The notes below the pieces were generated by a model. That model had not been told where the DNA came from and ran no database searches. It was given only the letters and a program-made list of their open reading frames with translations. Shown piece after piece: positions 1 to 64,000 of a DNA stretch of 64,000 bases. The translations under genes were made by a program, and so were the position numbers. Source of the DNA: Agelas oroides. Its lineage: Eukaryota > Porifera > Demospongiae > Agelasida > Agelasidae. Location of the stretch: the NCBI GenBank assembly GCA_949130485.1, contig OX422192.1, positions 6,074,085-6,138,084 on the forward strand, read 5' to 3'. How positions within the stretch are numbered: position 1 is the stretch's first letter; each line of letters starts with the position of its first letter.

Positions 1-330
1 AGCCGCGGCTAGTTCACGCGGCACACGAACGCGTGTACTAATAATTCCCGCCGACGCTTACTGAGCTATCTCTAAGGGTGTACGTGTTCTAAGACTCGTT
101 TCCACGGCTGACAGCAGGACTGAGAGGCTACGCGTACTACTATACCAGCGTCTATCAGGCCTAGCTGAATCGCCCACATGTACCTTATTCAGCCGTCGTT
201 GCTATCCGCCGGCTTCCCAAAGAAATAAACGCCGCCCTCGAATAGTAGCCGCCCTCGATTAGTAGCCGCACTAAAACGAACAGCGAAAAAATAGTAGCCG
301 CGGCGTCTGATCGAAGAAATGCGGTATTTC
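1..330 (-). repeat. Partial TIR element (MITE-like)
   Basis: Reverse-complement relative of the element at 14.43-14.85 kb. Both share repeated blocks reading ATTCGAGGGCGGC and an outer end resembling CGTATTTCTTC. The left end is cut by the window edge. No coding capacity is evident, so it looks like a non-autonomous DNA element inside the gene 1 intron that follows the S2-S5 exon. Confidence 0.6.
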
Positions 331-1238
331 GCGAGTTGGTCTGCACTCGCGAAAGTAAAATTACGTCTGCTACGCACGTTTGGATGGGGCCGCGACACTG
401 CGCTATCGCAAATTGCGAAATTTTTTCGCAAACGTATACGGTATTCTAATACACATACTTGCTCAGACAGGGACGCTTTGATATTAAACTCATCAGCTTC
501 GCCAAAACAAACAAAAAAAAGAATTTGACGTACGCTGGAAACAGCCCCCACCCCCCCCCCCCGCTTATAATTGCCAGTGCTTTGAAGCTTGTGTGCTTGC
601 ATTCGATGCATATCTGGCAGTTACAAATACACAACTCAATTTTTGCTCTTTGCTCCATGGATCAACTGTCGAGTACTCGAGTAAAATGATGCACTAGAGC
701 TATATCTCCAATCATCATACAATACAAGCTAGTCTGGTTATCTAAAAGACAGGAGATGCATATTGCACGATTATTATCAATGCATTTACAATGCAACCAC
801 ACAAGCATATAAATTGCAGTTTTGGGCTTGTGTTGCAGTTTAACTACAGTGCAGAATAGGTTACACTTACTGCCTGCATGATCATAGCTGAACACAGATA
901 GTGTGACCTATTGCTTATGTATGCAAGCATCAAGGCACCATATAATGTAACAAAGAGATTACTTCTGCATTGTCATTATAACTGATACCTATATTTCTGG
1001 TGTTCAGCTGTTATAACAGCTGTTAGTTGTAGCGTTCCATAACAGTTGTTACTGACAGTTTCCAACTGCCAATGAAATTAATGGATGTTGATTACCAATT
1101 GCAGCTACAATCGATATTCATGTGGGATAAATTAACTAGAAGAGTTATATTATAGCTTTAATTCATAACCATAAGTAATGAACACAGTAATAAACAGACA
1201 CTGCAGTCTGATTGCTCAGGTATGCATAATTAACTTAC
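331..1238. other. Intron sequence of gene 1 after the S2-S5 exon
   Basis: No gene is visible. Bases from about 580 to 1230 match the same intron of the paralogue near 52.8-53.6 kb, for example the shared run GCTCCATGGATCAACTGT. This is duplicated intron, not coding sequence. A C-run lies near 548-563. Confidence 0.6.
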
Positions 1239-1657
1239 CATCTCATCTGGTTCAGAGAACAGCATGTAGAATGCCAGAGCAAATGCAATCATCAGCAACA
1301 AAGCAAGAAATGCAATCTTCAGAAAAGATTGGACAATATTTATGAACATCAGAATGTAGACCCCTGTCACATGCCATTTTTGAAGAAATGATATTAGTCC
1401 AATCCAGCTCAGAAATACAGCAGCAACTCCTGTTTGCCACTGCCAGTTGTAAACACAGAGGCAAGGAGTTGCAAACACAGATGTGAATATTATGGAGCAC
1501 AGGTACAGGGGGATCTCCAACCAGTTGACCCAGTCCTGCATGTATTCCAGTGGATGCCTGCACAGTTGGGTCAGCTCTATTGCAAGTCGAAAGATTGCAG
1601 TTACAATAGTGAATATAGCACCAAGGAAGAGGAATCGGTAGTCATCAATGGTCAGAT
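1239..1657 (-). CDS. TRPA-like channel gene 1, S2-S5 exon
   Basis: This exon encodes S2 to S5 of a TRPA-type cation channel in the plasma membrane. On the minus strand it follows an acceptor reading TTTAG, starts with two bases completing a codon, runs 139 open codons and ends at a GTAAGT donor. Visible features are S2 starting LTIDDYRFLFL, S3 within NWLEIPLYLCSIIF, the conserved WQW before S4, S4/S4-S5 with FLSWIGLISFLQK, and S5 with FLALLLMIAFALAFYML. The paralogous exon at 53,642-54,060 has the same 419-nt length and phases. The WQWQxGxxAVFLxWI pattern is typical of the TRPA family. The pore exon should lie left of base 1. A TRPA subtype cannot be assigned. Confidence 0.9.
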
Positions 1658-1722
1658 CTAAATGATATGAGAATAAATGTTACCCCAAGCCTGAGATTTT
1701 TATAAAACTGTAACAGTCCCAC

Positions 1723-1776
1723 CTCCACAGTCCTCTGGTGTTGTCCCATTGAATGTTCCATTCAAAACTTCAGTAC
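1723..1776 (-). CDS. TRPA-like gene 1, S1-S2 extracellular loop exon
   Basis: A 54-nt exon with a TTTTGCAG acceptor and a donor after TGTGGAG. It encodes about 18 residues including CTEVLNGTFNGTTPEDCG. Phases match the S1 exon upstream and the S2 exon downstream. The loop has two N-glycosylation sequons (NGT, NGT) and two cysteines, fitting an extracellular S1-S2 loop. The paralogue has the same exon at 54,124-54,177 with NGS and NGT. Confidence 0.85.
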
Positions 1777-2232
1777 CTGCAAAATATGGACAAACCGCTT
1801 TGAGAGATCTAGCTAGGCTGAAAACTTACATAAGTCGAGACATGTAGTCCACCTATCAGTCCTAGTAGCCATAACCAAGGCTGGTGGTGAAAATTCAGAG
1901 GCCTGATGTTATTTACTGTAAACGACAGTAGGTGCTCATGAATAATGATGTTTTTGCTGAGAGAGTGAGAAATAAATAAATGCCTAGAGGCCTCAGCTGA
2001 ATTCGCCAATTCAGCCTGTTTCTAGCTTTGGATGGCGCCAGCACGCGTACCTATCCCTTTACCAGTGGAAAAAAGCACCGTAAGTTAGTAAATGAAACCC
2101 TGGCTGAACTTTGCAAACTTTAAAGGCCCAGTCGTGACATGTAGCAGTCCTAGTAGCCATAACCAAGGCTGGAGGTGAAAATTCAGAGGCTTGATGTCAT
2201 TTACTGTAAACAACAGTAGGTGCTCATGAATA

Positions 2233-2286
2233 ATTCCCTAGAGGCCTCAGCCGAATTCGCCAATTCGGCTGAGGCCTCTAGGGAAT
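2233..2286. repeat. Perfect 25-bp-arm palindrome joining two SINEs
   Basis: Arms 2233-2257 and 2262-2286 are exact reverse complements around a 4-nt loop CGCC. The arms are the GAGGCCTCAG-containing end of two oppositely oriented SINE copies. Confidence 0.9.
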
Positions 2287-2318
2287 GCTGCTTATGTAGT
2301 TTGTCTTCCGCTCCTCTG

Positions 2319-2397
2319 CCAGGGGTCCTAGTGGTTTAATGGTAAGAGTGTCTGACTAGTATTCAGAAGGTCTTGGGTTCGAATCCCAGCTGAATCC
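2319..2397 (+). repeat. tRNA-like SINE head (Thr-AGT-like)
   Basis: The anticodon arm TCTGA/TCAGA has a 7-nt loop CTAGTAT (anticodon position AGT), and the T arm TTGGG/CCCAG has loop TTCGAAT, with a B-box GGTTCGAATCC. The acceptor stem pairs poorly and the D stem is weak, so this is a tRNA-derived SINE promoter head, not a working tRNA gene. Confidence 0.7.
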
Positions 2398-3061
2398 CGG
2401 ATTATTTTCCGTGGATTTATTTCTCAGCAAAAAACATCAGCAAAACCTTGATTATTCATGAGCACCTCTGTTGTTTACAGTAAATGACATCAAACCTCTG
2501 AATTTTCACCACCAGCCTTGGTTATGGCTACTAGGACTGCTAAGAAGACTACATGTCATGACTGGGCCTTTAAAGGTTGCAAAGTTCAGCCAGGGTTTCA
2601 GTTCAGTCCAGCTCTGAAAGAGTGAGAATCAGCTGGAATTTGGCTGAGGCCTCCAGGCAATGCTGCTTATATAGCTTGTCTGTATGAGGTGGGGTAATAT
2701 GTATATTTATTACATACCTCGTATACTCACCCATAGTATTCCCCATAGACCTACATGACTAATATTTTCCCATATTCGATAGTCCGTATCTCATAGCCCG
2801 CGGGGCATATGCTGCGTAGCAACCGCAGCGTGTGCTCTAATTCAAATGCACAGATAGCCGCTGCTGAAACAAAGAATAAACTTTCATTACGGATGAAGAC
2901 GGCATTATTTACTAACTTACGGTACTCTTTTCCACTGGTAAAGGGATCGGTACACATGCTGGCGCCATCCAAAGCTAGAAACAGGCCGACAGCCTGAAGC
3001 TTATTAAATATGCACGCAGCAACGACCTTTGAACCGCGCATGCGCAGTAGCTGTCTGACAG

Positions 3062-3516
3062 ATGTCTAAGGAAGTTACATCCATCATTCGCAAAGCAGAA
3101 CTTGATCTCCTCAAAAGGGACAAACATCTTACCCTGACGGAGGCAAGTAAACATCAATCCCTAAAGCACATCCTGAACATCAATTGTTGGCTGCGTGTAT
3201 GGGACAGGGCTCTGGACAGAGGCTGTGCAGGCACAATAGCCATTCAGAAACTGATCCGATACCTAGCCACACCAGTTTTTAACGACAGATGTCAATACTG
3301 TAACAGGTCTATCAACCCAAATGTCACTTGTGCAGAACATCTGATCATAACTTATCTGCATGGTCATCGAGAACTTTGAAGACTCAGTTTTTGGACTTTC
3401 TAAAGTTATTTCTAACTTATTGTTTTCGTTCCACTCTGCATAGTTGTGTACCTTCATGTTTGTTTATACCATGCATATCCCATGATGGGGCGCAATGAAA
3501 CTTTGAACTTTGAACT
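3062..3516 (+). mobile_element. LINE 3' end fragment
   Basis: An open frame of about 105 codons ends in a Cys/His cluster (RCQYCNRSINPN then CAEHLI) preceded by LRVWDRALDRG, resembling the C-terminal region of LINE ORF2 proteins. It is followed by an untranslated tail ending in a short tandem TTTGAACTTTGAACT, a typical LINE 3' terminus. No reverse transcriptase core is present, so the copy is strongly 5' truncated. The clade is uncertain. Confidence 0.45.
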
Positions 3517-3560
3517 ATTTTCTAGATGCTACTAAAATCAGAGTGGTATATAATAAATCT

Positions 3561-3698
3561 ATTATTTGATGGGTGAGAAGGCAATATGGCAGGATATTGC
3601 ACTCTTGTGCTGTATTTTCACTTGCCTATGGCTCGTGAAAATATGGCCGCACACTCGTGCAATATCCAGCCATATTGCCTTCTCACCCATCAAATAAT
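3561..3698. repeat. 138-bp near-perfect foldback element
   Basis: Outer arms 3561-3602 and 3657-3698 are reverse complements with one mismatch in 42, and the pairing continues inward around TGTATTTTCA/TGAAAATA. A MITE-like hairpin in a gene 1 intron. Confidence 0.85.
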
Positions 3699-3711
3699 AT
3701 ATATTTATATA

Positions 3712-3775
3712 CATAGACAATTTTCCATTTTCACCACAAGTGTGGGGTGAGCATAGCGAGCCCCAATATGAACCT
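3712..3775. repeat. GTGGGGCTCGC repeat end
   Basis: The block GACAATTTTCCATTTTCACC followed by GTGTGGGG recurs at 8,410-8,462, and related GTGGGGC/GCCCCA pieces lie at 9,528-9,575, 55,360 and 56,330. A dispersed repeat terminus with a self-complementary GCGAGC core. Confidence 0.55.
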
Positions 3776-3907
3776 TGCAGACTCTCTTTGACAAGTAGAG
3801 TCAGAAAATTCATATTACAAATTCAGAGCCAACCATACACTGTATCCTTGTTGAACCCGCACTACTTTACACATGCACACACAAAGATATGTGTAGGATG
3901 TGCTTAC

Positions 3908-4082
3908 ATGGTCTTTCCAAAGGACTGTGGACTACAAGTCCAAAAGTTGTCAGAAATGCCAGAAAGATGAGATAGATGAAGAGATTCCCAAAAAAGATAT
4001 ATCGTCCAAACTTCTTCCACTTGTAGGCCAGGAGACTGATTACCAGTGGGTGCTTCATGAGGTTTGAGCAGCCATGCTTCTT
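3908..4082 (-). CDS. TRPA-like gene 1, S1 exon
   Basis: A 175-nt exon between a TTTTCAG acceptor and a GTAAGC donor. It encodes the pre-S1 segment KKHGCSNLMKHPLVISLL, the conserved YKWKKFGR and S1 (GNLFIYLIFLAFLTTFGLVV). HPL-x-KW-xxFGR followed by a hydrophobic helix is a hallmark of TRPA-type channels. The length and both splice phases are identical in gene 2 (58,863-59,037). Confidence 0.9.
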
Positions 4083-4157
4083 CTGAAAAGTTCATATTAC
4101 CAGCATAAGGCTCACAGTCAACAAAGAGTGCAAGATCAGAAACACAGGGGTACTCAC

Positions 4158-4215
4158 AATCAGAAAGAGTGGGTGACTGTGCTTTGTGAATTTCTTTGGT
4201 TGCCAGGACTTAGTA
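4158..4215 (-). CDS. TRPA-like gene 1, 58-nt pre-S1 exon
   Basis: A small exon encoding TKSWQPKKFTKHSHPLFLI. The acceptor is a C-rich tract ending CAACAG; the donor is ATT followed by GTGAGT. Reading through the two flanking 75-bp introns is open in this gene, but the paralogue has stop codons there and the splice sites are conserved, so the spliced form is preferred. HSHPLFLI matches the HPLYLM element before S1 in TRPA proteins. Confidence 0.8.
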
Positions 4216-4290
4216 CTGTTGGGGGGGTAGAGCATCACAATAACTATATAAGCTAGTGAACTCAAGAAAATCTGTGCTCTTGGTATATAC

Positions 4291-4486
4291 CTGGTAACAA
4301 TGTTAGTTGCACCCTCTTCACCTGAGGACTGTTTGTCTGAAGATTTATCGTCCTGGAAGTCCTCAAGGAATTCATAGTTGAACATAACCTTGAGCTTGTG
4401 ACTGTCAGCATGTACCTCTTCTTCCCATGTTGCACCTTCAGTTTTATTGGTTGTAACACATCTACTGAAGACCCTTTCAGCAACAT
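4291..4486 (-). CDS. TRPA-like gene 1, ankyrin-to-S1 linker exon
   Basis: A 196-nt exon after a CATTAG acceptor, ending ACCAG before GTATAT. It encodes DVAERVFSRCVTT, then an acidic linker and KVMFNYEFLEDFQDD. VAExVxxxC followed by FNYEFLED is characteristic of the TRPA linker after the last ankyrin repeat. A serine/glutamate-rich stretch (SSDKQSSGEEG) closes the exon. The paralogous exon 59,247-59,442 has equal length. Confidence 0.88.
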
Positions 4487-5539
4487 CTAATGGGATAAGA
4501 AATGTTGCACTGATCACAACAGCTTAAGGTACTTCATGGGCCTGTAATGTACATATATCCTCTGTGCAACAAAAATGATACCACAATCAAAGTAACTCAT
4601 AAATAAAAAGCAATTCATTCTATACTGACATATTAGTATCTGGCTAAATCTTGTGGCAGTGAGCCATGCAACCTTAGCTATTAGTCTTTGTCTCATGTCA
4701 AGAATCCACTTGTGTGGTGTGCACATGCTGATTGTAGGCAAAGGGTCGATGTGGCTTTGCAAAAAAAGTTTTACATGATGAAAATTTGGATGAGGCAGTT
4801 GATTTTGAAATATTTTTTGAATGTACATGACATAATTTGACAGTTTTTAATCTATAGTTAGTGGTGTCAAGTATGTGAAATATGAATAGTACATGCCTGT
4901 AAACCTCCAAACTTTTCAACAAGAATAGCCACAGTATATCAGCACACAAATATTACTTCGCCTCATTCTGTACTTAATATGAATAGCTACACACAACCAT
5001 AGATAGTTCCCCTTATTTTGCACTTTCTGGAATAAATTTTACGTTCAAATTACTGAAAACCAACCTTCAATTGAGACACCAGTGACAGTTTAGTCAGAAG
5101 TAAATCCAAGCAAAAATGAGTCTGACCTGTAACCTTAGCAGCAAGGATCTGTTGCAGTGTAATCTCTTCATAACCACAACTACCAGCATACCCTTCAACT
5201 TTCAAAAATAAAATTCTGAGTTGTGAGCTGTCAGTACTCTTCTTGTGAAAAAGTTTCTTTACCCTATAAAATAATATTAAGGCTGCCCTATCAACTATGT
5301 CATAGACATTGAAATAGTTACTAGCTAACTGTAGCCTTGTTCCTAGGCATTCACCTCAGCTCTGTTACCTGCAATAATTAGGAATGGGTGTTAGGAGTAC
5401 TGCAACATGTGTGGAAGACTAGGGAATGAAGAGAGACTGTATACTCTTAGTTCAGGACCATAGGCTTGGGCCAAGGAACAACTCCCCCCCCCCCCCCCCC
5501 CTCCCCGCTAAGACAGATTGAGTTCTGCACAGTCTGGCA
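4487..5539. other. Intron, no gene seen
   Basis: The first 450 bases are weakly similar to the gene 2 intron at 59,443-59,710. A C-rich run lies at 5,484-5,510. A short open minus segment near 5,126-5,200 has possible splice-like ends but no counterpart in gene 2 and the wrong phase; I do not call it an exon. Confidence 0.5.
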
Positions 5540-6842
5540 AACGGTGTTCCAGGCTCATCCACACGTGCCTAAAGCTTTTCACCGATCTCTTCTCATTTTA
5601 TATAGCGTAGTGTGAGCTTATCAGCGCACTGTTTGTGCATATGCTTGCATGTACAATTGCATGCTTGTTGAGGACTAGCCCGCTGAGCGAAAATGCTTCA
5701 CACACACTTCATGCACACTTTAAGGGCTTGGTGAAGGGTGAGGCCATTTGGTTCCTTAGGTCCAACTCAAGCCAGGATAACTACGAAAGAACAATCTCAA
5801 CTTTTAGGCATCACCTACTCTGTAGGGGGTACCCTAAAAGTTTTGTTGACCCACTCCTCTCCACAGTTCCATACTCCCTTAGAAACAACTACATCCAACC
5901 TCCTCATACCCCTAACCTCAACCTCTCCTCTAGCCTTAATGTCATCACTCCTTACTCCCCCTCACTTACTCACCTCTATCAAACTCTAACTCATCATTGG
6001 GACCTTATCTCTAAGGACACAAACCTCACACAACTCTTCCCTACTCCACAGCTTTGCTTCAGACAAGAAAAAGCAGTCTCCAACCACCTAGTCTCTGCTA
6101 AGACACTTGGAAGACCCCCTCCCCCTACAACCAACGTCCCACTGCTGATAAGTACAACCGCTAAAAGAGTAAAGCCATGTAATCACCCACTTTGACTAAC
6201 CTGCCCTAAACTACTTTCCTACAATGTCATCCATTCTAGCATTACATGTCAACCCTTCTACCTCACTGATACCTTCACCTGTAAAAGTACCAGTCTTATC
6301 TACTGCATCATCTGTTCTAAATGTTCCAAAATGTACATGTGTGTAGGACAAATTTCTAAATCTCTACTTAATCGCTTTGGCCACCATAGATCTGCAGCAA
6401 AGGAGAAGAGGAAGAGCACCTGGCCCATCTACCATCACTTCAGCTCCAGAGGACACAGCTTCGAGACACATGCGAGAATCCTGCCCCTTGAACATTGCCC
6501 CCCAAACCAGCTCCTATCTCGTGAGATACATTGGATCAGGGTACTTAACACAGTCCTCCCCTTTGGTCTGAATTCCCAGTACTCTATATAGGCCTCCCCA
6601 AGTAACATGAGCATCTAGGCTAGAAACCAAGTCCCTGGCCTGATTGATCCCCCGAGGTAGGTGCTTCCACCCTGATTATTCTAATACCTCTATGTACCAA
6701 CAACATATCGCATTTCCTCCACTCTTCCCTTCTGATACTCTTGTCCCATGTTTATTCCTGTATCAAAGCATTCTTTCCTCTTTCATGTATCATCACTTGT
6801 CAGACAGCCATGGTATATAACGACTCACCTCACAGTCACCAG
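5540..6842 (+). mobile_element. Penelope-like retroelement fragment (PLE-1)
   Basis: Open segments encode KGEAIWFLRSNSS, then LLCRGYPKSF and later a CFRQEKAVSNHLV region, the order seen after the reverse transcriptase core of Penelope-like elements. A further segment at 6,196-6,590 has the CIICSKCSKMY start, VGQ, NRFGHHR and HHFSSRGH pieces expected of the PLE GIY-YIG endonuclease. The RT core itself is missing, so this is a 5'-truncated copy. Frames are interrupted, so it is not active. A hammerhead motif follows directly at 6,845. Confidence 0.75.
6780..6830 (+). promoter_or_regulatory. TATA-like motif before the hammerhead
   Basis: GGTATATAACGACTC (about 6,811-6,825) lies some 30 bases upstream of the hammerhead, where a Penelope-like terminal repeat could hold its promoter. 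The assignment rests on the motif and position only. Confidence 0.25.
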
Positions 6843-6844
6843 TC

Positions 6845-6886
6845 ATCTCCTGAAGAAGACTCATCCCGAAGTCGAAATATTGAGAT
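6845..6886 (+). ncRNA. Hammerhead ribozyme, three-stem candidate
   Basis: In order: stem I 5' strand ATCTC (6845-6849), box CTGAAGA (6850-6856, fits CUGANGA), one unpaired A, stem II GACT/AGTC (6858-6861, 6870-6873), box GAAA (6874-6877), a short self-complementary stem III core (ATAT counting the last A of GAAA), one H-position T, and stem I 3' strand GAGAT (6882-6886), which pairs exactly with ATCTC. Hammerheads with minimal stem III, proposed to work as dimers, are known from Penelope-like elements. The one-base bulge before stem II is unusual. Activity is inferred. Confidence 0.65.
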
Positions 6887-7570
6887 TAAGGTGGCAGGTA
6901 ACCCTGTTACTTTGAAGGTTGACAAACCTGGAATCCAAGCTGATAGATTTCTTTGTCTTGCTAAACTTTTAGCGCGTAATCAGTTTTGGGAGTCTCAAAC
7001 CGTTCACTGTCCGTAAAATTGGGGATTTTCCTCCATTTCCTGTCGGCATTGGCATCCAATAATCAGTTTATAATTAAGTTAGTTAAGATGTGGCCTGGCG
7101 GTACCTTTCATGTGGTGGTCGGAACTTTGAAGATAAGCTCAGATCGACTTAAAAAAAAAACAAAAAAAAAAAAAAAGAAGGAGTTTAGTAGAGTGCTGTA
7201 GTGTCAGTAGCTGTGAGTAGTACGTAGTGCCTGCTTGTGAAAGCAAGCTTGTGTCTAGAAGCAGCAGAAAGGCCACAGTGGCCAAGACTGTACTCATTGG
7301 GCAGGCCCAGGTCTTGCGATCGTATGCCTAGCCTAGTTGGTGACCGTGGCAAGGTGCTTCGAGTGCTGGGCTGGGCTTTAACTAGAATACGCAATTTATC
7401 GTTGGTGCTACACTCTGGTACCCAAGGGAGCTGAACGGTGGTTGTGTGTGGAACAGAGCCGTGAGTTGTTTAGCGACATAAAGGGGAGAGGTGGGGCTAG
7501 TAATGCTTGCTTGCACTCGTGAATGAGCCCTTCCCGTAGACAAGCTGTGAATTTTTTGAAATGTGCATGT
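6887..7570 (+). repeat. Repeat with TTAAGGTGGC end, copy 1
   Basis: It starts TTAAGGTGGCAGGTAACCC and is about 90 percent alike over 670 bp to 8,521-9,193 (my estimate by eye). It contains an A-rich tract at 7,150-7,178 and no convincing protein. The right TIR seen in copy 2 is missing here, so it is truncated or interrupted. Confidence 0.7.
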
Positions 7571-8518
7571 AAAACTAATGGCGAAGAACGCCTGGGGAAG
7601 AGGCTATGTAGGACATCCAATGTATGCCGGTGTTTGTGGAGCAATATACCATGGGTATATGTGTGCTAATCTTGGGTTCATTGTACACACTCTGTGTCAT
7701 TACCGTGAAATAGTAGCTACTGCTGCAGGCAACAAGGGCTCAAAGCATTATATTTGGAGGCGGCTTGAACAGTTGCAAGTTGAGGATGAGGGTTCAACAT
7801 CTTTGTACGAACAAATATATTTCGTTGGTTTCTAGTATCTCCAACTTATTCACATCTTGGCACTGTCTCCTCAGTCACGGTCTATAGTGCATTGATAGTT
7901 GCTGAGCACACACAGCTGTGGAATCAGGATTTTCTCAGCTCAGAGGTATGGAGTCAGGGTGGTGCAGACTACACTGTCAGCCCTATTCCAGAGCACAATT
8001 GTTGGAGTTGTGGTATGGGGTTTTAGAAGCTCTTCTGTAGCTGTTGCTCACGACGGTTACGTATTTCGTCGAGTCACGCAGACCTCTCTGGTTCGGGTCC
8101 TCACAAGCTAATCGCTCTGTCGTTAATACATGCACATGGAGCACTCCCCGTTGGCGGCAGTGTCACGCATCACGTTAGTAATCAGTCTCCGTCTTGCTAG
8201 TCGCGCCTCCCTTTCCTAACCATTTTCAAGTCCCTGTTACGTTGGTTCCCACTGTTCAGCCTTTCTGTCTTCATCGTGTCTTGCTAGTCTTGTCTCTTGA
8301 GCAACAGTGGTCAACATACAATGTAGAAATATTGCATCGCGCACAAATGGGGCAGGATGTATATATACGGAATACGCACGTACCAAACATACCTACATAT
8401 ATATATATAGACAATTTTCCGTTTTCACCACAAGTGTGGGGCTCGCTGCGCTCGCCCCAATAAGTATTCATAGAGCTAATGTGTATAGTTGATTATGTAA
8501 ATATTTATAGTTCTCACT
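7571..8518. other. Spacer between two repeat copies
   Basis: It holds an open frame of 90 codons (7,563-7,835) with no recognised domain and the GTGGGGCTCGC repeat end at 8,405-8,462. No host exon is supported. Confidence 0.4.
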
Positions 8519-9520
8519 ATTTAAGGTGGCAGGTAACCCTGCATTTTCAAGGTCGACAAACCTGGAATCCAAGCTGATAGACTTCTTTGTCTTGTTAAAA
8601 TTTTAGCGCACAGTCCGTTTTGGGAGTCTCAAACCGTTCACTGTCCGTAAAATTGGGGATTTTCCCCATTTCCTGTCGGCATTGGCATCCAATAATCAGT
8701 TTATAATTAAGTTAGTTAAGATGTGGCCTGGCGGTACCCTTCATGTGGTGGTCGGAACTTTGAAGATAAGCTTAGATCGACTTTAAAAAAATAATAAAAA
8801 TAAAACAACACAAAAAGGAGTTTAGTAGAGTGCTGAAGTGTCAGTAGCTGTGAGTAGTGCGCAATGTCTGCTTGTGAAAGCAAGCTTGCGTCTAGAAGCA
8901 GCAGAAAGGCCACAGTGGCCAAGACTGTATTTGTTGAGTAGGCCCAGGTCTTGCGGCCGTATGCTGGTGACCGTGGCCAGGTGCTTTGAGTGCTGGGCTG
9001 GGCTTTAACTAGAATACGCAATTTATCGTTGGTGCTACAGTATGACAGGCAAGGGAGCTCTACGGTGGCTGTGTGTGGAGCAGAGCCGTGAGTTGTTTAG
9101 CGACATAAGGGGGAGAGGTGGGGCTAGTAATGCTTGCTTCCATTCGTGAATGAGCCCCTCCCGTAGACAAGCTGTGAATTTTTCGAAATGTGCATTCATT
9201 TTGGTGCAGTCAAGGTTGTCCATTCCAAGAGTAGTGACAAACATGAGTCTAGCCTGACTTTGAGAGCAGCTTTGAAGAAAAGCTGGCATAGATTGATTTG
9301 AGATACATTGGTGGTTGGGATGCTACCTACAGTGAGCGCGTAGATGCGTCCATCGAGTGGCAATTTTGGGTTCATGAATATATTAATGAGCTACTAAAAC
9401 CCTTTTTAAAATTAGGCAAAGCAAGATTGCCCTAAACCAAACCCTACCTGGTCCTGACTATAACCCAAGTTTATGTTTTCGTTAACCTCCACCGAAAGAC
9501 TTACCCGCCACCTTAATTAA
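8519..9520 (+). repeat. TTAAGGTGGC TIR element, copy 2
   Basis: The left end TTAAGGTGGCAGGTAA and right end TTACCCGCCACCTTAA (about 9,502-9,517) are inverted repeats with one mismatch, so this about 1-kb copy has both ends. It has no transposase; it is a non-autonomous DNA element in a gene 1 intron. Confidence 0.7.
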
Positions 9521-10652
9521 ACACCTATAATTGGGGCGAGTCTGAGCGAGCCCCACACTAGCGTGACTGCATTGCGCACACGTGTGTGTATGCTAGTACG
9601 GACCGACCACTTACTGGAAATTTTAAATGAGTGCGTTTAAATTTTAATATTACAAAGATCGAGCTCATGCACTCAGTAGGTGATGAGCCGATGAGATCGA
9701 CAGTGAAGCACTACTGCCATATCGCAGCGTCGGCGTGAAAGAAATTTGGAGCGAAGAGTACTCAAGTTAATGCACGCATGGCAACTGTGGTCCGTGACAG
9801 ACAAGGGCAGGCTGTGTTTACAGACAGTACAAATTTACATACAGTAGTTGAGGTTGCTTCAGGTATAAAGGGCCAAGCATAATCAACACTCATAAGCGCC
9901 AGAGATTCAGCTCATGACTTCAGTGTGAAGTTTAGTCCAAGCATGTGTGTAGCCGTAATAGACCGGAGAAATGGCTGCAATTTGTCAGCATGTATGATCA
10001 TCTATATCTGGTGAGAACTGTACTGCTTGGCTACACGAAGTTTTGCTTACCACACTCATGGAACAGCAGACAGTGGTATTCCTGTATCAGCTTGCTCAGG
10101 CACGCCCCCACAATGTTCTACATTTTCTAGTATTATACTATAGTGCGTGGGCGGATCAAAGGCACCACATGCGGTCTTATATGGCATATACAGTGCACCC
10201 TGCTGTTGTGACCACAGGGAGTATATTGCTGAGTCAGGGGTGTATATTTGTGGTTGAGTGAGTATATATAGCAGCACAGTTTGAAATAAATATTTGCAAA
10301 TATCACAATAATTATGCACTTCAAAACAGGACATTTTTGTTTTCGCAGGACGATTCCCCCTAGTGCTTTCTAGGAGAGGCACTGCCAACACTATAGAACC
10401 CCCGTATACTGTACTCAGTGTTAGCACAATATGTAGCCAAAGCGTCACACAAATTTTTTCTGCATGGTTATTAGTGCAGCAACACAGTGCTTACTTGGTT
10501 TGTTGAACCACACATGGCTGGACAGACGCTACGGCTGGACAGACGCTACTGCTTCCCAGCAGCTAGCCACTACCCTACAATGATTTCCGACTTGCCAGAC
10601 AGTTGATCCAGGGATATCATCGAACAGTTTCTGATTTTAACAGACTGTACCA
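9521..10652. other. Intron with dispersed repeat, no gene seen
   Basis: A GTGGGG-type end lies at 9,528-9,575. The stretch 9,700-10,010 is similar to 20,780-21,060, for example the run ending in CACTCATA and the block GAGATTCAGCTCAT against GAGACTCAGCTCAT. Open frames here lack domain similarity. Confidence 0.4.
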
Positions 10653-10704
10653 ATGACAGTAAAGATCATTCATACAATAGCAAGTCAGACTAAGAGTCTT
10701 TTTT

Positions 10705-10924
10705 CATTCGCCATTGCACTCTGCCTGTTGTGTTTTGTTACTGTACTTCATTCACCATTACACTCTGCATGTTGTGTTTTGTTACTGTACTTCATTCGCC
10801 ATTGCACTCTGCCTGTTGTGCTTTGTTACTGTACTTCATTCGCCATTGTACTCTGCCTGTTGTGCTTTGTTAGTGTACTTCATTCGCCATTGCACTCTGC
10901 CTGTTGTGTTTTGTTACTGTACTT
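10705..10924. repeat. 44-bp tandem repeat, 5 units
   Basis: Units begin CATTCGCCATTGCACTCTG at 10,705, 10,749, 10,793, 10,837 and 10,881. The period of 44 is not a multiple of 3, and all frames happen to be open, giving a spurious 147-codon open frame. Confidence 0.9.
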
Positions 10925-11412
10925 TACAGTTGTAGTTGCTTGTTGTCTTTATAGTGAAACTGCCCGCCTAACTTTTGAATTTTATTTGCTATGTATTGGG
11001 GGTGGGCCATACCAATTGTGCATGTATGGAAACCGTGCCAAATGTACGGTGCTCTTGTGGTATGATCTCCATTCAGTGACTCTCACAGTGTTTTGACAAA
11101 GCTAGCACTGCTTAAATGGTACAGAAACGGGCTAGGACAGTCTGTAGATTTTAACACTGTATACAATGTTTGAAGTCAGAATAAAGTGTTCGCACTATGG
11201 AGCAGACAGGTAACCATCTGCCTTACAAGGTGCAGTTACGGGGTTGGTACTGTTAGCAAGGCTAGAGCAGGCGGAAACAGTCTCCGTACTGCTGGACTAT
11301 TTGTAAGTCATAGAATAAATCACTACTCTGCTCGGATTACGTGACTGATACAGCAGCATTCTTGAAGTATGTAAACCGGTGTAATTTGGAAGAATGTAGC
11401 TAGTTCCATATA
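10925..11412. other. Intron, nothing recognised
   Basis: No exon, RNA gene or repeat structure is visible here. Confidence 0.4.
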
Positions 11413-11500
11413 CAATCAGGTACAGTAAATTCTTTGTTCAAAATGCAATCAGGTACATTCTTTGTTCAAAATGCAATCAGGTACAGTAAATTCTTTGTTC
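11413..11500. repeat. Short tandem repeat, about 3 units
   Basis: The block CAATCAGGTACA, a variable GTAAA, then TTCTTTGTTCAAAATG occurs three times in a row. Confidence 0.85.
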
Positions 11501-11639
11501 TCACTTCTCAACAACTCACGGTCTTATATGTGGTTTTGGCAGACAGAAATTGGACTAACTTCATGCTTCATGTCCATGTGGTAATAGTAATCATATTTCC
11601 ACACTTTAGTCATAGATACATATTGAGACTTGTATTGCA

Positions 11640-11826
11640 TTTATTTTGAGAATCAATTACCACCATCTTAGATTCTGCATTAAACAATAGTGTTCTAATT
11701 GTACACTGCATGTGTGATACTACAGAGCTGCCAAAGTTTGTGGGAACTAGCCCTTCGTCTACAAATCATTCTAACCCCATTTCAGAACACTGCATGCAGT
11801 GCAGCACAAACCAGTGTATTTTGGGA
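11640..11826. other. Intron segment shared with gene 2
   Basis: Collinear with 62,155-62,345, for example GTACACTGCATGTGTGA and the end CATTTCAGAACACTG. This is duplicated intron leading into the minisatellite. Confidence 0.75.
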
Positions 11827-12493
11827 GACTGTAATGCTAACAGTGATCAAGTTGCCTGACTGTAATGCTAACAGTGATCAAGCTACCTGACTGTAATGCT
11901 AACAGGGATCAAACTACCTGACTATAATGCTAACAGTGATCAAGCTACCTGACTGTAATGCTAACAGTGATCAAGCTACCTGACTGTAATGCTAACAGTG
12001 ATCAAGCTACCTGACTGTAATGCTAACAGTGATCAAACTACCTGACTGTAATGCTAACAGTGATCAAACTACCTGACTCTAATGCTAACAGTAATCAAGC
12101 TACCTGACTGTAATGCTAACAGTGATCAATCTACCTGACTGTAATGCTAACAGTGATCAAACTACCTGACTGCACATAATGCTAACAGTGATCAACCTAC
12201 CTGACTGTAATGCTAACAGTGATCAAACTACCTGACTGTAATGCTAACAGTGATCAAGCTACATGACTGTAATGCTAACAGTGATCAAGCTACCTGACTG
12301 TAATGCTAACAGTGATCAAACTACCTGACTCTAATGCTAACAGTGATCAAGCTACCTGACTGTAATGCTAACAGTGATCAAACTACCTGACTGCACATAA
12401 TGCTAACAGTGATCAAACTACCTGACTGCACATAATGCTAACAGTGATCAAACTACCTGACTGCACATAATGCTAACAGTGATTAAGCTACCT
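11827..12493. repeat. 31-bp minisatellite, 21 units, made of splice-donor copies
   Basis: Units start at 11827, 11858, 11889 and so on to 12459. Seventeen are 31 bp and four are 35 bp (insert CACA), ending in a partial unit next to the exon donor at 12,516. On the gene strand each unit reads CAGGTAGCTTGATCACTGTT (variants CAGGTAGTTT, CATGTAGCTT), closely matching the exon's own junction CAGGTAAGCTT. The paralogous intron has one copy of the same sequence after its donor (62,341-62,372). The array therefore looks like an amplification of the 5' splice-site region. Confidence 0.92.
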
Positions 12494-12515
12494 GACTATT
12501 AATGTTAAAGCTTAC

Positions 12516-12622
12516 CTGGCAAAAAAGCAATTAAGCCTCTCATTGGGGTAGTAAACGTGTTGTCAGAACTCCTCAACATCTCAACCCATTTTTCCTGCTC
12601 CAGAAGGAATGCAGCAGCATTC
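12516..12622 (-). CDS. TRPA-like gene 1, exon after last ankyrin repeat
   Basis: A 107-nt exon (1 + 35 codons + 1) after an AAAAATAG acceptor. It encodes NAAAFLLEQEKWVEML then TTPMRGLIAFLPG. The pattern of a final ankyrin helix followed by W-x-E-x-L and TPMRxLI is the known TRPA junction before VAExV, which is encoded by the next exon. The donor GTAAGCTT is adjacent to the minisatellite. The paralogue 62,373-62,479 has the same length and phases. Confidence 0.88.
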
Positions 12623-13755
12623 CTATTTTTAAAAAAAAAAGGTATATCAGAGTACACTAAATTTGGCCAGAATAGAAATTGGATAAGTTGGCTAAAACAG
12701 AGACATTGGTACCCAGTTTTCAGAAGTCCCCATTTTGCAGAGGGAGTACATAAAGACGTTAGCTGAAGATCTGACTACTGAAGTATAGACTTAGATGATG
12801 ATCAATTTCATGTGTTGCCCAGTTAGTAATTTGCAGCACCTTACCCCAGTTCTGGAAGGTTAAGTTCTTATCAGAGCTAGTGAAGAGTCACCCTGATAAA
12901 TCTATACTCCTTCAGATAAATAACACATTTTATGTGCACATTCTAGCCTGAAGAACTTGATCATAAAGATCAAGTTGCTGCACTAGTCACAAATACGGTA
13001 TTTAGACAATAACTCGATGCATCTATCCTCAAATCTATATAAGATAATAATTATATGTCAATAAAGTACAGCTACAAGTACAATCCGACTATAAACACTG
13101 TGTTTTTTTAAATAAATAGGAAGTTAACACTGTCAGTCTGTTGATAAGTGACAGGTCCCCATCATGCAGCTGTTATGGCAAAAACACAATGGGCAGTCTG
13201 TGCCAATGCTACAAGACTAAACCAACAGCTGCGATTTTAATTGTCGCTATGACTAAAAATGGCATTATTCTTAGCAGAAAACACTATTTTATATTTTAAT
13301 CTAACTTCTTTGATCTTCAGAGTAGCCTCTTATGATCAGTCTTGCAAAGCCAGACCTGCACTGCCTTCGCAAGTGACTGGGCTGTAGTAGACATGCACAT
13401 AACCTTTGACCCTGGGACCTTTGAGTGTAGCAAGTATCCTTACATGAGATTTTACAGTGTAAAGGGGTGAAAGGAATTATTAGAACATAGCACGATTTGC
13501 TGTTGATGGACTCTTGTGTGTCTAGCAATGTGTATTGTACACTTACAACAACAAAGCCATAATTAGTGTTGACTTATGACAAACCCATTATGGTTAGATT
13601 GGCACAAGTTGCCTGTATTTAGTAGCTTTTCTGTCACAGCAGCTAAGCAAAATATCCCTCAAACCCGTGGTCAGTGGGTCCTTGGTTCTCGTGTTGTTGG
13701 TTCTTGTAACAGAACCTTACTGGGTTATTGTATTGGACTAGGATATTAATCTTAC
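12623..13755. other. Intron shared with gene 2
   Basis: Bases 12,740-13,010 align with 63,395-63,660 (for example TTAGCTGAAGA then CTGACTA). No exon is seen. The segment from 13,575 matches the gene 3 intron edge at 46,823. Confidence 0.6.
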
Positions 13756-13891
13756 TTGTGTCGTGAACCAATCGCCCATGAGAGAGGGAATTGACAATCC
13801 TTATCTTTAGAGTGGGGTCTGCCCCTTTCTCCACAAAATACTCAACTGTCTCTACATCTCCTCCAGCACATGCCCAGTGAAGAGGTGTTCC
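13756..13891 (-). CDS. TRPA-like gene 1, penultimate ankyrin exon (1 nt short)
   Basis: It encodes the ankyrin repeat GTPLHWACAGGDVETVEYF and EKGADPT, then the start of the next repeat. The acceptor is TTGTAG; the donor AAGTAAGA lies after CACAA. Splicing from the upstream phase-0 exon to the exon at 12,516 needs a length of 2 modulo 3; this exon has 136 nt while the gene 3 homologue spans 137 to the same point. One base is missing around TCTAAAG, so the frame breaks, unless this is a sequencing error. After the missing base the other frame reads PLSWAIGSRHK, matching gene 3 PLSWAIHSRHK. Confidence 0.8.
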
Positions 13892-14424
13892 CTACAACAC
13901 AGAGGATAGAACTGTGATTAGGCATAACAATCTAAAACTAGAGGTGAGAAGGCATGAGAGTGGGGCAGCAGGACAGAAGTGACTTACATTTTTTAAAAGT
14001 ACTAAGTTTCTGCAGCACAACACTATATAGCTAGCTACACTATATACCTAATCTACTTTTCTGAGTAGCTACTTACATGATGATTAGCTGCACCATAAAT
14101 CACAGAAGAGTATAAGTAAATGTGTGTACAAACTGTGGTCGAGTTCACAGGACTACTTATAGTAAGGTAGCACCATTTGTACTACTTCTGTACCAGTGTA
14201 CGTACAAACAGTGATCTTATTTCAGACTAAGTGAAGAATTCAAATAGCCCAGCCATGTGTTGTTATATGGTGGTGACACCTATTCCCCTGGCTCTATGCA
14301 CTTGCAAATTTATCACTAAGCAACTGCTTCATGTAAACGTCACCATAGTCTGTCAAGCTAATAATGAATAGTTTGTAATAGTCACACTAGCTGAATACAT
14401 GCATTACTTGTACTTAACCATATA
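13892..14424. other. Intron, no gene seen
   Basis: Nothing recognised beyond intron sequence next to the ankyrin exon. Confidence 0.4.
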
Positions 14425-14850
14425 CCGTATTTCTTCAATCAGACGCTGCGGCTACTATTTTTTTCGCTGTTCGTTTTAGTGTGGCTACTAATTGAGGGCG
14501 GCTACTATTCGAGGGCGGCATTTATTTCATTGGGAAGCTGGCGGATAGCAACGATGGCTGAATAAGGTACATCGAGTGATGCAGCTAGGCCTGATAGATG
14601 CTGGTAGTAGTGCGTGCAGCCTCTCAGTCCTGCTGTTAGCCGTGGAAACGACTCTTAGAACACGAACAGCCCTAGAGATAGCTCAGTGAGTGCCGGTGGG
14701 AATTATTAGTACACGTTCGTGCGCCGCATATACTAGCAGCAGCTACTATTCGAGGGTGGCGTTTATTTCATTCGGAGCTCCCAATTGTGCAGGTACTATT
14801 CGAGGGTGGCGATTATTCGACAGTGGTGTCTAATCTAAGAAATACAGTAA
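14425..14850 (+). repeat. MITE with CGTATTTCTTCAATC end
   Basis: The left end CGTATTTCTTCAATCAGAC and right end TCTAATCTAAGAAATACAG are imperfect inverted repeats. Inside are repeated GAGGGCGGC / GAGGGTGGCG blocks. A reverse-oriented relative is at 1-330. Confidence 0.7.
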
Positions 14851-15029
14851 TTAATTGTTTTTGCCTGCCCGACTTCCATACAGACTAATAATTTTAGCTA
14901 GGCATGCTAATTATCAGAAATTGCTGTACATTCAACAGCACTAAATACCATAGCTTTGGTCAGGTGACTGGGAACAAATCCAATCAACAATACTAATTTA
15001 CTATTAGCAGTGTCCTCTCATTCACTTAC

Positions 15030-15131
15030 CCCAAGCTTATCATCTTTGATGTTGATGTCAGCTTCTTTGTCAACAAGGCATCTTACAATGTTCACGTGAC
15101 CTCTAACAGATGCCAAGTGTAGGGGAGTGTA
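15030..15131 (-). CDS. TRPA-like gene 1, ankyrin exon
   Basis: A 102-nt, phase 0-0 exon encoding one ankyrin repeat: YTPLHLASVRGHVNIV, then DKEADINIKDDKLG. The acceptor is CCATAG and the donor GTAAGT. Flanking introns are similar to those around the exons at 18.3, 19.2 and 47.9 kb, marking tandem exon duplication. Confidence 0.88.
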
Positions 15132-15387
15132 CTATGGGGCGAATTAAAGAAACAAGTTGAGCATTATCCTAGACGGATGGCCTGGTAGCCTAGCATATAA
15201 CTGGCTATTAGCAGATAAAAATTAAAATTGACCTGGCAGCTAACACACACCTTCACAGAAATTCATAAAGGGGAGATTCACACCAGCTGTACATTGTTTG
15301 AATGCATATACTGATTTTGATTACTGTACATCTTAGGTGTTTCACTTGGGGGGGGGGGAGGGGGGGGGGCAATGCCAGCTGAAATAC

Positions 15388-15915
15388 TAGCCTCGTTCCC
15401 AGGCTCTCATGCGTGGGCGAAGAAAAAAGAGCCTGGTACACACTGTTTGCGCATGCTCAGATCCAATTTTTTCGTAAAATCTGTTCTGTTACACTAACCT
15501 CCGCAAGACATGATGACTTCTCCTGTATGAAAGATGTCTGCCACTCACCACATTCTGCGTGGATGACAACGAAGAAACAAAAAAGGCACTCAGTTCTTCG
15601 CTTGCAGAAATTGTTCACACATACGTCCTTTCCAGCTAAATGGCTGCGGCATGTGACTGACGCAATCTTTCCTTTGAAGTTAACCGATTGCCTAGAACAA
15701 AGCAACGCAGACCATCACCATCAAAGATATATTTTTTCTGACTTCAAAACCACTTGCGGGGGAGTATAACTCTGCAGTGTGGCCTTTCAGCAGGAATTGA
15801 CCATAATTTTAGTGAAGTGGAATAGCATGCAGATTACCAAGGGAACTTGGCGCATGTGCAAACAGTGTGTACCAGGCTCTCTTTCCTCCTCCCCTGCACA
15901 ACAGCCTGGGAAGCT
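15388..15915. repeat. TAGCCTCG foldback-family element, long form
   Basis: The left end TAGCCTCGTTCCCAGGC and right end GCCTGGGAAGCTA are inverted. Subterminal GTACACACTGTTTGCGCATG recurs inverted near 15,850-15,872. No clear target duplication. The internal open frame has no recognised domain. Confidence 0.75.
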
Positions 15916-16322
15916 ACAAGCTCATTACACAAACTTTCAGAATTTAATCTTGAATCTCCATTTTTGAGTGTAAAAAGATTAATTAGGAACCCCGCAGAGT
16001 ACAGCATCGATTGAAACATGTATGTACCAAGTATGGTCTAGATAGCACCCTTTGTAATTCCTTTGTTTTTTTACCAAAACAATTGACCACCAAAAGTGGA
16101 AAGAACAGCTTCTTTGAAAACACCTGAACTGAGTGGCTTATAATAGAACTCAGCTAACACTAATTAAGTACTCCAATCAGCAGCCTTCAGAATGCCATGA
16201 CTGGTGGTAATACGTGCACTAGTTGCAGCTGATGCTGTGGCACTCCGTGTGGAGTGTGCCTTGATCATACCAGCTCGATATTCGGACATGCACTGCTTAA
16301 AGTTGTTCAAAAATCTTTCCTG

Positions 16323-16357
16323 TGACGTTTCGATGATGCTATGATCACCTTCATCAT
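16323..16357 (-). ncRNA. Hammerhead-like motif in PLE-2 end repeat (left)
   Basis: Minus strand: ATGATGA (first box base changed from C), extra A, stem II GGTGA/TCATC, GAAAC and GTC. Stem III would be the palindrome ACGT. Stem I is weak. An inverted, better copy is at 18,048. Confidence 0.45.
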
Positions 16358-16910
16358 GTAGGCATCGTGCCTTCATCGTATACATGTGAATACCTCCCAT
16401 GTCTAACAAAGACCTCAGCCATTTGGCTAGGATGGATGAGCAAAATGGGTTTGTGTAGTCTACCCATTGCCAACAACAGTTGGTTTTGTTTCTCGTTTCA
16501 TCCGATGCAGAAGGACACTGCCCTCCATTCATATACATGCAGTGTCTGTCGCTGGAAAAGCCTTACATTTCTAGGGAAAGCCGGGAAGAAGAACTCTGCC
16601 TTTGACTTGCCCTATTTGGACTGCTTTGCTAGTCTCACCTGAAATACTACCCGGTGAATCTGCTGTATTGCAGATCAAACATCATCAGATCCGCAGACGT
16701 AGATGATCTGCTCAAGGCCTGAATCATTGCCAGTTCCCAGGTAAGGCTCTGGAGAGACAGGGAGTCTGGCTCTCCTAAGCAATCAAAGTAGTTTACAACC
16801 TTTGATACACCCCAAGTAACTTCATAGTGTGGCTTAGAAGCCCTCTGATTTAAGGTTCCCTCTATGCCAGTTTCTTTCGCTCTCGCACCAACCAAATAGT
16901 TCTCGAGTGG

Positions 16911-16949
16911 GATCAAACGTTTCAGACACTATACAGTGGCCCTCATCAG
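16911..16949 (-). ncRNA. Hammerhead-like motif near PLE-2 3' end
   Basis: Minus strand: CTGATGA, one extra G, stem II ending CACT/AGTG with loop GTAT, then GAAACGTTT. Stem III would be the palindrome ACGT, as in the copies at 16,323 and 18,048. No stem I partner is evident. Confidence 0.5.
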
Positions 16950-18047
16950 TACAATAAGGCAGTACAACTGCATGAGAATAAATACAGCAAGGGAGAAGTG
17001 GCGGGAATAAAAGGCAAGTGAAGAAAATTTGAAAAATAGCTAACAGGTGCTGCAAAAAACAAAAAATAAGGAGAAGGAGGACATAGTACAGGGCATACAA
17101 GACTGGAAGACTGCACAGTAAAAAGTGTTTTTGCAAATGTGTAGACAGTTTATGAAGGTGGGGGGTGGGAGGAGAGCTAATGATCAATGATGGCTGGTCT
17201 GCGTGATCAACTTAATGTAGACTATTCATAACATGCCTCTCTCTCTGTTAAGGGTTGGGGTTGTCTGCGGATGTGCCAACTCTCCAGGGTGCAATGCTGT
17301 TGGAGGAGGGGGCTGGCATCAATGACTTGGGCATCTGACCAATCAATGTTTTGGCCAGTGTCCATAGCATGTTCAGCAAGGGCAGAGGTCATGTAATTGG
17401 CTGTTGTCAGGGCCCCGCTTGTGTTCCTTGAGGCGGTGCATTAGAGTCCTTCCCGTCTGGCCTTCATAAGTGGCGGGGCAGTCGCCACAAGGGACCTTGT
17501 ACACCACTCCTGCCTTCACCTCCAGTGTGACAGGGTCTTTTACTCGAGTCAAGACGTTCCTGAATGTTTTGTGTGGTCAGAAGCAGGTCCTGATGCCAAG
17601 TGGAGCTATCACTCTTCTGACCACCTCAGACGTGCGGTTTACATATGGGATGACCATGGTAGCCTCTGGGAGAGTGTTGGCCTGCTGTTGGTGCATCGAG
17701 TGGGGAAGGGTGAGGACCCGGTCAGGGTATCCATTGTTTGTCAGGGCCTCTCTGACATGTTGTTCCTCCTCTGTCTTGTCATCAGCAAATGTGCAGAGAC
17801 GCTCAGCTCTCTGGTACAACATCTGGACCACTGCCACCTTGTGTGGCAGGGGGTGATGAGACTGGAAGTCAAGATATTTGTTGGCTTCCTGTAGACTTTT
17901 GTGGATAGGGATCCATCTATGTGATGTGTGATCTCTGTGTCCATTGGATGAAACGAGAAACAAAACAGACTATTCTTCGCAGTGGGTAGACTACACAAAC
18001 CCATTGTACTCATCTGATTGTACCTTGATATGATCAAGGTAAAATGC

Positions 18048-18081
18048 CTGATGAAGGTGACCACAGCATCATCGAAACGTC
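18048..18081 (+). ncRNA. Hammerhead-like motif in PLE-2 end repeat (right)
   Basis: CTGATGA, extra A, stem II GGTGA/TCATC (one G-T), loop of 8, GAAAC, GTC. The core boxes are intact; stem III is the palindrome ACGT; stem I is not formed. Confidence 0.5.
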
Positions 18082-18261
18082 ACAGTAAAGATTCTGAACA
18101 AAGTTGAGCAGTGCATGTCCGAATATCAAGCTTGTATAATCAAGGCACACTCCACACAGAATGCTCAGGCTAGAGTTTGGGAGCCAATACCATACTTGAC
18201 ATGTGAAACTAAGCCTTCTGAAATACAAATTAAAATCGGCAGTGTACTCTCATTTACTTAC

Positions 18262-18363
18262 CCCAAGCTTATCATCCTTGATATTGATGTCAGCTCCTTT
18301 TTCAACAAGGCATCTTACTACAACCACATGACCTCTCCAAACTGCACAGTGTAAAGGAATGTT
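18262..18363 (-). CDS. TRPA-like gene 1, ankyrin exon
   Basis: A 102-nt, phase 0-0 exon: NIPLHCAVWRGHVVVV, then EKGADINIKDDKLG. The acceptor is CCATCAG and the donor GTAAGTAAA. It is nearly the same repeat and introns as the exon at 15,030, pointing to recent exon duplication. Confidence 0.88.
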
Positions 18364-18649
18364 CTGATGGGGAGAATAAAAAAAACAAGACTTAGTTGAA
18401 CACGGTCCACCATGGATGACCAGATAGCCTAGCAAATAGCTAGCTGTTAGCAAATAATGACTTGGCAACTTTATTTTAAAAGCCATAAAACAGCTAACAC
18501 ACACCTTAAACACAAATTCAGGATTGGGAGTTTACATTAGCTGTACATTGTTTGCGTAGAATACTGTGCACTTTGTTTGGTTGACTCGGGGGATCAATGC
18601 CAACACATCTGAGCTAGAGATTAAGAACTTTCAGTGGGTTCTCAGAAAA

Positions 18650-18692
18650 TAACCTTGCCAAGGTTTCGACTGAATGCTCCAGTCATCATCGG
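18650..18692 (-). ncRNA. Hammerhead-like motif with long stem III
   Basis: Minus strand: box CCGATGA (U4 changed), extra T, stem II GACTG/CAGTC exact, GAAA, stem III ACCTT/AAGGT around loop GGC, then T. Stem I not found. Confidence 0.45.
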
Positions 18693-18970
18693 GCTAAAGT
18701 GAAGAAGTGTGACAAACACTGCTATTTACATATAGCCATGCACTACTGACAATACACGTCATTGGTCAAAGGATAGTAAAGATTGCTCCTTCCTCCCTGC
18801 TTCCTTATCACAGCAATCCACCAACTGCGAGTCCCTTGTTGCTGGTCCACTGTGTTGAAGAGGCAGGGAGGAAGGAGCAATCCTTACTGACCTTTGACCT
18901 TCAATGACGTGTATCCTACATAGTGCATGGCTATTAATAGCAGTGTTTGTCACACTCAGTCATTTTCACC

Positions 18971-19012
18971 CTGATGACAGCTGGAGAATTCAGCTGAACC
19001 ATCGGCAAAGTT
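18971..19012 (+). ncRNA. Hammerhead-like motif, degraded
   Basis: CTGATGA, extra C, stem II AGCTG/CAGCT exact, GAAC in place of GAAA, and a degraded stem III. The inverted relative is at 18,650. Confidence 0.4.
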
Positions 19013-19131
19013 ATTTTCCAAGCTCAAGTTGGTAGCCGATGATCTTCCTTTTCATTTGGTAGGGTGACTGGGGAACAAACACTAATCAGCTATACTAGTT
19101 TACAATCAACAGTGTATTCTCACTCACTTAC

Positions 19132-19230
19132 CCCAACACTATCTTTGATGTTGATGTCAGCTCCTTTGTCAAAAAGATATCTTACTGTATCCACATCACC
19201 TCTGTCAGCTGCACAGTGTAGGGGAGCTCT
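19132..19230 (-). CDS. TRPA-like gene 1, ankyrin exon
   Basis: A 99-nt, phase 0-0 exon: RAPLHCAADRGDVDTV, then DKGADINIKDSVG. The acceptor is CCATCAG and the donor GTAAGTGAG. One ankyrin repeat; it follows directly from the 20,021 exon in phase. Confidence 0.88.
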
Positions 19231-20020
19231 CTGATGGGGAGAATTAAAGAAACAAGTTGAACATGGTCCACCATGTACGGCCAGGCAGCTTGGCATATAG
19301 ATGGTTTACAAAAGTCAATTAAGTACTTCTAAAGGGTAAACGTGTGATTAAAGGCAGTGAATCTTTTGCCTTGAAAGAAGCAGCTTCTTTTATCTTTCAG
19401 CACTAATGGTAAGGATTCAATGTAGACCTTTGCCTGTATTTAGCACCAAACATGGACCTCCAAGAAGAGAAGCGATGCCCTTTGAAAAGCATCTATGGGT
19501 GGCTGTTAGTAAATTAAATTGACTCAGCAAACTTTGATTTAAAAGGAATCTAAACAGCTAACACACACCTTTACACAGATTCTGGAATGGGAGGTTCAGG
19601 TTTGAGTGACATTAACAACTGATACATACCTTCATAGAGATTCTAAATGTGGTAGAATTGAAGTTTACAATAGTTTTGCGTGCACTAACTGTAATGGTTG
19701 CATTTTGCCTGTTTGATGTGTTGGTATTAAGTTTGGAATGCCAACCCATCCTACAAGTGAAAGATGCTACTCTCCAATCTCATTTTCATGCAAGTAGAAT
19801 AGGATCACTGCTATGTGTTCAGTATTTATTCCCTAATGTACAAATTACTTAGTATAGTAGGGCAGTTCAAACAGTTGCAGCTACATTATGTGATTGATAA
19901 TTTGCCACATGCCAGTGGCTTTGTGCTCAATGCTATGGGTACATTTGGTACCATTGTGTCTTCTACCCACTAATCATAGTGAAGTCCACCATACAAGTTG
20001 AGAGTGAAACTATCACTCAC

Positions 20021-20073
20021 CTTCCTGTCAGAATCTTCAGGATCTTCAGGCATGGCTGATATGGCATTGACAT
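20021..20073 (-). CDS. TRPA-like gene 1, short N-terminal exon
   Basis: A 53-nt exon after a TTTTTAG acceptor, starting with two bases that complete a GAT codon: VNAISAMPEDPEDSDRK, donor GTGAGT. It completes the first ankyrin-like repeat (KGA-DVNA) and adds an acidic linker before the next repeat. Confidence 0.75.
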
Positions 20074-20490
20074 CTAAAAATGAAGAAGATTCATCTTGCA
20101 CTGATTGCTTCACAAACTACTGGTATGTATTCTAGCTACATAATATATAATGCTGTTGTATGTACACAAATAAGCATTTTTTACTCACACAACATTCAAT
20201 AGAGCTGTAATGTCAACCTTTTGGGGCTTACAGGGTTGCTACATGTAAGTGATCACCTATTCACAACTTATAATTACATCCACAAGTAGCTGCTGGATGC
20301 ATGATTGCAAGGGAAATACTTTGATTGTAAATATGAATACTTAACAAAAAGCAAACAAGGTAGGAACGACACCACAATACATTTGCACCATCTTGAACTG
20401 TTTTTCTAACCATGTGAGGTAGTTTTTGTCATCTGTTTCCATAGAATGCATTTCAGATTTAAAAGTAGATTGGGTACAACTGTGTACACA

Positions 20491-20579
20491 TAGCCTCGTT
20501 CCCAGGCCCCGTCCAGCTTTCCATCACTTGCAGTATAGAAAAGCAATGGAAAGCTGGGCAGGACCTTAGAGCGAGGCTA
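20491..20579. repeat. TAGCCTCG foldback element, 89-bp short form
   Basis: Outer ends TAGCCTCG and CGAGGCTA, arms CCAGCTTTCCAT / ATGGAAAGCTGG around a loop with CTTGCAGTAT. Flanks GTGTACACA and GCATACACA form a 9-bp target duplication with two mismatches. Confidence 0.85.
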
Positions 20580-21559
20580 GCATACACAGGCTAATAACAG
20601 CAGTGTAGATATTTCAAAGTTATTCATACCGTTGAAAATATCATTGTCCAAGTAGTTGATAGGAAAGAGATGCGTTAGTGTTTTCCAACTAGTAGTAATA
20701 GTGTTAACCAGTAAGAAAAGTTTCAAATTAACTATTTTACAAAATTTGGGACGTCCTTGTGTACTCAATAGGTGAAGGCTACAGCCAGAGTGCAGCGTCA
20801 GCAACCTGAAGCAAAGACGACTTAAGTTGAAGCACACATGACACCACATATGTGGTTTGTACAGGTACGGACCTTCAACAGCAGGCTGCTCACAACAGTA
20901 TAAATTATTGACTGTGGTTGAAGTCACTTCAGGTAAGGGCCGTGCATCAACAGCACTCATATACGCCGGAGACTCAGCTCATTATTTGAGCGTGAAGCTT
21001 AGTCCATGCATGTATAGTTACAGTAGCTGACCTGGCTGGAGAAATGACTGGCATATATGATACCCAGCTATCTCTGGTGAGAACTTATGATGGTTTGGCT
21101 TATCAGGATAATGACAAATCTTGCTGTGTGCCATGAAATGTTGAAAATCAGCAGTGTACTACTTGCTCAGGCTCGCCTAGCAATGATCATTCACCTGACT
21201 ACAGTGACTAGTATATAATATTTGATGTAATGGACTAGTAAGCTCCTTGCCCAGCTACATGGCTTTCACTCTAGCTCCAATTATCCGCCAACAGATGGTC
21301 ACATATGTAGGTGATATCACCTTGGCTCTTGCATCTTTATGTAGTCATGCTTATGTATCATATATAAACATGAAAATGGATAAAGGTATAAAATCCTTTG
21401 TCTAAATCTACAGGAGACAATAAACATAAGACACTTGTACATTTTTAAGGTAGGACAAACTTGAATCGCAAATCAGCCTGATTCCAACTCACAAATAATT
21501 AATGAGGTGATGTGACCATGATAAATTGATTGGCTTGATTACATTTTCCCATGGAAGCA
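20580..21559. other. Intron, dispersed repeat
   Basis: 20,780-21,060 is related to 9,700-10,010. No exon recognised. Confidence 0.4.
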
Positions 21560-22112
21560 ACCTGAATTAACAAGGGGGTGTGTCCTTTTATTTCCCTTTA
21601 TTGTGCTCTGTGGCACTTTGTAGTGTCCTGGTGGCACTTTCATGTGGCTGGTGGAACTCTGAAGAAATTTTTTCTACACTTACCCTTTAAAACTATAGTG
21701 CAATTTTGGTTACATCACACTGTGCACTGCGCAGTCTCTCAGTGGCAGGTGACATGCACATGGTAGCTGCTAGGCTTGGCCGTAAAAGGGCTATAGTTGG
21801 GACCAAGTAGGCCACTTCTGGCTGCATGGACTGGCTCACAAAACACTACTCCCACCTTGTAGGGGGTTCATTTCTGGCAAGGAAGGCTGCTTGGGCTCTG
21901 AGCGGATGTATGATAACTGAGAGTGTTGACTATTGGATGCTCATTAAGGAGTGGGCAAGGTTGAAATCACTTATGGCTGATTAAAGCTGAAAGTAGATTT
22001 GGGTTCAGTTTTGGAGTCAGATCTTGGACAGAAATGGAGATAAGGTGTGTTAAAGGTATGCATATGCTGAACATAGTCTCAAATCACTTTAGGGTTTAAA
22101 AGGGTTAAAAAG
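21560..22112 (+). repeat. piggyBac-like MITE relative, old copy
   Basis: Collinear with 31,020-31,277 (CACCTTGTAGGG, then CATTTCTGGCA, then GAGTGGG). The right end reads AGGGTTTAAAAGGGTTAA, whose complement starts TTAACCCTTTTAAACC, like the left end of the copy at 30,771. The left end is unclear. Confidence 0.5.
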
Positions 22113-22450
22113 CTATCTTGTTAAAAAGCTAAATGGAACAAAGCTTCTGATTTCAAGCTGCTAACAGCAAATTGTTTTATTTATATAAAATCCACAATAA
22201 TGTAGAAGTTTTGGTCTGTACAGATTTGCCCTAAGGCTAGGACATTTCTACAGCCCCTCCAAGTGGCAAAACAACGATAAGAGGATTGTAGAAAAGCTGA
22301 CATTGGGAATGTAAAGGATGCTTATCTGCATTTCTTTTGTCTAAGCTACTGAGGCGATACAGCTGATTTAACCTAGTCTTGATGAAGGAACTACTATAGC
22401 TCATTCTAAAGATATGTAAGGTTATGCTTTTTACTTTATTTATTATATAC

Positions 22451-22649
22451 CTGCACCCTTCTGTATCACTGTCTCCACTGCTGGATGGAATCCAACATAG
22501 GCTGCATAGGTCAGTGTGCCAGTTGCATCTAATAGTTTTCTCATTCTGTCATTATCTTGTGCACGTTTCTCTAGTTCGTCAATGTGGTGGTGGAATAAAT
22601 CCTCATCCTTGCTTGCAATGGCCTCCCTGAGTTTCTTCAGCAAGTCCTC
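22451..22649 (-). CDS. TRPA-like gene 1, N-terminal exon
   Basis: A 199-nt exon (phase 0 to 1) after CTTTAG. It encodes EDLLKKLREAIASKDEDLF, a helical, charged region, then DATGTLTYAAYVGFHPAVE and IQKGA, a degenerate first ankyrin repeat. The donor GTATAT is weak. It joins in frame to 20,073 and, upstream, to the first exon at 42,699-42,767. Confidence 0.8.
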
Positions 22650-23334
22650 CTAAAGGATGTGTACATGAGGCGCACATTTAAAATGCAGCAACTTACAGCA
22701 GCACTAGTGTACTTATCTAGATTCAAATGCAGCTGAGGGTGGACACATCCTGGGCCTCAGCTAAATTTACTACACAAACGTTAGTGTGACGTGGTACAAT
22801 GTATTACTGCAAAACCTTCTCAATAAATACAATTGATAGAGCTAGCAGTATGACACTAAAGTGTTAATTTCAGTGTCAGCAACACATCAACCATTTTAAT
22901 AATGTGTATTATGATATTACACTAGCGTTACATATGTACTAGGCAGATGGAATGAGAATGAGCTTAATAAATTTAAGTGTGCGTTTACTTTATGAGTGCA
23001 TTTAAGGGTGACATCCGACAAAGAAGATACAGTAATTTTTAGTGTACGTACATGGAACCAAGTAGAAATGGGTTCTAATATAGAGATAAAAGTAATCTTT
23101 ATCTTTAAAAAGTTCAAGACTGTTGTTGTAGCACACTTGGGGTAATTACTAGTGCACAATTCCAAGAGAAAAAAAATCTCTATCGAGCAGTGGGGAGACA
23201 CATAGAAAGAACACAGCATACCTTACAACTCCAAAATGTTGAAGTTCTTTGCCAGTTGACAATTTAAAGTATCAGATCTGTATTGTATACATAACTGACA
23301 ACCAGAAAGAAAATGCTACCTTCAGAGGATGTAT
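22650..23334. other. Start of the long first intron, nothing recognised
   Basis: No repeats or exons identified. Confidence 0.4.
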
Positions 23335-23650
23335 GTTATTTACTGACGGAAGTAAGCGCTCATGAATGATGACGGTTTTGTTGAGAGAGTGAGAAATAAA
23401 TCCACGGAAAAAAAATCCAGGATCCAGCTTGGATTCGAACCCAAGACCTGATGAATACTAGTCAGATGCTCTTACCGTTAAGCCACTTGGACCCCTGGCA
23501 GAGGAGTGGAAGACAAGCTAATAAGCAGCATTGCCTAGAAGGTTCAGCCGAATTCCAACTGACTATTCAGAAGCTCTTGGGTTCAAATCCCAGCTGGATT
23601 GTGGATATTTTCTGTGGGTTTATTTCTCACTCTCTCAACAAAAACATCAT
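23335..23650 (-). repeat. tRNA-derived SINE, minus orientation
   Basis: A minus-strand tRNA-like head (about 23,410-23,498) has anticodon loop CTAGTAT and B-box GGGTTCGAATCC, like the copy at 2,319. The surrounding GAGAGAGTGAGAAATAAA is shared with 1,960-1,985. A second partial tRNA-like head follows at 23,560-23,600. Confidence 0.7.
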
Positions 23651-24463
23651 CAAAATACTACCTTAGTTCATAAAACTGTAGTGAACAAAATGAGTTACCA
23701 CACCCTTGAGTGTGCATAGGCACACACACCTACCAATCAGTGTTGTAGTAATGGTAACTGTTAACTGGAATTACGCTGTAGTTGATTACTTCTTGCATTT
23801 AATTGCAATTTAACTCAACAACAGCAAATATCATCACCTGCTTTCCCAGGAATCAGTTTATGCTGTAAGCAATTCCAAATTAGCATGATTACCAAAAGTT
23901 ACATGGCAAAGTTGTGTAACATGTGTCCTGTCATCTAAAATCGTTGGTGGTATGGGTATGATGCTTCAAAAGAATTAGAGACTCAATTATATTTGAAAGT
24001 GCTTTGACTGAATTGTCTACAGGTAAATTCCTCCATCTAGTAAGAAATAATTACAGCTGGAATTGTACATATTAATTTACCAAACAGTTTGTTCTGCTTG
24101 CAATTACTTCTAAATTTAAGCCATATTTCTTGTAATTAATTGTTGTAATGTAGTGCTTCTACTTCAAACTTAGTGATTACATTAGGAAATTAATTGACTG
24201 CAACACTGCTACCATTAAGATGCATTGAAAATTTAGTTCACCCAACTACGAATTGTCATCTTCAAATTATAAAACTGCTTCGTGAAACATGTCAAAGTGA
24301 ATAACAGCAGTAGTTCATCTGTCATGGTGCTGTTTCATGTGGTCAATAGTCTGGGTTAGATGCATTTCTGATTTTGTCAGTGATTTTTAGTTTTCTTGCA
24401 CGCTCTCTGATCATTTCACTGATGATGACAAAAACAAAAGTTCTGCTGAAACAGACAAGGGCG
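23651..24463. other. Intron, nothing recognised
   Basis: AT-rich, no exon. Confidence 0.4.
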
Positions 24464-24540
24464 TAGGAATAGGGGGGCTAGGGGGGCTGTAGCCCCCCCT
24501 TCACAACTACAGGGGGGCTTAGCCCCCCTCCTTCACTGTA
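24464..24540. repeat. G/C-run hairpin end
   Basis: Runs of six or seven G (GGGGGGCTAGGGGGGCTG) followed by complementary C-runs, twice. It looks like the end of a transposable element; it could form a hairpin or G-quadruplex. Confidence 0.5.
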
Positions 24541-25575
24541 TTTATATAGGTACTCGGATAAGTACCGGTACTCGCCATTTTATGTGCCACGTACTCCTTG
24601 TCTTATCCTAATCCTTGTCTTAGGATTGTCCCGATCATGGTATCCCGCACAGAGAGCGCATCCAAAGGCGAGTTTTTCACTAATTAGTGGGCGTAGTTTT
24701 TAAAAATTTCGCCGCGCGCTTCATGCGTGGTATCTTTTACCAACACTACTAAAGCTTAGACCTGCCCCACCACTAAATACCCTTTCCTACCCCACTGGAA
24801 ACAGATATGTGGTTATTTGCTTGTAACCTTCGTAGCGTGTAACTATGATAAAAGTTACAAATATCTGTCCAGTAGAAACAATTATGTTTGGCTATTTTGG
24901 CTGTTACTATAAGAAGTTACTAATCACTGAGGGCATTCCAAGGTTGAGGATGCTTGAGGAATTGATAATACTTATAGATAGCTTTTTTTGTAGACACCAT
25001 GAACACCTAAACTAGCAAACAAGCTGGAAATAGTATAGTAAGCATGAGTTTCATGCTAAGGTCATTCAAAGCAAAGAAGATAAAGAGAAAGTTTAGAAGC
25101 AACAACAAGAATGTAGGAAAGAAGTGGTAGCTATGTTTATAAAGACCATTATAGACATCAAAAAAGGGGTTTGAGCTTGTTCACCCATGCAGAAAAGGTC
25201 TGTATGACTTCCACCATTGGCAATGTACTGGTGGGAACAATAAACCCTTGGGTGTTCTACCAGCCAGGAAGACATAGTGCCCTGCAGGGTTCTAGGACAC
25301 ACTCCATGAGGTGAAAGGACACAATGAAGGCAAGTGCCAAGACAAAGCAGAAGATTATGGCATGGCTGAGCTTAGCAACTGAAAGGAATCGAGTGTAGCC
25401 AGTACTTTACTGCATACTCTCATTTTACACTTGCAACTGAAGATTATGATCAGTCCGGCTATCAATCAGATGTAAATTGGGAAGGCAAACTCTACCCAAT
25501 CCTTTGCATAGGCAACACGCTACTGTAGACCAAGGTATAAAGACAGCAAGTGCTTTTTATTAGTAGCTGCAAAAC
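24541..25575. other. Intron, nothing recognised
   Basis: No exon or structured repeat seen. Confidence 0.4.
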
Positions 25576-26144
25576 TAGCCTTGTTTTTAAAGAGCACCTG
25601 GTGCACACTGTTTGTGCATGCGCTTAATTGCCATGGAATTCAATTCCATGGCAACAGTGTTCATACGTGTAGGTACGTACATATACTGGTGACATCAAAC
25701 TTGCCGTGTTGAATACACCATTGATGTGTCAGTTGGCGTTCTGTTCGACTGAGTTTTATATCGCACAGTTCTATGGCTTCTGATAGGTGGGTATCTCGAG
25801 ATAAAGATCAAGAAAGAACAGGTTGCCTTCAATCACTGCGTTTAGCGAGGAAACATACCTTCATGCGGTTATCCACCAATTTCATAAGTAGATTCCTACC
25901 ACTGCCTTCCACACATTTCTCTTTGTATCTGACAGTATAAAACCAGGCAGAACACATAGCAATGATGTTTATAGTGTCCTAAAAAAACACTTGGGTAATA
26001 ATTGCTATTCACGTGAACCGTTGTTTGTCACAATATTAGTACATGCACCTAATTCTTCCTGTGGCCTTTGCTATAATTGGGCGCATGTGGGAACAGTGTA
26101 AACCAGGCGCTCCTCCTCCCCGTCCGTGCTTGGGAACGAGGCTA
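25576..26144. repeat. TAGCCTCG foldback-family element, 569 bp
   Basis: Ends TAGCCTTG and CGAGGCTA are inverted, with subterminal CACACTGTTTGTGCATGCGC repeated inverted near the right end. Flanks CTGCAAAAC and CTCCAAAAC form a 9-bp duplication with one mismatch, as in Mutator-type elements. Confidence 0.8.
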
Positions 26145-26202
26145 CTCCAAAACACACAGATCTGTTTTACATTCACAATGTTGGTGTAGAAGACAGGGTC
26201 GT

Positions 26203-26783
26203 GGTCGGAACTAATTAAGAGCGCGCGCGCGGCCGGTTGCTAGGGAGTTGTATCTCGGCAATAAAAAGGCTTATAAACGCACAGCCTGCTGCAACGTAGC
26301 GTCCGTGTGGACTACTAAACACACGTACAAGTTTATGAATATACCTTGTCCACAAGCTGAACAGTGGAGCGGCTAAATTCAGACATATTTGTTGATAAAA
26401 CTTTCGAACGGAGTAACCTACTGACTTGGAACATCGTCTACAGAGCAGTTATTACGAGAGGAATCCAATAACAGAACGCTTTTCATCGTAAGACAAACAG
26501 AAGCACGCGCTTCGCCATTTTCACGGGCTAGCAGCATATAATGCCTGGCTTTTCAGCGCGTATTTCACGAAAAACGTTCTGTTACGGTCAAGTCCACTCC
26601 CCCAGGATGTCGCAAAACAAACTAAAGTTCAATTCCAGCCTCCTTGCTGCAATGTAAACACAGGCACACCCGAGGCTTCCAGTAAGTGGATTGGGGTCAT
26701 CAAAATAATTGCCCAGGTTGTTTTATGACAACAGCTTTTTGCATACTTTTGCATCCGCACGGTTGTTAGTTCCGACCACCCTT
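26203..26783. repeat. TIR element GTGGTCGGAACTAA
   Basis: Left GTGGTCGGAACTAATTA and right TTAGTTCCGACCAC are inverted repeats about 580 bp apart. Inside is GC-rich with no open frame. Non-autonomous DNA element. Confidence 0.7.
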
Positions 26784-27752
26784 AAACATGTAGACAATCA
26801 ATAAAATGACATGTATAAGTCCAAAACTAACCACCACAAAAAGGTACAGATTTGAGTAATGGAGACAATTCCCAGGTCAAGACTGAGTCCATTTAGACAC
26901 TAACCACAGAGGATACCGCGATGGAATGCACTCTGTTCAACTGTGCTGCTTAGTCATATGTTCACATCTATGAGCATGCAGTAAATAAAATGTGCAGCAG
27001 AATGGATTTTAACTGCTTAGCATGAGCAATGGTCAATATCTGCGTTCATTTGCCTTGTTTTTTTAATATGTGAATTACTCCATCATTCGTTGTACCCTTG
27101 CCACATCCAAACCACACTGCACAGCTACTCCTTAATTTGTTTGACCACTAATAAATTTATGCACAAAGTCTTGTGTTGCACTAGCAGTGGGTCACAGTCA
27201 TAGTAGGGTGGGTTATGCTGGAGTCTGAGCTCCTAGGGGCAAAAACCAAGTCAGTGAGATCACAACTGTAGGAAGATGACAGCAGTAGTAGTAAGATGTG
27301 GCCAGCATTGTACTACTCTACATTTAACTTGAAAATTTCTTTGTGTTTCGAATGTAGCACGTACGTATTGATGAAAATGTAACAGAGTGGCTGCTGGTGT
27401 TTAGGTAATGCTTATTTGGTCTAGACATATTGTGGCACCTAGTAACAGTTGCTATGATGATAGCAGGCACCCCTTCTGACCTCTGTCAATCTGTTGTAGC
27501 AGAAATATTAAGCATTTCCACTAGGTACATACTCCTTAGGTACACTTGAAGCACTTTTTTCAAATTAGGCACTCTGAGATCACTTCTGAGGCCATGTTTG
27601 GTCCAAAATGCTACTAGAATCTCCCCCACCTGTAGTTTCTGTAGCTAGAGAAGTGATTGAACCGAGCTGCCAGAAATGACCGCTACGCACGACGCCCATG
27701 TTAGCCCCTCCCCAATTTGCACGCTCGTCTCGCGCTCAAGTATCACCATGGA
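26784..27752. other. Intron, nothing recognised
   Basis: No exon or repeat structure identified. Confidence 0.4.
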
Positions 27753-28434
27753 CAGTGGCGGATTTAGGGGGGGTAAGGGGGGTGCAAATGCACCCCCCTT
27801 TGGTGGCTAGTAATGTATTTTGCATACATAACTGCACGAGTCCATCAAATGATTATGCAGCAGTGGCATGCAGCAACAACAACCAGGCACAGTTACACAC
27901 TCACGTATCAGCTCCTTACTGATCTCCAGACGTTTGACTAGGCCTAGAGTTGCTTCGAGATATTCAGTTCGGCCCGAGGGGTCCGCCACGGCGCGCCTCG
28001 GCGTACGAGATTTCGAAATCCACTGGATTTCACGTGGATTTCAGATTTCAGAGTGGATTTCTGGATTTCACGGTGGATTTCTGGATTTCTGGATTTCAGT
28101 TTGGATTTCTGCCGACAGGTTTCTTCTTGTATGTTCTTGGATATTGTTCCCAGCTTAGCAAAAAAGTTTGGTTAGTTGTAGTTTTGGTTAACTAAATTTT
28201 AAAAAGGCCGTACTAAAATGTATAGAGTTAAAGTTATAGTTAACTAAAACAACACTATCGGACAGTGTACGACATTTCTTTTGTGTGACGGACCCCTCGG
28301 TTCGGCCTTCCAGCTATATTTTGTATGAATGCGTTCACGTGACCGAAAGTGGGCGTGGCAACTCCAAAAATTTCCGGCGCGCTTTGCGCGCCGGTGACTG
28401 AACCCCCCTTTCTAAATTTCTAGATCCGCCACTG
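27753..28434. repeat. hAT-like MITE (CAGTGGCGGAT termini)
   Basis: Starts CAGTGGCGGATTTAG and ends CTAGATCCGCCACTG, typical of hAT-type termini. ATGGA stands near both ends, a partial target duplication. Inside, 28,020-28,110 is a run of GGATTTC repeats. Confidence 0.7.
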
Positions 28435-29274
28435 ATGGAAAATTGAGAAGCCTCAATTCTCTCATCGATACTTTGGATGCTTGAAGACTTGAAAAAGTCC
28501 GAAGAAGACCACTTAGACGTCCCAAGCTACGGTGAACCGCTCGGAGAGGCCATTCTATAACGCACGCGTAAGTTAGAATCCAAGCGACGCCATTTTTCTC
28601 CCTCAAAAACCAGTACGGCCATGGCTGTACCGGCCGTACCATTGCTGCCGGCCCTGCACTCACCTCAAAACAGAATTAGGTTGTGCAAAATTAACGTCTT
28701 TTTCTTGCTTACATCAAAGCAAGTTCTGAGTTAACACCAGCCTTTTCACATATGCAAGTTACACTTGTTTATAATGGCCTATGACAGGTATCTTTTAAGT
28801 GCATCAGGTGGATATGCACACAAGACCAATTGTTGACTGGGTGCCTTGCCAACCAAGCAAATGTCAGCAAAGTACAATAGTCATGCAACGCCAGCGCGAA
28901 GGGTTAAAGTCTTAAGTAACTCTATCAAACCGGGTGAATTTACCAACTCATTATACTGTGATGCATTTATGACACAACTGAAACTCTACAACTGTCTCGT
29001 GAAACGTTCTAAAATTAGACATCATACCACCAACTCAAGGGCAGCGGAAGTTAACAGTTTGAACCAAGGTAAGTTATCCAGTTGTTTTCTTTTGTAATGC
29101 ATGAGCTGGGTACGAGGCTTATAGTAACTGAGTAAAAGCCCCCTCCCCATTGACTAGTGTAGAAAACTACCAAATGTATTGCTAACTATCTACATTACTG
29201 ATCTACACTCAGTCATAATGTGACAGTTGGTTGTACATATAGTGTGTGGTTTCAGTAGTGTACTCTTAGTCATG
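28435..29274. other. Intron, nothing recognised
   Basis: No exon identified. Confidence 0.4.
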
Positions 29275-29370
29275 TACCCATTTTACATATTTCATGTGGA
29301 CATTGCCTCCTTTCTCAACAAGATATCTCACTCTATTGCATTCCTTAAGTGCCTAGTAGAGGGGTGTTCT
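29275..29370 (-). pseudogene. Decayed ankyrin exon in gene 1 intron 1
   Basis: After an acceptor-like TTATTAG the minus strand reads RTPLY, a stop codon, ALKECNRVRYLVEKGG and NVHMKYVKW. TPL-x8-VRYLVEKG is the ankyrin pattern of the working exons. The stop and the absence of a good donor show it is dead. Confidence 0.65.
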
Positions 29371-29689
29371 CTAATAAAAAGAAGGGAAAAAGACCTCACA
29401 ATAGTCATCACAAACACCCTGTAAGCTTAGTATATATCTGGTCAAAATTAATTTTGACCAACAAGCATAGTGTAAACTCCTTTAAAGCAGTTTCTGTTGG
29501 CATTAGCTATAATATTAGTAGACAGTGTGTGTCAGGCAATCTTGCTGAAGGGGGACTAGGAATTTGGTGGGAATAACAGCAACATTATCTGAGTATGCAT
29601 TGTCTATATAATGGCTTAGGTTGCCTTTCCAAGTGAACTAATCAATTTTTCAAATTGGTTTTATGGCCATAAAAATAGGGTCTGTGTAA

Positions 29690-30655
29690 AGGCTGTACTC
29701 TGAACTCCGGTCTGGACTTTTGGTCTGGACTATGGACTGAAATTCGGAATGAAATTTGGACTGATGCACAACTCCACATTGACTGTTTTCTTCTGAGAAT
29801 CACTGGCTTGGCTAAAGCAGTGGTTCTGCTGCTCTCTATTTATGTATTAATGTTGTGTAAGTGTTACTTGTTAGTCAGCATCTAGTTACCTGAGTCCAAG
29901 AGAGCAGACTGAGCATGAAAATGCGTTTCAGAATTGAGCCATTCAAGGCTTAACTCTGTTCTCATATATACAGTGGGAAACACCAAGACAGGTTTGAAGA
30001 CCTCTGTTGATTCTGATATTCAGTGAGGCTGAACAAAGCTAGATGTAGCGTCACAGGCACCGAACAATCACTAGCATCTTTAATTAGCGAAAAAAGACAC
30101 TGTTCGATTCTCAGGCTGGATCTTTCTTAGGCTAACTCTGCATGATTAGTACCGAGGTACTTTTGCTGCCACCAGAGAACTGGGTAATAGCAGCAGCCAC
30201 TTTGTATGTGCCATCAGAACCCCATTTATGGGAGCCAACCGGAAACATTTCTCCTTCTGAAGAAAAGCCATACAAACAGTGTCTATGGATAAATGCCATC
30301 TATCCTCTGCTACCAGAGCTCCAGTGGCTCAGTTGGTAAGAGCATCTGACCGGAATTCAGAGGACCCAGGTTCGAATCCTGGCTGGATCTCATGTCTTTT
30401 TTTGCCATCATTCAACTCTGCAAATAAAATACATCCTTCAATCTTTAATTAGGCTTCAGTCACATTACGAGAACCTACAATGCTCTCGGATAAAGTATAA
30501 TTATGATCTTTAAACAACAGTTTGAGACACTGAGATTACGAGATTGCCAATGTCAAGTGAGCATCAGTCCAAATATTGGTCCAAATTTCAGTCCATAATC
30601 TAGTCCCTAGTCTATTCGACGAGTCCATGCAGTCTAGAGTCTATAGTCCAGCTTT
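29690..30655. repeat. TIR element with TGGACTGA-rich ends
   Basis: Left TATGGACTGAAATT and TTTGGACTGATGC are mirrored on the right by GCATCAGTCCAAA and AATTTCAGTCCATAA. The 1-kb element contains the tRNA-like head below. Confidence 0.6.
30318..30394 (+). repeat. tRNA-like SINE head with good A and B boxes
   Basis: Acceptor GCTCCAG/CTGGATC (one mismatch), D stem GCTC/GAGC, anticodon arm TCTGA/TCAGA with loop CCGGAAT, T arm CCAGG/CCTGG with loop TTCGAAT. A-box TGGCTCAGTTGG and B-box GGTTCGAATCC are canonical and a T7 run follows (30,397-30,403). Position 33 is C, not the universal T, so a working tRNA is unlikely; it is probably a SINE or tRNA pseudogene. Confidence 0.65.
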
Positions 30656-30729
30656 TAAAATGACCCTTAAAGAGAATTAGGGCAACTTGAAGTCTAATCA
30701 GCAGTATGGAGTATAGTTTCACCACTCAC

Positions 30730-31327
30730 CTCTTTCTTATTTTTGATGGTGATGTCAGCCCCTCTTTTAACCCTTTACCAACCAATGACGCCATATGGCG
30801 TCGTCAGATTTTGGCCGCATGTTATCAGTTAGCGCAATCCGTTTTGAAAATAGGCTCTGCGCTAGCAGAAAGGGTGGGACAGGGGGAGGTAGGTGGGTGC
30901 ACCGCTCTGGCTGACAGTGCATGGCGGCGGTTGCAGCTGCCTGTACAAAAGCCTTGGTCAATGCCGGGTGGGCCATTTGTCTGCTTTCTTGCACAAACGG
31001 GTGTAGAAAACGCTCCTTTCACCTTGTAGGGACTCCATTTCTGGCATTTTAGGCAGCTTTTAGTCCGGAGGAGCGTTCTCTGGTTGAAGGGCCCTGATTA
31101 TTGAACGCTCGCTAATGAGTGGGTGTGTCCAAGGTCATGAACCTACAGAGAAAATGTCAGTAAAGCTTTGAGTCAAGTTTCCGGTGCTAGCTCCAAGCAG
31201 AAGTGAAAATACGGACCATGGAAGGTATCCATAGCCTAATAAACACTTCCAGTAAATAGCCTACGGTTGTTAAAGAGTTAACAAGGTCTTTCAATATGTT
31301 CACATGGCCACCTTCAGCTCCCCCAGA
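30730..31327 (-). pseudogene. Ankyrin exon split by a TTAA-flanked insertion
   Basis: The minus strand after acceptor AAATCAG reads SGGAEGGHVNILKDLV, then a 507-bp insertion, then RGADITIKNKKE and a GTGAGT donor. Across the TTAA duplication the two halves form an ankyrin repeat in one phase-0 frame, about five codons shorter than its neighbours near the TPLH motif. A host exon killed by a DNA element. Confidence 0.75.
30771..31277 (+). mobile_element. piggyBac-like MITE in the ankyrin exon
   Basis: Flanked by TTAA on both sides (30,767-30,770 and 31,278-31,281). The ends CCCTTTACCAACC and (complement of right end) CTCTTTAACAACCG are imperfect TIRs; TTAA duplication plus a CCC start is the piggyBac signature. 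Subterminal palindrome GACGCCATATGGCGTC. No transposase. Relatives at 54,829-55,340 and 21,560-22,112. Confidence 0.8.
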
Positions 31328-32139
31328 CTGATTTGGAGAAAGAGCACAGTCAGCTATCTTTCCAGTATTTCCAAGTAGCTTGTCAACCATCAAAAGGTCA
31401 ACTTCAAACATTTCAGCTTCTGAATTTTACATTATGCCAGTAGAAAAATTTGTCAGATCAGCTATCGATAGGAAGAATGTCAGTAGCTACTTGAGGATTG
31501 GAAGGACAGGTAACTTGTCTGCAACATACACACCATGGCTTCTAGGGAGACTGTCATTCTCTTTAGGCATGTTTCTTGCATTGACGCACTTCATATGAAT
31601 GATACTCAAATTGTTGCATAGAAAATTGTTTTTTGGGGGATAACTATAGGCCCATTGCTTGATATTGGTCACGTACCATTATTTGGGACTTACCACTTCC
31701 GGAAAAGTGCACTGTTTCCGAATAAAATTGACATGCGAACCCGATCCGTCTGTGGATTCTTTCTTTCCTGGGTTGGCTCTTATGAAAACTACTGTTTTGG
31801 AATCAATGCACACACTTTCATATTTCACCTAGTAGAGTATACCGCTCCTTTCAACCCTAACAATACGAAGTTAAGGCATATGCAACAAAGAGCACCACCA
31901 CCCTCTGAAGTCCCTTTGGAAAATGTGGGTCCAGAAGCTGCTTCTCCCAGAACAAAGTTTCAGGGTTCAAACCAAATTATTGGAGCACCTTGCCTACTGG
32001 CACTAATACCTTGGCACTAATTCCTTGGCAAAATAGTACTAGTAACAGGGTCTAAGCCGCATGGCCATAGTAAGCATGGGTTAGTTGGGTTTTTGCCCGA
32101 CCACTTCTTCTGAGACTAACCATGCACATGCGCACTTTG
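31328..32139. other. Intron, nothing recognised
   Basis: A short minus-strand open frame upstream of the split ankyrin exon has no ankyrin features. No other exon seen. Confidence 0.4.
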
Positions 32140-32700
32140 AATAAACGCCCAGCCGTTCACACACACCGGCGGAGAACGTCTGGTGGTTTGATTTGAATTT
32201 CTTGTCACTAACACCTTTCTCATCTGGAATGTGGGATGAGCAATCAAATCACAGAGTGCACAATTAAAAGTCGCTACGTCATCGAAGTGCAAAATGGCCG
32301 TCTCGATTTTGTTCCGAGGTTTGCAATTTTTGTGCAGAAGAGCGAACTCTATGTATCACCGCTCTGTTCTTTTAAGAACTGGGCTACAACCACCCTACTT
32401 CCGAACAAGCTCAGGCGGTTTGCGAGTTTGTGTGAGTGAAGGATGTCGCTAGCTGTTTTAGTCAAGGTTGAGGACATAAATGAGGAAGTTTGCCGCTCCT
32501 TTCACTAGCTTCGATGATTAGGAAACGTTGCTGACTGCTTGAAGGTAAGGCTACACAACCAATCGAGCAGCAAGCAGAGAACAGGTCTGATAATTGCATT
32601 CTTGGCAATAATTATTTAGTTCGCCGGACACACCTTCGTGACAAGAAATTCAAATCAAACCACCAGACATTCTCCGCCAGGGGGCGTGGATGGCTGGGCA
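32140..32700. repeat. TIR element with GTCTGGTGGTTTGATTT arms
   Basis: Left GGCGGAGAACGTCTGG and TTTGATTTGAATTTCTTGTC are mirrored at 32,640-32,680. Outer ends carry GAGACTAAC/GTTAGTCTC-like sequence. No transposase. Confidence 0.7.
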
Positions 32701-35700
32701 CGAGACTAACTAAGTTAACATTTGAGGACGGGCCGGTGGGCGGGGTGCCAAGCTTGGGGCGCGACTGAGCATGTGCAGGGAAAACTCATTTGTGCACTCC
32801 CAGTTGCATGTGTGGGGAAGGGATCAGCTTTTGGCTAGTGGCAGAGAAAAAATGGCGGGCTCAATCCGTCGTCAACCCATTTCTGTATGGCTCCGGTATT
32901 AAATCGGCGTTGGTATCATGTCCGAAGAAGAGCAACGTGACGTGGCCGCGAAGTCAGGCGCGGGAGAAGATGAAGATGGGACGGACCGAGCGGGAACGTC
33001 CTCGCCCAGATGACTCGAGCTTACGGAGGCCCACCTATCGGCGATAGCGGACAAAGTAGTTGAAAAGCTGACAGCAGCCAAGGCTCCGCCCGAGCGCCAA
33101 GGGAGGAAGTTGGCGGGCTAGTCTCGTGGGCCGCACCATTAGGGGTGTGGTTTTTGCGGGACAGGTCAGCGACGGGGCGTTCACCGTCTGAAGTTCCCGT
33201 CACTGACAGTTCTGGCTCATGGTGGTTGGGCGCTGTCAGGTTGGGGGGACCCACATTTACGGAGGTGTGGTGAGCAGAGGGCTCACTTACAGAAGGAAAG
33301 TGTGTGCTGGGGCTGGCCTGCTTGTACGGTGCAAGCAAAGGGAGGTGGGGCTGGCCACATGGGTTGGCCCAGCCAGCTTGCGCAGGGCAAGCTTTGCACA
33401 GGAAGGTTGGGCGAAGGGCTCATCAGCCTGCATTGGGCAGGCGGTGGTGGCGGGGAGGGGGGAATATGCCACTGGCATTTAGCAAGTGTGCTGATTTGCA
33501 CAAGGGTGGGTGTGCTTGAGGACCACTTGTGGCGCAGCACGGAAGGAGCACAGGGCTTCCGGTTAGAGATCCACAAATCATGCAGATAAGAGGCTGTTGG
33601 TGGCACAGGAAGGAGTGCCTGAGACAAAGCTGCAGCTACAAAAAACTGCAAGTGGTCTCACATCGACCCAGGTCTGTATAACCACGTGTTCACAGGCCGG
33701 GCGTGCAAGCTAAAGTTCTGCAAGCATTGCAGTGCCACCACGCATGGATCGGAGGAGTGCACGGAAGGCAATCGGAAGCAGCCTAATGAGCAGCAGGTGG
33801 GGGGTTCCAAACTGCCAAAAATGGCCAAGTCTGATGTCTGCTTTCTATTCAACCGAGGCTGATGCACCTACCATGTGTGCAAGTTTTGGCACATGTGCTT
33901 CACTTGTGCTGGAAGACATACTACGTATGCTTGCCCTAGAAAGCTGGATAGGGGCCCTGTTGCTCTCCCGCTGGGCAACCCCTCAGGACCACAGTACCCC
34001 AAATTCTGAGTCAACCTGATGAGCCAGGGTGTAGTGGATCACTGATGGAGGGTGGGCGCTACCAATATCATGACTAGGACTGGACAAGTGCACCCCTTTA
34101 AGCTATGTGCCCACTCCGAAGCAACTTTCGAGGATGGTGACCCCACTCAAGTTACGGGAGTGGGAGAGTGAACTTGTTTCGCACCCTGATAGGGAATACT
34201 CACATTACTTGATACGGGGTATTCAGGAGGGTTTCAGAGTAGGCTTCATTGCCAAAGTCCCCTCAGATCCTCAGGGGATAACATGCCATCAGCCCAAGAG
34301 CAAGCTGCAGTAGTAAAAGAATACTTGGGGAAGGAGTGCGCAGAAGGTAGAATGGTTGGTCAATTGGATCTAAATGAGTGGCCTGGCATCCATGTTAATC
34401 CATTTGGGGTCATTCCAAAATCTACCCCAGGCAAGTGGCGGCTCATCACTAGTCCGCCCCCCTGCATGGCAGCATCAACGATGGGATTAGCAAAGAATTG
34501 AGTTCTTTGTTGTACATCTCAGTGGATTTGGTAGTGGAACAAGTAGTCAGGCTGGAAAGGGGAGCTCCACTGGCAAAGTTGGACATCCAATCCGCTTATA
34601 GAATTGTCCCAGTGGATCGTGACGATTGCTGCCTATTTGGAATGAAGTGAAAGGGGCAGCTATTTGTGGACTGCGCATTGTCGTTTGGCGTCATGTCAGC
34701 CTTCAAAATTTCATAGCACTAGCAGATGCAGTAGAGTGGGTTGCTTCTCATAGAGGGGCACAGGGCATTGCACACTACCTGGATGATTATATCATGTGGG
34801 GGGCTCCATTGTCCAGGGATTGTGCAGAGAGCCTAAGAATACTGCTGGAGATGTGCTCGGAGTTGGATATCCCAGCAGCTAGCCAGAAGTGTCAGGGGCC
34901 AACAATATGCTTAGTATTCTTAGGCATAGAATTTGACACTATGAGCATGGAGCTGAGGTTACCCAAAGAAAAGTTAGAGCATCTGCAGGCCCTCATCACA
35001 AGCTGCAGAGGGAGGAAGAGCTGTCAGCGGCATGAGCTGGAGTCCCTGCCTGGTAGGGCACTTGCATCATGGCTAAATGGAATGGCGTTTCGGTTTTGAG
35101 GAAGCCTTCCTTTACCTCTCTGGAAGTGCAGCTGCATTCTGATGCATCGGGGTTTTGGGAATGTGGAGCAGTGGGGGGACAAGCATGGTTCTAAGTATCA
35201 TGGCATCAGCAGTTGTGTTCAGTGGGGGAGCACCAACACCAGCTGGCACATCGGTGTTCATTATATGCACATACACAAGAGTGTGAAGTTGAAACATAAT
35301 GGGATATGGGGATGGGGTATTTATGGCTTAGATGGGATGGGGCATTTATGCCGCTTAAATGGGTGGGGCATTTATGGCTTAAATGGGTGGGGCAGTTATG
35401 GGAAAGTTAGTTATTGTTTTTTTGGGGAGATATGCTCAAAAATCACTGGTCTTCAGGGGAGTACCCTTTCCGGTCCTCGCATGACCACGGGTTTCGGTCC
35501 CTTTGAACTCCCGACCCGTGGCCTACTACAGAAAGGGCGGGACTAGCCTCGTTCCCAGTCCACCACAGTTATCGTCGCTTGCAGTATGAATAATGCGGAG
35601 AAGGCCTGGTGAAAATTATCACGTGATGTATGCCACTGTCTACGTCACACGCTGGACACTCTGGTCAGTGCTGTGGCGAGTTTCTCGTGGTGAGTATACT

Positions 35701-35894
35701 AGTTTGTGTGTGAGACGCGGTCGGGGGGCTTTAAATGGGAGCATGCTTCTCTTAGTAACGGCATACTTATCCTAGTAACGGCACCTTTACGCTAGTTATG
35801 GCGTGTGCTTTGCTATAGTAACGGTACGCCTAGAGGAATAGTCGGTTCCGTAAGGCTGAGCTATGGCTAGGGTTGGGCTGGAGCTGTTCGGTGT

Positions 35895-36415
35895 TATCTT
35901 TGAGGCTCACTCATATTGACATTACGAGTATGAGACTCTCTCACACTTGACTAACCACTGTGAGGCTCTCTCACAGTTGCGCTAAGGGTCTGAGGCTCAT
36001 TCATATTAATATTTCGAGTGTGAGGCTCTCTCACACTTGACTTATCAGTGTGCAGTTCACTCACAGTTACGCTATGGGTCTGAGGCTCACTAAAATTAAC
36101 ATTTCGAGTGTGAGGCTCTTTCACAATTGACTTATCACTGTGAGGCTCACTCACAGTTACGCTATGGGTCTGAGGCTAATTCAGATTAACATTACGAGTG
36201 TGAGGCTCTCTCACATTTGGCTTATCACTGTGAGGCTCACTTACAGTTACGCTACGGGTCTGAGGCTCATTTAAATTAATATTACGAGTGTGAGGCCCTC
36301 TCACACTTGACTTACCACTGTGAGGCTCTCTCACAGTTGTGCTAAGGGTCTGAGGCTCACTCATATTAACATTACGAGTGTGAGGCTCTCTCACACTTGA
36401 CTTAGGGTTGTAAAG
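35895..36415 (-). repeat. 30-bp GAGGCTC array (90-bp higher-order unit), array 1
   Basis: Each 30-bp unit begins GAGGCTC; three variant units make a 90-bp unit. On the minus strand the array is open and reads 10-residue units starting EPHTRN, EPQT and EPHSGK. No start context or splice signal supports a real protein. Confidence 0.85.
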
Positions 36416-37801
36416 ATGTACTTGACTAAGTTTTGGAAGGCTCACTTGTGGCTGAGTTGTAACAGTAAGCTCAGATACCGGAGCCTCTCTATGTGCATGC
36501 TGTAGGTTTCTCTATATACAGGCTGGGTCAGGGGCTGTGTTAGGATAAAGGCTTTATATATGTGTATATATGTGGAGATGGATAAAGACGAGGTGTTTTG
36601 ACTACAGCTGTCCTTCCTCTCGCTACACTGTGGTAGCTAAGTGGAGATCCCCTGCGGACGGGGTTGCGGGCCTGGGTGGGTTGACTGTACAAGCACAGTG
36701 CCTGAGCGGATACTCTCACTATCCACCACCTCAGCCTCCAGCTCAATTATCTCTTCACCAAAGGGCTATCCTATGGTTAACTTTGGAAAATGGGAATGGG
36801 GCTGGGGCAAGGAATTATTATTGGTGAGATATTCCAACATGCACAGTGAGAAGTCTAGCCTGGTGCTTATTGTTATTATGTTTAGGTCTAGGGCATGCCT
36901 AAGGTGTTAGAACACGTGTCTTCGGGTGGATCCATTGAAGGATGCTGCGGGTTCCCCATTTGGCTAGGCTGACAGACTTTATCTGTACCTGCTTGTTCAG
37001 AAGTTGTGTTGAGTGGGGGAGCACCAACACCAGCTGGCACATCGGTGTTCATTATGTGAAATTTTTTTAATGCATACACAAGAGGGTGAAGTTAAAACAT
37101 AATGGGATGTGGGGATGAGGCATTTATAACTTAAATGGGTGGGCAGTTGTGGCTCAAATGGATGGGGCAGTTATGGGAAAGTAAGGTATTGTTTTTGGAT
37201 GCTCATAAAACACTGGTCTTCAGGGGAGTACCCTTTCCGGTCCTCGCATGACCACGGGTTTCGGTCCCTTTGAACTCCCGACCCATGGCCTACTACAGAA
37301 AGGGCGGGACCACTCCCCGCCTAAGGTTTGCTTTGAGTGAGGAGCCCAGCTGTCGGTTGGCATTCACACAGCTATATATGAATATATTACTAAGCAAATT
37401 GGGGGTGGGGCTAAATGGGTGGAGTTATCATAACACTAACTAGGGGGATGGGCGGACCAACATACCGTCTCCCGGCTGCAGACTCGCTGTTGTCCCGTGT
37501 GTCTGGAAGGCTTGTTGTTCGGCGGTAGGCGTTTCTGTACTGAAGACTCTTTCGCTGGACACTCAGGTCTGTGCTGTGGTGACTTTCTTGCGGTGAGGAT
37601 ACTAGTTTGTGTGTGAGACGCAGTCGGGGGGCTTTAAATGGGAGCGTGCTTCTCTTAGTAACGGCATACTTATCCTAGTAACGGCATCTTTACGCTAGTT
37701 ATGGCATGTGCTTTGCTATAGTAACGGCACGCCTAGGGGAATAGTTGGTTCCGTAAGGCTGAGCTATGGCTAGGGTTTGGCTGGGGCTGTTTGGTGTTAC
37801 C

Positions 37802-38078
37802 TTAGAGGCTCACTCATATTGACTAACCACTGTGAGGCTCTCTTACAGTTGCGCTAAGGGTCTGAGGCTCATTCATATTAATATTTCGAGTGTGAGGCTC
37901 TCTCACACTTGACTTATCAGTGTGCAGTTCACTCACAGTTACGCTATGGGTCTGAGGCTCACTAAAATTAACATTTCGAGTGTGAGGCTCTTTCACAATT
38001 GACTTATCTCTGTGAGGCTCACTCACAGTTACGCTACGGGTCTGAGGCTCACTCAAATTAACGTTACGAGTGTGAGGC
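37802..38078 (-). repeat. 30-bp GAGGCTC array, array 2
   Basis: Same unit as array 1, shorter; its right edge abuts the second RNase H part of the DIRS-like element. Confidence 0.85.
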
Positions 38079-40000
38079 AGTAAAGGAATTGCTAGCAGGA
38101 ATCTGGGGTTCCCATTGGAGAGGTTGCACAGTTCTTTGCTGTTGTGATAATGAGGCAGAAATTTCCGTGGTAAACTCTGGAGCGTGTAGGGACAAGCAGC
38201 TAGCACATCTGATGAGATGCTTGTTTTTTATAGAGGCGCATTTCTAAATTTCCTTGGTTGCAAAGCATGTACCAGGAGTTTCACTGCCAGAAATGCAACG
38301 ACACGGACTTCGCACTCTTTGGAAATGTCCGTTACATTTCCGTTACACGTACATCATGTTTTACTACGGGAGCCTACGGTGGTTCAAACTCTAACTTTAG
38401 TAACGAGCTTACCTTGTCCGTAAATGTGTTGTTAACGATATATTCACCTTCTGCTATCTCTCTACTAGCCACAGATACCTACAGCGCTGGCTCCTGAAGG
38501 TCACAGAATTTTCCATTCATGATAGTATTTCTACCGTATTTTCACACATTGAAGTGTGAAAAAATAGGCATTTCAAATTTTCTGAAATAAAAATATACAC
38601 TTTTGCAATTCATTTCTGATTTGTTAACGATATACTTCACTTATTTTTGATGTCCTCTTCCCGACTGGCCGTAAAGTTATTGCAGATTTTGTTCACAGAA
38701 TTTGCCAAATCGGTACAAAATAGGTACAAAAATATACGCTAGCATATACGATTACGGATAATTGCAAATACGGTACAACGTAAACTTCCGCATTTTACTT
38801 ATAACTCCGTACGCTACGGAAATAACGTCGTGACCGCCGCGCTATTCAAATTTCTGGCAATGTCAAACATTGAAGCTGATGATGTCTCCAGGGATAATCT
38901 CCCAGCTTTCTTTGCATCCAACCCATAGGCACACCTACACCCGGCAGCCGTGAATCTGACTCTCCTCAAGTGCTTGACAGAGGTAGAACCCAACTGGATG
39001 TCAGCAGATTGAATCAGCTTGTTCAGCAATACCTTTGTCAAGCCCTAGCTCCAGCAACCCAGCGCTCATATGCATGTGGTCAGAGGCGGTTATTTGAATT
39101 TTGGCAAGACAGCAGTATGCAACCCATGCCCAGTCTCGGAAGATGGACTTTGTCGGTTTGTGGCATATTTAGCAGACAGTAAACTTAAGCATCAATCGAT
39201 TAAGTCGTATCTGTCTGCCACCAGGTTTGGTCAGATCATGGCCGGGTTTGGTGACCCATTTGTGTCATCAATGCCCATCTTGGAGTATTAAGCAAAGCAA
39301 TGCCAAGTTGACAAGAGGTCTAAGATGCCTATCACTCCAGGGATCCTTGCCAAGGTTCATTCGGTCTTGGCTGAGTCAGCACAGGAGCCAGACGGTATTA
39401 TGCTGTGAGTGGCATGCTGCTTGTGTTTTTTGGTTTGTTACGTTCGGGGGAAATCACGGCCCCATCCACCTCACATTATGACCCATCTGCCCACTTGACA
39501 GTCAAAGATGTACAGATCAACTCTAGAGAGAATCCTACAGTTGTGAAGGTGCTCATCAAAGCATCGAAGACTGACCCCTTTAAAAAGGGGGTGTCCATTC
39601 TTCTGGGATGCACAAACAGCTGCCTATCATGGCATCAGCCCAGTGGCAGTGATCACAGCATACCTGGCCTCATGTGGCCCGGATCCAGGACCTCTTTTCC
39701 GTTTTAGGAAGGGCAGTTACCTTACTCGTGATGCGTTTGTTAGAAGTGTGAGGGAGGTGTTGTCGAGAGCTGGTCTCAATGCACAGAGCTACTCAGGACA
39801 CAGTTTCAGAGTGGAGCGGCAACAACTGCGGCAGCATGTGGTGTGCAGGATTCTCTCTTAGGCCGATGGAGCAGTTCCGCATATTTGTTGTATGTGCGGG
39901 TCCCACGGAAGCGGTTGGCAGCGCTGTCCTTCACACTTTCCCAGGCATCCTGCCAGCACTGACGTCACTTTGAATTGCTGTCTATAGGTCTATGAGTTAG

Positions 40001-40890
40001 GAGCTATTGTTGGAAGCATTGTTAGCATCTGTATGTTTGTATCCTACCATGGTTTGTTCTCACAAAACATTTCATGGGTGGGGTGATGTAATTTGAAAGG
40101 AGGGAGGTAGTTCTTGGGGGGAGTATTCTTGGGAGGGAATACTCCTATGGAGGGCCGGCTCATGACCTGTAGCCGACACCCCAAGAACCGTTGGGTAGCT
40201 AGCTCAGGTTTAGGATGGAGATGTGCATGGTGGAAACATGCAGGGTAGTTCAGGTTTAAGACAGAGATTGCATGCCAGGAACAAGGTGGCGCAGGATGGA
40301 TAACTGTGCGCCAACGGGTATGCATATATCCATCTGCAGAGCGCCGACTGGCCCATCCTCCAACACTTTCATAAACCTTAGAAGGGTCAAGGTTGGTTTG
40401 TAAAAGGACGACAAATGTTAAGTTACCTATAACATGTTGCCTGTACTCTGTGTATCAAGTTTCACAGAGGACGTGTAAATTGTGAACATGCTTGTTACAG
40501 AAATGTTAGTGTAGGAATCGATATAGTTATTAGGTAACAGTCTCCTTAATTATGTACAATTGACAAAGAAACTGTGGTCATGTAGTGAATGTGTGGGAAA
40601 ATGCTCCACAACAGATCTATGGTAAGCAACACTAGGTCTCTCATGACATTCAATTTGTAATAGGAGCTATATGAGCTAGATTTCTCAGGTGTATGGCAGT
40701 TGCACCATCCACAGGTTACCTACTGGTAAATTTTTTCTCTGCTATAAATCTTACTTTAATATATTAGCTGGATTTGTAGTTAATTTATATTAAAGGATTC
40801 AGTCAACACAAACTTTTGAAATGTAGCGGCTTCCATGCAAAACATACAAATTTAATGAGCATAGGGAAAAGAGTGTCAATGCTATATATA
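40001..40890. other. Intron between DIRS-like fossil and MITE
   Basis: G-rich start (40,060-40,150), which may hold the end of the DIRS-like element. Otherwise nothing recognised. Confidence 0.4.
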
Positions 40891-41333
40891 TACTGCAAAA
40901 ACAAGTTGGTTGTTTTAACCTCAGAGTGGTTACCATGGTTGCAGACAAGCTGAAAAGACAGTGGTTATGATAGCTTTGCTTAAGTATGGAAGACTATTTG
41001 CATAAGGCAACTCAATAGGCAGCTGCCCAGTTCATCTTACAACCACAATACACTGATAACCCTCAGAATATCTGTGAAGGAGTCATTACAAATACACTTC
41101 AAAGTTGCAGTAAGCTTTCATGTAACCAGATGAGGGAATCAAGGATGTTTCAGGGTTTTCAGTGTATTGTGGTTGTAAGATGAAATGGGAAGCTGTCCCT
41201 AGGGGTTGTCTCATATGCAATTATACCCTTCAATGCCAAAGTAAAGCTACGTATCATAACCACTGTTTCTTCAGTTTGTCTGCAACCAGGGTGACCACTC
41301 TGTGGTTAAAACAACCAAGTTGTTTTTGTAGTG
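40891..41333. repeat. CACTG-TIR MITE, copy A
   Basis: TIRs of about 80 bp: ACTGCAAAAACAAGTTGG at the left, its complement CCAAGTTGTTTTTGTAGT at the right, continuing through AGACAGTGGTTATGA. TA stands next to the left end. Confidence 0.85.
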
Positions 41334-41885
41334 ATATATTACTGGACTAAACTAGTAGATCTCCCATATAGTTATGTAATAACACTTAGTAGATATGCAT
41401 ATACCCCAAACTGGGGCAATGCACTATGCAATCGTTGGGTGCTAATGAATGTATAGAACATACAGTAATATATGAAAACCTACCAGCTGTGATTGTTTTG
41501 AGCCTATGTGCAGTTTCTCTCCTTGCTACTCCTTGCCAGGATCCCTCAGAAATCGAATAATCAATGCCAAATACTTCTCACTACCTTCTTGTACGCCTGG
41601 AACTACTCCATACATGTGAGGTCTTTCTACATGTTTTATCAAGAGATCTTAGCTGTATTGATGTTAGTTTGTATCATGTAAAACCAGAGATAAAAAGCTG
41701 GCGAAAGATAGCCGATACGGTCAACAATTTGAATCAGCATCATCATTGAATGCTCAATTACAATCCAAACAGGTGAGTACATATGTTCATAGGCTGCTTA
41801 TTTACTATAGTACTGCTATTGTCAAATCAAGCTCTGCAACTATGCAAAGCCTTAGCATCATTGTGCTCATGAGCCTGATTATTTA

Positions 41886-42243
41886 CACTGTAAAAACATT
41901 TGGGTTACTTCATTCAGTTGCATCAGTGTGACTAAAGTCCATTGAAGAGCTTCTTTAATTAGGCCGAAGACTTATTTGGCTACATTTCTGGCATTATTAC
42001 CATAATCATACAACTAAGGAACACCTCCAGAGGCATGCAGGTGTGTAGGATCAAAGAAACACCAAACTTCACCAGAAATGATGATTTATAGGGCTTTGGA
42101 AACAAGATCAAAGAGAAGCTTCTCAACTACACTTTGATTCAAATTGGAAGAATTCCCATTATGATGAGTTGCATAAATCAATGGTACATATGCAACTGAG
42201 ATGACCACAATATGGTTGAAGTAACTCAAGTGTTTTTACAGTG
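41886..42243. repeat. CACTG-TIR MITE, copy B
   Basis: Ends CACTGTAAAAACATTTGGG and CTCAAGTGTTTTTACAGTG are inverted. The inside is related to copies A and C (GATCAAAGAAACACC). Confidence 0.8.
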
Positions 42244-42698
42244 TGCAGCACTGCTGTTACTCAGCAAAACTAGTGCAAACTCACTGGATAGTAATGAAAA
42301 CCCGCATAAATGCTTTGCTGAAAACTGAGTTGCTGATGAGTGGAAACGGCTTGTAAAAACTTTTAACACCAACACACACCACATGCACATGCATAATTTC
42401 ATCACACAAAATCTACACTAAACCTATATAAGTGAAGGGCAAGGTAATCTTGTGAAATCTTGCTCAAATGCGACACCGGTATGTACAAACTTATTACAAT
42501 GCTACTATACTCACAAAGGCCAGTGAACACCAGTTATATAGTTCAATCAGTGAAGTTTGGAGAACCTAGTTGGATACATATGACTTGACGCTAAACATGC
42601 AGTTTACAAAATTGATAAGTGTAGAAGCAAAGTACAAAACTAATTATATAAATATACCCGTTGGATATATTCATCGAGCTATTCCACCTCAGACTCAC
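42244..42698. other. Start of gene 1 intron 1
   Basis: Intron just after the first-exon donor; no repeat or further exon recognised. Confidence 0.4.
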
Positions 42699-42767
42699 CT
42701 TTGAGATGGGTGACTCTGACTCCTCAACCACCACCTCCTTCAGCTCTAAATATTGGTAGCTTGCCAT
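42699..42767 (-). CDS. TRPA-like gene 1, first coding exon (candidate)
   Basis: ATG at 42,767 starts MASYQYLELKEVVVEESE and SPISK, ending at a strong GTGAGT donor in phase 0. The exon at 22,649 begins in phase 0 with EDLLKKL, so the two join in frame to a charged N-terminus before the ankyrin repeats. The 20-kb intron between them holds the DIRS-like fossil. A TATA-like motif lies about 55 bases upstream. The link is inferred from phase, strand and order only; it could instead begin a separate ankyrin gene whose exons are the dead ones at 31 and 29 kb. Confidence 0.55.
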
Positions 42768-43450
42768 TAAGAGCAAGCCGAGACAAACGGCTGAGAAAAG
42801 TAACGTTCTCTGCGCAGGATATATAATCGGTAGACTCTTTGTAGCCTCGTTTACAGTAGGCTTTTAAACTGATTATACGCGATAGACGCTTATAAGCGTC
42901 AATACGTCAAAGCGCGATAGACGCTTTCGGATGCGGCTTGGGCTTTATTACAACTGTGGGCTCTTAGCAACAAGCTTTGTATCCGGTCTGTGGTTAGGTT
43001 GGGGCCTCCCTAGTAATATGTGAGGTTTCGTTCGGAAGCCCTCAAGGGGCGGAGCGTAGTAAGCGTGAGAAGCGATGTAGGTCGTCGATCGACTCGATCG
43101 CAAAAGTGACTTATTGGCCACGTTTTCTTCTCAACGCCTATGAAGAGAGACACAACGCTAGATACAGAGGTACAGCGGACCTAAGACTTCATACCTGTCA
43201 AGATAAGGCTACATCTCGCTGTCAACGAGAAAAGCCAAAGACGGTACACACAGCAAGCAACAAACAAGCGCTCCGCGAAAAGCAGCTGCCGTATGCTTCA
43301 CAAACGAGAGGCTGTCTTTTCACCCAATCCCATGCGGTACCGCCCTAATTTGTCATGTGACTTCCGGTGCAACTTGCACGGCCTACAGTCAAGTCGGATC
43401 GGGGGAGTCACTCTCGCTCGCACTCTCTTGTCAGTGACCTACGTCAGTCT
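42768..43450 (-). promoter_or_regulatory. Likely promoter region of gene 1
   Basis: ATTATATA (plus-strand 42,819-42,827) sits about 55 bases before the ATG. The region to 43,450 is richer in CG dinucleotides than its surroundings and contains the palindrome TCGATCGA. No core promoter can be proved from sequence alone. Confidence 0.35.
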
Positions 43451-43689
43451 CACGGTGGACCTAGGCTAGACTCTTGCAGCATGGGACTAGCTAGATGACC
43501 TCTTTCAGCGTTAGTACATGACGTTATATAATTATGTTTTATCAAAGTAGCCTGCCTGCATATAGCTAGATCTAGAATAGGGCTGGTATTACTTGTTTTA
43601 CTGGCTAAGTTGTTCAGCTGAAATTCAACCATGCAAGTTGCTGCAAATCATAACTGATTGTAAAATTTGAAATAACATCATCACAACCA

Positions 43690-44159
43690 CACTGCAAAAA
43701 CAAGTTGGTTGTTTTAACCACAGAGTGGTTACCATGGTTGCAGGCAAGCTGAAGAGACAGTGGTTATGAGAGGTTTGCTTTGATATTGAAGACATATTGC
43801 ATAAGGCAACTGGAGAGGCAGATGCCTAGTTCATCTTACAACCACAATACACTGACAACCCTCATAACATCTGTGCTTCCCTCATCTGGTTACATTAAGA
43901 GCATGAAAGTTCCTTACTGCAACTTTGAAGTGCATTTCCCCCACAATCGTGTAACCAAAGAACTCCCCCAAGTGCAGATGTGTATATGATCAAAGAAACA
44001 CCGAACCTCACCAGAAATGTTCTGAAAGGAGATAGCTACTAATTTACACTTTGGATTCAAATTGGAAGCATTCCTTGAACTTTATCTGTCACGTACACAA
44101 CAGGCATGCAACTGAGATGACCAAAATATGGTTGAAATAACCCAAATGTTTTTGCAGTG
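43690..44159. repeat. CACTG-TIR MITE, copy C (mixed ends)
   Basis: The left end matches copy A (CACTGCAAAAACAAGTTGG) while the right end matches copy B (CCCAAATGTTTTTGCAGTG), so it bridges the two subfamilies. Confidence 0.75.
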
Positions 44160-44516
44160 CAGGCCTTCTAATCATGCGTTAGTTTCTTGCAGTATGCCTG
44201 ACAAGCACTGGAGTAAGGACTGAGGCTAACCAAAATTGACTAGGTACAAAAATGACTGCATACAACACAACAGCATTGAGTTCTTGCATGTAAGCATCAT
44301 AATTATATTATGTCTTCACATGGGAGGATACGACAGGCAGATCTTGAATGAAGCTTTTGTACTGCTGCATAGAGAAATATAGAAACAGTTCCCTATCAAC
44401 TCCTGGAGACTTGTCATAACAGGACACCTGTGTATACATACGAAAATAAATGTAGTAAAGTTATGTGCAACAGTCGACAGTTGCATGACGTTATGAGGAG
44501 GGGGAGAGGGGCGTCA

Positions 44517-45190
44517 CTAGTCTCGTGCCCAGACCCATCGGAAAAGTCGAGAAGGGGTCTGGCAACACAGCCATACAATGCCTTGTCCCAGAGGAATTCA
44601 ATCAATCATGCAACCACGTGCTAATGTTTGTGTACCCAGTCAAAATTGAAGGGTGTGCGCAAATGCATGGCTGGATCGTTCAATAAATACTAAAAATTAT
44701 GTCAGATCTTTGTGGCCATGTGGTGGTAAGGCACTAGCCTCACCTAAAGACTGCTGCCACGATACATCAGCAAGCAACGTATACACTGCTGCTTGGCAAG
44801 AGATCATGAAGCCAAAAGCGCTAGAGCTATGCGTGTTATTGTCCGAACAATTACTTGCTATTGTAGGAACAGAACGGTAAGATCAGCCACAGTTTGAGCG
44901 CAGAACATGTTTCTCGCCATTCAAGCCATACTGCTGCTCAGAGAAACTCTTCGCAACAATATCTATGCTGTGGAAACGTAACCGTGGCTTACTATAGCTG
45001 ATCGGAAGACGGACTAATGTATCTCTCCCAGAAGTGAAAGCTTCCGCTACCTCCCTTTGCTTCAGCAACAACTTTTTATTTGATCATGCACCGATCAACA
45101 TGACGTAACTGAACTCTGCAATCTGATTGGCACGCACTGTACAGACTGCGTGAACAAAGCAATGTATGGCTGTGTTGCCAGACCCCTTCT
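44517..45190. repeat. TAGTCTCGTGCCCAG TIR element
   Basis: GGTCTGGCAACACAGCCATA (44,557-44,576) recurs inverted at 45,165-45,184. The left end also has a small hairpin CCAGACCC...GGGTCTGG. Related ends occur near 32.69, 33.12 and 50.10 kb. Confidence 0.65.
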
Positions 45191-45310
45191 GATGAGGACA
45201 CACTTTAGCACAAAGTCACCCTCTACCAGTTACCCTCTACCAGTGCTATGAAATGCTCCCTTTCCTTCTTGCCACACTCAGAATCTACCAGGAGGTTTGG
45301 AGAGCTGACA

Positions 45311-45484
45311 AAAGTGGCCAGATGTGGTAAGAAGTTAGCCTCATTCCCAGGCCTTCCCACTGTCCAGTTTTGTGATCACCTGCAAGCGATCAAAAACTGG
45401 ACGGAGGGAAGGCCTGGGAATGAGGCTAGTAAGAAGTCTCTTGTATTCATACACAAGAGACTTCTTACAACACCTGGCCACTTT
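45311..45484. repeat. Foldback element with a second foldback inside it
   Basis: Outer arms AAAGTGGCCAGATGTGG / CACCTGGCCACTTT and a 16-bp inner arm around GTCTCTTGT form one hairpin. It is interrupted by the 93-bp TAGCCTCA element at 45,336-45,428. Confidence 0.9.
45336..45428. repeat. TAGCCTCG foldback, 93 bp, with perfect 9-bp TSD
   Basis: Ends TAGCCTCATTCCCAGGCC and GGCCTGGGAATGAGGCTA are exact inverted repeats; arms TCCAGTTTTGTGATC / GATCAAAAACTGGA; loop with CCTGCAAG. Flanked on both sides by GTAAGAAGT (45,327-45,335 and 45,429-45,437). Confidence 0.95.
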
Positions 45485-45572
45485 CAGGAGTATTAAATCC
45501 TGATGTCCCCATCCCAGTATATCCAATCAGCTACCCTCTCTCATCTATACGTAGGCCTAGATGACTAAATAT

Positions 45573-46822
45573 ACTACGAGCAAAGTAACCGCACCCCAAG
45601 ATGCTCATAGGAGGTTAGTGCTGCAGGTTTACCTTGGCTCGAACACTTTAGAGTTCAGTGCTATACATAGGTGAAGTCTTTGTTAGTAGGCTTTAGGAAA
45701 ACAAAGTTCACTGCTACTTATCTACAAGATCTGAAGTAGAAAGTCTTAGAGTTCAGAGTTTTGTGGTTTCTTAAAAAAGCTTTACCCTCAAGGGAGGAGC
45801 CAGACATCAGTTTATCAATCGTGAACAGCAAGGCACGCCTTATAGTCGCTCATTACGCGCGTGGTATTAGTCCGAAGCACGGTAGCGAGCTCAATACGCG
45901 TAGCAATGATTTTATATGTAGTTATATTGAACGTGTGACGTCACTACGCGCGAAAAAATCGCTTCGGAAGTCGCTGTGAGGGGTGACGATGGTGTAGCTG
46001 GTGAAGGGAGAGTTGTTGGTGTACCAAAGATTCATTCATGGGGTAAGTGCACCATGCTATTAACGAATATCTGCTCAGATTGGATGTCCAATGCTTCCTC
46101 TGGCCTGCGTCTTATATTATATTATATTACGCGGGTCCTTTAAGTTGCATCTTGGGGTGTAATATATTATATTATATTATATTATATTATACGAGCAAAG
46201 TAACCGCACCCCAAGATGCTCATAGGAGGTTAGTGCTGCAGGTTTACCTTGGCTCGAACACTTTAGAGTTCAGTGCTATACATAGGTGAAATCTTTGTTT
46301 GTAGGCTTTAGGAACGAAGTGCACTGCTACTTAACTACAAGACCTGAAGTAGAAAGCCTTAGAGTTCAGAGTTGTGGTTTCTTAAAAAAGCTTTACCCTC
46401 AAGGGAGGAGCCAGACATCAGTTTATCAATCGTGAATAGCAAGGCACGCCTTCACCTGCTTTATACTCGCGCGTTACGTGCGTAATATTAGCCCGTAGCA
46501 CGGTAGCGCGCTTAATACACACAATGATTTTATACGGAGGTATATTGAACGTGTGACGTCACGTAAGCGCTTCGGGAGTCGCTGTGAGGGGTGACGGTGG
46601 TGTAGCTGGTGAAGGGAGAGTTGTTGGTGTACCAAAGTTTCATTCATGGGGTAAGTGCACCATGACATTAACAAATATCAACTCAGATTGGATGCCCAAC
46701 GCTTCCTCTGGCCTGCGTATTATATTATGTTATTTATATTATATTATATTACGCGGGTCCTTTAAGTTGCATCTTGGGGTGTAATTTACGCGGGTCCTTT
46801 AAGTTGCATCTTGGGGTGTAAT
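45573..46822 (+). repeat. Tandem pair of about 600-bp elements in AT repeats
   Basis: Unit 1 (45,573-46,162) and unit 2 (46,190-46,785) are highly alike, each starting ACGAGCAAAGTAACC and ending TGCATCTTGGGGTGTAAT; CACCCCAAGATGC occurs inverted at both ends. They are separated by ATATT repeats, and a third 37-bp copy of the end follows (46,786-46,822). Gene 1 has no such insertion at the corresponding intron position (13,578). Confidence 0.85.
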
Positions 46823-46981
46823 GACAAACCCATTATGTTTAGGCTTAGAACATTGACACATGTTGCTTTTACTTAGCCACATTTCTGTCACAGTAACTAA
46901 GCAACACAGCCTTGAAGACTCTGGGTATTTGGGTCCACAGTTTGTGTGCCCTCAGTTCTCCTATTGAGAATCAAACCTTAC

Positions 46982-47149
46982 TGTGTCGCGGTATTGGAAT
47001 AGAATATTAATCTTGTGTCTTGAATGAATTGCCCATGAGAGGGGGGTTTGACCATGTATATCTTTAGCAGTAGGGTCTGCCCCTTTCTCCAGAAGATACT
47101 TGACACTCTCTACATGTCCTGCGTGACATGCCATGTGAAGAGGTGTTCT
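46982..47149 (-). pseudogene. Gene 3 ankyrin exon (donor lost)
   Basis: It encodes RTPLHMACHAGHVESV, EKGADPTAKD, and GQTPLSWAIHSRHK, the homologue of gene 1 exon 13,756-13,891 but with an unbroken frame. Where gene 1 has the donor AAGTAAGATT, this copy reads AAGATT: four bases including the GT are gone and the frame runs on to a later GTAAGG (46,981). No downstream channel exons exist on this side, so I treat it as a remnant, though an ankyrin-only product is possible. Confidence 0.75.
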
Positions 47150-47914
47150 CTACAACACAGAGGATAGAAAAACTGATGAGTCACTGCTAAGAAACACAAA
47201 CTACAGGTAGGAAGGCATGAGAGTGAGACTGCATGATGGAAGTGACTTACAATTAAGGTGTATAATTAGGTGCTGTAGCACATCACTACATAGCTAGCTA
47301 CCTTGTGCAAACTCCACCAATAGTTATCACTGGTGATAATTTGCATGTGACTACCTTCACCCATATGTTGGTCACTTGAGCAATACCATACAGGCATAAG
47401 AACCATGGTAAAGTTTGATACAGACTCTGAAATATGGTGGCAGGTTTGAATGAGATTCACACTACCTGTGCTTTGAAGCTAAATACAATGTCATTATACT
47501 AAGTCCAAAACTGAGAGATACTGCTCTTCAAGAAGACTTGCCTCAAGGAGAATTAGGTATCTTGATATAGTCATGCTAGCTAAGTACAATACTTTAATTA
47601 TCATACAAGGGTAGCTAAAGAAAGCAAAATCAAATCATAGTGTTGGCTTTCCCAACTTCCATGAAGACTAAGTATTTCTTTAAGCAAGGTATGCAAATTA
47701 TCAGAAATTTGGTATACATTCAACAACAGTGACCTTAGGTCGGGTGACTGATGCATTAATCCTCTTAAGTAGTGAATGCTGTGCAATAAAGAAGATTCTG
47801 TGGCAGGGTTCTATCTAAACTTGATCACATGACTGCTCATTATTCAATGAACTGAAAGGTGGAAAAGCAAGTTAATGGCAACTTTAAGGCTTGAGTGTGT
47901 TCTCGTTCACTTAC
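47150..47914. other. Intron between gene 3 ankyrin exons
   Basis: Segments correspond to gene 1 introns around 13.9-15.0 kb (for example GGTATACATTCAAC and GTGACTG). No exon in between. Confidence 0.5.
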
Positions 47915-48013
47915 CCCATCCTCATTTTTGATGTTGGGGTCAGCATCTTTGTCAACAAGGTATCTTACTATGTCCACATGACCTTCATCAGCTGCAAAGT
48001 ATAGGGGAGTCCA
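47915..48013 (-). pseudogene. Gene 3 ankyrin exon
   Basis: A 99-nt, phase 0-0 exon: WTPLYFAADEGHVDIV, DKDADPNIKNEDG, acceptor CCATCAG, donor GTAAGT. It is intact in itself and joins in frame to 47,149. No upstream partner exon is seen before the gene 2 exons at 51.5 kb. Confidence 0.75.
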
Positions 48014-48298
48014 CTGATGGGGAGAATAAATACTGTAATTATTCGAATTCTACATATGATCCAATTTAACATAAGAAATTCAATTTTAGTAATTTATCAT
48101 GAATCTAATTCTATGTAAGCCGGAGTCTTAATTTATTTACGTTGATCCAATCTAGCGTAAGATAATGACTGAAGCGCCTCCTCCAATGGCATGACATTGT
48201 ACATGTACAACATATTATCATACGTCTAACTCACGCTAATGTATGGGAGTCAATGGGGAAGCCTTGCAGCTGTGCACAGTTTATAAAAAGCCGTATTT

Positions 48299-48412
48299 TT
48301 TACTACAAGTCACGTGACAATCTGTATCAGTACTACAAGTCACGCGAGAATCCGTATCAAGTACTACAAGTCACGCGAGAATCCGCATCAGGTACTACAA
48401 GTCACGTGCGCT
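48299..48412. repeat. About 30-bp tandem repeat, 4 units
   Basis: Units read TACTACAAGTCACG followed by CGAGAATCCGTATCA with small changes. Confidence 0.85.
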
Positions 48413-48454
48413 GCGTCTGAACGTGCAATGAAATCGAAGGTTCGCATGATAAAA

Positions 48455-48606
48455 TCATTATCACCATAGTACCAAGCTATACCGGAAAAAAACATCACTC
48501 GTTTGTTGCCGTTGGCATTGTTACTCGTGCTGTGCATTCGTAACAATACAGACGGCAACAAAATCATGATATTTTCCGGTATAGCTTCGTACTATGGTGA
48601 TAATTA
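48455..48606. repeat. Foldback MITE, 150 bp
   Basis: Left ATTATCACCATAGTAC, AAGCTATACCGGAAA and TTGTTGCCGT are mirrored on the right by TTTCCGGTATAGCTT and GTACTATGGTGATAAT. Confidence 0.85.
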
Positions 48607-49490
48607 TATATTAACACCCTGGAATGTCAGGCCTAGATGCATGCACTTGGCATTGAGCGAGTGTATATGTACCAACACCTGATACTTCACTATGATAACT
48701 AATTCTTCCTACTTGGTAGTCATCACCTTGATACTATTTCTGTTAGTAAACTGAGACAGATCGGTCCAGGAGATTGTTACTCAGTTACAATGATGATGGC
48801 TACTAAGTATTAGTTGTATCCCTAACACCAATGTGCAAGAGCACCCCCAAGGGAGGAATATAACTACTACATAACCTGTTACCTAGGCAACACCACTGCA
48901 GAAGTGAGAGATGAGCAACAATCTTGTATGTTGCCTAGATAATGGGGTTGTATTTATTCTCCACATACTATTTGAAGCTTTGCAACATCATAGTATGTGG
49001 AAGATGAGAGGTCTAGCATATATGTGTTGCCCTGTAGGGTGTGCATGGCATATATATGTAAATGGAGGGTGCATTGTAGACTAGGTTGTTGAAAGCTGGA
49101 TGGCATGTAAATGGATAGTACATTGGTTTTGGTTGGAAGGTGCATGGGATGGTGCATGGTAAAAGGTGTATGGCTTTCTTGTATACTCCAGTCAGCGTCA
49201 GGAAGGCTTTTGTCTAAAAGGAAGGCCTTCCTGGTCCCAGGCTGCAGGACGTGGACCCTAAAGTATCTTGCAACCCAAAAAGTTACACATATTGTGCTAC
49301 CACCTAACATGGATAGCAGCAGTTTTGCTCGTCACCACACATGGCAAGCAGGGCGTAGTCAAATGGGAGCCAAGACAGACATGACATTGTTCTTGGCAAG
49401 CACAATTCACTTTTGTACCAATTTAATATTACTATATTATTTCTCTCAATAAATTATCTGTTAGCAGTTGACACAGTCCTCCCCCGGACA
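48607..49490. other. Intergenic, no gene seen
   Basis: Open frames here lack recognised domains or splice support. The distal exons of gene 2 might lie between 42.8 and 51.2 kb but I cannot identify them. Confidence 0.4.
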
Positions 49491-49690
49491 AACACCATAC
49501 CCCTCCAGTCTGCTGTGGTACACACAGGTCTCTCCGAAATAACACCATGTATTCCTCCCCTCTACTGTGGTATTCACAGGTCTCCCCGACTAACACCATA
49601 CCCCGCCCCTTTTGTAGTACCCAAAGGTCTCCCCAAACTAACACCATCCCCCTCCTTTGCTGTGGTATCCACAGGTCTCCCATGCCACTT
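49491..49690. repeat. About 50-bp tandem repeat, 4 units
   Basis: Units start AACACCATAC at 49,491, 49,541, 49,592 and 49,640, each with CACAGGTCTC(T/C)CC. Confidence 0.85.
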
Positions 49691-50184
49691 CTTCGTGGCA
49701 ATTACACTCCACACACACGGCATGCAAGGCTTTCGTGCAACATGCACATTAGCGACGCACTGTAGCCTGATCCGATCTGTGCTGGCATTGGTTGGACAGT
49801 CTCGGTTGTCAGACTACCTTGATTGTTAGAGCATGCTTCTGTAAATAGTTTGGCAAGCTTTCATGCTGTTGTAGGACCACGGGCTGTTTATTCGGCCAGC
49901 TTGTACAGCTTTCATACCGTTCAGGCTGCTCAACCTAAAACTCCGTGAGCTGATAATCGCTTGTAGTACACTCTCACACAATACCTTGTCGGCTTGTACT
50001 AGTCATCTTTTGGTGCTTACCAACGTGGTAGAAGCGTCCAAGAGACGGAACAGTTTCCAGTGTATCACAATTCTGGCTAGATCCACGTGAGCAAGTTAGT
50101 CTCGTACCCAGACTAACTACAACCAGAGATTCAATGGTATGTAGGTGGAATATTTTAGCACTATAGGGTATTCACATAAAATAT
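49691..50184. other. Intergenic, nothing recognised
   Basis: No exon, RNA gene or repeat structure visible. Confidence 0.4.
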
Positions 50185-50690
50185 CACTGCAAAAACAACT
50201 TGGTTGCTTTATCATTCGGTGGCTATATACCCTGGTTGCAGAAAAACTGAAGAGGCAGTGGTCTGGGTGAACACGTTCCTCTTCGTATTTTGTAGCTAAT
50301 GGAGACAAATTGCAACCATGCAGATGGTATTGAAGGAATTCAGATGTTATGAGGCGAAAATAGAGGAAAGTGCTGGGATTCGAACTCAGGACACCTCTGG
50401 CTTGAGCTGCCAGTGCTCTGTCACTTACCCATGACAGCAGGACAACCACCAACCCCCACAATCCTCTATATGTACTGCACAGGTGGTACTGAATGCCTAG
50501 CTCAGTCACACACCTGGCAGTCACACACCTGTCCAGCTGTCATGGCTCAGTAGCAGAGCACTGGCGGCTCAAGCCAGAGGTGTCCTGGGTTCAACTCCTG
50601 ATGACTGCCGGCCTTTTCACTTTCCTCTATCTTTATTTCCAGCATGAGGCAACATGCTCAGATGGTAAGCTTGAGCATTATAACAATGGG
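50185..50690. repeat. CACTG-MITE end with head-to-head tRNA-like SINEs
   Basis: Starts CACTGCAAAAACAACTTGG like the MITE family. Inside, a minus-strand tRNA-like head (about 50,365-50,450; B-box GAGTTCGAATCCC) faces a plus-strand head (about 50,538-50,608; A-box TGGCTCAGTAG, B-box GGTTCAACTCC). Both share GGCTCAAGCCAGAGGTGTCC. Confidence 0.65.
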
Positions 50691-51162
50691 ATATAATGGA
50701 TAACTGATCAAGTGCAGTGACACTGACTTGGAATTAAATTATGCTTTTGTTATACCATGCATGCATAGAGAATGTTTATACTTCTTCTGGTGCATAGAAT
50801 ACATTTTCTAATGCTGGAACATTTGCTTGTATATTTAAAACTGTTTGCAATCCCCAAAAATGTGAATGGCATTCCACTTGACAATGAAATCTCATTAATT
50901 TTTACTGTACTACCTACCACACTCTGCTTGAAATCACCCTTCAATTGATGGTCTAAAAGGACTTTGCCATTGTTACATCAAATCATGCGCTATGTATAGC
51001 AGCCTAATTAGGACCTAAGTAGTAACTCCTCGCAATAAATTAACATTTTTAACAACCAAAAACTCCTAAAGAGGTGCAAAAAATTAAGATACATAACCAA
51101 AAATATACAAAGTGGGCAGCGCTAGGTCCACTCTAAGAAAAAAATCATTTTCTATCCTTTAC
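50691..51162. other. Likely 3' part of gene 2, unresolved
   Basis: A short minus-strand segment near 50,940 (KGDFKQSVV) has splice-like ends but does not fit the phase of the preceding exon. Nothing firm. Confidence 0.3.
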
Positions 51163-51243
51163 GTAACATCTGTTCCACTGCTGTGAAGTCTTTTCTTTGG
51201 CATATCTTTCTCTGACACTATATCTATTGAAATTTGGAAAGCC
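51163..51243 (-). CDS. TRPA-like gene 2, possible C-terminal exon
   Basis: An 81-nt open segment between acceptor GCTTAG and donor TTACGTAAAG, phase 0-0, so it can follow the post-S6 exon. It would encode GFPNFNRYSVRERYAKEK and on. The protein shows no known motif; support is splice sites and phase only. A second frame is also open here (KLRAFQISIDIVSE). Confidence 0.3.
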
Positions 51244-51539
51244 CTAAGCTTCATTTGATCACTCAAGGTAGTATTCAATGTACAGCATTTACCTTAAAAG
51301 TTGGAACCTGCCTCATTGTAGTTATGATGCATTTATTAACTCACAAGACAGCCTCATTTCAGTACAGTATCCATAGTGTATAAATTCGTATGACAGGTTG
51401 TTGTAAGCTAATTTTAAAGCTATCCCCTCTGTGATTAATTCAACAGGAATATACGTAGTTGTCTAATTAGTATGTTTACATAATGATGGGCTTTGAGAGA
51501 TGAGGCAAATCGTGTAATCACTCATTCCACACTGCTCAC

Positions 51540-51608
51540 CTGTAATTCAGTCCTGTTCTCAAAAGCATTTTTCAGACGACTGTCAACATCACCAACAGCC
51601 AGACCAAC
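51540..51608 (-). CDS. TRPA-like gene 2, post-S6 exon
   Basis: A 69-nt, phase 0-0 exon encoding VGLAVGDVDSRLKNAFENR and TELQ, after acceptor ACATAG and before GTGAGC. LxGLAVGD just after S6 is highly conserved in TRPA channels (inner gate and the start of the TRP-domain-like helix). Confidence 0.9.
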
Positions 51609-52301
51609 CTATGTACAGGAAAAAAAAAGCAAGCAATATATGTATACACTTATTCCACGAGTATAAGCTGTTAGTCAGGCTACACTCATGTGCATACAAG
51701 CTCCTATAAATGTTAACATCAAACTCTGAAAGTACATTTAGTTTTTATACTGTAATCACCACCAGCCTTTCAGTGCGCAAGTGGAAGTCACAAAATTTTT
51801 GAACCATTTATAGGAGACACTAACACAAACAAAAAAACCCAAGGAATAGCAACTGCATCCTATACAACGTAAATTAATATGAGTTGGTTCATTCTTCTTC
51901 CAGAGGTAAATCCATACTTGACAATTTTTAGCAAGATAAACACAGTTATGCTGTAGCTACAATAACGGTCATGGGTTACTAAAGATTGTAGTGTGAGAAC
52001 TACCAAACATGTTTTCAATACCAAGAGGAATATACGTAGTTGTCTAATTAGTATGTTTACATAATGATGGGCTTTGAGAGATAAGGAGGCAAATCAAACA
52101 ATGTGCAATTTTTCAAGCCAGTCAAAAGTGAAAATGTGAGTGTTTGTATACGAATTTAGAATTCCTTAGGCACACTGTGTTTATTCTAAGTAGGTGCCAA
52201 CTTGAACAGACTAATGCTAGCCACTTTATCACTACACTACATGTCATACTGAGATTTACTAGATGTTAAATGTATAGAGAGTGCCAAGATTAGCAACTTA
52301 C
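51609..52301. other. Intron of gene 2
   Basis: It contains a 58-bp duplicate of the stretch GGAATATACGTAGTTGTC also found at 51,447-51,502 (second copy 52,026-52,083). No exon. Confidence 0.6.
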
Positions 52302-52487
52302 CAGCAAATTATCCAACAGGACTAGTATCAGTACCAGGAAGATAATCCAGAGAATGAAGGTGACTGGAGGAAAGGCTACTTCTTCCTCACCCTCCTGTTG
52401 GTGGAAAAGGTCATCAAAGTCCAGATCTCCAATTGCCATGCTCGTCGCCTTTACAATAGTAAGCACAGGATTGGAGAATGCACTGTG
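52302..52487 (-). CDS. TRPA-like gene 2, pore loop and S6 exon
   Basis: A 186-nt exon (62 codons, phase 0-0) after TTCTCCAG. It encodes HSAFSNPVLTIVKATSM, the filter-like SMAIGDLDFDDLF, an acidic turret (EGEEEVAF) and S6 (TFILWIIFLVLILVLLDNLL). The position of G-D/E after the pore helix and S6 ending in NLLVGLAVGD with the next exon match TRPA. The acidic DLDFDD after the filter suggests a cation path. The matching gene 1 exon lies outside the window. Confidence 0.92.
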
Positions 52488-53641
52488 CTGGAGAATGAAT
52501 AAAATACAGTTGGATTGGCACGACTTTATTCAAAATTGGACATACAGGTATTACAAGACAGGGAAGATTTTATATCAAAATAGCTTCATACACCATGCAA
52601 TGTGAGTACACACAAGCTCAATTATAACCAAAATTTAGGGAGATGAGCTATTCCCGCTACTTAATAAGCCCATATGACAAGGGAAAATAATTAAAGCTGT
52701 CCTATTGCTGGGGTTACTAGTACCTTACACTACTGAATTTAGTTTTTGTTGCAAGGTAACTGTGAAAGCTTCACTATTGCAAGGCTAAACTTTGTGAGTT
52801 CAAAACTGAATCTTTCCAAGGGTGCTTGTACTTTGAAGCTTGTGGGCTTGCATTCATGGTGCATAAGAGTAATCCTGCCAGTTACAAACAATTTTGGCAC
52901 TTTGCTCCATGGATCAACTGTTATGCTGTACAGTAAAATGTTGCAGTAGAACTGTATCTTCAACCATGTTACTAGCCAGTCTGGGTTATATAGAAGACAG
53001 CAGATGCATATATCACTTTTTTCCCTTTCAATGGATTTATATTGCAACCACACAAGGCATATACATTGTATTGGTGGGCTTGTGTTTGACATTCAGTTTA
53101 ACTACAGTGCAAAACAGGTTACTCTTACTGCCTGATAGCTGAAAATAGGCAGCTGGCCGTTCAGCAAACGTTATGCGTGCACACACTAGCAGAACCCGTG
53201 TCACTGTATTAGTATTTGTCGAGGGAAGACGGACTTGTATCATATCCAAGAAAGGTATACACCTGGTACATGAAGCGATAAATGCCTGCTCTTGGGGGTG
53301 GAACACAACTCGAGTACCACCTTCGCATATGCCGATCCTCGGAGTTTAATATGCTTTTCGCTGTGGCGTAGTTGTTCTTCAAGTGCGGTCTTCCCATCAA
53401 ATATGATGGTATTGAATGCAACTTTCCACTTTAATACTCAAGCTGATTCTAGTAATGTGAGATGGAATACAAATGCCTCAAACAAAAATCGCCCAATTAA
53501 AATTTGCCAAACCCCTTTTCTGGCGATATATCGCCTAGTTTAATGCCCCGCCATATTTTCCCACTATACGCTGGTAGGTTATGATCACAATGATAAACAG
53601 ACACTGCAGTCTGATTGCTCAGCTTTGCACAGTATACGTAC
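52488..53641. other. Intron of gene 2
   Basis: 52,829-53,130 is similar to 590-900 in gene 1. The part 53,150-53,560, richer in CG, has no counterpart in gene 1 and is probably an insertion; no recognised protein. Confidence 0.55.
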
Positions 53642-54060
53642 CATCACATCTGGTTCAAAGAACAGCATGTAGAATGCCAGAGCAAATGCAATCACCAGCA
53701 ACAAGGCAAGAAATGCAATCTTCAGAAATGATTGGATAATATTTATGAACATCAGAATGTAGACTCCAGTCACAGGCCATTTTTGAAGAAATGATATTAG
53801 TCCAATCCAGCTCAGGAATACAGCTACAACCCCAATTTGCCACTGCCAGCTGTAGACACAGAAGCAGGGGGTTGCAAACACAACTGTGAATATTATGGAG
53901 CACAGGTACAGAGACATCTCCAACCAGTTGACCCAGTCCTGCAGGTACTCCAGTGGGTGCCTGCACAGTTGTATCACCTCTATTGCAAGTCGCAAGAGTG
54001 CAGTTACAATGGCGAATGCAGCACCAGTGAAGAGGAATTGGTACTCATCAATGGTCAGAT
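53642..54060 (-). CDS. TRPA-like gene 2, S2-S5 exon
   Basis: A 419-nt exon, acceptor ATTTAG, donor GTACGT. It encodes S2 (LTIDEYQFLFTGAAF...), RLAIEVIQLCRHPLEYLQ, S3 (NWLEMSLYLCSIIFTVVF), WQWQIG, S4 (AVFLSWIGLISFLQK) and S5 (LALLLVIAFALAFYML). Same length and phases as gene 1 exon 1,239-1,657. Confidence 0.92.
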
Positions 54061-54123
54061 CTAAATGATATATGACTGGATGTTACACTATGCTGAAATT
54101 CATAAAACTGTAACAGTCCAAAC

Positions 54124-54177
54124 CTCCACAGTCCTCTGGTGCTGTTCCATTGAATGATCCATTCAAAACTTCAGTGC
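54124..54177 (-). CDS. TRPA-like gene 2, S1-S2 loop exon
   Basis: A 54-nt exon: CTEVLNGSFNGTAPEDCG, acceptor TTTGCAG. Two glycosylation sequons (NGS, NGT) and two cysteines, as in gene 1. Confidence 0.85.
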
Positions 54178-54828
54178 CTGCAAAATATGGACAAACCACT
54201 TTCAGAGCTCTACCTGGGCTATTCTATAAGAACGAAAACTTATATGGTAATCTATTAAACTAGTACAAAGGATGCTGTGTACTTGACACCTCCTTGAACT
54301 ACAGACATGAAAATCCAAAAATCTAGCTGGTTAACTGCAACTTGTTCTAAAGTTACTAAAGACTGCTTCTTTCAAACATTTGGTTCAAAGGTTCATGTGA
54401 ATAGTCCCATGTTTCAGAATAGAGTACATTAAAAGGTGACACCAAGTTTAATTATGAACAATGGCCATGGCAAATGTTCAAGGATGTAAAGTAAGGTCAT
54501 TGTGGTCTGCCAGTTCCAATAAAAGTTTCTCATTTAAGATAAGAACATCAGCATATTCAGCAAGCATTTCAGCATAAGGTAGATAGGCCTCTGCAATTCT
54601 ATGCCATAACGTTGAGTGTTGGTACACAGAGGTGGGATTTGGGTTTGGTGGGGGGGGGGGGGGGTATGATCAGATTTATTGGTGGGGTGTAGTGGGCGAA
54701 AAATGGGGCTTGGCATTGGACAATTGAGATTCTGGCAATAGAAGCTTTCATTCGTTGGAGTTCATTTGACATGGAGCTGGAGTTGGTAAGGGCACTTAGT
54801 TTGGAGCAGATGTCACTAATATCATCTT
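54178..54828. other. Intron of gene 2
   Basis: A G-run at 54,650-54,665. Nothing else recognised. Confidence 0.4.
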
Positions 54829-55340
54829 TTAACCTTGTAACAACTGATGATGCCTTTTGGCATCATCAGTTTTTGGCCGCATGTTATCAGTTGGCGCAAT
54901 CCGTTTTGAAGATAGGCTCTGCGCTAGCAGAAAGGGTGGGACAGGGGGAGGTGGGTGGGTGCACCGCTCTGGCTGACAGTGCATGGCAGCCGTTGCAGCT
55001 GCCTGTAGAAAAGCCCTGGTCAATGCCAGGTGGGCCATTTGTCTGGCGCTGACAGTGCATGGTGGCCATTGCAGCTGCCTATAGAAAAGCCCTGGTCAAT
55101 GCGGCAATGCCGGGTGGGCCATTTGTCTGCCTTCTTGCACAAATGGGTGTAGAAAATGCTCCTTTCACCTTGTACGGACTCCATTTCTGGCATTTTTGGC
55201 AGCTTTTAGTCCGGAGGAGCATTCTCTGGTCGGAGGCCCTGACTATTGAATGCTCGCTAATGAGTGGGTGTGGCCAAGGTCATGAACCCACAAGAGAATG
55301 GGCCCCAAAATCTCAGTGGGGGCCACATAATGTTAACTAG
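54829..55340 (+). repeat. piggyBac-like MITE relative
   Basis: Starts TTAACCTTGTAACAACTGA with palindrome GATGCCTTTTGGCATC, and is collinear with 30,771-31,140 (AGAAAGGGTGGGACAGGGGG). An inner stretch is duplicated (55,010-55,110). The right end differs from the 30.8-kb copy. Confidence 0.75.
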
Positions 55341-57545
55341 GGGAATGTAGAACATTGTGGGGCGAGCGTGAGCAAGCAATGCACTACAGCATTGACTGCT
55401 TATGTAGCTAAGGGTTTACTGCCAGTGAAGTATCAGATCACAGTACACAGGCCATTCATGCATGCATAGCATGTAGCTAAAATGACGTTTGTAACTCTAC
55501 TGTCTACAAAAGTGCTCAATAGCTTAGAAAAATTGTCATGGTTGCAGAGAAGAGCTTTTCATGGGGTAGTACCACAACAGAGCCATTTGTCCTACCAGCA
55601 CACAGCTACTCTGGTTGTTACAATTATAGGCTAAGATTAGTCAGAACACAGCCCAACTCTGGCATGCATAGTCCTTCAAGACTTGAGGCATCTGTTTGAG
55701 AAACAGTATATAGAGGGAAGTCGCCACACATCAGCTATGGAGCAAAATCTCTGCTGCCTACTGTGTTCGGTAAGGGGACAGTTCCAAACTATTTTTTAAA
55801 AATTAGCATTGTTATGACGTTAAGTCTTGGATCCTCTCCCCCCCCCCCCCCCCCTCTTAGTGTCATGGCAAAAGTAGCTGATAGTCATACCTGGACTTGA
55901 AGAGTGGCAGATATACATGTAGGACATTCTTAGCGTCATGGCCCTAACCCCCCCTTAGCGTCATAATGACGTTAATTTTTTAAAAATACTTTGGAAGTGT
56001 CCACTAAGCTGCATGAGCCTTTCTACACAACTGTTAGCCCTTGTACACTTACTGAATAGGTGCTATGCTCCAGCTACCTATCCCGAATGTCGTCGCCAAA
56101 ACACAACTGCTATCTCTCGTACAGTAGGTGCACACACTCCGGCTGTCATTCCTGGCTATCTTTCATAACTGTCGTCATTCAAGCTCACCCTGCCAGAGCT
56201 GTACAAAAATCTTACTTACACTCCGCATGCGGCCCGCGGCTATCATGTTAAATTACAGCATCAAGAATATATGGAGCGACGTACGACAGAAAATAATAAT
56301 ATATGAAAAATTGCAATAGAACACACTAGTGTGGGGCTCGTGGGGCCCAATGGTCCCCCATTCTAACGGGGCCCCAAAATCTTATGACACCGGCTTATTT
56401 CGACACATTGTCCCTGCTGTACGATCTGAACCAAGAGCCAAAACAGCATGTTTATTCGCATTTGTGGACGTTGGAAATGCTACCTCCTCGTATTTGCGTC
56501 ACCCGCAGTGATTGTGCTCAAAGGAGTTTCTGCTGTAAGAATAATATTTTCGTTTTTACGTGTACGAACAAATTAGGGTACGTAAATTGCCGTTTTCCCA
56601 AGGAAAAGTGGGGTGTACGAATTAATGGGGTGTACAAATTAATAGGGTGTACGAATTAGAAATTTTACGGTAGGCTGGTATTTAGATATAGATGAAGCAA
56701 GGACCTAGATGTCGTCAGCGTGCGCCAGTGACTGTGCGTAGAACAGAACTTTGTGACACCAGCATATCTTGGGGATGAGTGAGGTTTAATATAAAACTAC
56801 ACACACATGTCATGACAAGTAGGACGGTGAACGACAAATAGAGCATGGGACTGAGCATCTGCAAACCGAGGAGATTTACAGCGCACTTAGCTACTCTGAC
56901 TCAGCGCACATTTCTATATGAATTACTGCTTCATGTCTAGAAAACATAAAGTGCTTAAAACTGCAGCTCCCAAGAGACAGTTTTATGGTAGCGCCTCAAA
57001 CGCAAAGGCTGATCCCAAGGAGAAGGGGCTCTGGGAAACGACCCACATGCATGCGCGATCAATCACCTGGGTCAGACTCCACATGCCATAAATTTTTGCG
57101 TGGTTACGGAGGTCTCCGGCGGCCTCAGAACCACTCTCATATGGTCAAACTTTTATACGAAATACGTGCACAGACAACTGCATGCTATGTGTGCTGCACC
57201 AATCCCCACTCTATATGTATGGCCCCCTCCTTCTTCAACCTCTGGATCCGCTCCTAGCTGTGATGGATCGCTGTGAGATTGGCTGGTGTTTAGTGAATAA
57301 TTATTGTTCATTAGACACTTGTCATTGTTCATTAGACCCTCACCAATGTTAGTAAATGCCACTGTTAATTAAATATCGATCAATTTTTGGTACTCAGGTG
57401 ACATATCAGCTTTGTATTAAAACTGTTACAATCATGAGGTACATGTATCTAAAATTGCTGATTTAGCCATTCTATGGTTTGTGTTCTTGAAATACAAAGG
57501 ACTAGCACCGTACTGGACAGGTAGAGGATTTCCGCGAGGTATACC
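55341..57545. other. Intron of gene 2, no gene seen
   Basis: GTGGGGC repeat ends at 55,360 and 56,330, a C-run at 55,838-55,856, and repeated GGGTGTACGAATTA near 56,610-56,660. No host exon. Confidence 0.4.
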
Positions 57546-58640
57546 CAGCTCTAGAAGAGGTGAGAACTCCAATTTTATGATTATCTTCTGATGGGGACAA
57601 ATCTACAAAACATGGAAGATGCTGGGATCTGCCAAACTCAATTTGTTGAGGAGCTGTTTTGCCTCTTAATCATGTCAACAGAAAGCTGAGTGATTTTACC
57701 TGTCTATTAAATATGGTGTATGATCTCAGCTTTGGTTTTGACAAGAGCTTTCTCTACACTTTCCCTTCTTCAGCCAGGGGAGACACCATTTGCAGTCAGC
57801 CCATACCTAATGCTTTGATACACCAGGATTGCAGCCCATACACTGACTTCAAGTGATCAGTAACTGTTGTTTTAATTACACTCTCCTGCAAGTCCTTTGC
57901 AGTTTGCACTCCAGAAACACTTTTTCCTTAGTTGTCTATTTGTAACAGAATTTGCCAGAATGTAGACTAATTGTGCCCGGTTGATGTCTACACTTTGCTT
58001 GCATCTAATACGTACATGTCCCTAGAGGTAAATGCTAATGGGTCTTTAGATCTAAAGTTGTATGCTTCATTTTGTACCTTTTCTAGTTCCATTATGGAAG
58101 CAAATCTGGACCACACAGCTACCATTGGGTTAAGAGTCTCTTGCAACAACTATAGGATGAACCACCAATATTCATTAGTTGAGCTACTAATGCATAAAAA
58201 TAAGTGAAGGCCTTCTCCATTCTTGTCTATACAGCAGCCTAAAACGTCAGATGATAATCCATGGGTACACATGAATACAGATTCTGGTATTGTCTAGTGA
58301 TTGGTATAGCCCGTTCTCTAAGGGCAAAACCTAGCTGCTGGTAATGTTGGTGAAAACAAAGTAGATTGCACTTGTTACTAAGATTTCACAAGAAATACCA
58401 TTCATGTACTTTTCCAAGTATTGTCTGTATCGTCTCTTCATTTTATACTAAGGTGACCATGTCATCACCATATAGATAATGCTGTCTCTGAACTGAGCCT
58501 CTTCATGTGCTTCTGTAGTGGAAGCTGGGAGGTCATTCACAACTGTATCATACAGAAAAGGTGATGCCTTGGCATAATTCTGTTGAGACTGGAGGTGCAC
58601 GGTGAATTTCTTTCAGATATGCTGGCCTGTTCATTCACCT
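57546..58640 (-). mobile_element. Decayed LINE reverse transcriptase fragment
   Basis: On the minus strand near 58,475-58,390 one frame reads YLYGDDMVTLV, a stop, then NEETIQTILGKVHEWYF, matching the YxDD catalytic box and the following helix of CR1/L2-type LINEs. Further pieces continue toward 57.6 kb in changing frames with many stops. Old and dead. Confidence 0.6.
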
Positions 58641-58862
58641 CTAGCTCCTCTTTGTGCATGGTTTTGATGTAAATTGGAACACATTTAATATGTGCTTACA
58701 CGTAACAGCACTAAATCACCAGACACGTGTTGGAGACCTACTTGACTCCTGTAAAGCATAGTTCAGTGTGTAAAATACACTGTATTCTTGTTGACATAAA
58801 CACTACCAACCTGCACTACTTTACACATGCACACTTAAAGATCTTGTATAGGATGTGCTTAC

Positions 58863-59037
58863 ATGGTCTTTTGACAGGACTGAGGACCACAAGTCCAAAA
58901 GCTGTCAGAAACACCAGAAAGATGAGATACATGAAGAGATTTCCAAAGAAGATATATCGGCCAAATTTCTTCCACTTGTAGTCCAGGAGACTGATCACCA
59001 GTGGATGCTTCATGAGGGTTGTGCAGCCATGCTTCTT
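58863..59037 (-). CDS. TRPA-like gene 2, S1 exon
   Basis: 175 nt, acceptor TTTTCAG, donor GTAAGC: KKHGCTTLMKHPLVISLLD, YKWKKFGRYIFF, S1 GNLFMYLIFLVFLTAFGLVV. Identical structure to 3,908-4,082. Confidence 0.92.
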
Positions 59038-59112
59038 CTGAAAAGTTAATATTACCAAACTAAGGCTCTCAGTCAACAAAGAGTGCAAGATCAGAAACAC
59101 AGGGCCACTCAC

Positions 59113-59170
59113 AATCAGAAAGAGTGGGTGACTGTGCTTTGTGAATTCCTTTGGTTGCCATGACTTAGTG
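59113..59170 (-). CDS. TRPA-like gene 2, 58-nt pre-S1 exon
   Basis: It encodes TKSWQPKEFTKHSHPLFLI; acceptor TCCAATAG, donor GTGAGTGG. Stops in the flanking introns confirm that splicing is needed. Confidence 0.85.
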
Positions 59171-59246
59171 CTATTGGAAGATATAGAGCATCACAATAAC
59201 TATATAAGCTAGTGAACTCATGAAAATCTGTGCACTTGGTCTATAC

Positions 59247-59442
59247 CTGGTATCAATGTTAGTTCCACCCTCTTCACCTGAGGACTGTTTGTCTGAGGAT
59301 TGTTCATCCTGGAAGTCCTCAAGGAACTCATAGTTGAACATAACCTTGAGCTTGCGACTGTCAGCATACACCTCTTCATTTCTGAATTCATCTTTACCTT
59401 CATTAGTTGTAACACACTTACTGAAGACCCTTTCAGCAACAT
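59247..59442 (-). CDS. TRPA-like gene 2, ankyrin-to-S1 linker exon
   Basis: 196 nt: DVAERVFSKCVTTNEGKD, KLKVMFNYEFLEDFQDE, then SSDKQSSGEEGG. Acceptor CCATTAG, donor GTATAG. Same length and phases as gene 1. Confidence 0.9.
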
Positions 59443-59719
59443 CTAATGGAAGAATCAGATGCAGAAATATTATACAGATTACTTACAGCACTTTATGGAT
59501 CTGAAATAGAGATAGAGCCTTTGTGCAACAAATATGTTAAGCAAAATCAAAGAAACACATGCATCAAAAGCAGTTCATTCTTAGTGACAAGTAGTATCTG
59601 GCTGAAATACCTGTGGCAGTCAGCCGGGCAGCCTTTGCTATATGTTAGTTTTTATCTTGTGTCTACGTACAATGTACTTAATTGTGTGTTGTGCACATGC
59701 TGATTGCAGGCAGGGGATG

Positions 59720-61920
59720 TAACTCTGCAAGAAAATCATTCAGACATAAGTTTGACCACCTTCCTATTGCAGGTGACTTCAATGTTAATTACTCGTGAGG
59801 GTATGAATTTGCACTACCTACACAGCTTTATGACAGATCTTAATTTAATTGTAGCTGATCTTCCTTTTCACTTTTCAATACATCACACCTACATGAGGGA
59901 CGATGGCTGTGTACATTCTTGGCCTGACCACTTTCTGTGTGACTCACTTTTACGTCATCACCTCACACAATTTGATTGTTTGGATTATGGTTCTAACCTT
60001 TCTGATAATCTGCCTTTATCATGTACACTTAGTGTTGATCTTTCTTCAAGTTCTTCTCCTCCCCCCTCTTCATTCTCTACCAAAAATCATGTTTCTTGGA
60101 AAGCAGCAACAATTGATCAGATTGCCCAATTACCTTTATTCCTTGATTCCGTGCGGGACTGTTGTGACCTTTCATGCACACTGCACCTTCAGGTCTTAGA
60201 TGATTTTTGTGCAAGGTTGAGTGATTGTCTTAATGATTCAGCTTTGTTTTCACTTCCAACCATTCGTGTAATTTGAATGCACATCGGCTCAAGGAGATGG
60301 CATTATATCTGGAAGCAATCTGGCTATCCCTCTCAATGTGTGCTCTATCAAATCAAAAGCTCTGCCAAATCAAGATACAAGTATGAAGTGCGATGACTTC
60401 GGCATCGCAAAGAGTTCATCACACGTGTGAAGATGGCTGCTGCTATTACATGATCTGATCCTAAAAGCTTTTGGCAACAAGTCCATTAAGTGAAAATCAG
60501 CTGCTCCAGCCCCATCAGTTGATGGCTCATCTAGTCCTGATCATATTTCACAACTTTCCTCTGCAAAACTACGCAATATTTTGAACTCACAAGATCCTCA
60601 TGGTCCAGCCTTACGTAGGCCTCTAGCCTCGCTGTTTACTGCCATCCTCAGACATGGTTAAATGCCCAAATCATTCAGAAACTGCATTCTTGTTCCCATC
60701 CCCAAGGCTAATAAAGATCCTTCCATTTCTGACAATTATTTTCCCATTTCTCTTGCACCAACTTTGAGCAAAGCTCTGGAATGGTGTATTCTTGTAATGT
60801 TCCCTGAACACTTTCTAACATCAGGACTGCAATTTGGTTTCAAAGCAAAATGTCCTCAACGCTCTGCACTGGAACCTTGAAGAATATTGTTGCAAAGTAC
60901 ATGCATGAAGGTACATCTGCTTTGGCTTGTTTTCTTGATGCATCCAAAGCGTTTGATTTTGTCAACCATGAGATTCTTTTCAACAGTTTACTTGAAAGAG
61001 ACTTTCCTGTCCATCTAACTCATTTCTTGCTTTCCTGGAACAAGGATTAGCGAATGTCAGTCAGGTGGATGACCTCACTCTAAGACAGCTTTCCCATCTC
61101 TAACGGCATTTGGCAAGGTGGTGTACTCTCTCCCATCCCCTTCACCATCTACATTGATGATTTACTGAACGATTTACACAACGTGGGTGTTGGGTGCTTC
61201 TCTGACTCTCACTTCGCTGAAGCATTAGGCTATGCTGATGATGTAGTCTTACTAGCTCCATCACCTGCAGCCCTGAGGATGATACTATGATGTTGCGAAC
61301 AATTTGCCAACATACACAGCCTGCCGTTCAACCCCTCTTTGTCCTCCTGTAGAGCTCATTTCATGTTATGTGGTCAACAACTCGTCTTTGTTGACATGGT
61401 CACAGACCTGGGGCATCATATTCATTATGATCTGAGTGATGCCCAGGATATTAATCACAAGTTGCGTGACATGGTCAAGAAGGCCAGTTGTTCATTAGCC
61501 CCCTTCCCCCATGTTGGTCCTGTTATTCTGACATGTCTGTTTCAGACTTATTGTCCCCTTCTCTATAGTTCAGCACTCTGGTCACTTTCCTATCCTGCCC
61601 TCTATCACATTGAGGTTGCCTTCAACAAGATTCTTAGAAGGATTTGGCACCTACCCTTTCAAAGTCATACTGGTATAGTTCACTGCGTGGCAAATCTGGA
61701 AAGTCTAAACAACCTTGTCTACCAGCGCTCTACTTCTCTGTTGTCTGCAACTCTTAAGTGTCCCTCTATCCTTGTTCGTGCAATCTTTCGTCATTCCTCC
61801 TGCAGTTACTGTTTTTTCCTTGTCTATAACTCTTTGTTTGGATTGTGTCACCAAGTGTCACTATCAGTACCGTGTGTGTGCTACAGTTATTCGCTGCTGG
61901 AATTAACATTAGATTAAGTG
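59720..61920 (+). mobile_element. LINE (Jockey/CR1-like), 5' truncated and broken
   Basis: The endonuclease C-terminal part has GDFN (59,772-59,783), SWPDHFL and NLSDNLPLS; the reverse transcriptase has PIPKANKD, SKALEW, FLDASKAFDFVNH (about 60,930-60,972), GGVLSPIPFTIYIDDL and YADD (61,231-61,242); a C-terminal region runs to about 61,917. Stops and frame changes lie between these parts, and the N-terminal endonuclease is missing. Inserted in a gene 2 intron with no counterpart in gene 1. Confidence 0.85.
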
Positions 61921-62372
61921 CTGTTGCTTATAGCACTAAGCCTCTAGTTAGCCTTCCCAGCCAGCATACAGCAAGGGAAAGCTGTGAAAACATGGCCACT
62001 TTGTGCTTCAACAGCCCAATTATGCAGTAATACACCTACTGGAACTGTACTGGAAGCCCCTGAGTTTGGGCACCTCGCTATAAGGGACAAAATGTTGCCT
62101 CCCAGTGGTATCTGCTGTAGAGGCGTTCCACTGTATTGCTTAAAAGCATTCATTTTGAGAATCAACCACTGTCTTAGATTCTGATCCTGTTCTAACCAAT
62201 GTACACTGCATGTGTGACACCATAGAGCTAGCTGCCAAAATTGGTGGGAATAAGCCCCCTTATCTCTTCCACCACAAGTCATTCTAACCCTATTTCAGAA
62301 CACTGTATGCAGTGCAGTGCAAACCATTATATTTTGGAACATTGTAATGCTAACAGTATCATGCAAGCTTAC
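61921..62372. other. Intron of gene 2, matching gene 1 minisatellite flank
   Basis: 62,155-62,372 is collinear with 11,640-11,830, and holds a single copy of the gene 1 minisatellite unit (GTAATGCTAACAGTATCATG). Confidence 0.8.
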
Positions 62373-62479
62373 CCGGCATAAAAGCAATTAAGCCTCTCAT
62401 TGGAGTAGTAGACACTCTGTCAGAACTCTTCAACATCTCCTTCCATTTCTCCTGCTCCAGAAGGAATGCAGCAACATCC
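62373..62479 (-). CDS. TRPA-like gene 2, exon after last ankyrin repeat
   Basis: 107 nt: DVAAFLLEQEKWKEMLKSS, TTPMRGLIAFMPG; acceptor CAAACAG, donor GTAAGCTT. Further ankyrin exons of gene 2 should lie beyond the right edge. Confidence 0.9.
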
Positions 62480-64000
62480 CTGTTTGGAAAGTGAGCTAAA
62501 TAAGCGTGCACTAAATTTGACCAGAACAGAAATTGCATTATTTGGCTAAAACATAAAAATTCAGGCCTGTAGTCAGGATTTTCAGAAGGGGGGGATCCAT
62601 ATGCACATATGCATGGATAAGCATACAAGACAGGTAGGGGGGTCTGAGACATGTTTCCCCAAGAAATTTCGAAAATTTAGATGCTCTGAGATTGCTTCTG
62701 AGGTCATTTTGGGACAGAAGCTGAGCGTAGTAGCTACATGGCCGGCAGATTATTCAATCTAGATTTTGTTTGGCTGTATCTTATTCATGTATGGATATTT
62801 GCTAAGCTAGATAACATCCAATCTCCACGAGAGAGGTAGCTGCAGAACAGCAGATGGGTGACAGATGGTGGAACAGTATATGCAAAGAATTCTGTAATTA
62901 TGTAGGAAGGAAGAGCATCAAGCTTATTGGACAGAAACAGACCAGACTACCGTATTATATATGCTTCCACGCGTTTTCAATTTGTGAAGAGCGTATGACT
63001 CCAGGCAGTTCAGTTGGTGGCGATTCACTTGAACGGCGATTTCTTTACACACGCATTGATTTTATGTGACCTTTCATTGCAGTGGCGTGAACTTTAGGTA
63101 ATATAGCAAATAGGTTATATTATCTATGCAGTTTGTACGCTCGTTCCAGATTCATCTGCCAATAATAATGCGGTGCACAGCAGCAACTAAAACTGTTTGG
63201 ACGGTGGTGACTCTCCATCGCATGAAGTTAGTGGACCACTTAAAGTAGGGCATTTAAAATGTATAGCTAGGAGGTGTATAAAATTTTTGGGGGCCAAAAG
63301 TGGGATTTGAGCGAACCCCCTCTAATCCCCTACATATACGGACCTGACATTGGTATCTAACTGTCAGAGAAGTCTTTGATCTTGCTGAGGAAGTGAAGAC
63401 ATTAGCTGAAGACCTGACTATAAAAGTATAGACTTATATGATGACCAACTTTCATGTATCCCCCAACTAGTAATCTGCTTCACTTGACCCCAGTTCTGGA
63501 TGTGAAGTTCCTATCAGAGATAGTGGAGGGCCACCCTGACAACTCTTCTCCTTCAGATAAATGACACATTTATTTCGGCACTTTCTAACCTAAAGTACTT
63601 GATCATAAAAGATCGCTAAAAAGCAATTGCAGTACCACTCACTAAAATACAGTATTCCTATAAGTATGTGTTACTACTAATCTAATGAAAATTGCAGAGG
63701 AAAGTCACCATGCATGCTAAATTAAAGCCAGACAATCTTGAAATATTACACTGTGAAGTAACCAGAAGGATATCTGCCACCTTCTGCGTTCTGTAAGTAA
63801 CCTAGCTTGTTTACACAACTGCTTGCCCTCATACAGTAGATGCTTACGCTCCAGCTTTCCCTCCTAGACGTTTCTTGTAACTGTATCTTCACTCACGCAG
63901 ACATGCTAGAATTCTTGGTTGCTGCATGCTAAGTAGAAATTTTACTGTTGTCTGTACACGGTGTGCGGCTGTTGTTTTAAATTATAGTATCTTAAGACAT
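62480..64000. other. Intron of gene 2
   Basis: 63,395-63,660 aligns with 12,740-13,010 of gene 1. An insertion at about 62,570-63,350 is absent from gene 1. No exon seen. Confidence 0.55.

Follow-up and report, generated by a model that had tools for sequence, protein, structure and literature searches.

How did a minisatellite come to stand directly behind a splice donor in one of two neighboring gene copies, and what would its units do when that gene is spliced?

Two gene copies and the exon beside the array

The window, by which we mean the whole 64,000-nucleotide stretch of Agelas oroides DNA that was analysed, carries two copies of one gene, called here A and B, both on the minus strand. 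Six exons were mapped in each copy, beginning at 12622 in A and 62479 in B and proceeding downstream. The exons have GT-AG borders and give 1,009 nt when joined, with the frame open throughout. Compared with the PDB, the provisional exon join of copy A had a best E of 7.8e-21, and all nine sequences listed were TRPA1; the join of copy B had a best E of 1.6e-24, and nine of the 11 sequences listed were TRPA1, the other two being TRPV6. An Ion_trans domain falls in the last mapped exon of A and B alike. Judged from these matches, both copies are predicted to encode TRPA1-like channels, with pore-region exons that match TRPA1. A paralogue search of the window, which took in exons 1, 2, 4, and 6, found none beyond A and B with exons 1, 2, and 6, and just four chance-level matches with exon 4 (E 0.15 to 0.68).

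Three of the mapped exons frame the question:

12516..12622, minus strand: exon of TRPA1-like copy A, 107 nt, with donor CAG/GTAAGC (CAG ends the exon); based on the six-exon open frame and TRPA1 matches in the PDB
62373..62479, minus strand: homologous exon of copy B, 107 nt; based on exon mapping and the open frame
4291..4486, minus strand: next copy A exon, which closes the array-holding intron; based on exon mapping

The copy A exon shares 77% protein identity with its counterpart in B, and is supported as an exon because the six mapped exons, joined via its donor, make an open TRPA1-like frame in both copies. The copy A intron that follows it and holds the array is 8,029 nt long.

Structure of the array

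An initial reading of the DNA, the first-pass annotation, had counted 21 units of 31-35 bp behind the donor of this exon. The count was borne out by Tandem Repeats Finder (TRF), which reports a 31-bp unit in 21.1 copies with 93% matches at 11827-12497, and by alignment of the individual units. The parts of the junction in copy A, in the order in which they leave the exon, and the matching place in copy B are as follows:

12495..12518, minus strand: donor-bearing stretch, 24 nt, CAGGTAAGCTTTAACATTAATAGT, opening with the CAG that ends the exon; from alignment to the unit
11828..12494, minus strand: array of 21 units with 12 distinct sequences, with CAGGTAG or a variant at each start; from TRF and unit alignment
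11637..11849, minus strand: end of the last unit plus following intron sequence, which aligns with the single unit of copy B and its downstream sequence; from the A/B alignment
62341..62375, minus strand: single unit copy in paralogue B, including the donor CGG/GTAAGC; from alignment to the unit and collinear position

Seventeen units are 31 bp long and four are 35 bp, the longer ones carrying an extra TGTG. CAGGTAG begins 19 of the 21, with CATGTAG and CAGGCAA at the start of one each. Pairwise identity among the units, with gaps counted, averages 0.92 and is never below 0.80. The most variable of the 31 unit columns is the one equivalent to intron base +5 (C in 10 units, T in nine, G in one, A in one).

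The 24-nt stretch at 12518-12495, with the true donor in it, is probably a truncated first unit. Aligned whole to the unit, it reaches a score that only 3 of 126,270 other positions attain, whereas its tail part alone is matched by 3,669 of 126,292 positions when anchored and by 10,189 of 126,332 when unanchored. The array adjoins the exon, and what is probably its first, shortened unit holds the exon's donor, which places it among donor-seeded intronic minisatellites of the ABCA7 type, a class that we defined for this analysis from the account of the ABCA7 repeat in PMC5954066.

No higher-order blocks were found within the array: differences between units at lags 1 to 12 were never clearly smaller than after shuffling (60 shuffles per lag), the lowest fraction being 0.083, at lag 8. 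Expansion driven by hairpins was considered and found unsupported, with z-scores of -0.77 to 0.91 for five RNA folds (units, the B copy, and a junction piece) and of -1.42 to -0.07 for four sequences folded as DNA. A 30-nt unit string had no exact match in prokaryote genome contigs and a 22-nt unit core none in viral contigs; the last-exon protein gave five pattern matches in viral contigs, none of them confirmed. These collections say little about a locus such as this one.

The same intron of copy A contains two more tandem arrays, at 11413-11500 and 10703-10924, which lie 1.0 and 1.6 kb from the donor and not at a mapped junction. A frame at 6196-6591, also in this intron, matches GIY-YIG at 18.9 bits, below the cutoff of 22.6, and is perhaps part of a Penelope-like element.

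Elsewhere in the window, two arrays of a 90-bp unit (35901-36404 and 37805-38078) sit in a larger duplication, 35650-36206 being 90% identical to 37553-38078. Minus-strand frames cross parts of both as peptide repeats (PHTRNVNLSEPQTRSVTVSEPH), and the two frames scanned there had no match in Pfam. A direct repeat pair at 30763-31156 and 54825-55300, 89 and 91% identical in two pieces, is likely an interspersed element. There are tRNA-like matches at 2330-2391, 23421-23492, 30318-30390, and 50536-50609, the last being a tRNA-Glu called by ARAGORN and absent among the three Rfam hits. The surroundings of two of these matches, 2262-2502 and 23554-23321, share 81% identity over 243 nt and point to a short repeat derived from a tRNA.

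A single unit at the same place in copy B

At the matching place copy B has CGGGTAAGCTTGCATGATACTGTTAGCATTACAAT, followed by the sequence that in A comes after the array. A blastn alignment of A with B stops at A 12508 = B 62365 and restarts at A 11849 = B 62361, so that the gap between the two flanks is 3 nt in B and 658 nt in A. Outside the exon the flanks are 76 and 78% identical; both were realigned separately, the left one after being cut by hand at 12508.

The first-pass annotation had also given the paralogue just one copy of the unit, and this was confirmed at 62375-62341. Aligned over these 35 nt of B, the unit scores 37, a value reached by none of 126,248 other positions in the window, and in a local shuffle test the B 35-mer scored 40 against at most 33 in 10,000 shuffles. 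The best local alignment of B with a doubled unit has the GT register shifted by 3 nt.

The two halves of the unit contribute unequally. Its 3' half scores 30 in B, equalled by 4 of 126,332 windows. Its donor-like head does less well in B: unanchored, 3,409 of 126,332 windows match it as well, and anchored, 259 of 126,282 do, or 44 of the 7,802 in which a GT occupies that place; for the commonest form of the head, with T, the anchored count is 1,044 of 126,282. At the copy A donor, 613 of 126,332 windows do as well as the head when unanchored, and none of 126,296 matches the C form of the unit start over the first 11 nt when anchored. The part of the head that lies outside the splice consensus (GCTTGAT) is not distinctive, with 52,976 windows doing as well for A and 12,381 for B. 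By these comparisons the tail of the unit supplies most of the evidence of kinship with B, which the head matches modestly.

Placement was judged separately, for 24 mapped junctions and seven arrays, among them the one at 11827-12497, that have at least three copies of a unit of 20 bp or more. The chance probability of finding an array edge within 3 bp of a mapped junction is 0.036, and within 20 bp it is 0.195; the TRF edge of this array is 19 bp from the donor. Placement alone would therefore not establish that the array descends from the exon-intron junction; descent from the junction is the best reading because position, collinearity, and the order of the parts come together.

Units as predicted donors

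The first-pass annotation had described the units as nearly the true junction, had counted about twenty decoy donors in a row, and had proposed that each be scored as a splice site. The likeness stands for the unit start, where 20 of the 21 units keep the GT in register and 19 keep CAGGT. It fails at the positions most important for splicing: none of the 21 keeps GTAAG, and each lacks one base of the true donor, reading GTAG or a variant.

We scored the units by U1 duplex energy and with a matrix for human donors. The matrix gives the true donor 7.11 and the 19 CAGGT units 2.06 (17 units), 2.32 (one), and 6.13 (one); U1 energies are -11.0 for the true donor, -7.7 to -8.0 for 18 of the 19, and -11.8 for the remaining unit, which is the high scorer of the matrix as well:

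12195..12203, minus strand: sole strong decoy donor of the array, CAG/GTAGGT, CAGGTAGGT; matrix 6.13, U1 energy -11.8

What is left of the decoy row is thus one unit donor, at 12203, predicted to be about equal in strength to the true donor, and 18 predicted to be weaker, yet within the range of the donors mapped in both genes. Where they fall in that range depends on the measure: the 18 weak units beat 8 of the 12 mapped donors (six homologous pairs from A and B) by U1 energy, but 3 of the 12 by the matrix.

The same intron has three sites outside the array with a matrix score of at least 6, so strong and presumably unused sites are not peculiar to the array. The true donor of copy A ranks with the group's strongest sites and adjoins the exon, and for these reasons most splicing should use it. 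Among the other mapped donors, the one at 54124 in copy B, GAG/GTTTGG, is very weak (matrix -0.55), and its copy A equivalent, GAG/GTGGGA, scores 3.29.

Origin of the array

The first-pass annotation had the array growing out of the donor region, and derivation from the exon-intron junction is indeed the most likely origin to judge from the two copies, because B has a single unit at a place collinear with A on both sides. More specifically, we consider it probable that the minisatellite was seeded by the splice donor of the TRPA1-like copy A, through tandem duplication there. A segment reaching from two or three bases inside the exon to about 30 bases into the intron was duplicated in tandem, as seen from the one copy in B against the donor stretch and 21 units of A between collinear flanks, and this would have happened in copy A. 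The exon ends CAG in A and CGG in B, and the units begin CAG, which fits a duplication that included two or three A-type exon bases, although three letters are weak evidence. The copied donor would have lost one base, GTAAGC becoming GTAGC, and the weakened unit would then have multiplied to 21 copies via ordinary repeat instability. The units are about 92% identical to one another and the A/B flanks 76 and 78%, so either the multiplication postdates the split of the gene pair or homogenisation has kept the units alike. The resulting array would most likely be neutral or mildly harmful, with some splice leak, as measured for the ABCA7 repeat.

Growth in A appears the simpler reading than loss or shrinkage in B, although in the single contig sequence examined, unit loss in B via recombination would yield the same picture. 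An array that predated the gene pair, and that shrank to one unit in B by recombination between its first and last copies, would leave just what B has, a donor-type start joined to the shared unit tail. For such an ancestral array the high identity among the units of A, set against that of the flanks, would call for continued homogenisation, and a gain followed by a complete loss is less simple than one gain; we regard this history as unlikely. A chance origin, in which an unrelated minisatellite or mobile sequence landed beside the donor and merely resembles it, draws on the abundance of tandem arrays in the window (TRF gives 31 rows, partly overlapping, for the 64 kb), on a placement that is not significant at 20 bp, on the indistinct unit head outside the splice consensus, and on a fuzzy search with the unit core, in which the B copy needs four edits, as many as places at 52912 and 18669. 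Against it, B has the unit once, at full length and in collinear sequence, with no array, and nowhere else in the window does the whole unit score as well; we regard this origin as very improbable.

Donor-seeded growth, our preferred reading, is compatible with a regulatory role under selection, in which the U1 sites or poison donors lined up in the array would reduce or adjust the output of copy A. The array does concentrate such sites: its 0.67 kb hold 19 with a U1 energy of -7.7 or lower, against 9 in the remaining approximately 7.4 kb of the intron, and 19 with a matrix score of at least 2.0, against 19 in that remainder. By U1 energy, too, the 19 units are better than 8 of the 12 mapped donors, but by the matrix 17 or 18 of the 19 beat just 3 of them. 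Selection for donors or for U1 binding would be expected to preserve GTAAG and G at +5, but no unit keeps the former and only one has the latter, and in the ABCA7 data of PMC5954066 array length altered skipping of the next exon only, not retention of a single unit. Selection for such a device therefore seems improbable.

Most units read AG/GTAG, a possible acceptor joined to a donor, and could be taken for a run of recursive (zero-length exon) splice sites, a reading to which CAG/GT in 19 of the 21 units and the length of the intron lend something. Recursive splice sites have a strong pyrimidine tract before the AG/GT. In the 17 nt before CAG, pyrimidines make up 0.47 to 0.59 of the bases in the 19 units, and 18 of these units are at or below 0.53; for the 12 mapped acceptors the fraction runs from 0.53 to 0.76, with 11 at or above 0.59. 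The units are lower on the whole, and the ranges overlap. Counted by eye, the standard unit contains further AGs that end 4 and 12 nt upstream. We find recursive splicing here scarcely credible.

Consequences of using a unit

Reading on past the true donor adds Gly-Lys-Leu and then a stop in A, and Gly-Lys-Leu-Ala and then a stop in B. All units lie downstream of that in-frame stop, and the frame is kept open by the first donor alone. Occasional use of a unit would lengthen the exon by at least 24 nt and reach the Gly-Lys-Leu stop; because every unit lies 3' of the stop, the protein would end before the pore region whichever unit was used. Several mapped exon junctions follow the stop, and messages with such a premature stop are expected to be degraded. 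A unit-spliced message would thus either be degraded or produce a channel without a pore, and the first donor is predicted to be the only one compatible with a channel.

The array could be a length-tunable brake on copy A only, with the eighteen weak U1 sites and the strong one at 12203 competing with the true donor and each site that wins leading into the one stop. We think this a long shot. Were it true, array length would set channel dose differently between the copies and between individuals.

Known parallels

The closest parallel is the VNTR in intron 18 of human ABCA7 (PMC5954066). It follows exon 18 immediately, with 23.7 copies of a 25-bp unit in the reference, and opens with the two bases of that exon's donor GT. 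The donor one unit downstream is used there and puts the message out of frame; retention of one unit, which the order of two figures suggests is about 2%, is independent of array length, whereas exon 19 is skipped more often when arrays are longer (PMC5954066). Both repeats are intronic minisatellites right behind an exon, with the donor in the first unit and a similar unit size. The ABCA7 repeat differs in being C-rich and in varying from about 12 to 427 units between people, by the same account. The copy A array belongs to another gene, has another unit, lacks GTAAG in its downstream units, and has a paralogue in the one-copy state.

In human IFI6 (6-16), two downstream units of a minisatellite are used as donors and three mRNAs result, according to the sentence in PMC4526556 that cites Turri et al. 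1995, a paper cited also in PMC2572611. There too a minisatellite offers several donor sites to one transcript; the difference is that its two downstream units are really used.

The model of Rogers derives introns from tandem duplication of an AGGT segment, and fission yeast genes have multiple tandem copies of a 24-bp segment around gained introns, as summarised in PMC4974935 and PMC3629103. The copy A array likewise arose, on our reading, from a segment holding AG/GT duplicated in tandem; in the model the segment is exonic and the intron new, whereas the copy A segment belongs almost entirely to the intron and gives no sign of a new one. Intron gain was rejected for this locus, as the exon contributes no more than its final two or three bases to the unit and the same intron is present in B.

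Significance

We conclude that an array of this kind is already known, from the disease-linked ABCA7 repeat, and that the special value of this locus is the one-copy state of the paralogue: a neighbor gene with one copy in collinear sequence makes a donor-seeded origin unusually readable. ABCA7 (PMC5954066) shows that arrays adjoining a donor can matter in disease, and the sponge locus suggests that exon-intron junctions may seed minisatellites in quite different genes. Copy A would then be a natural test of how well a gene tolerates some twenty weak donors next to its real one.
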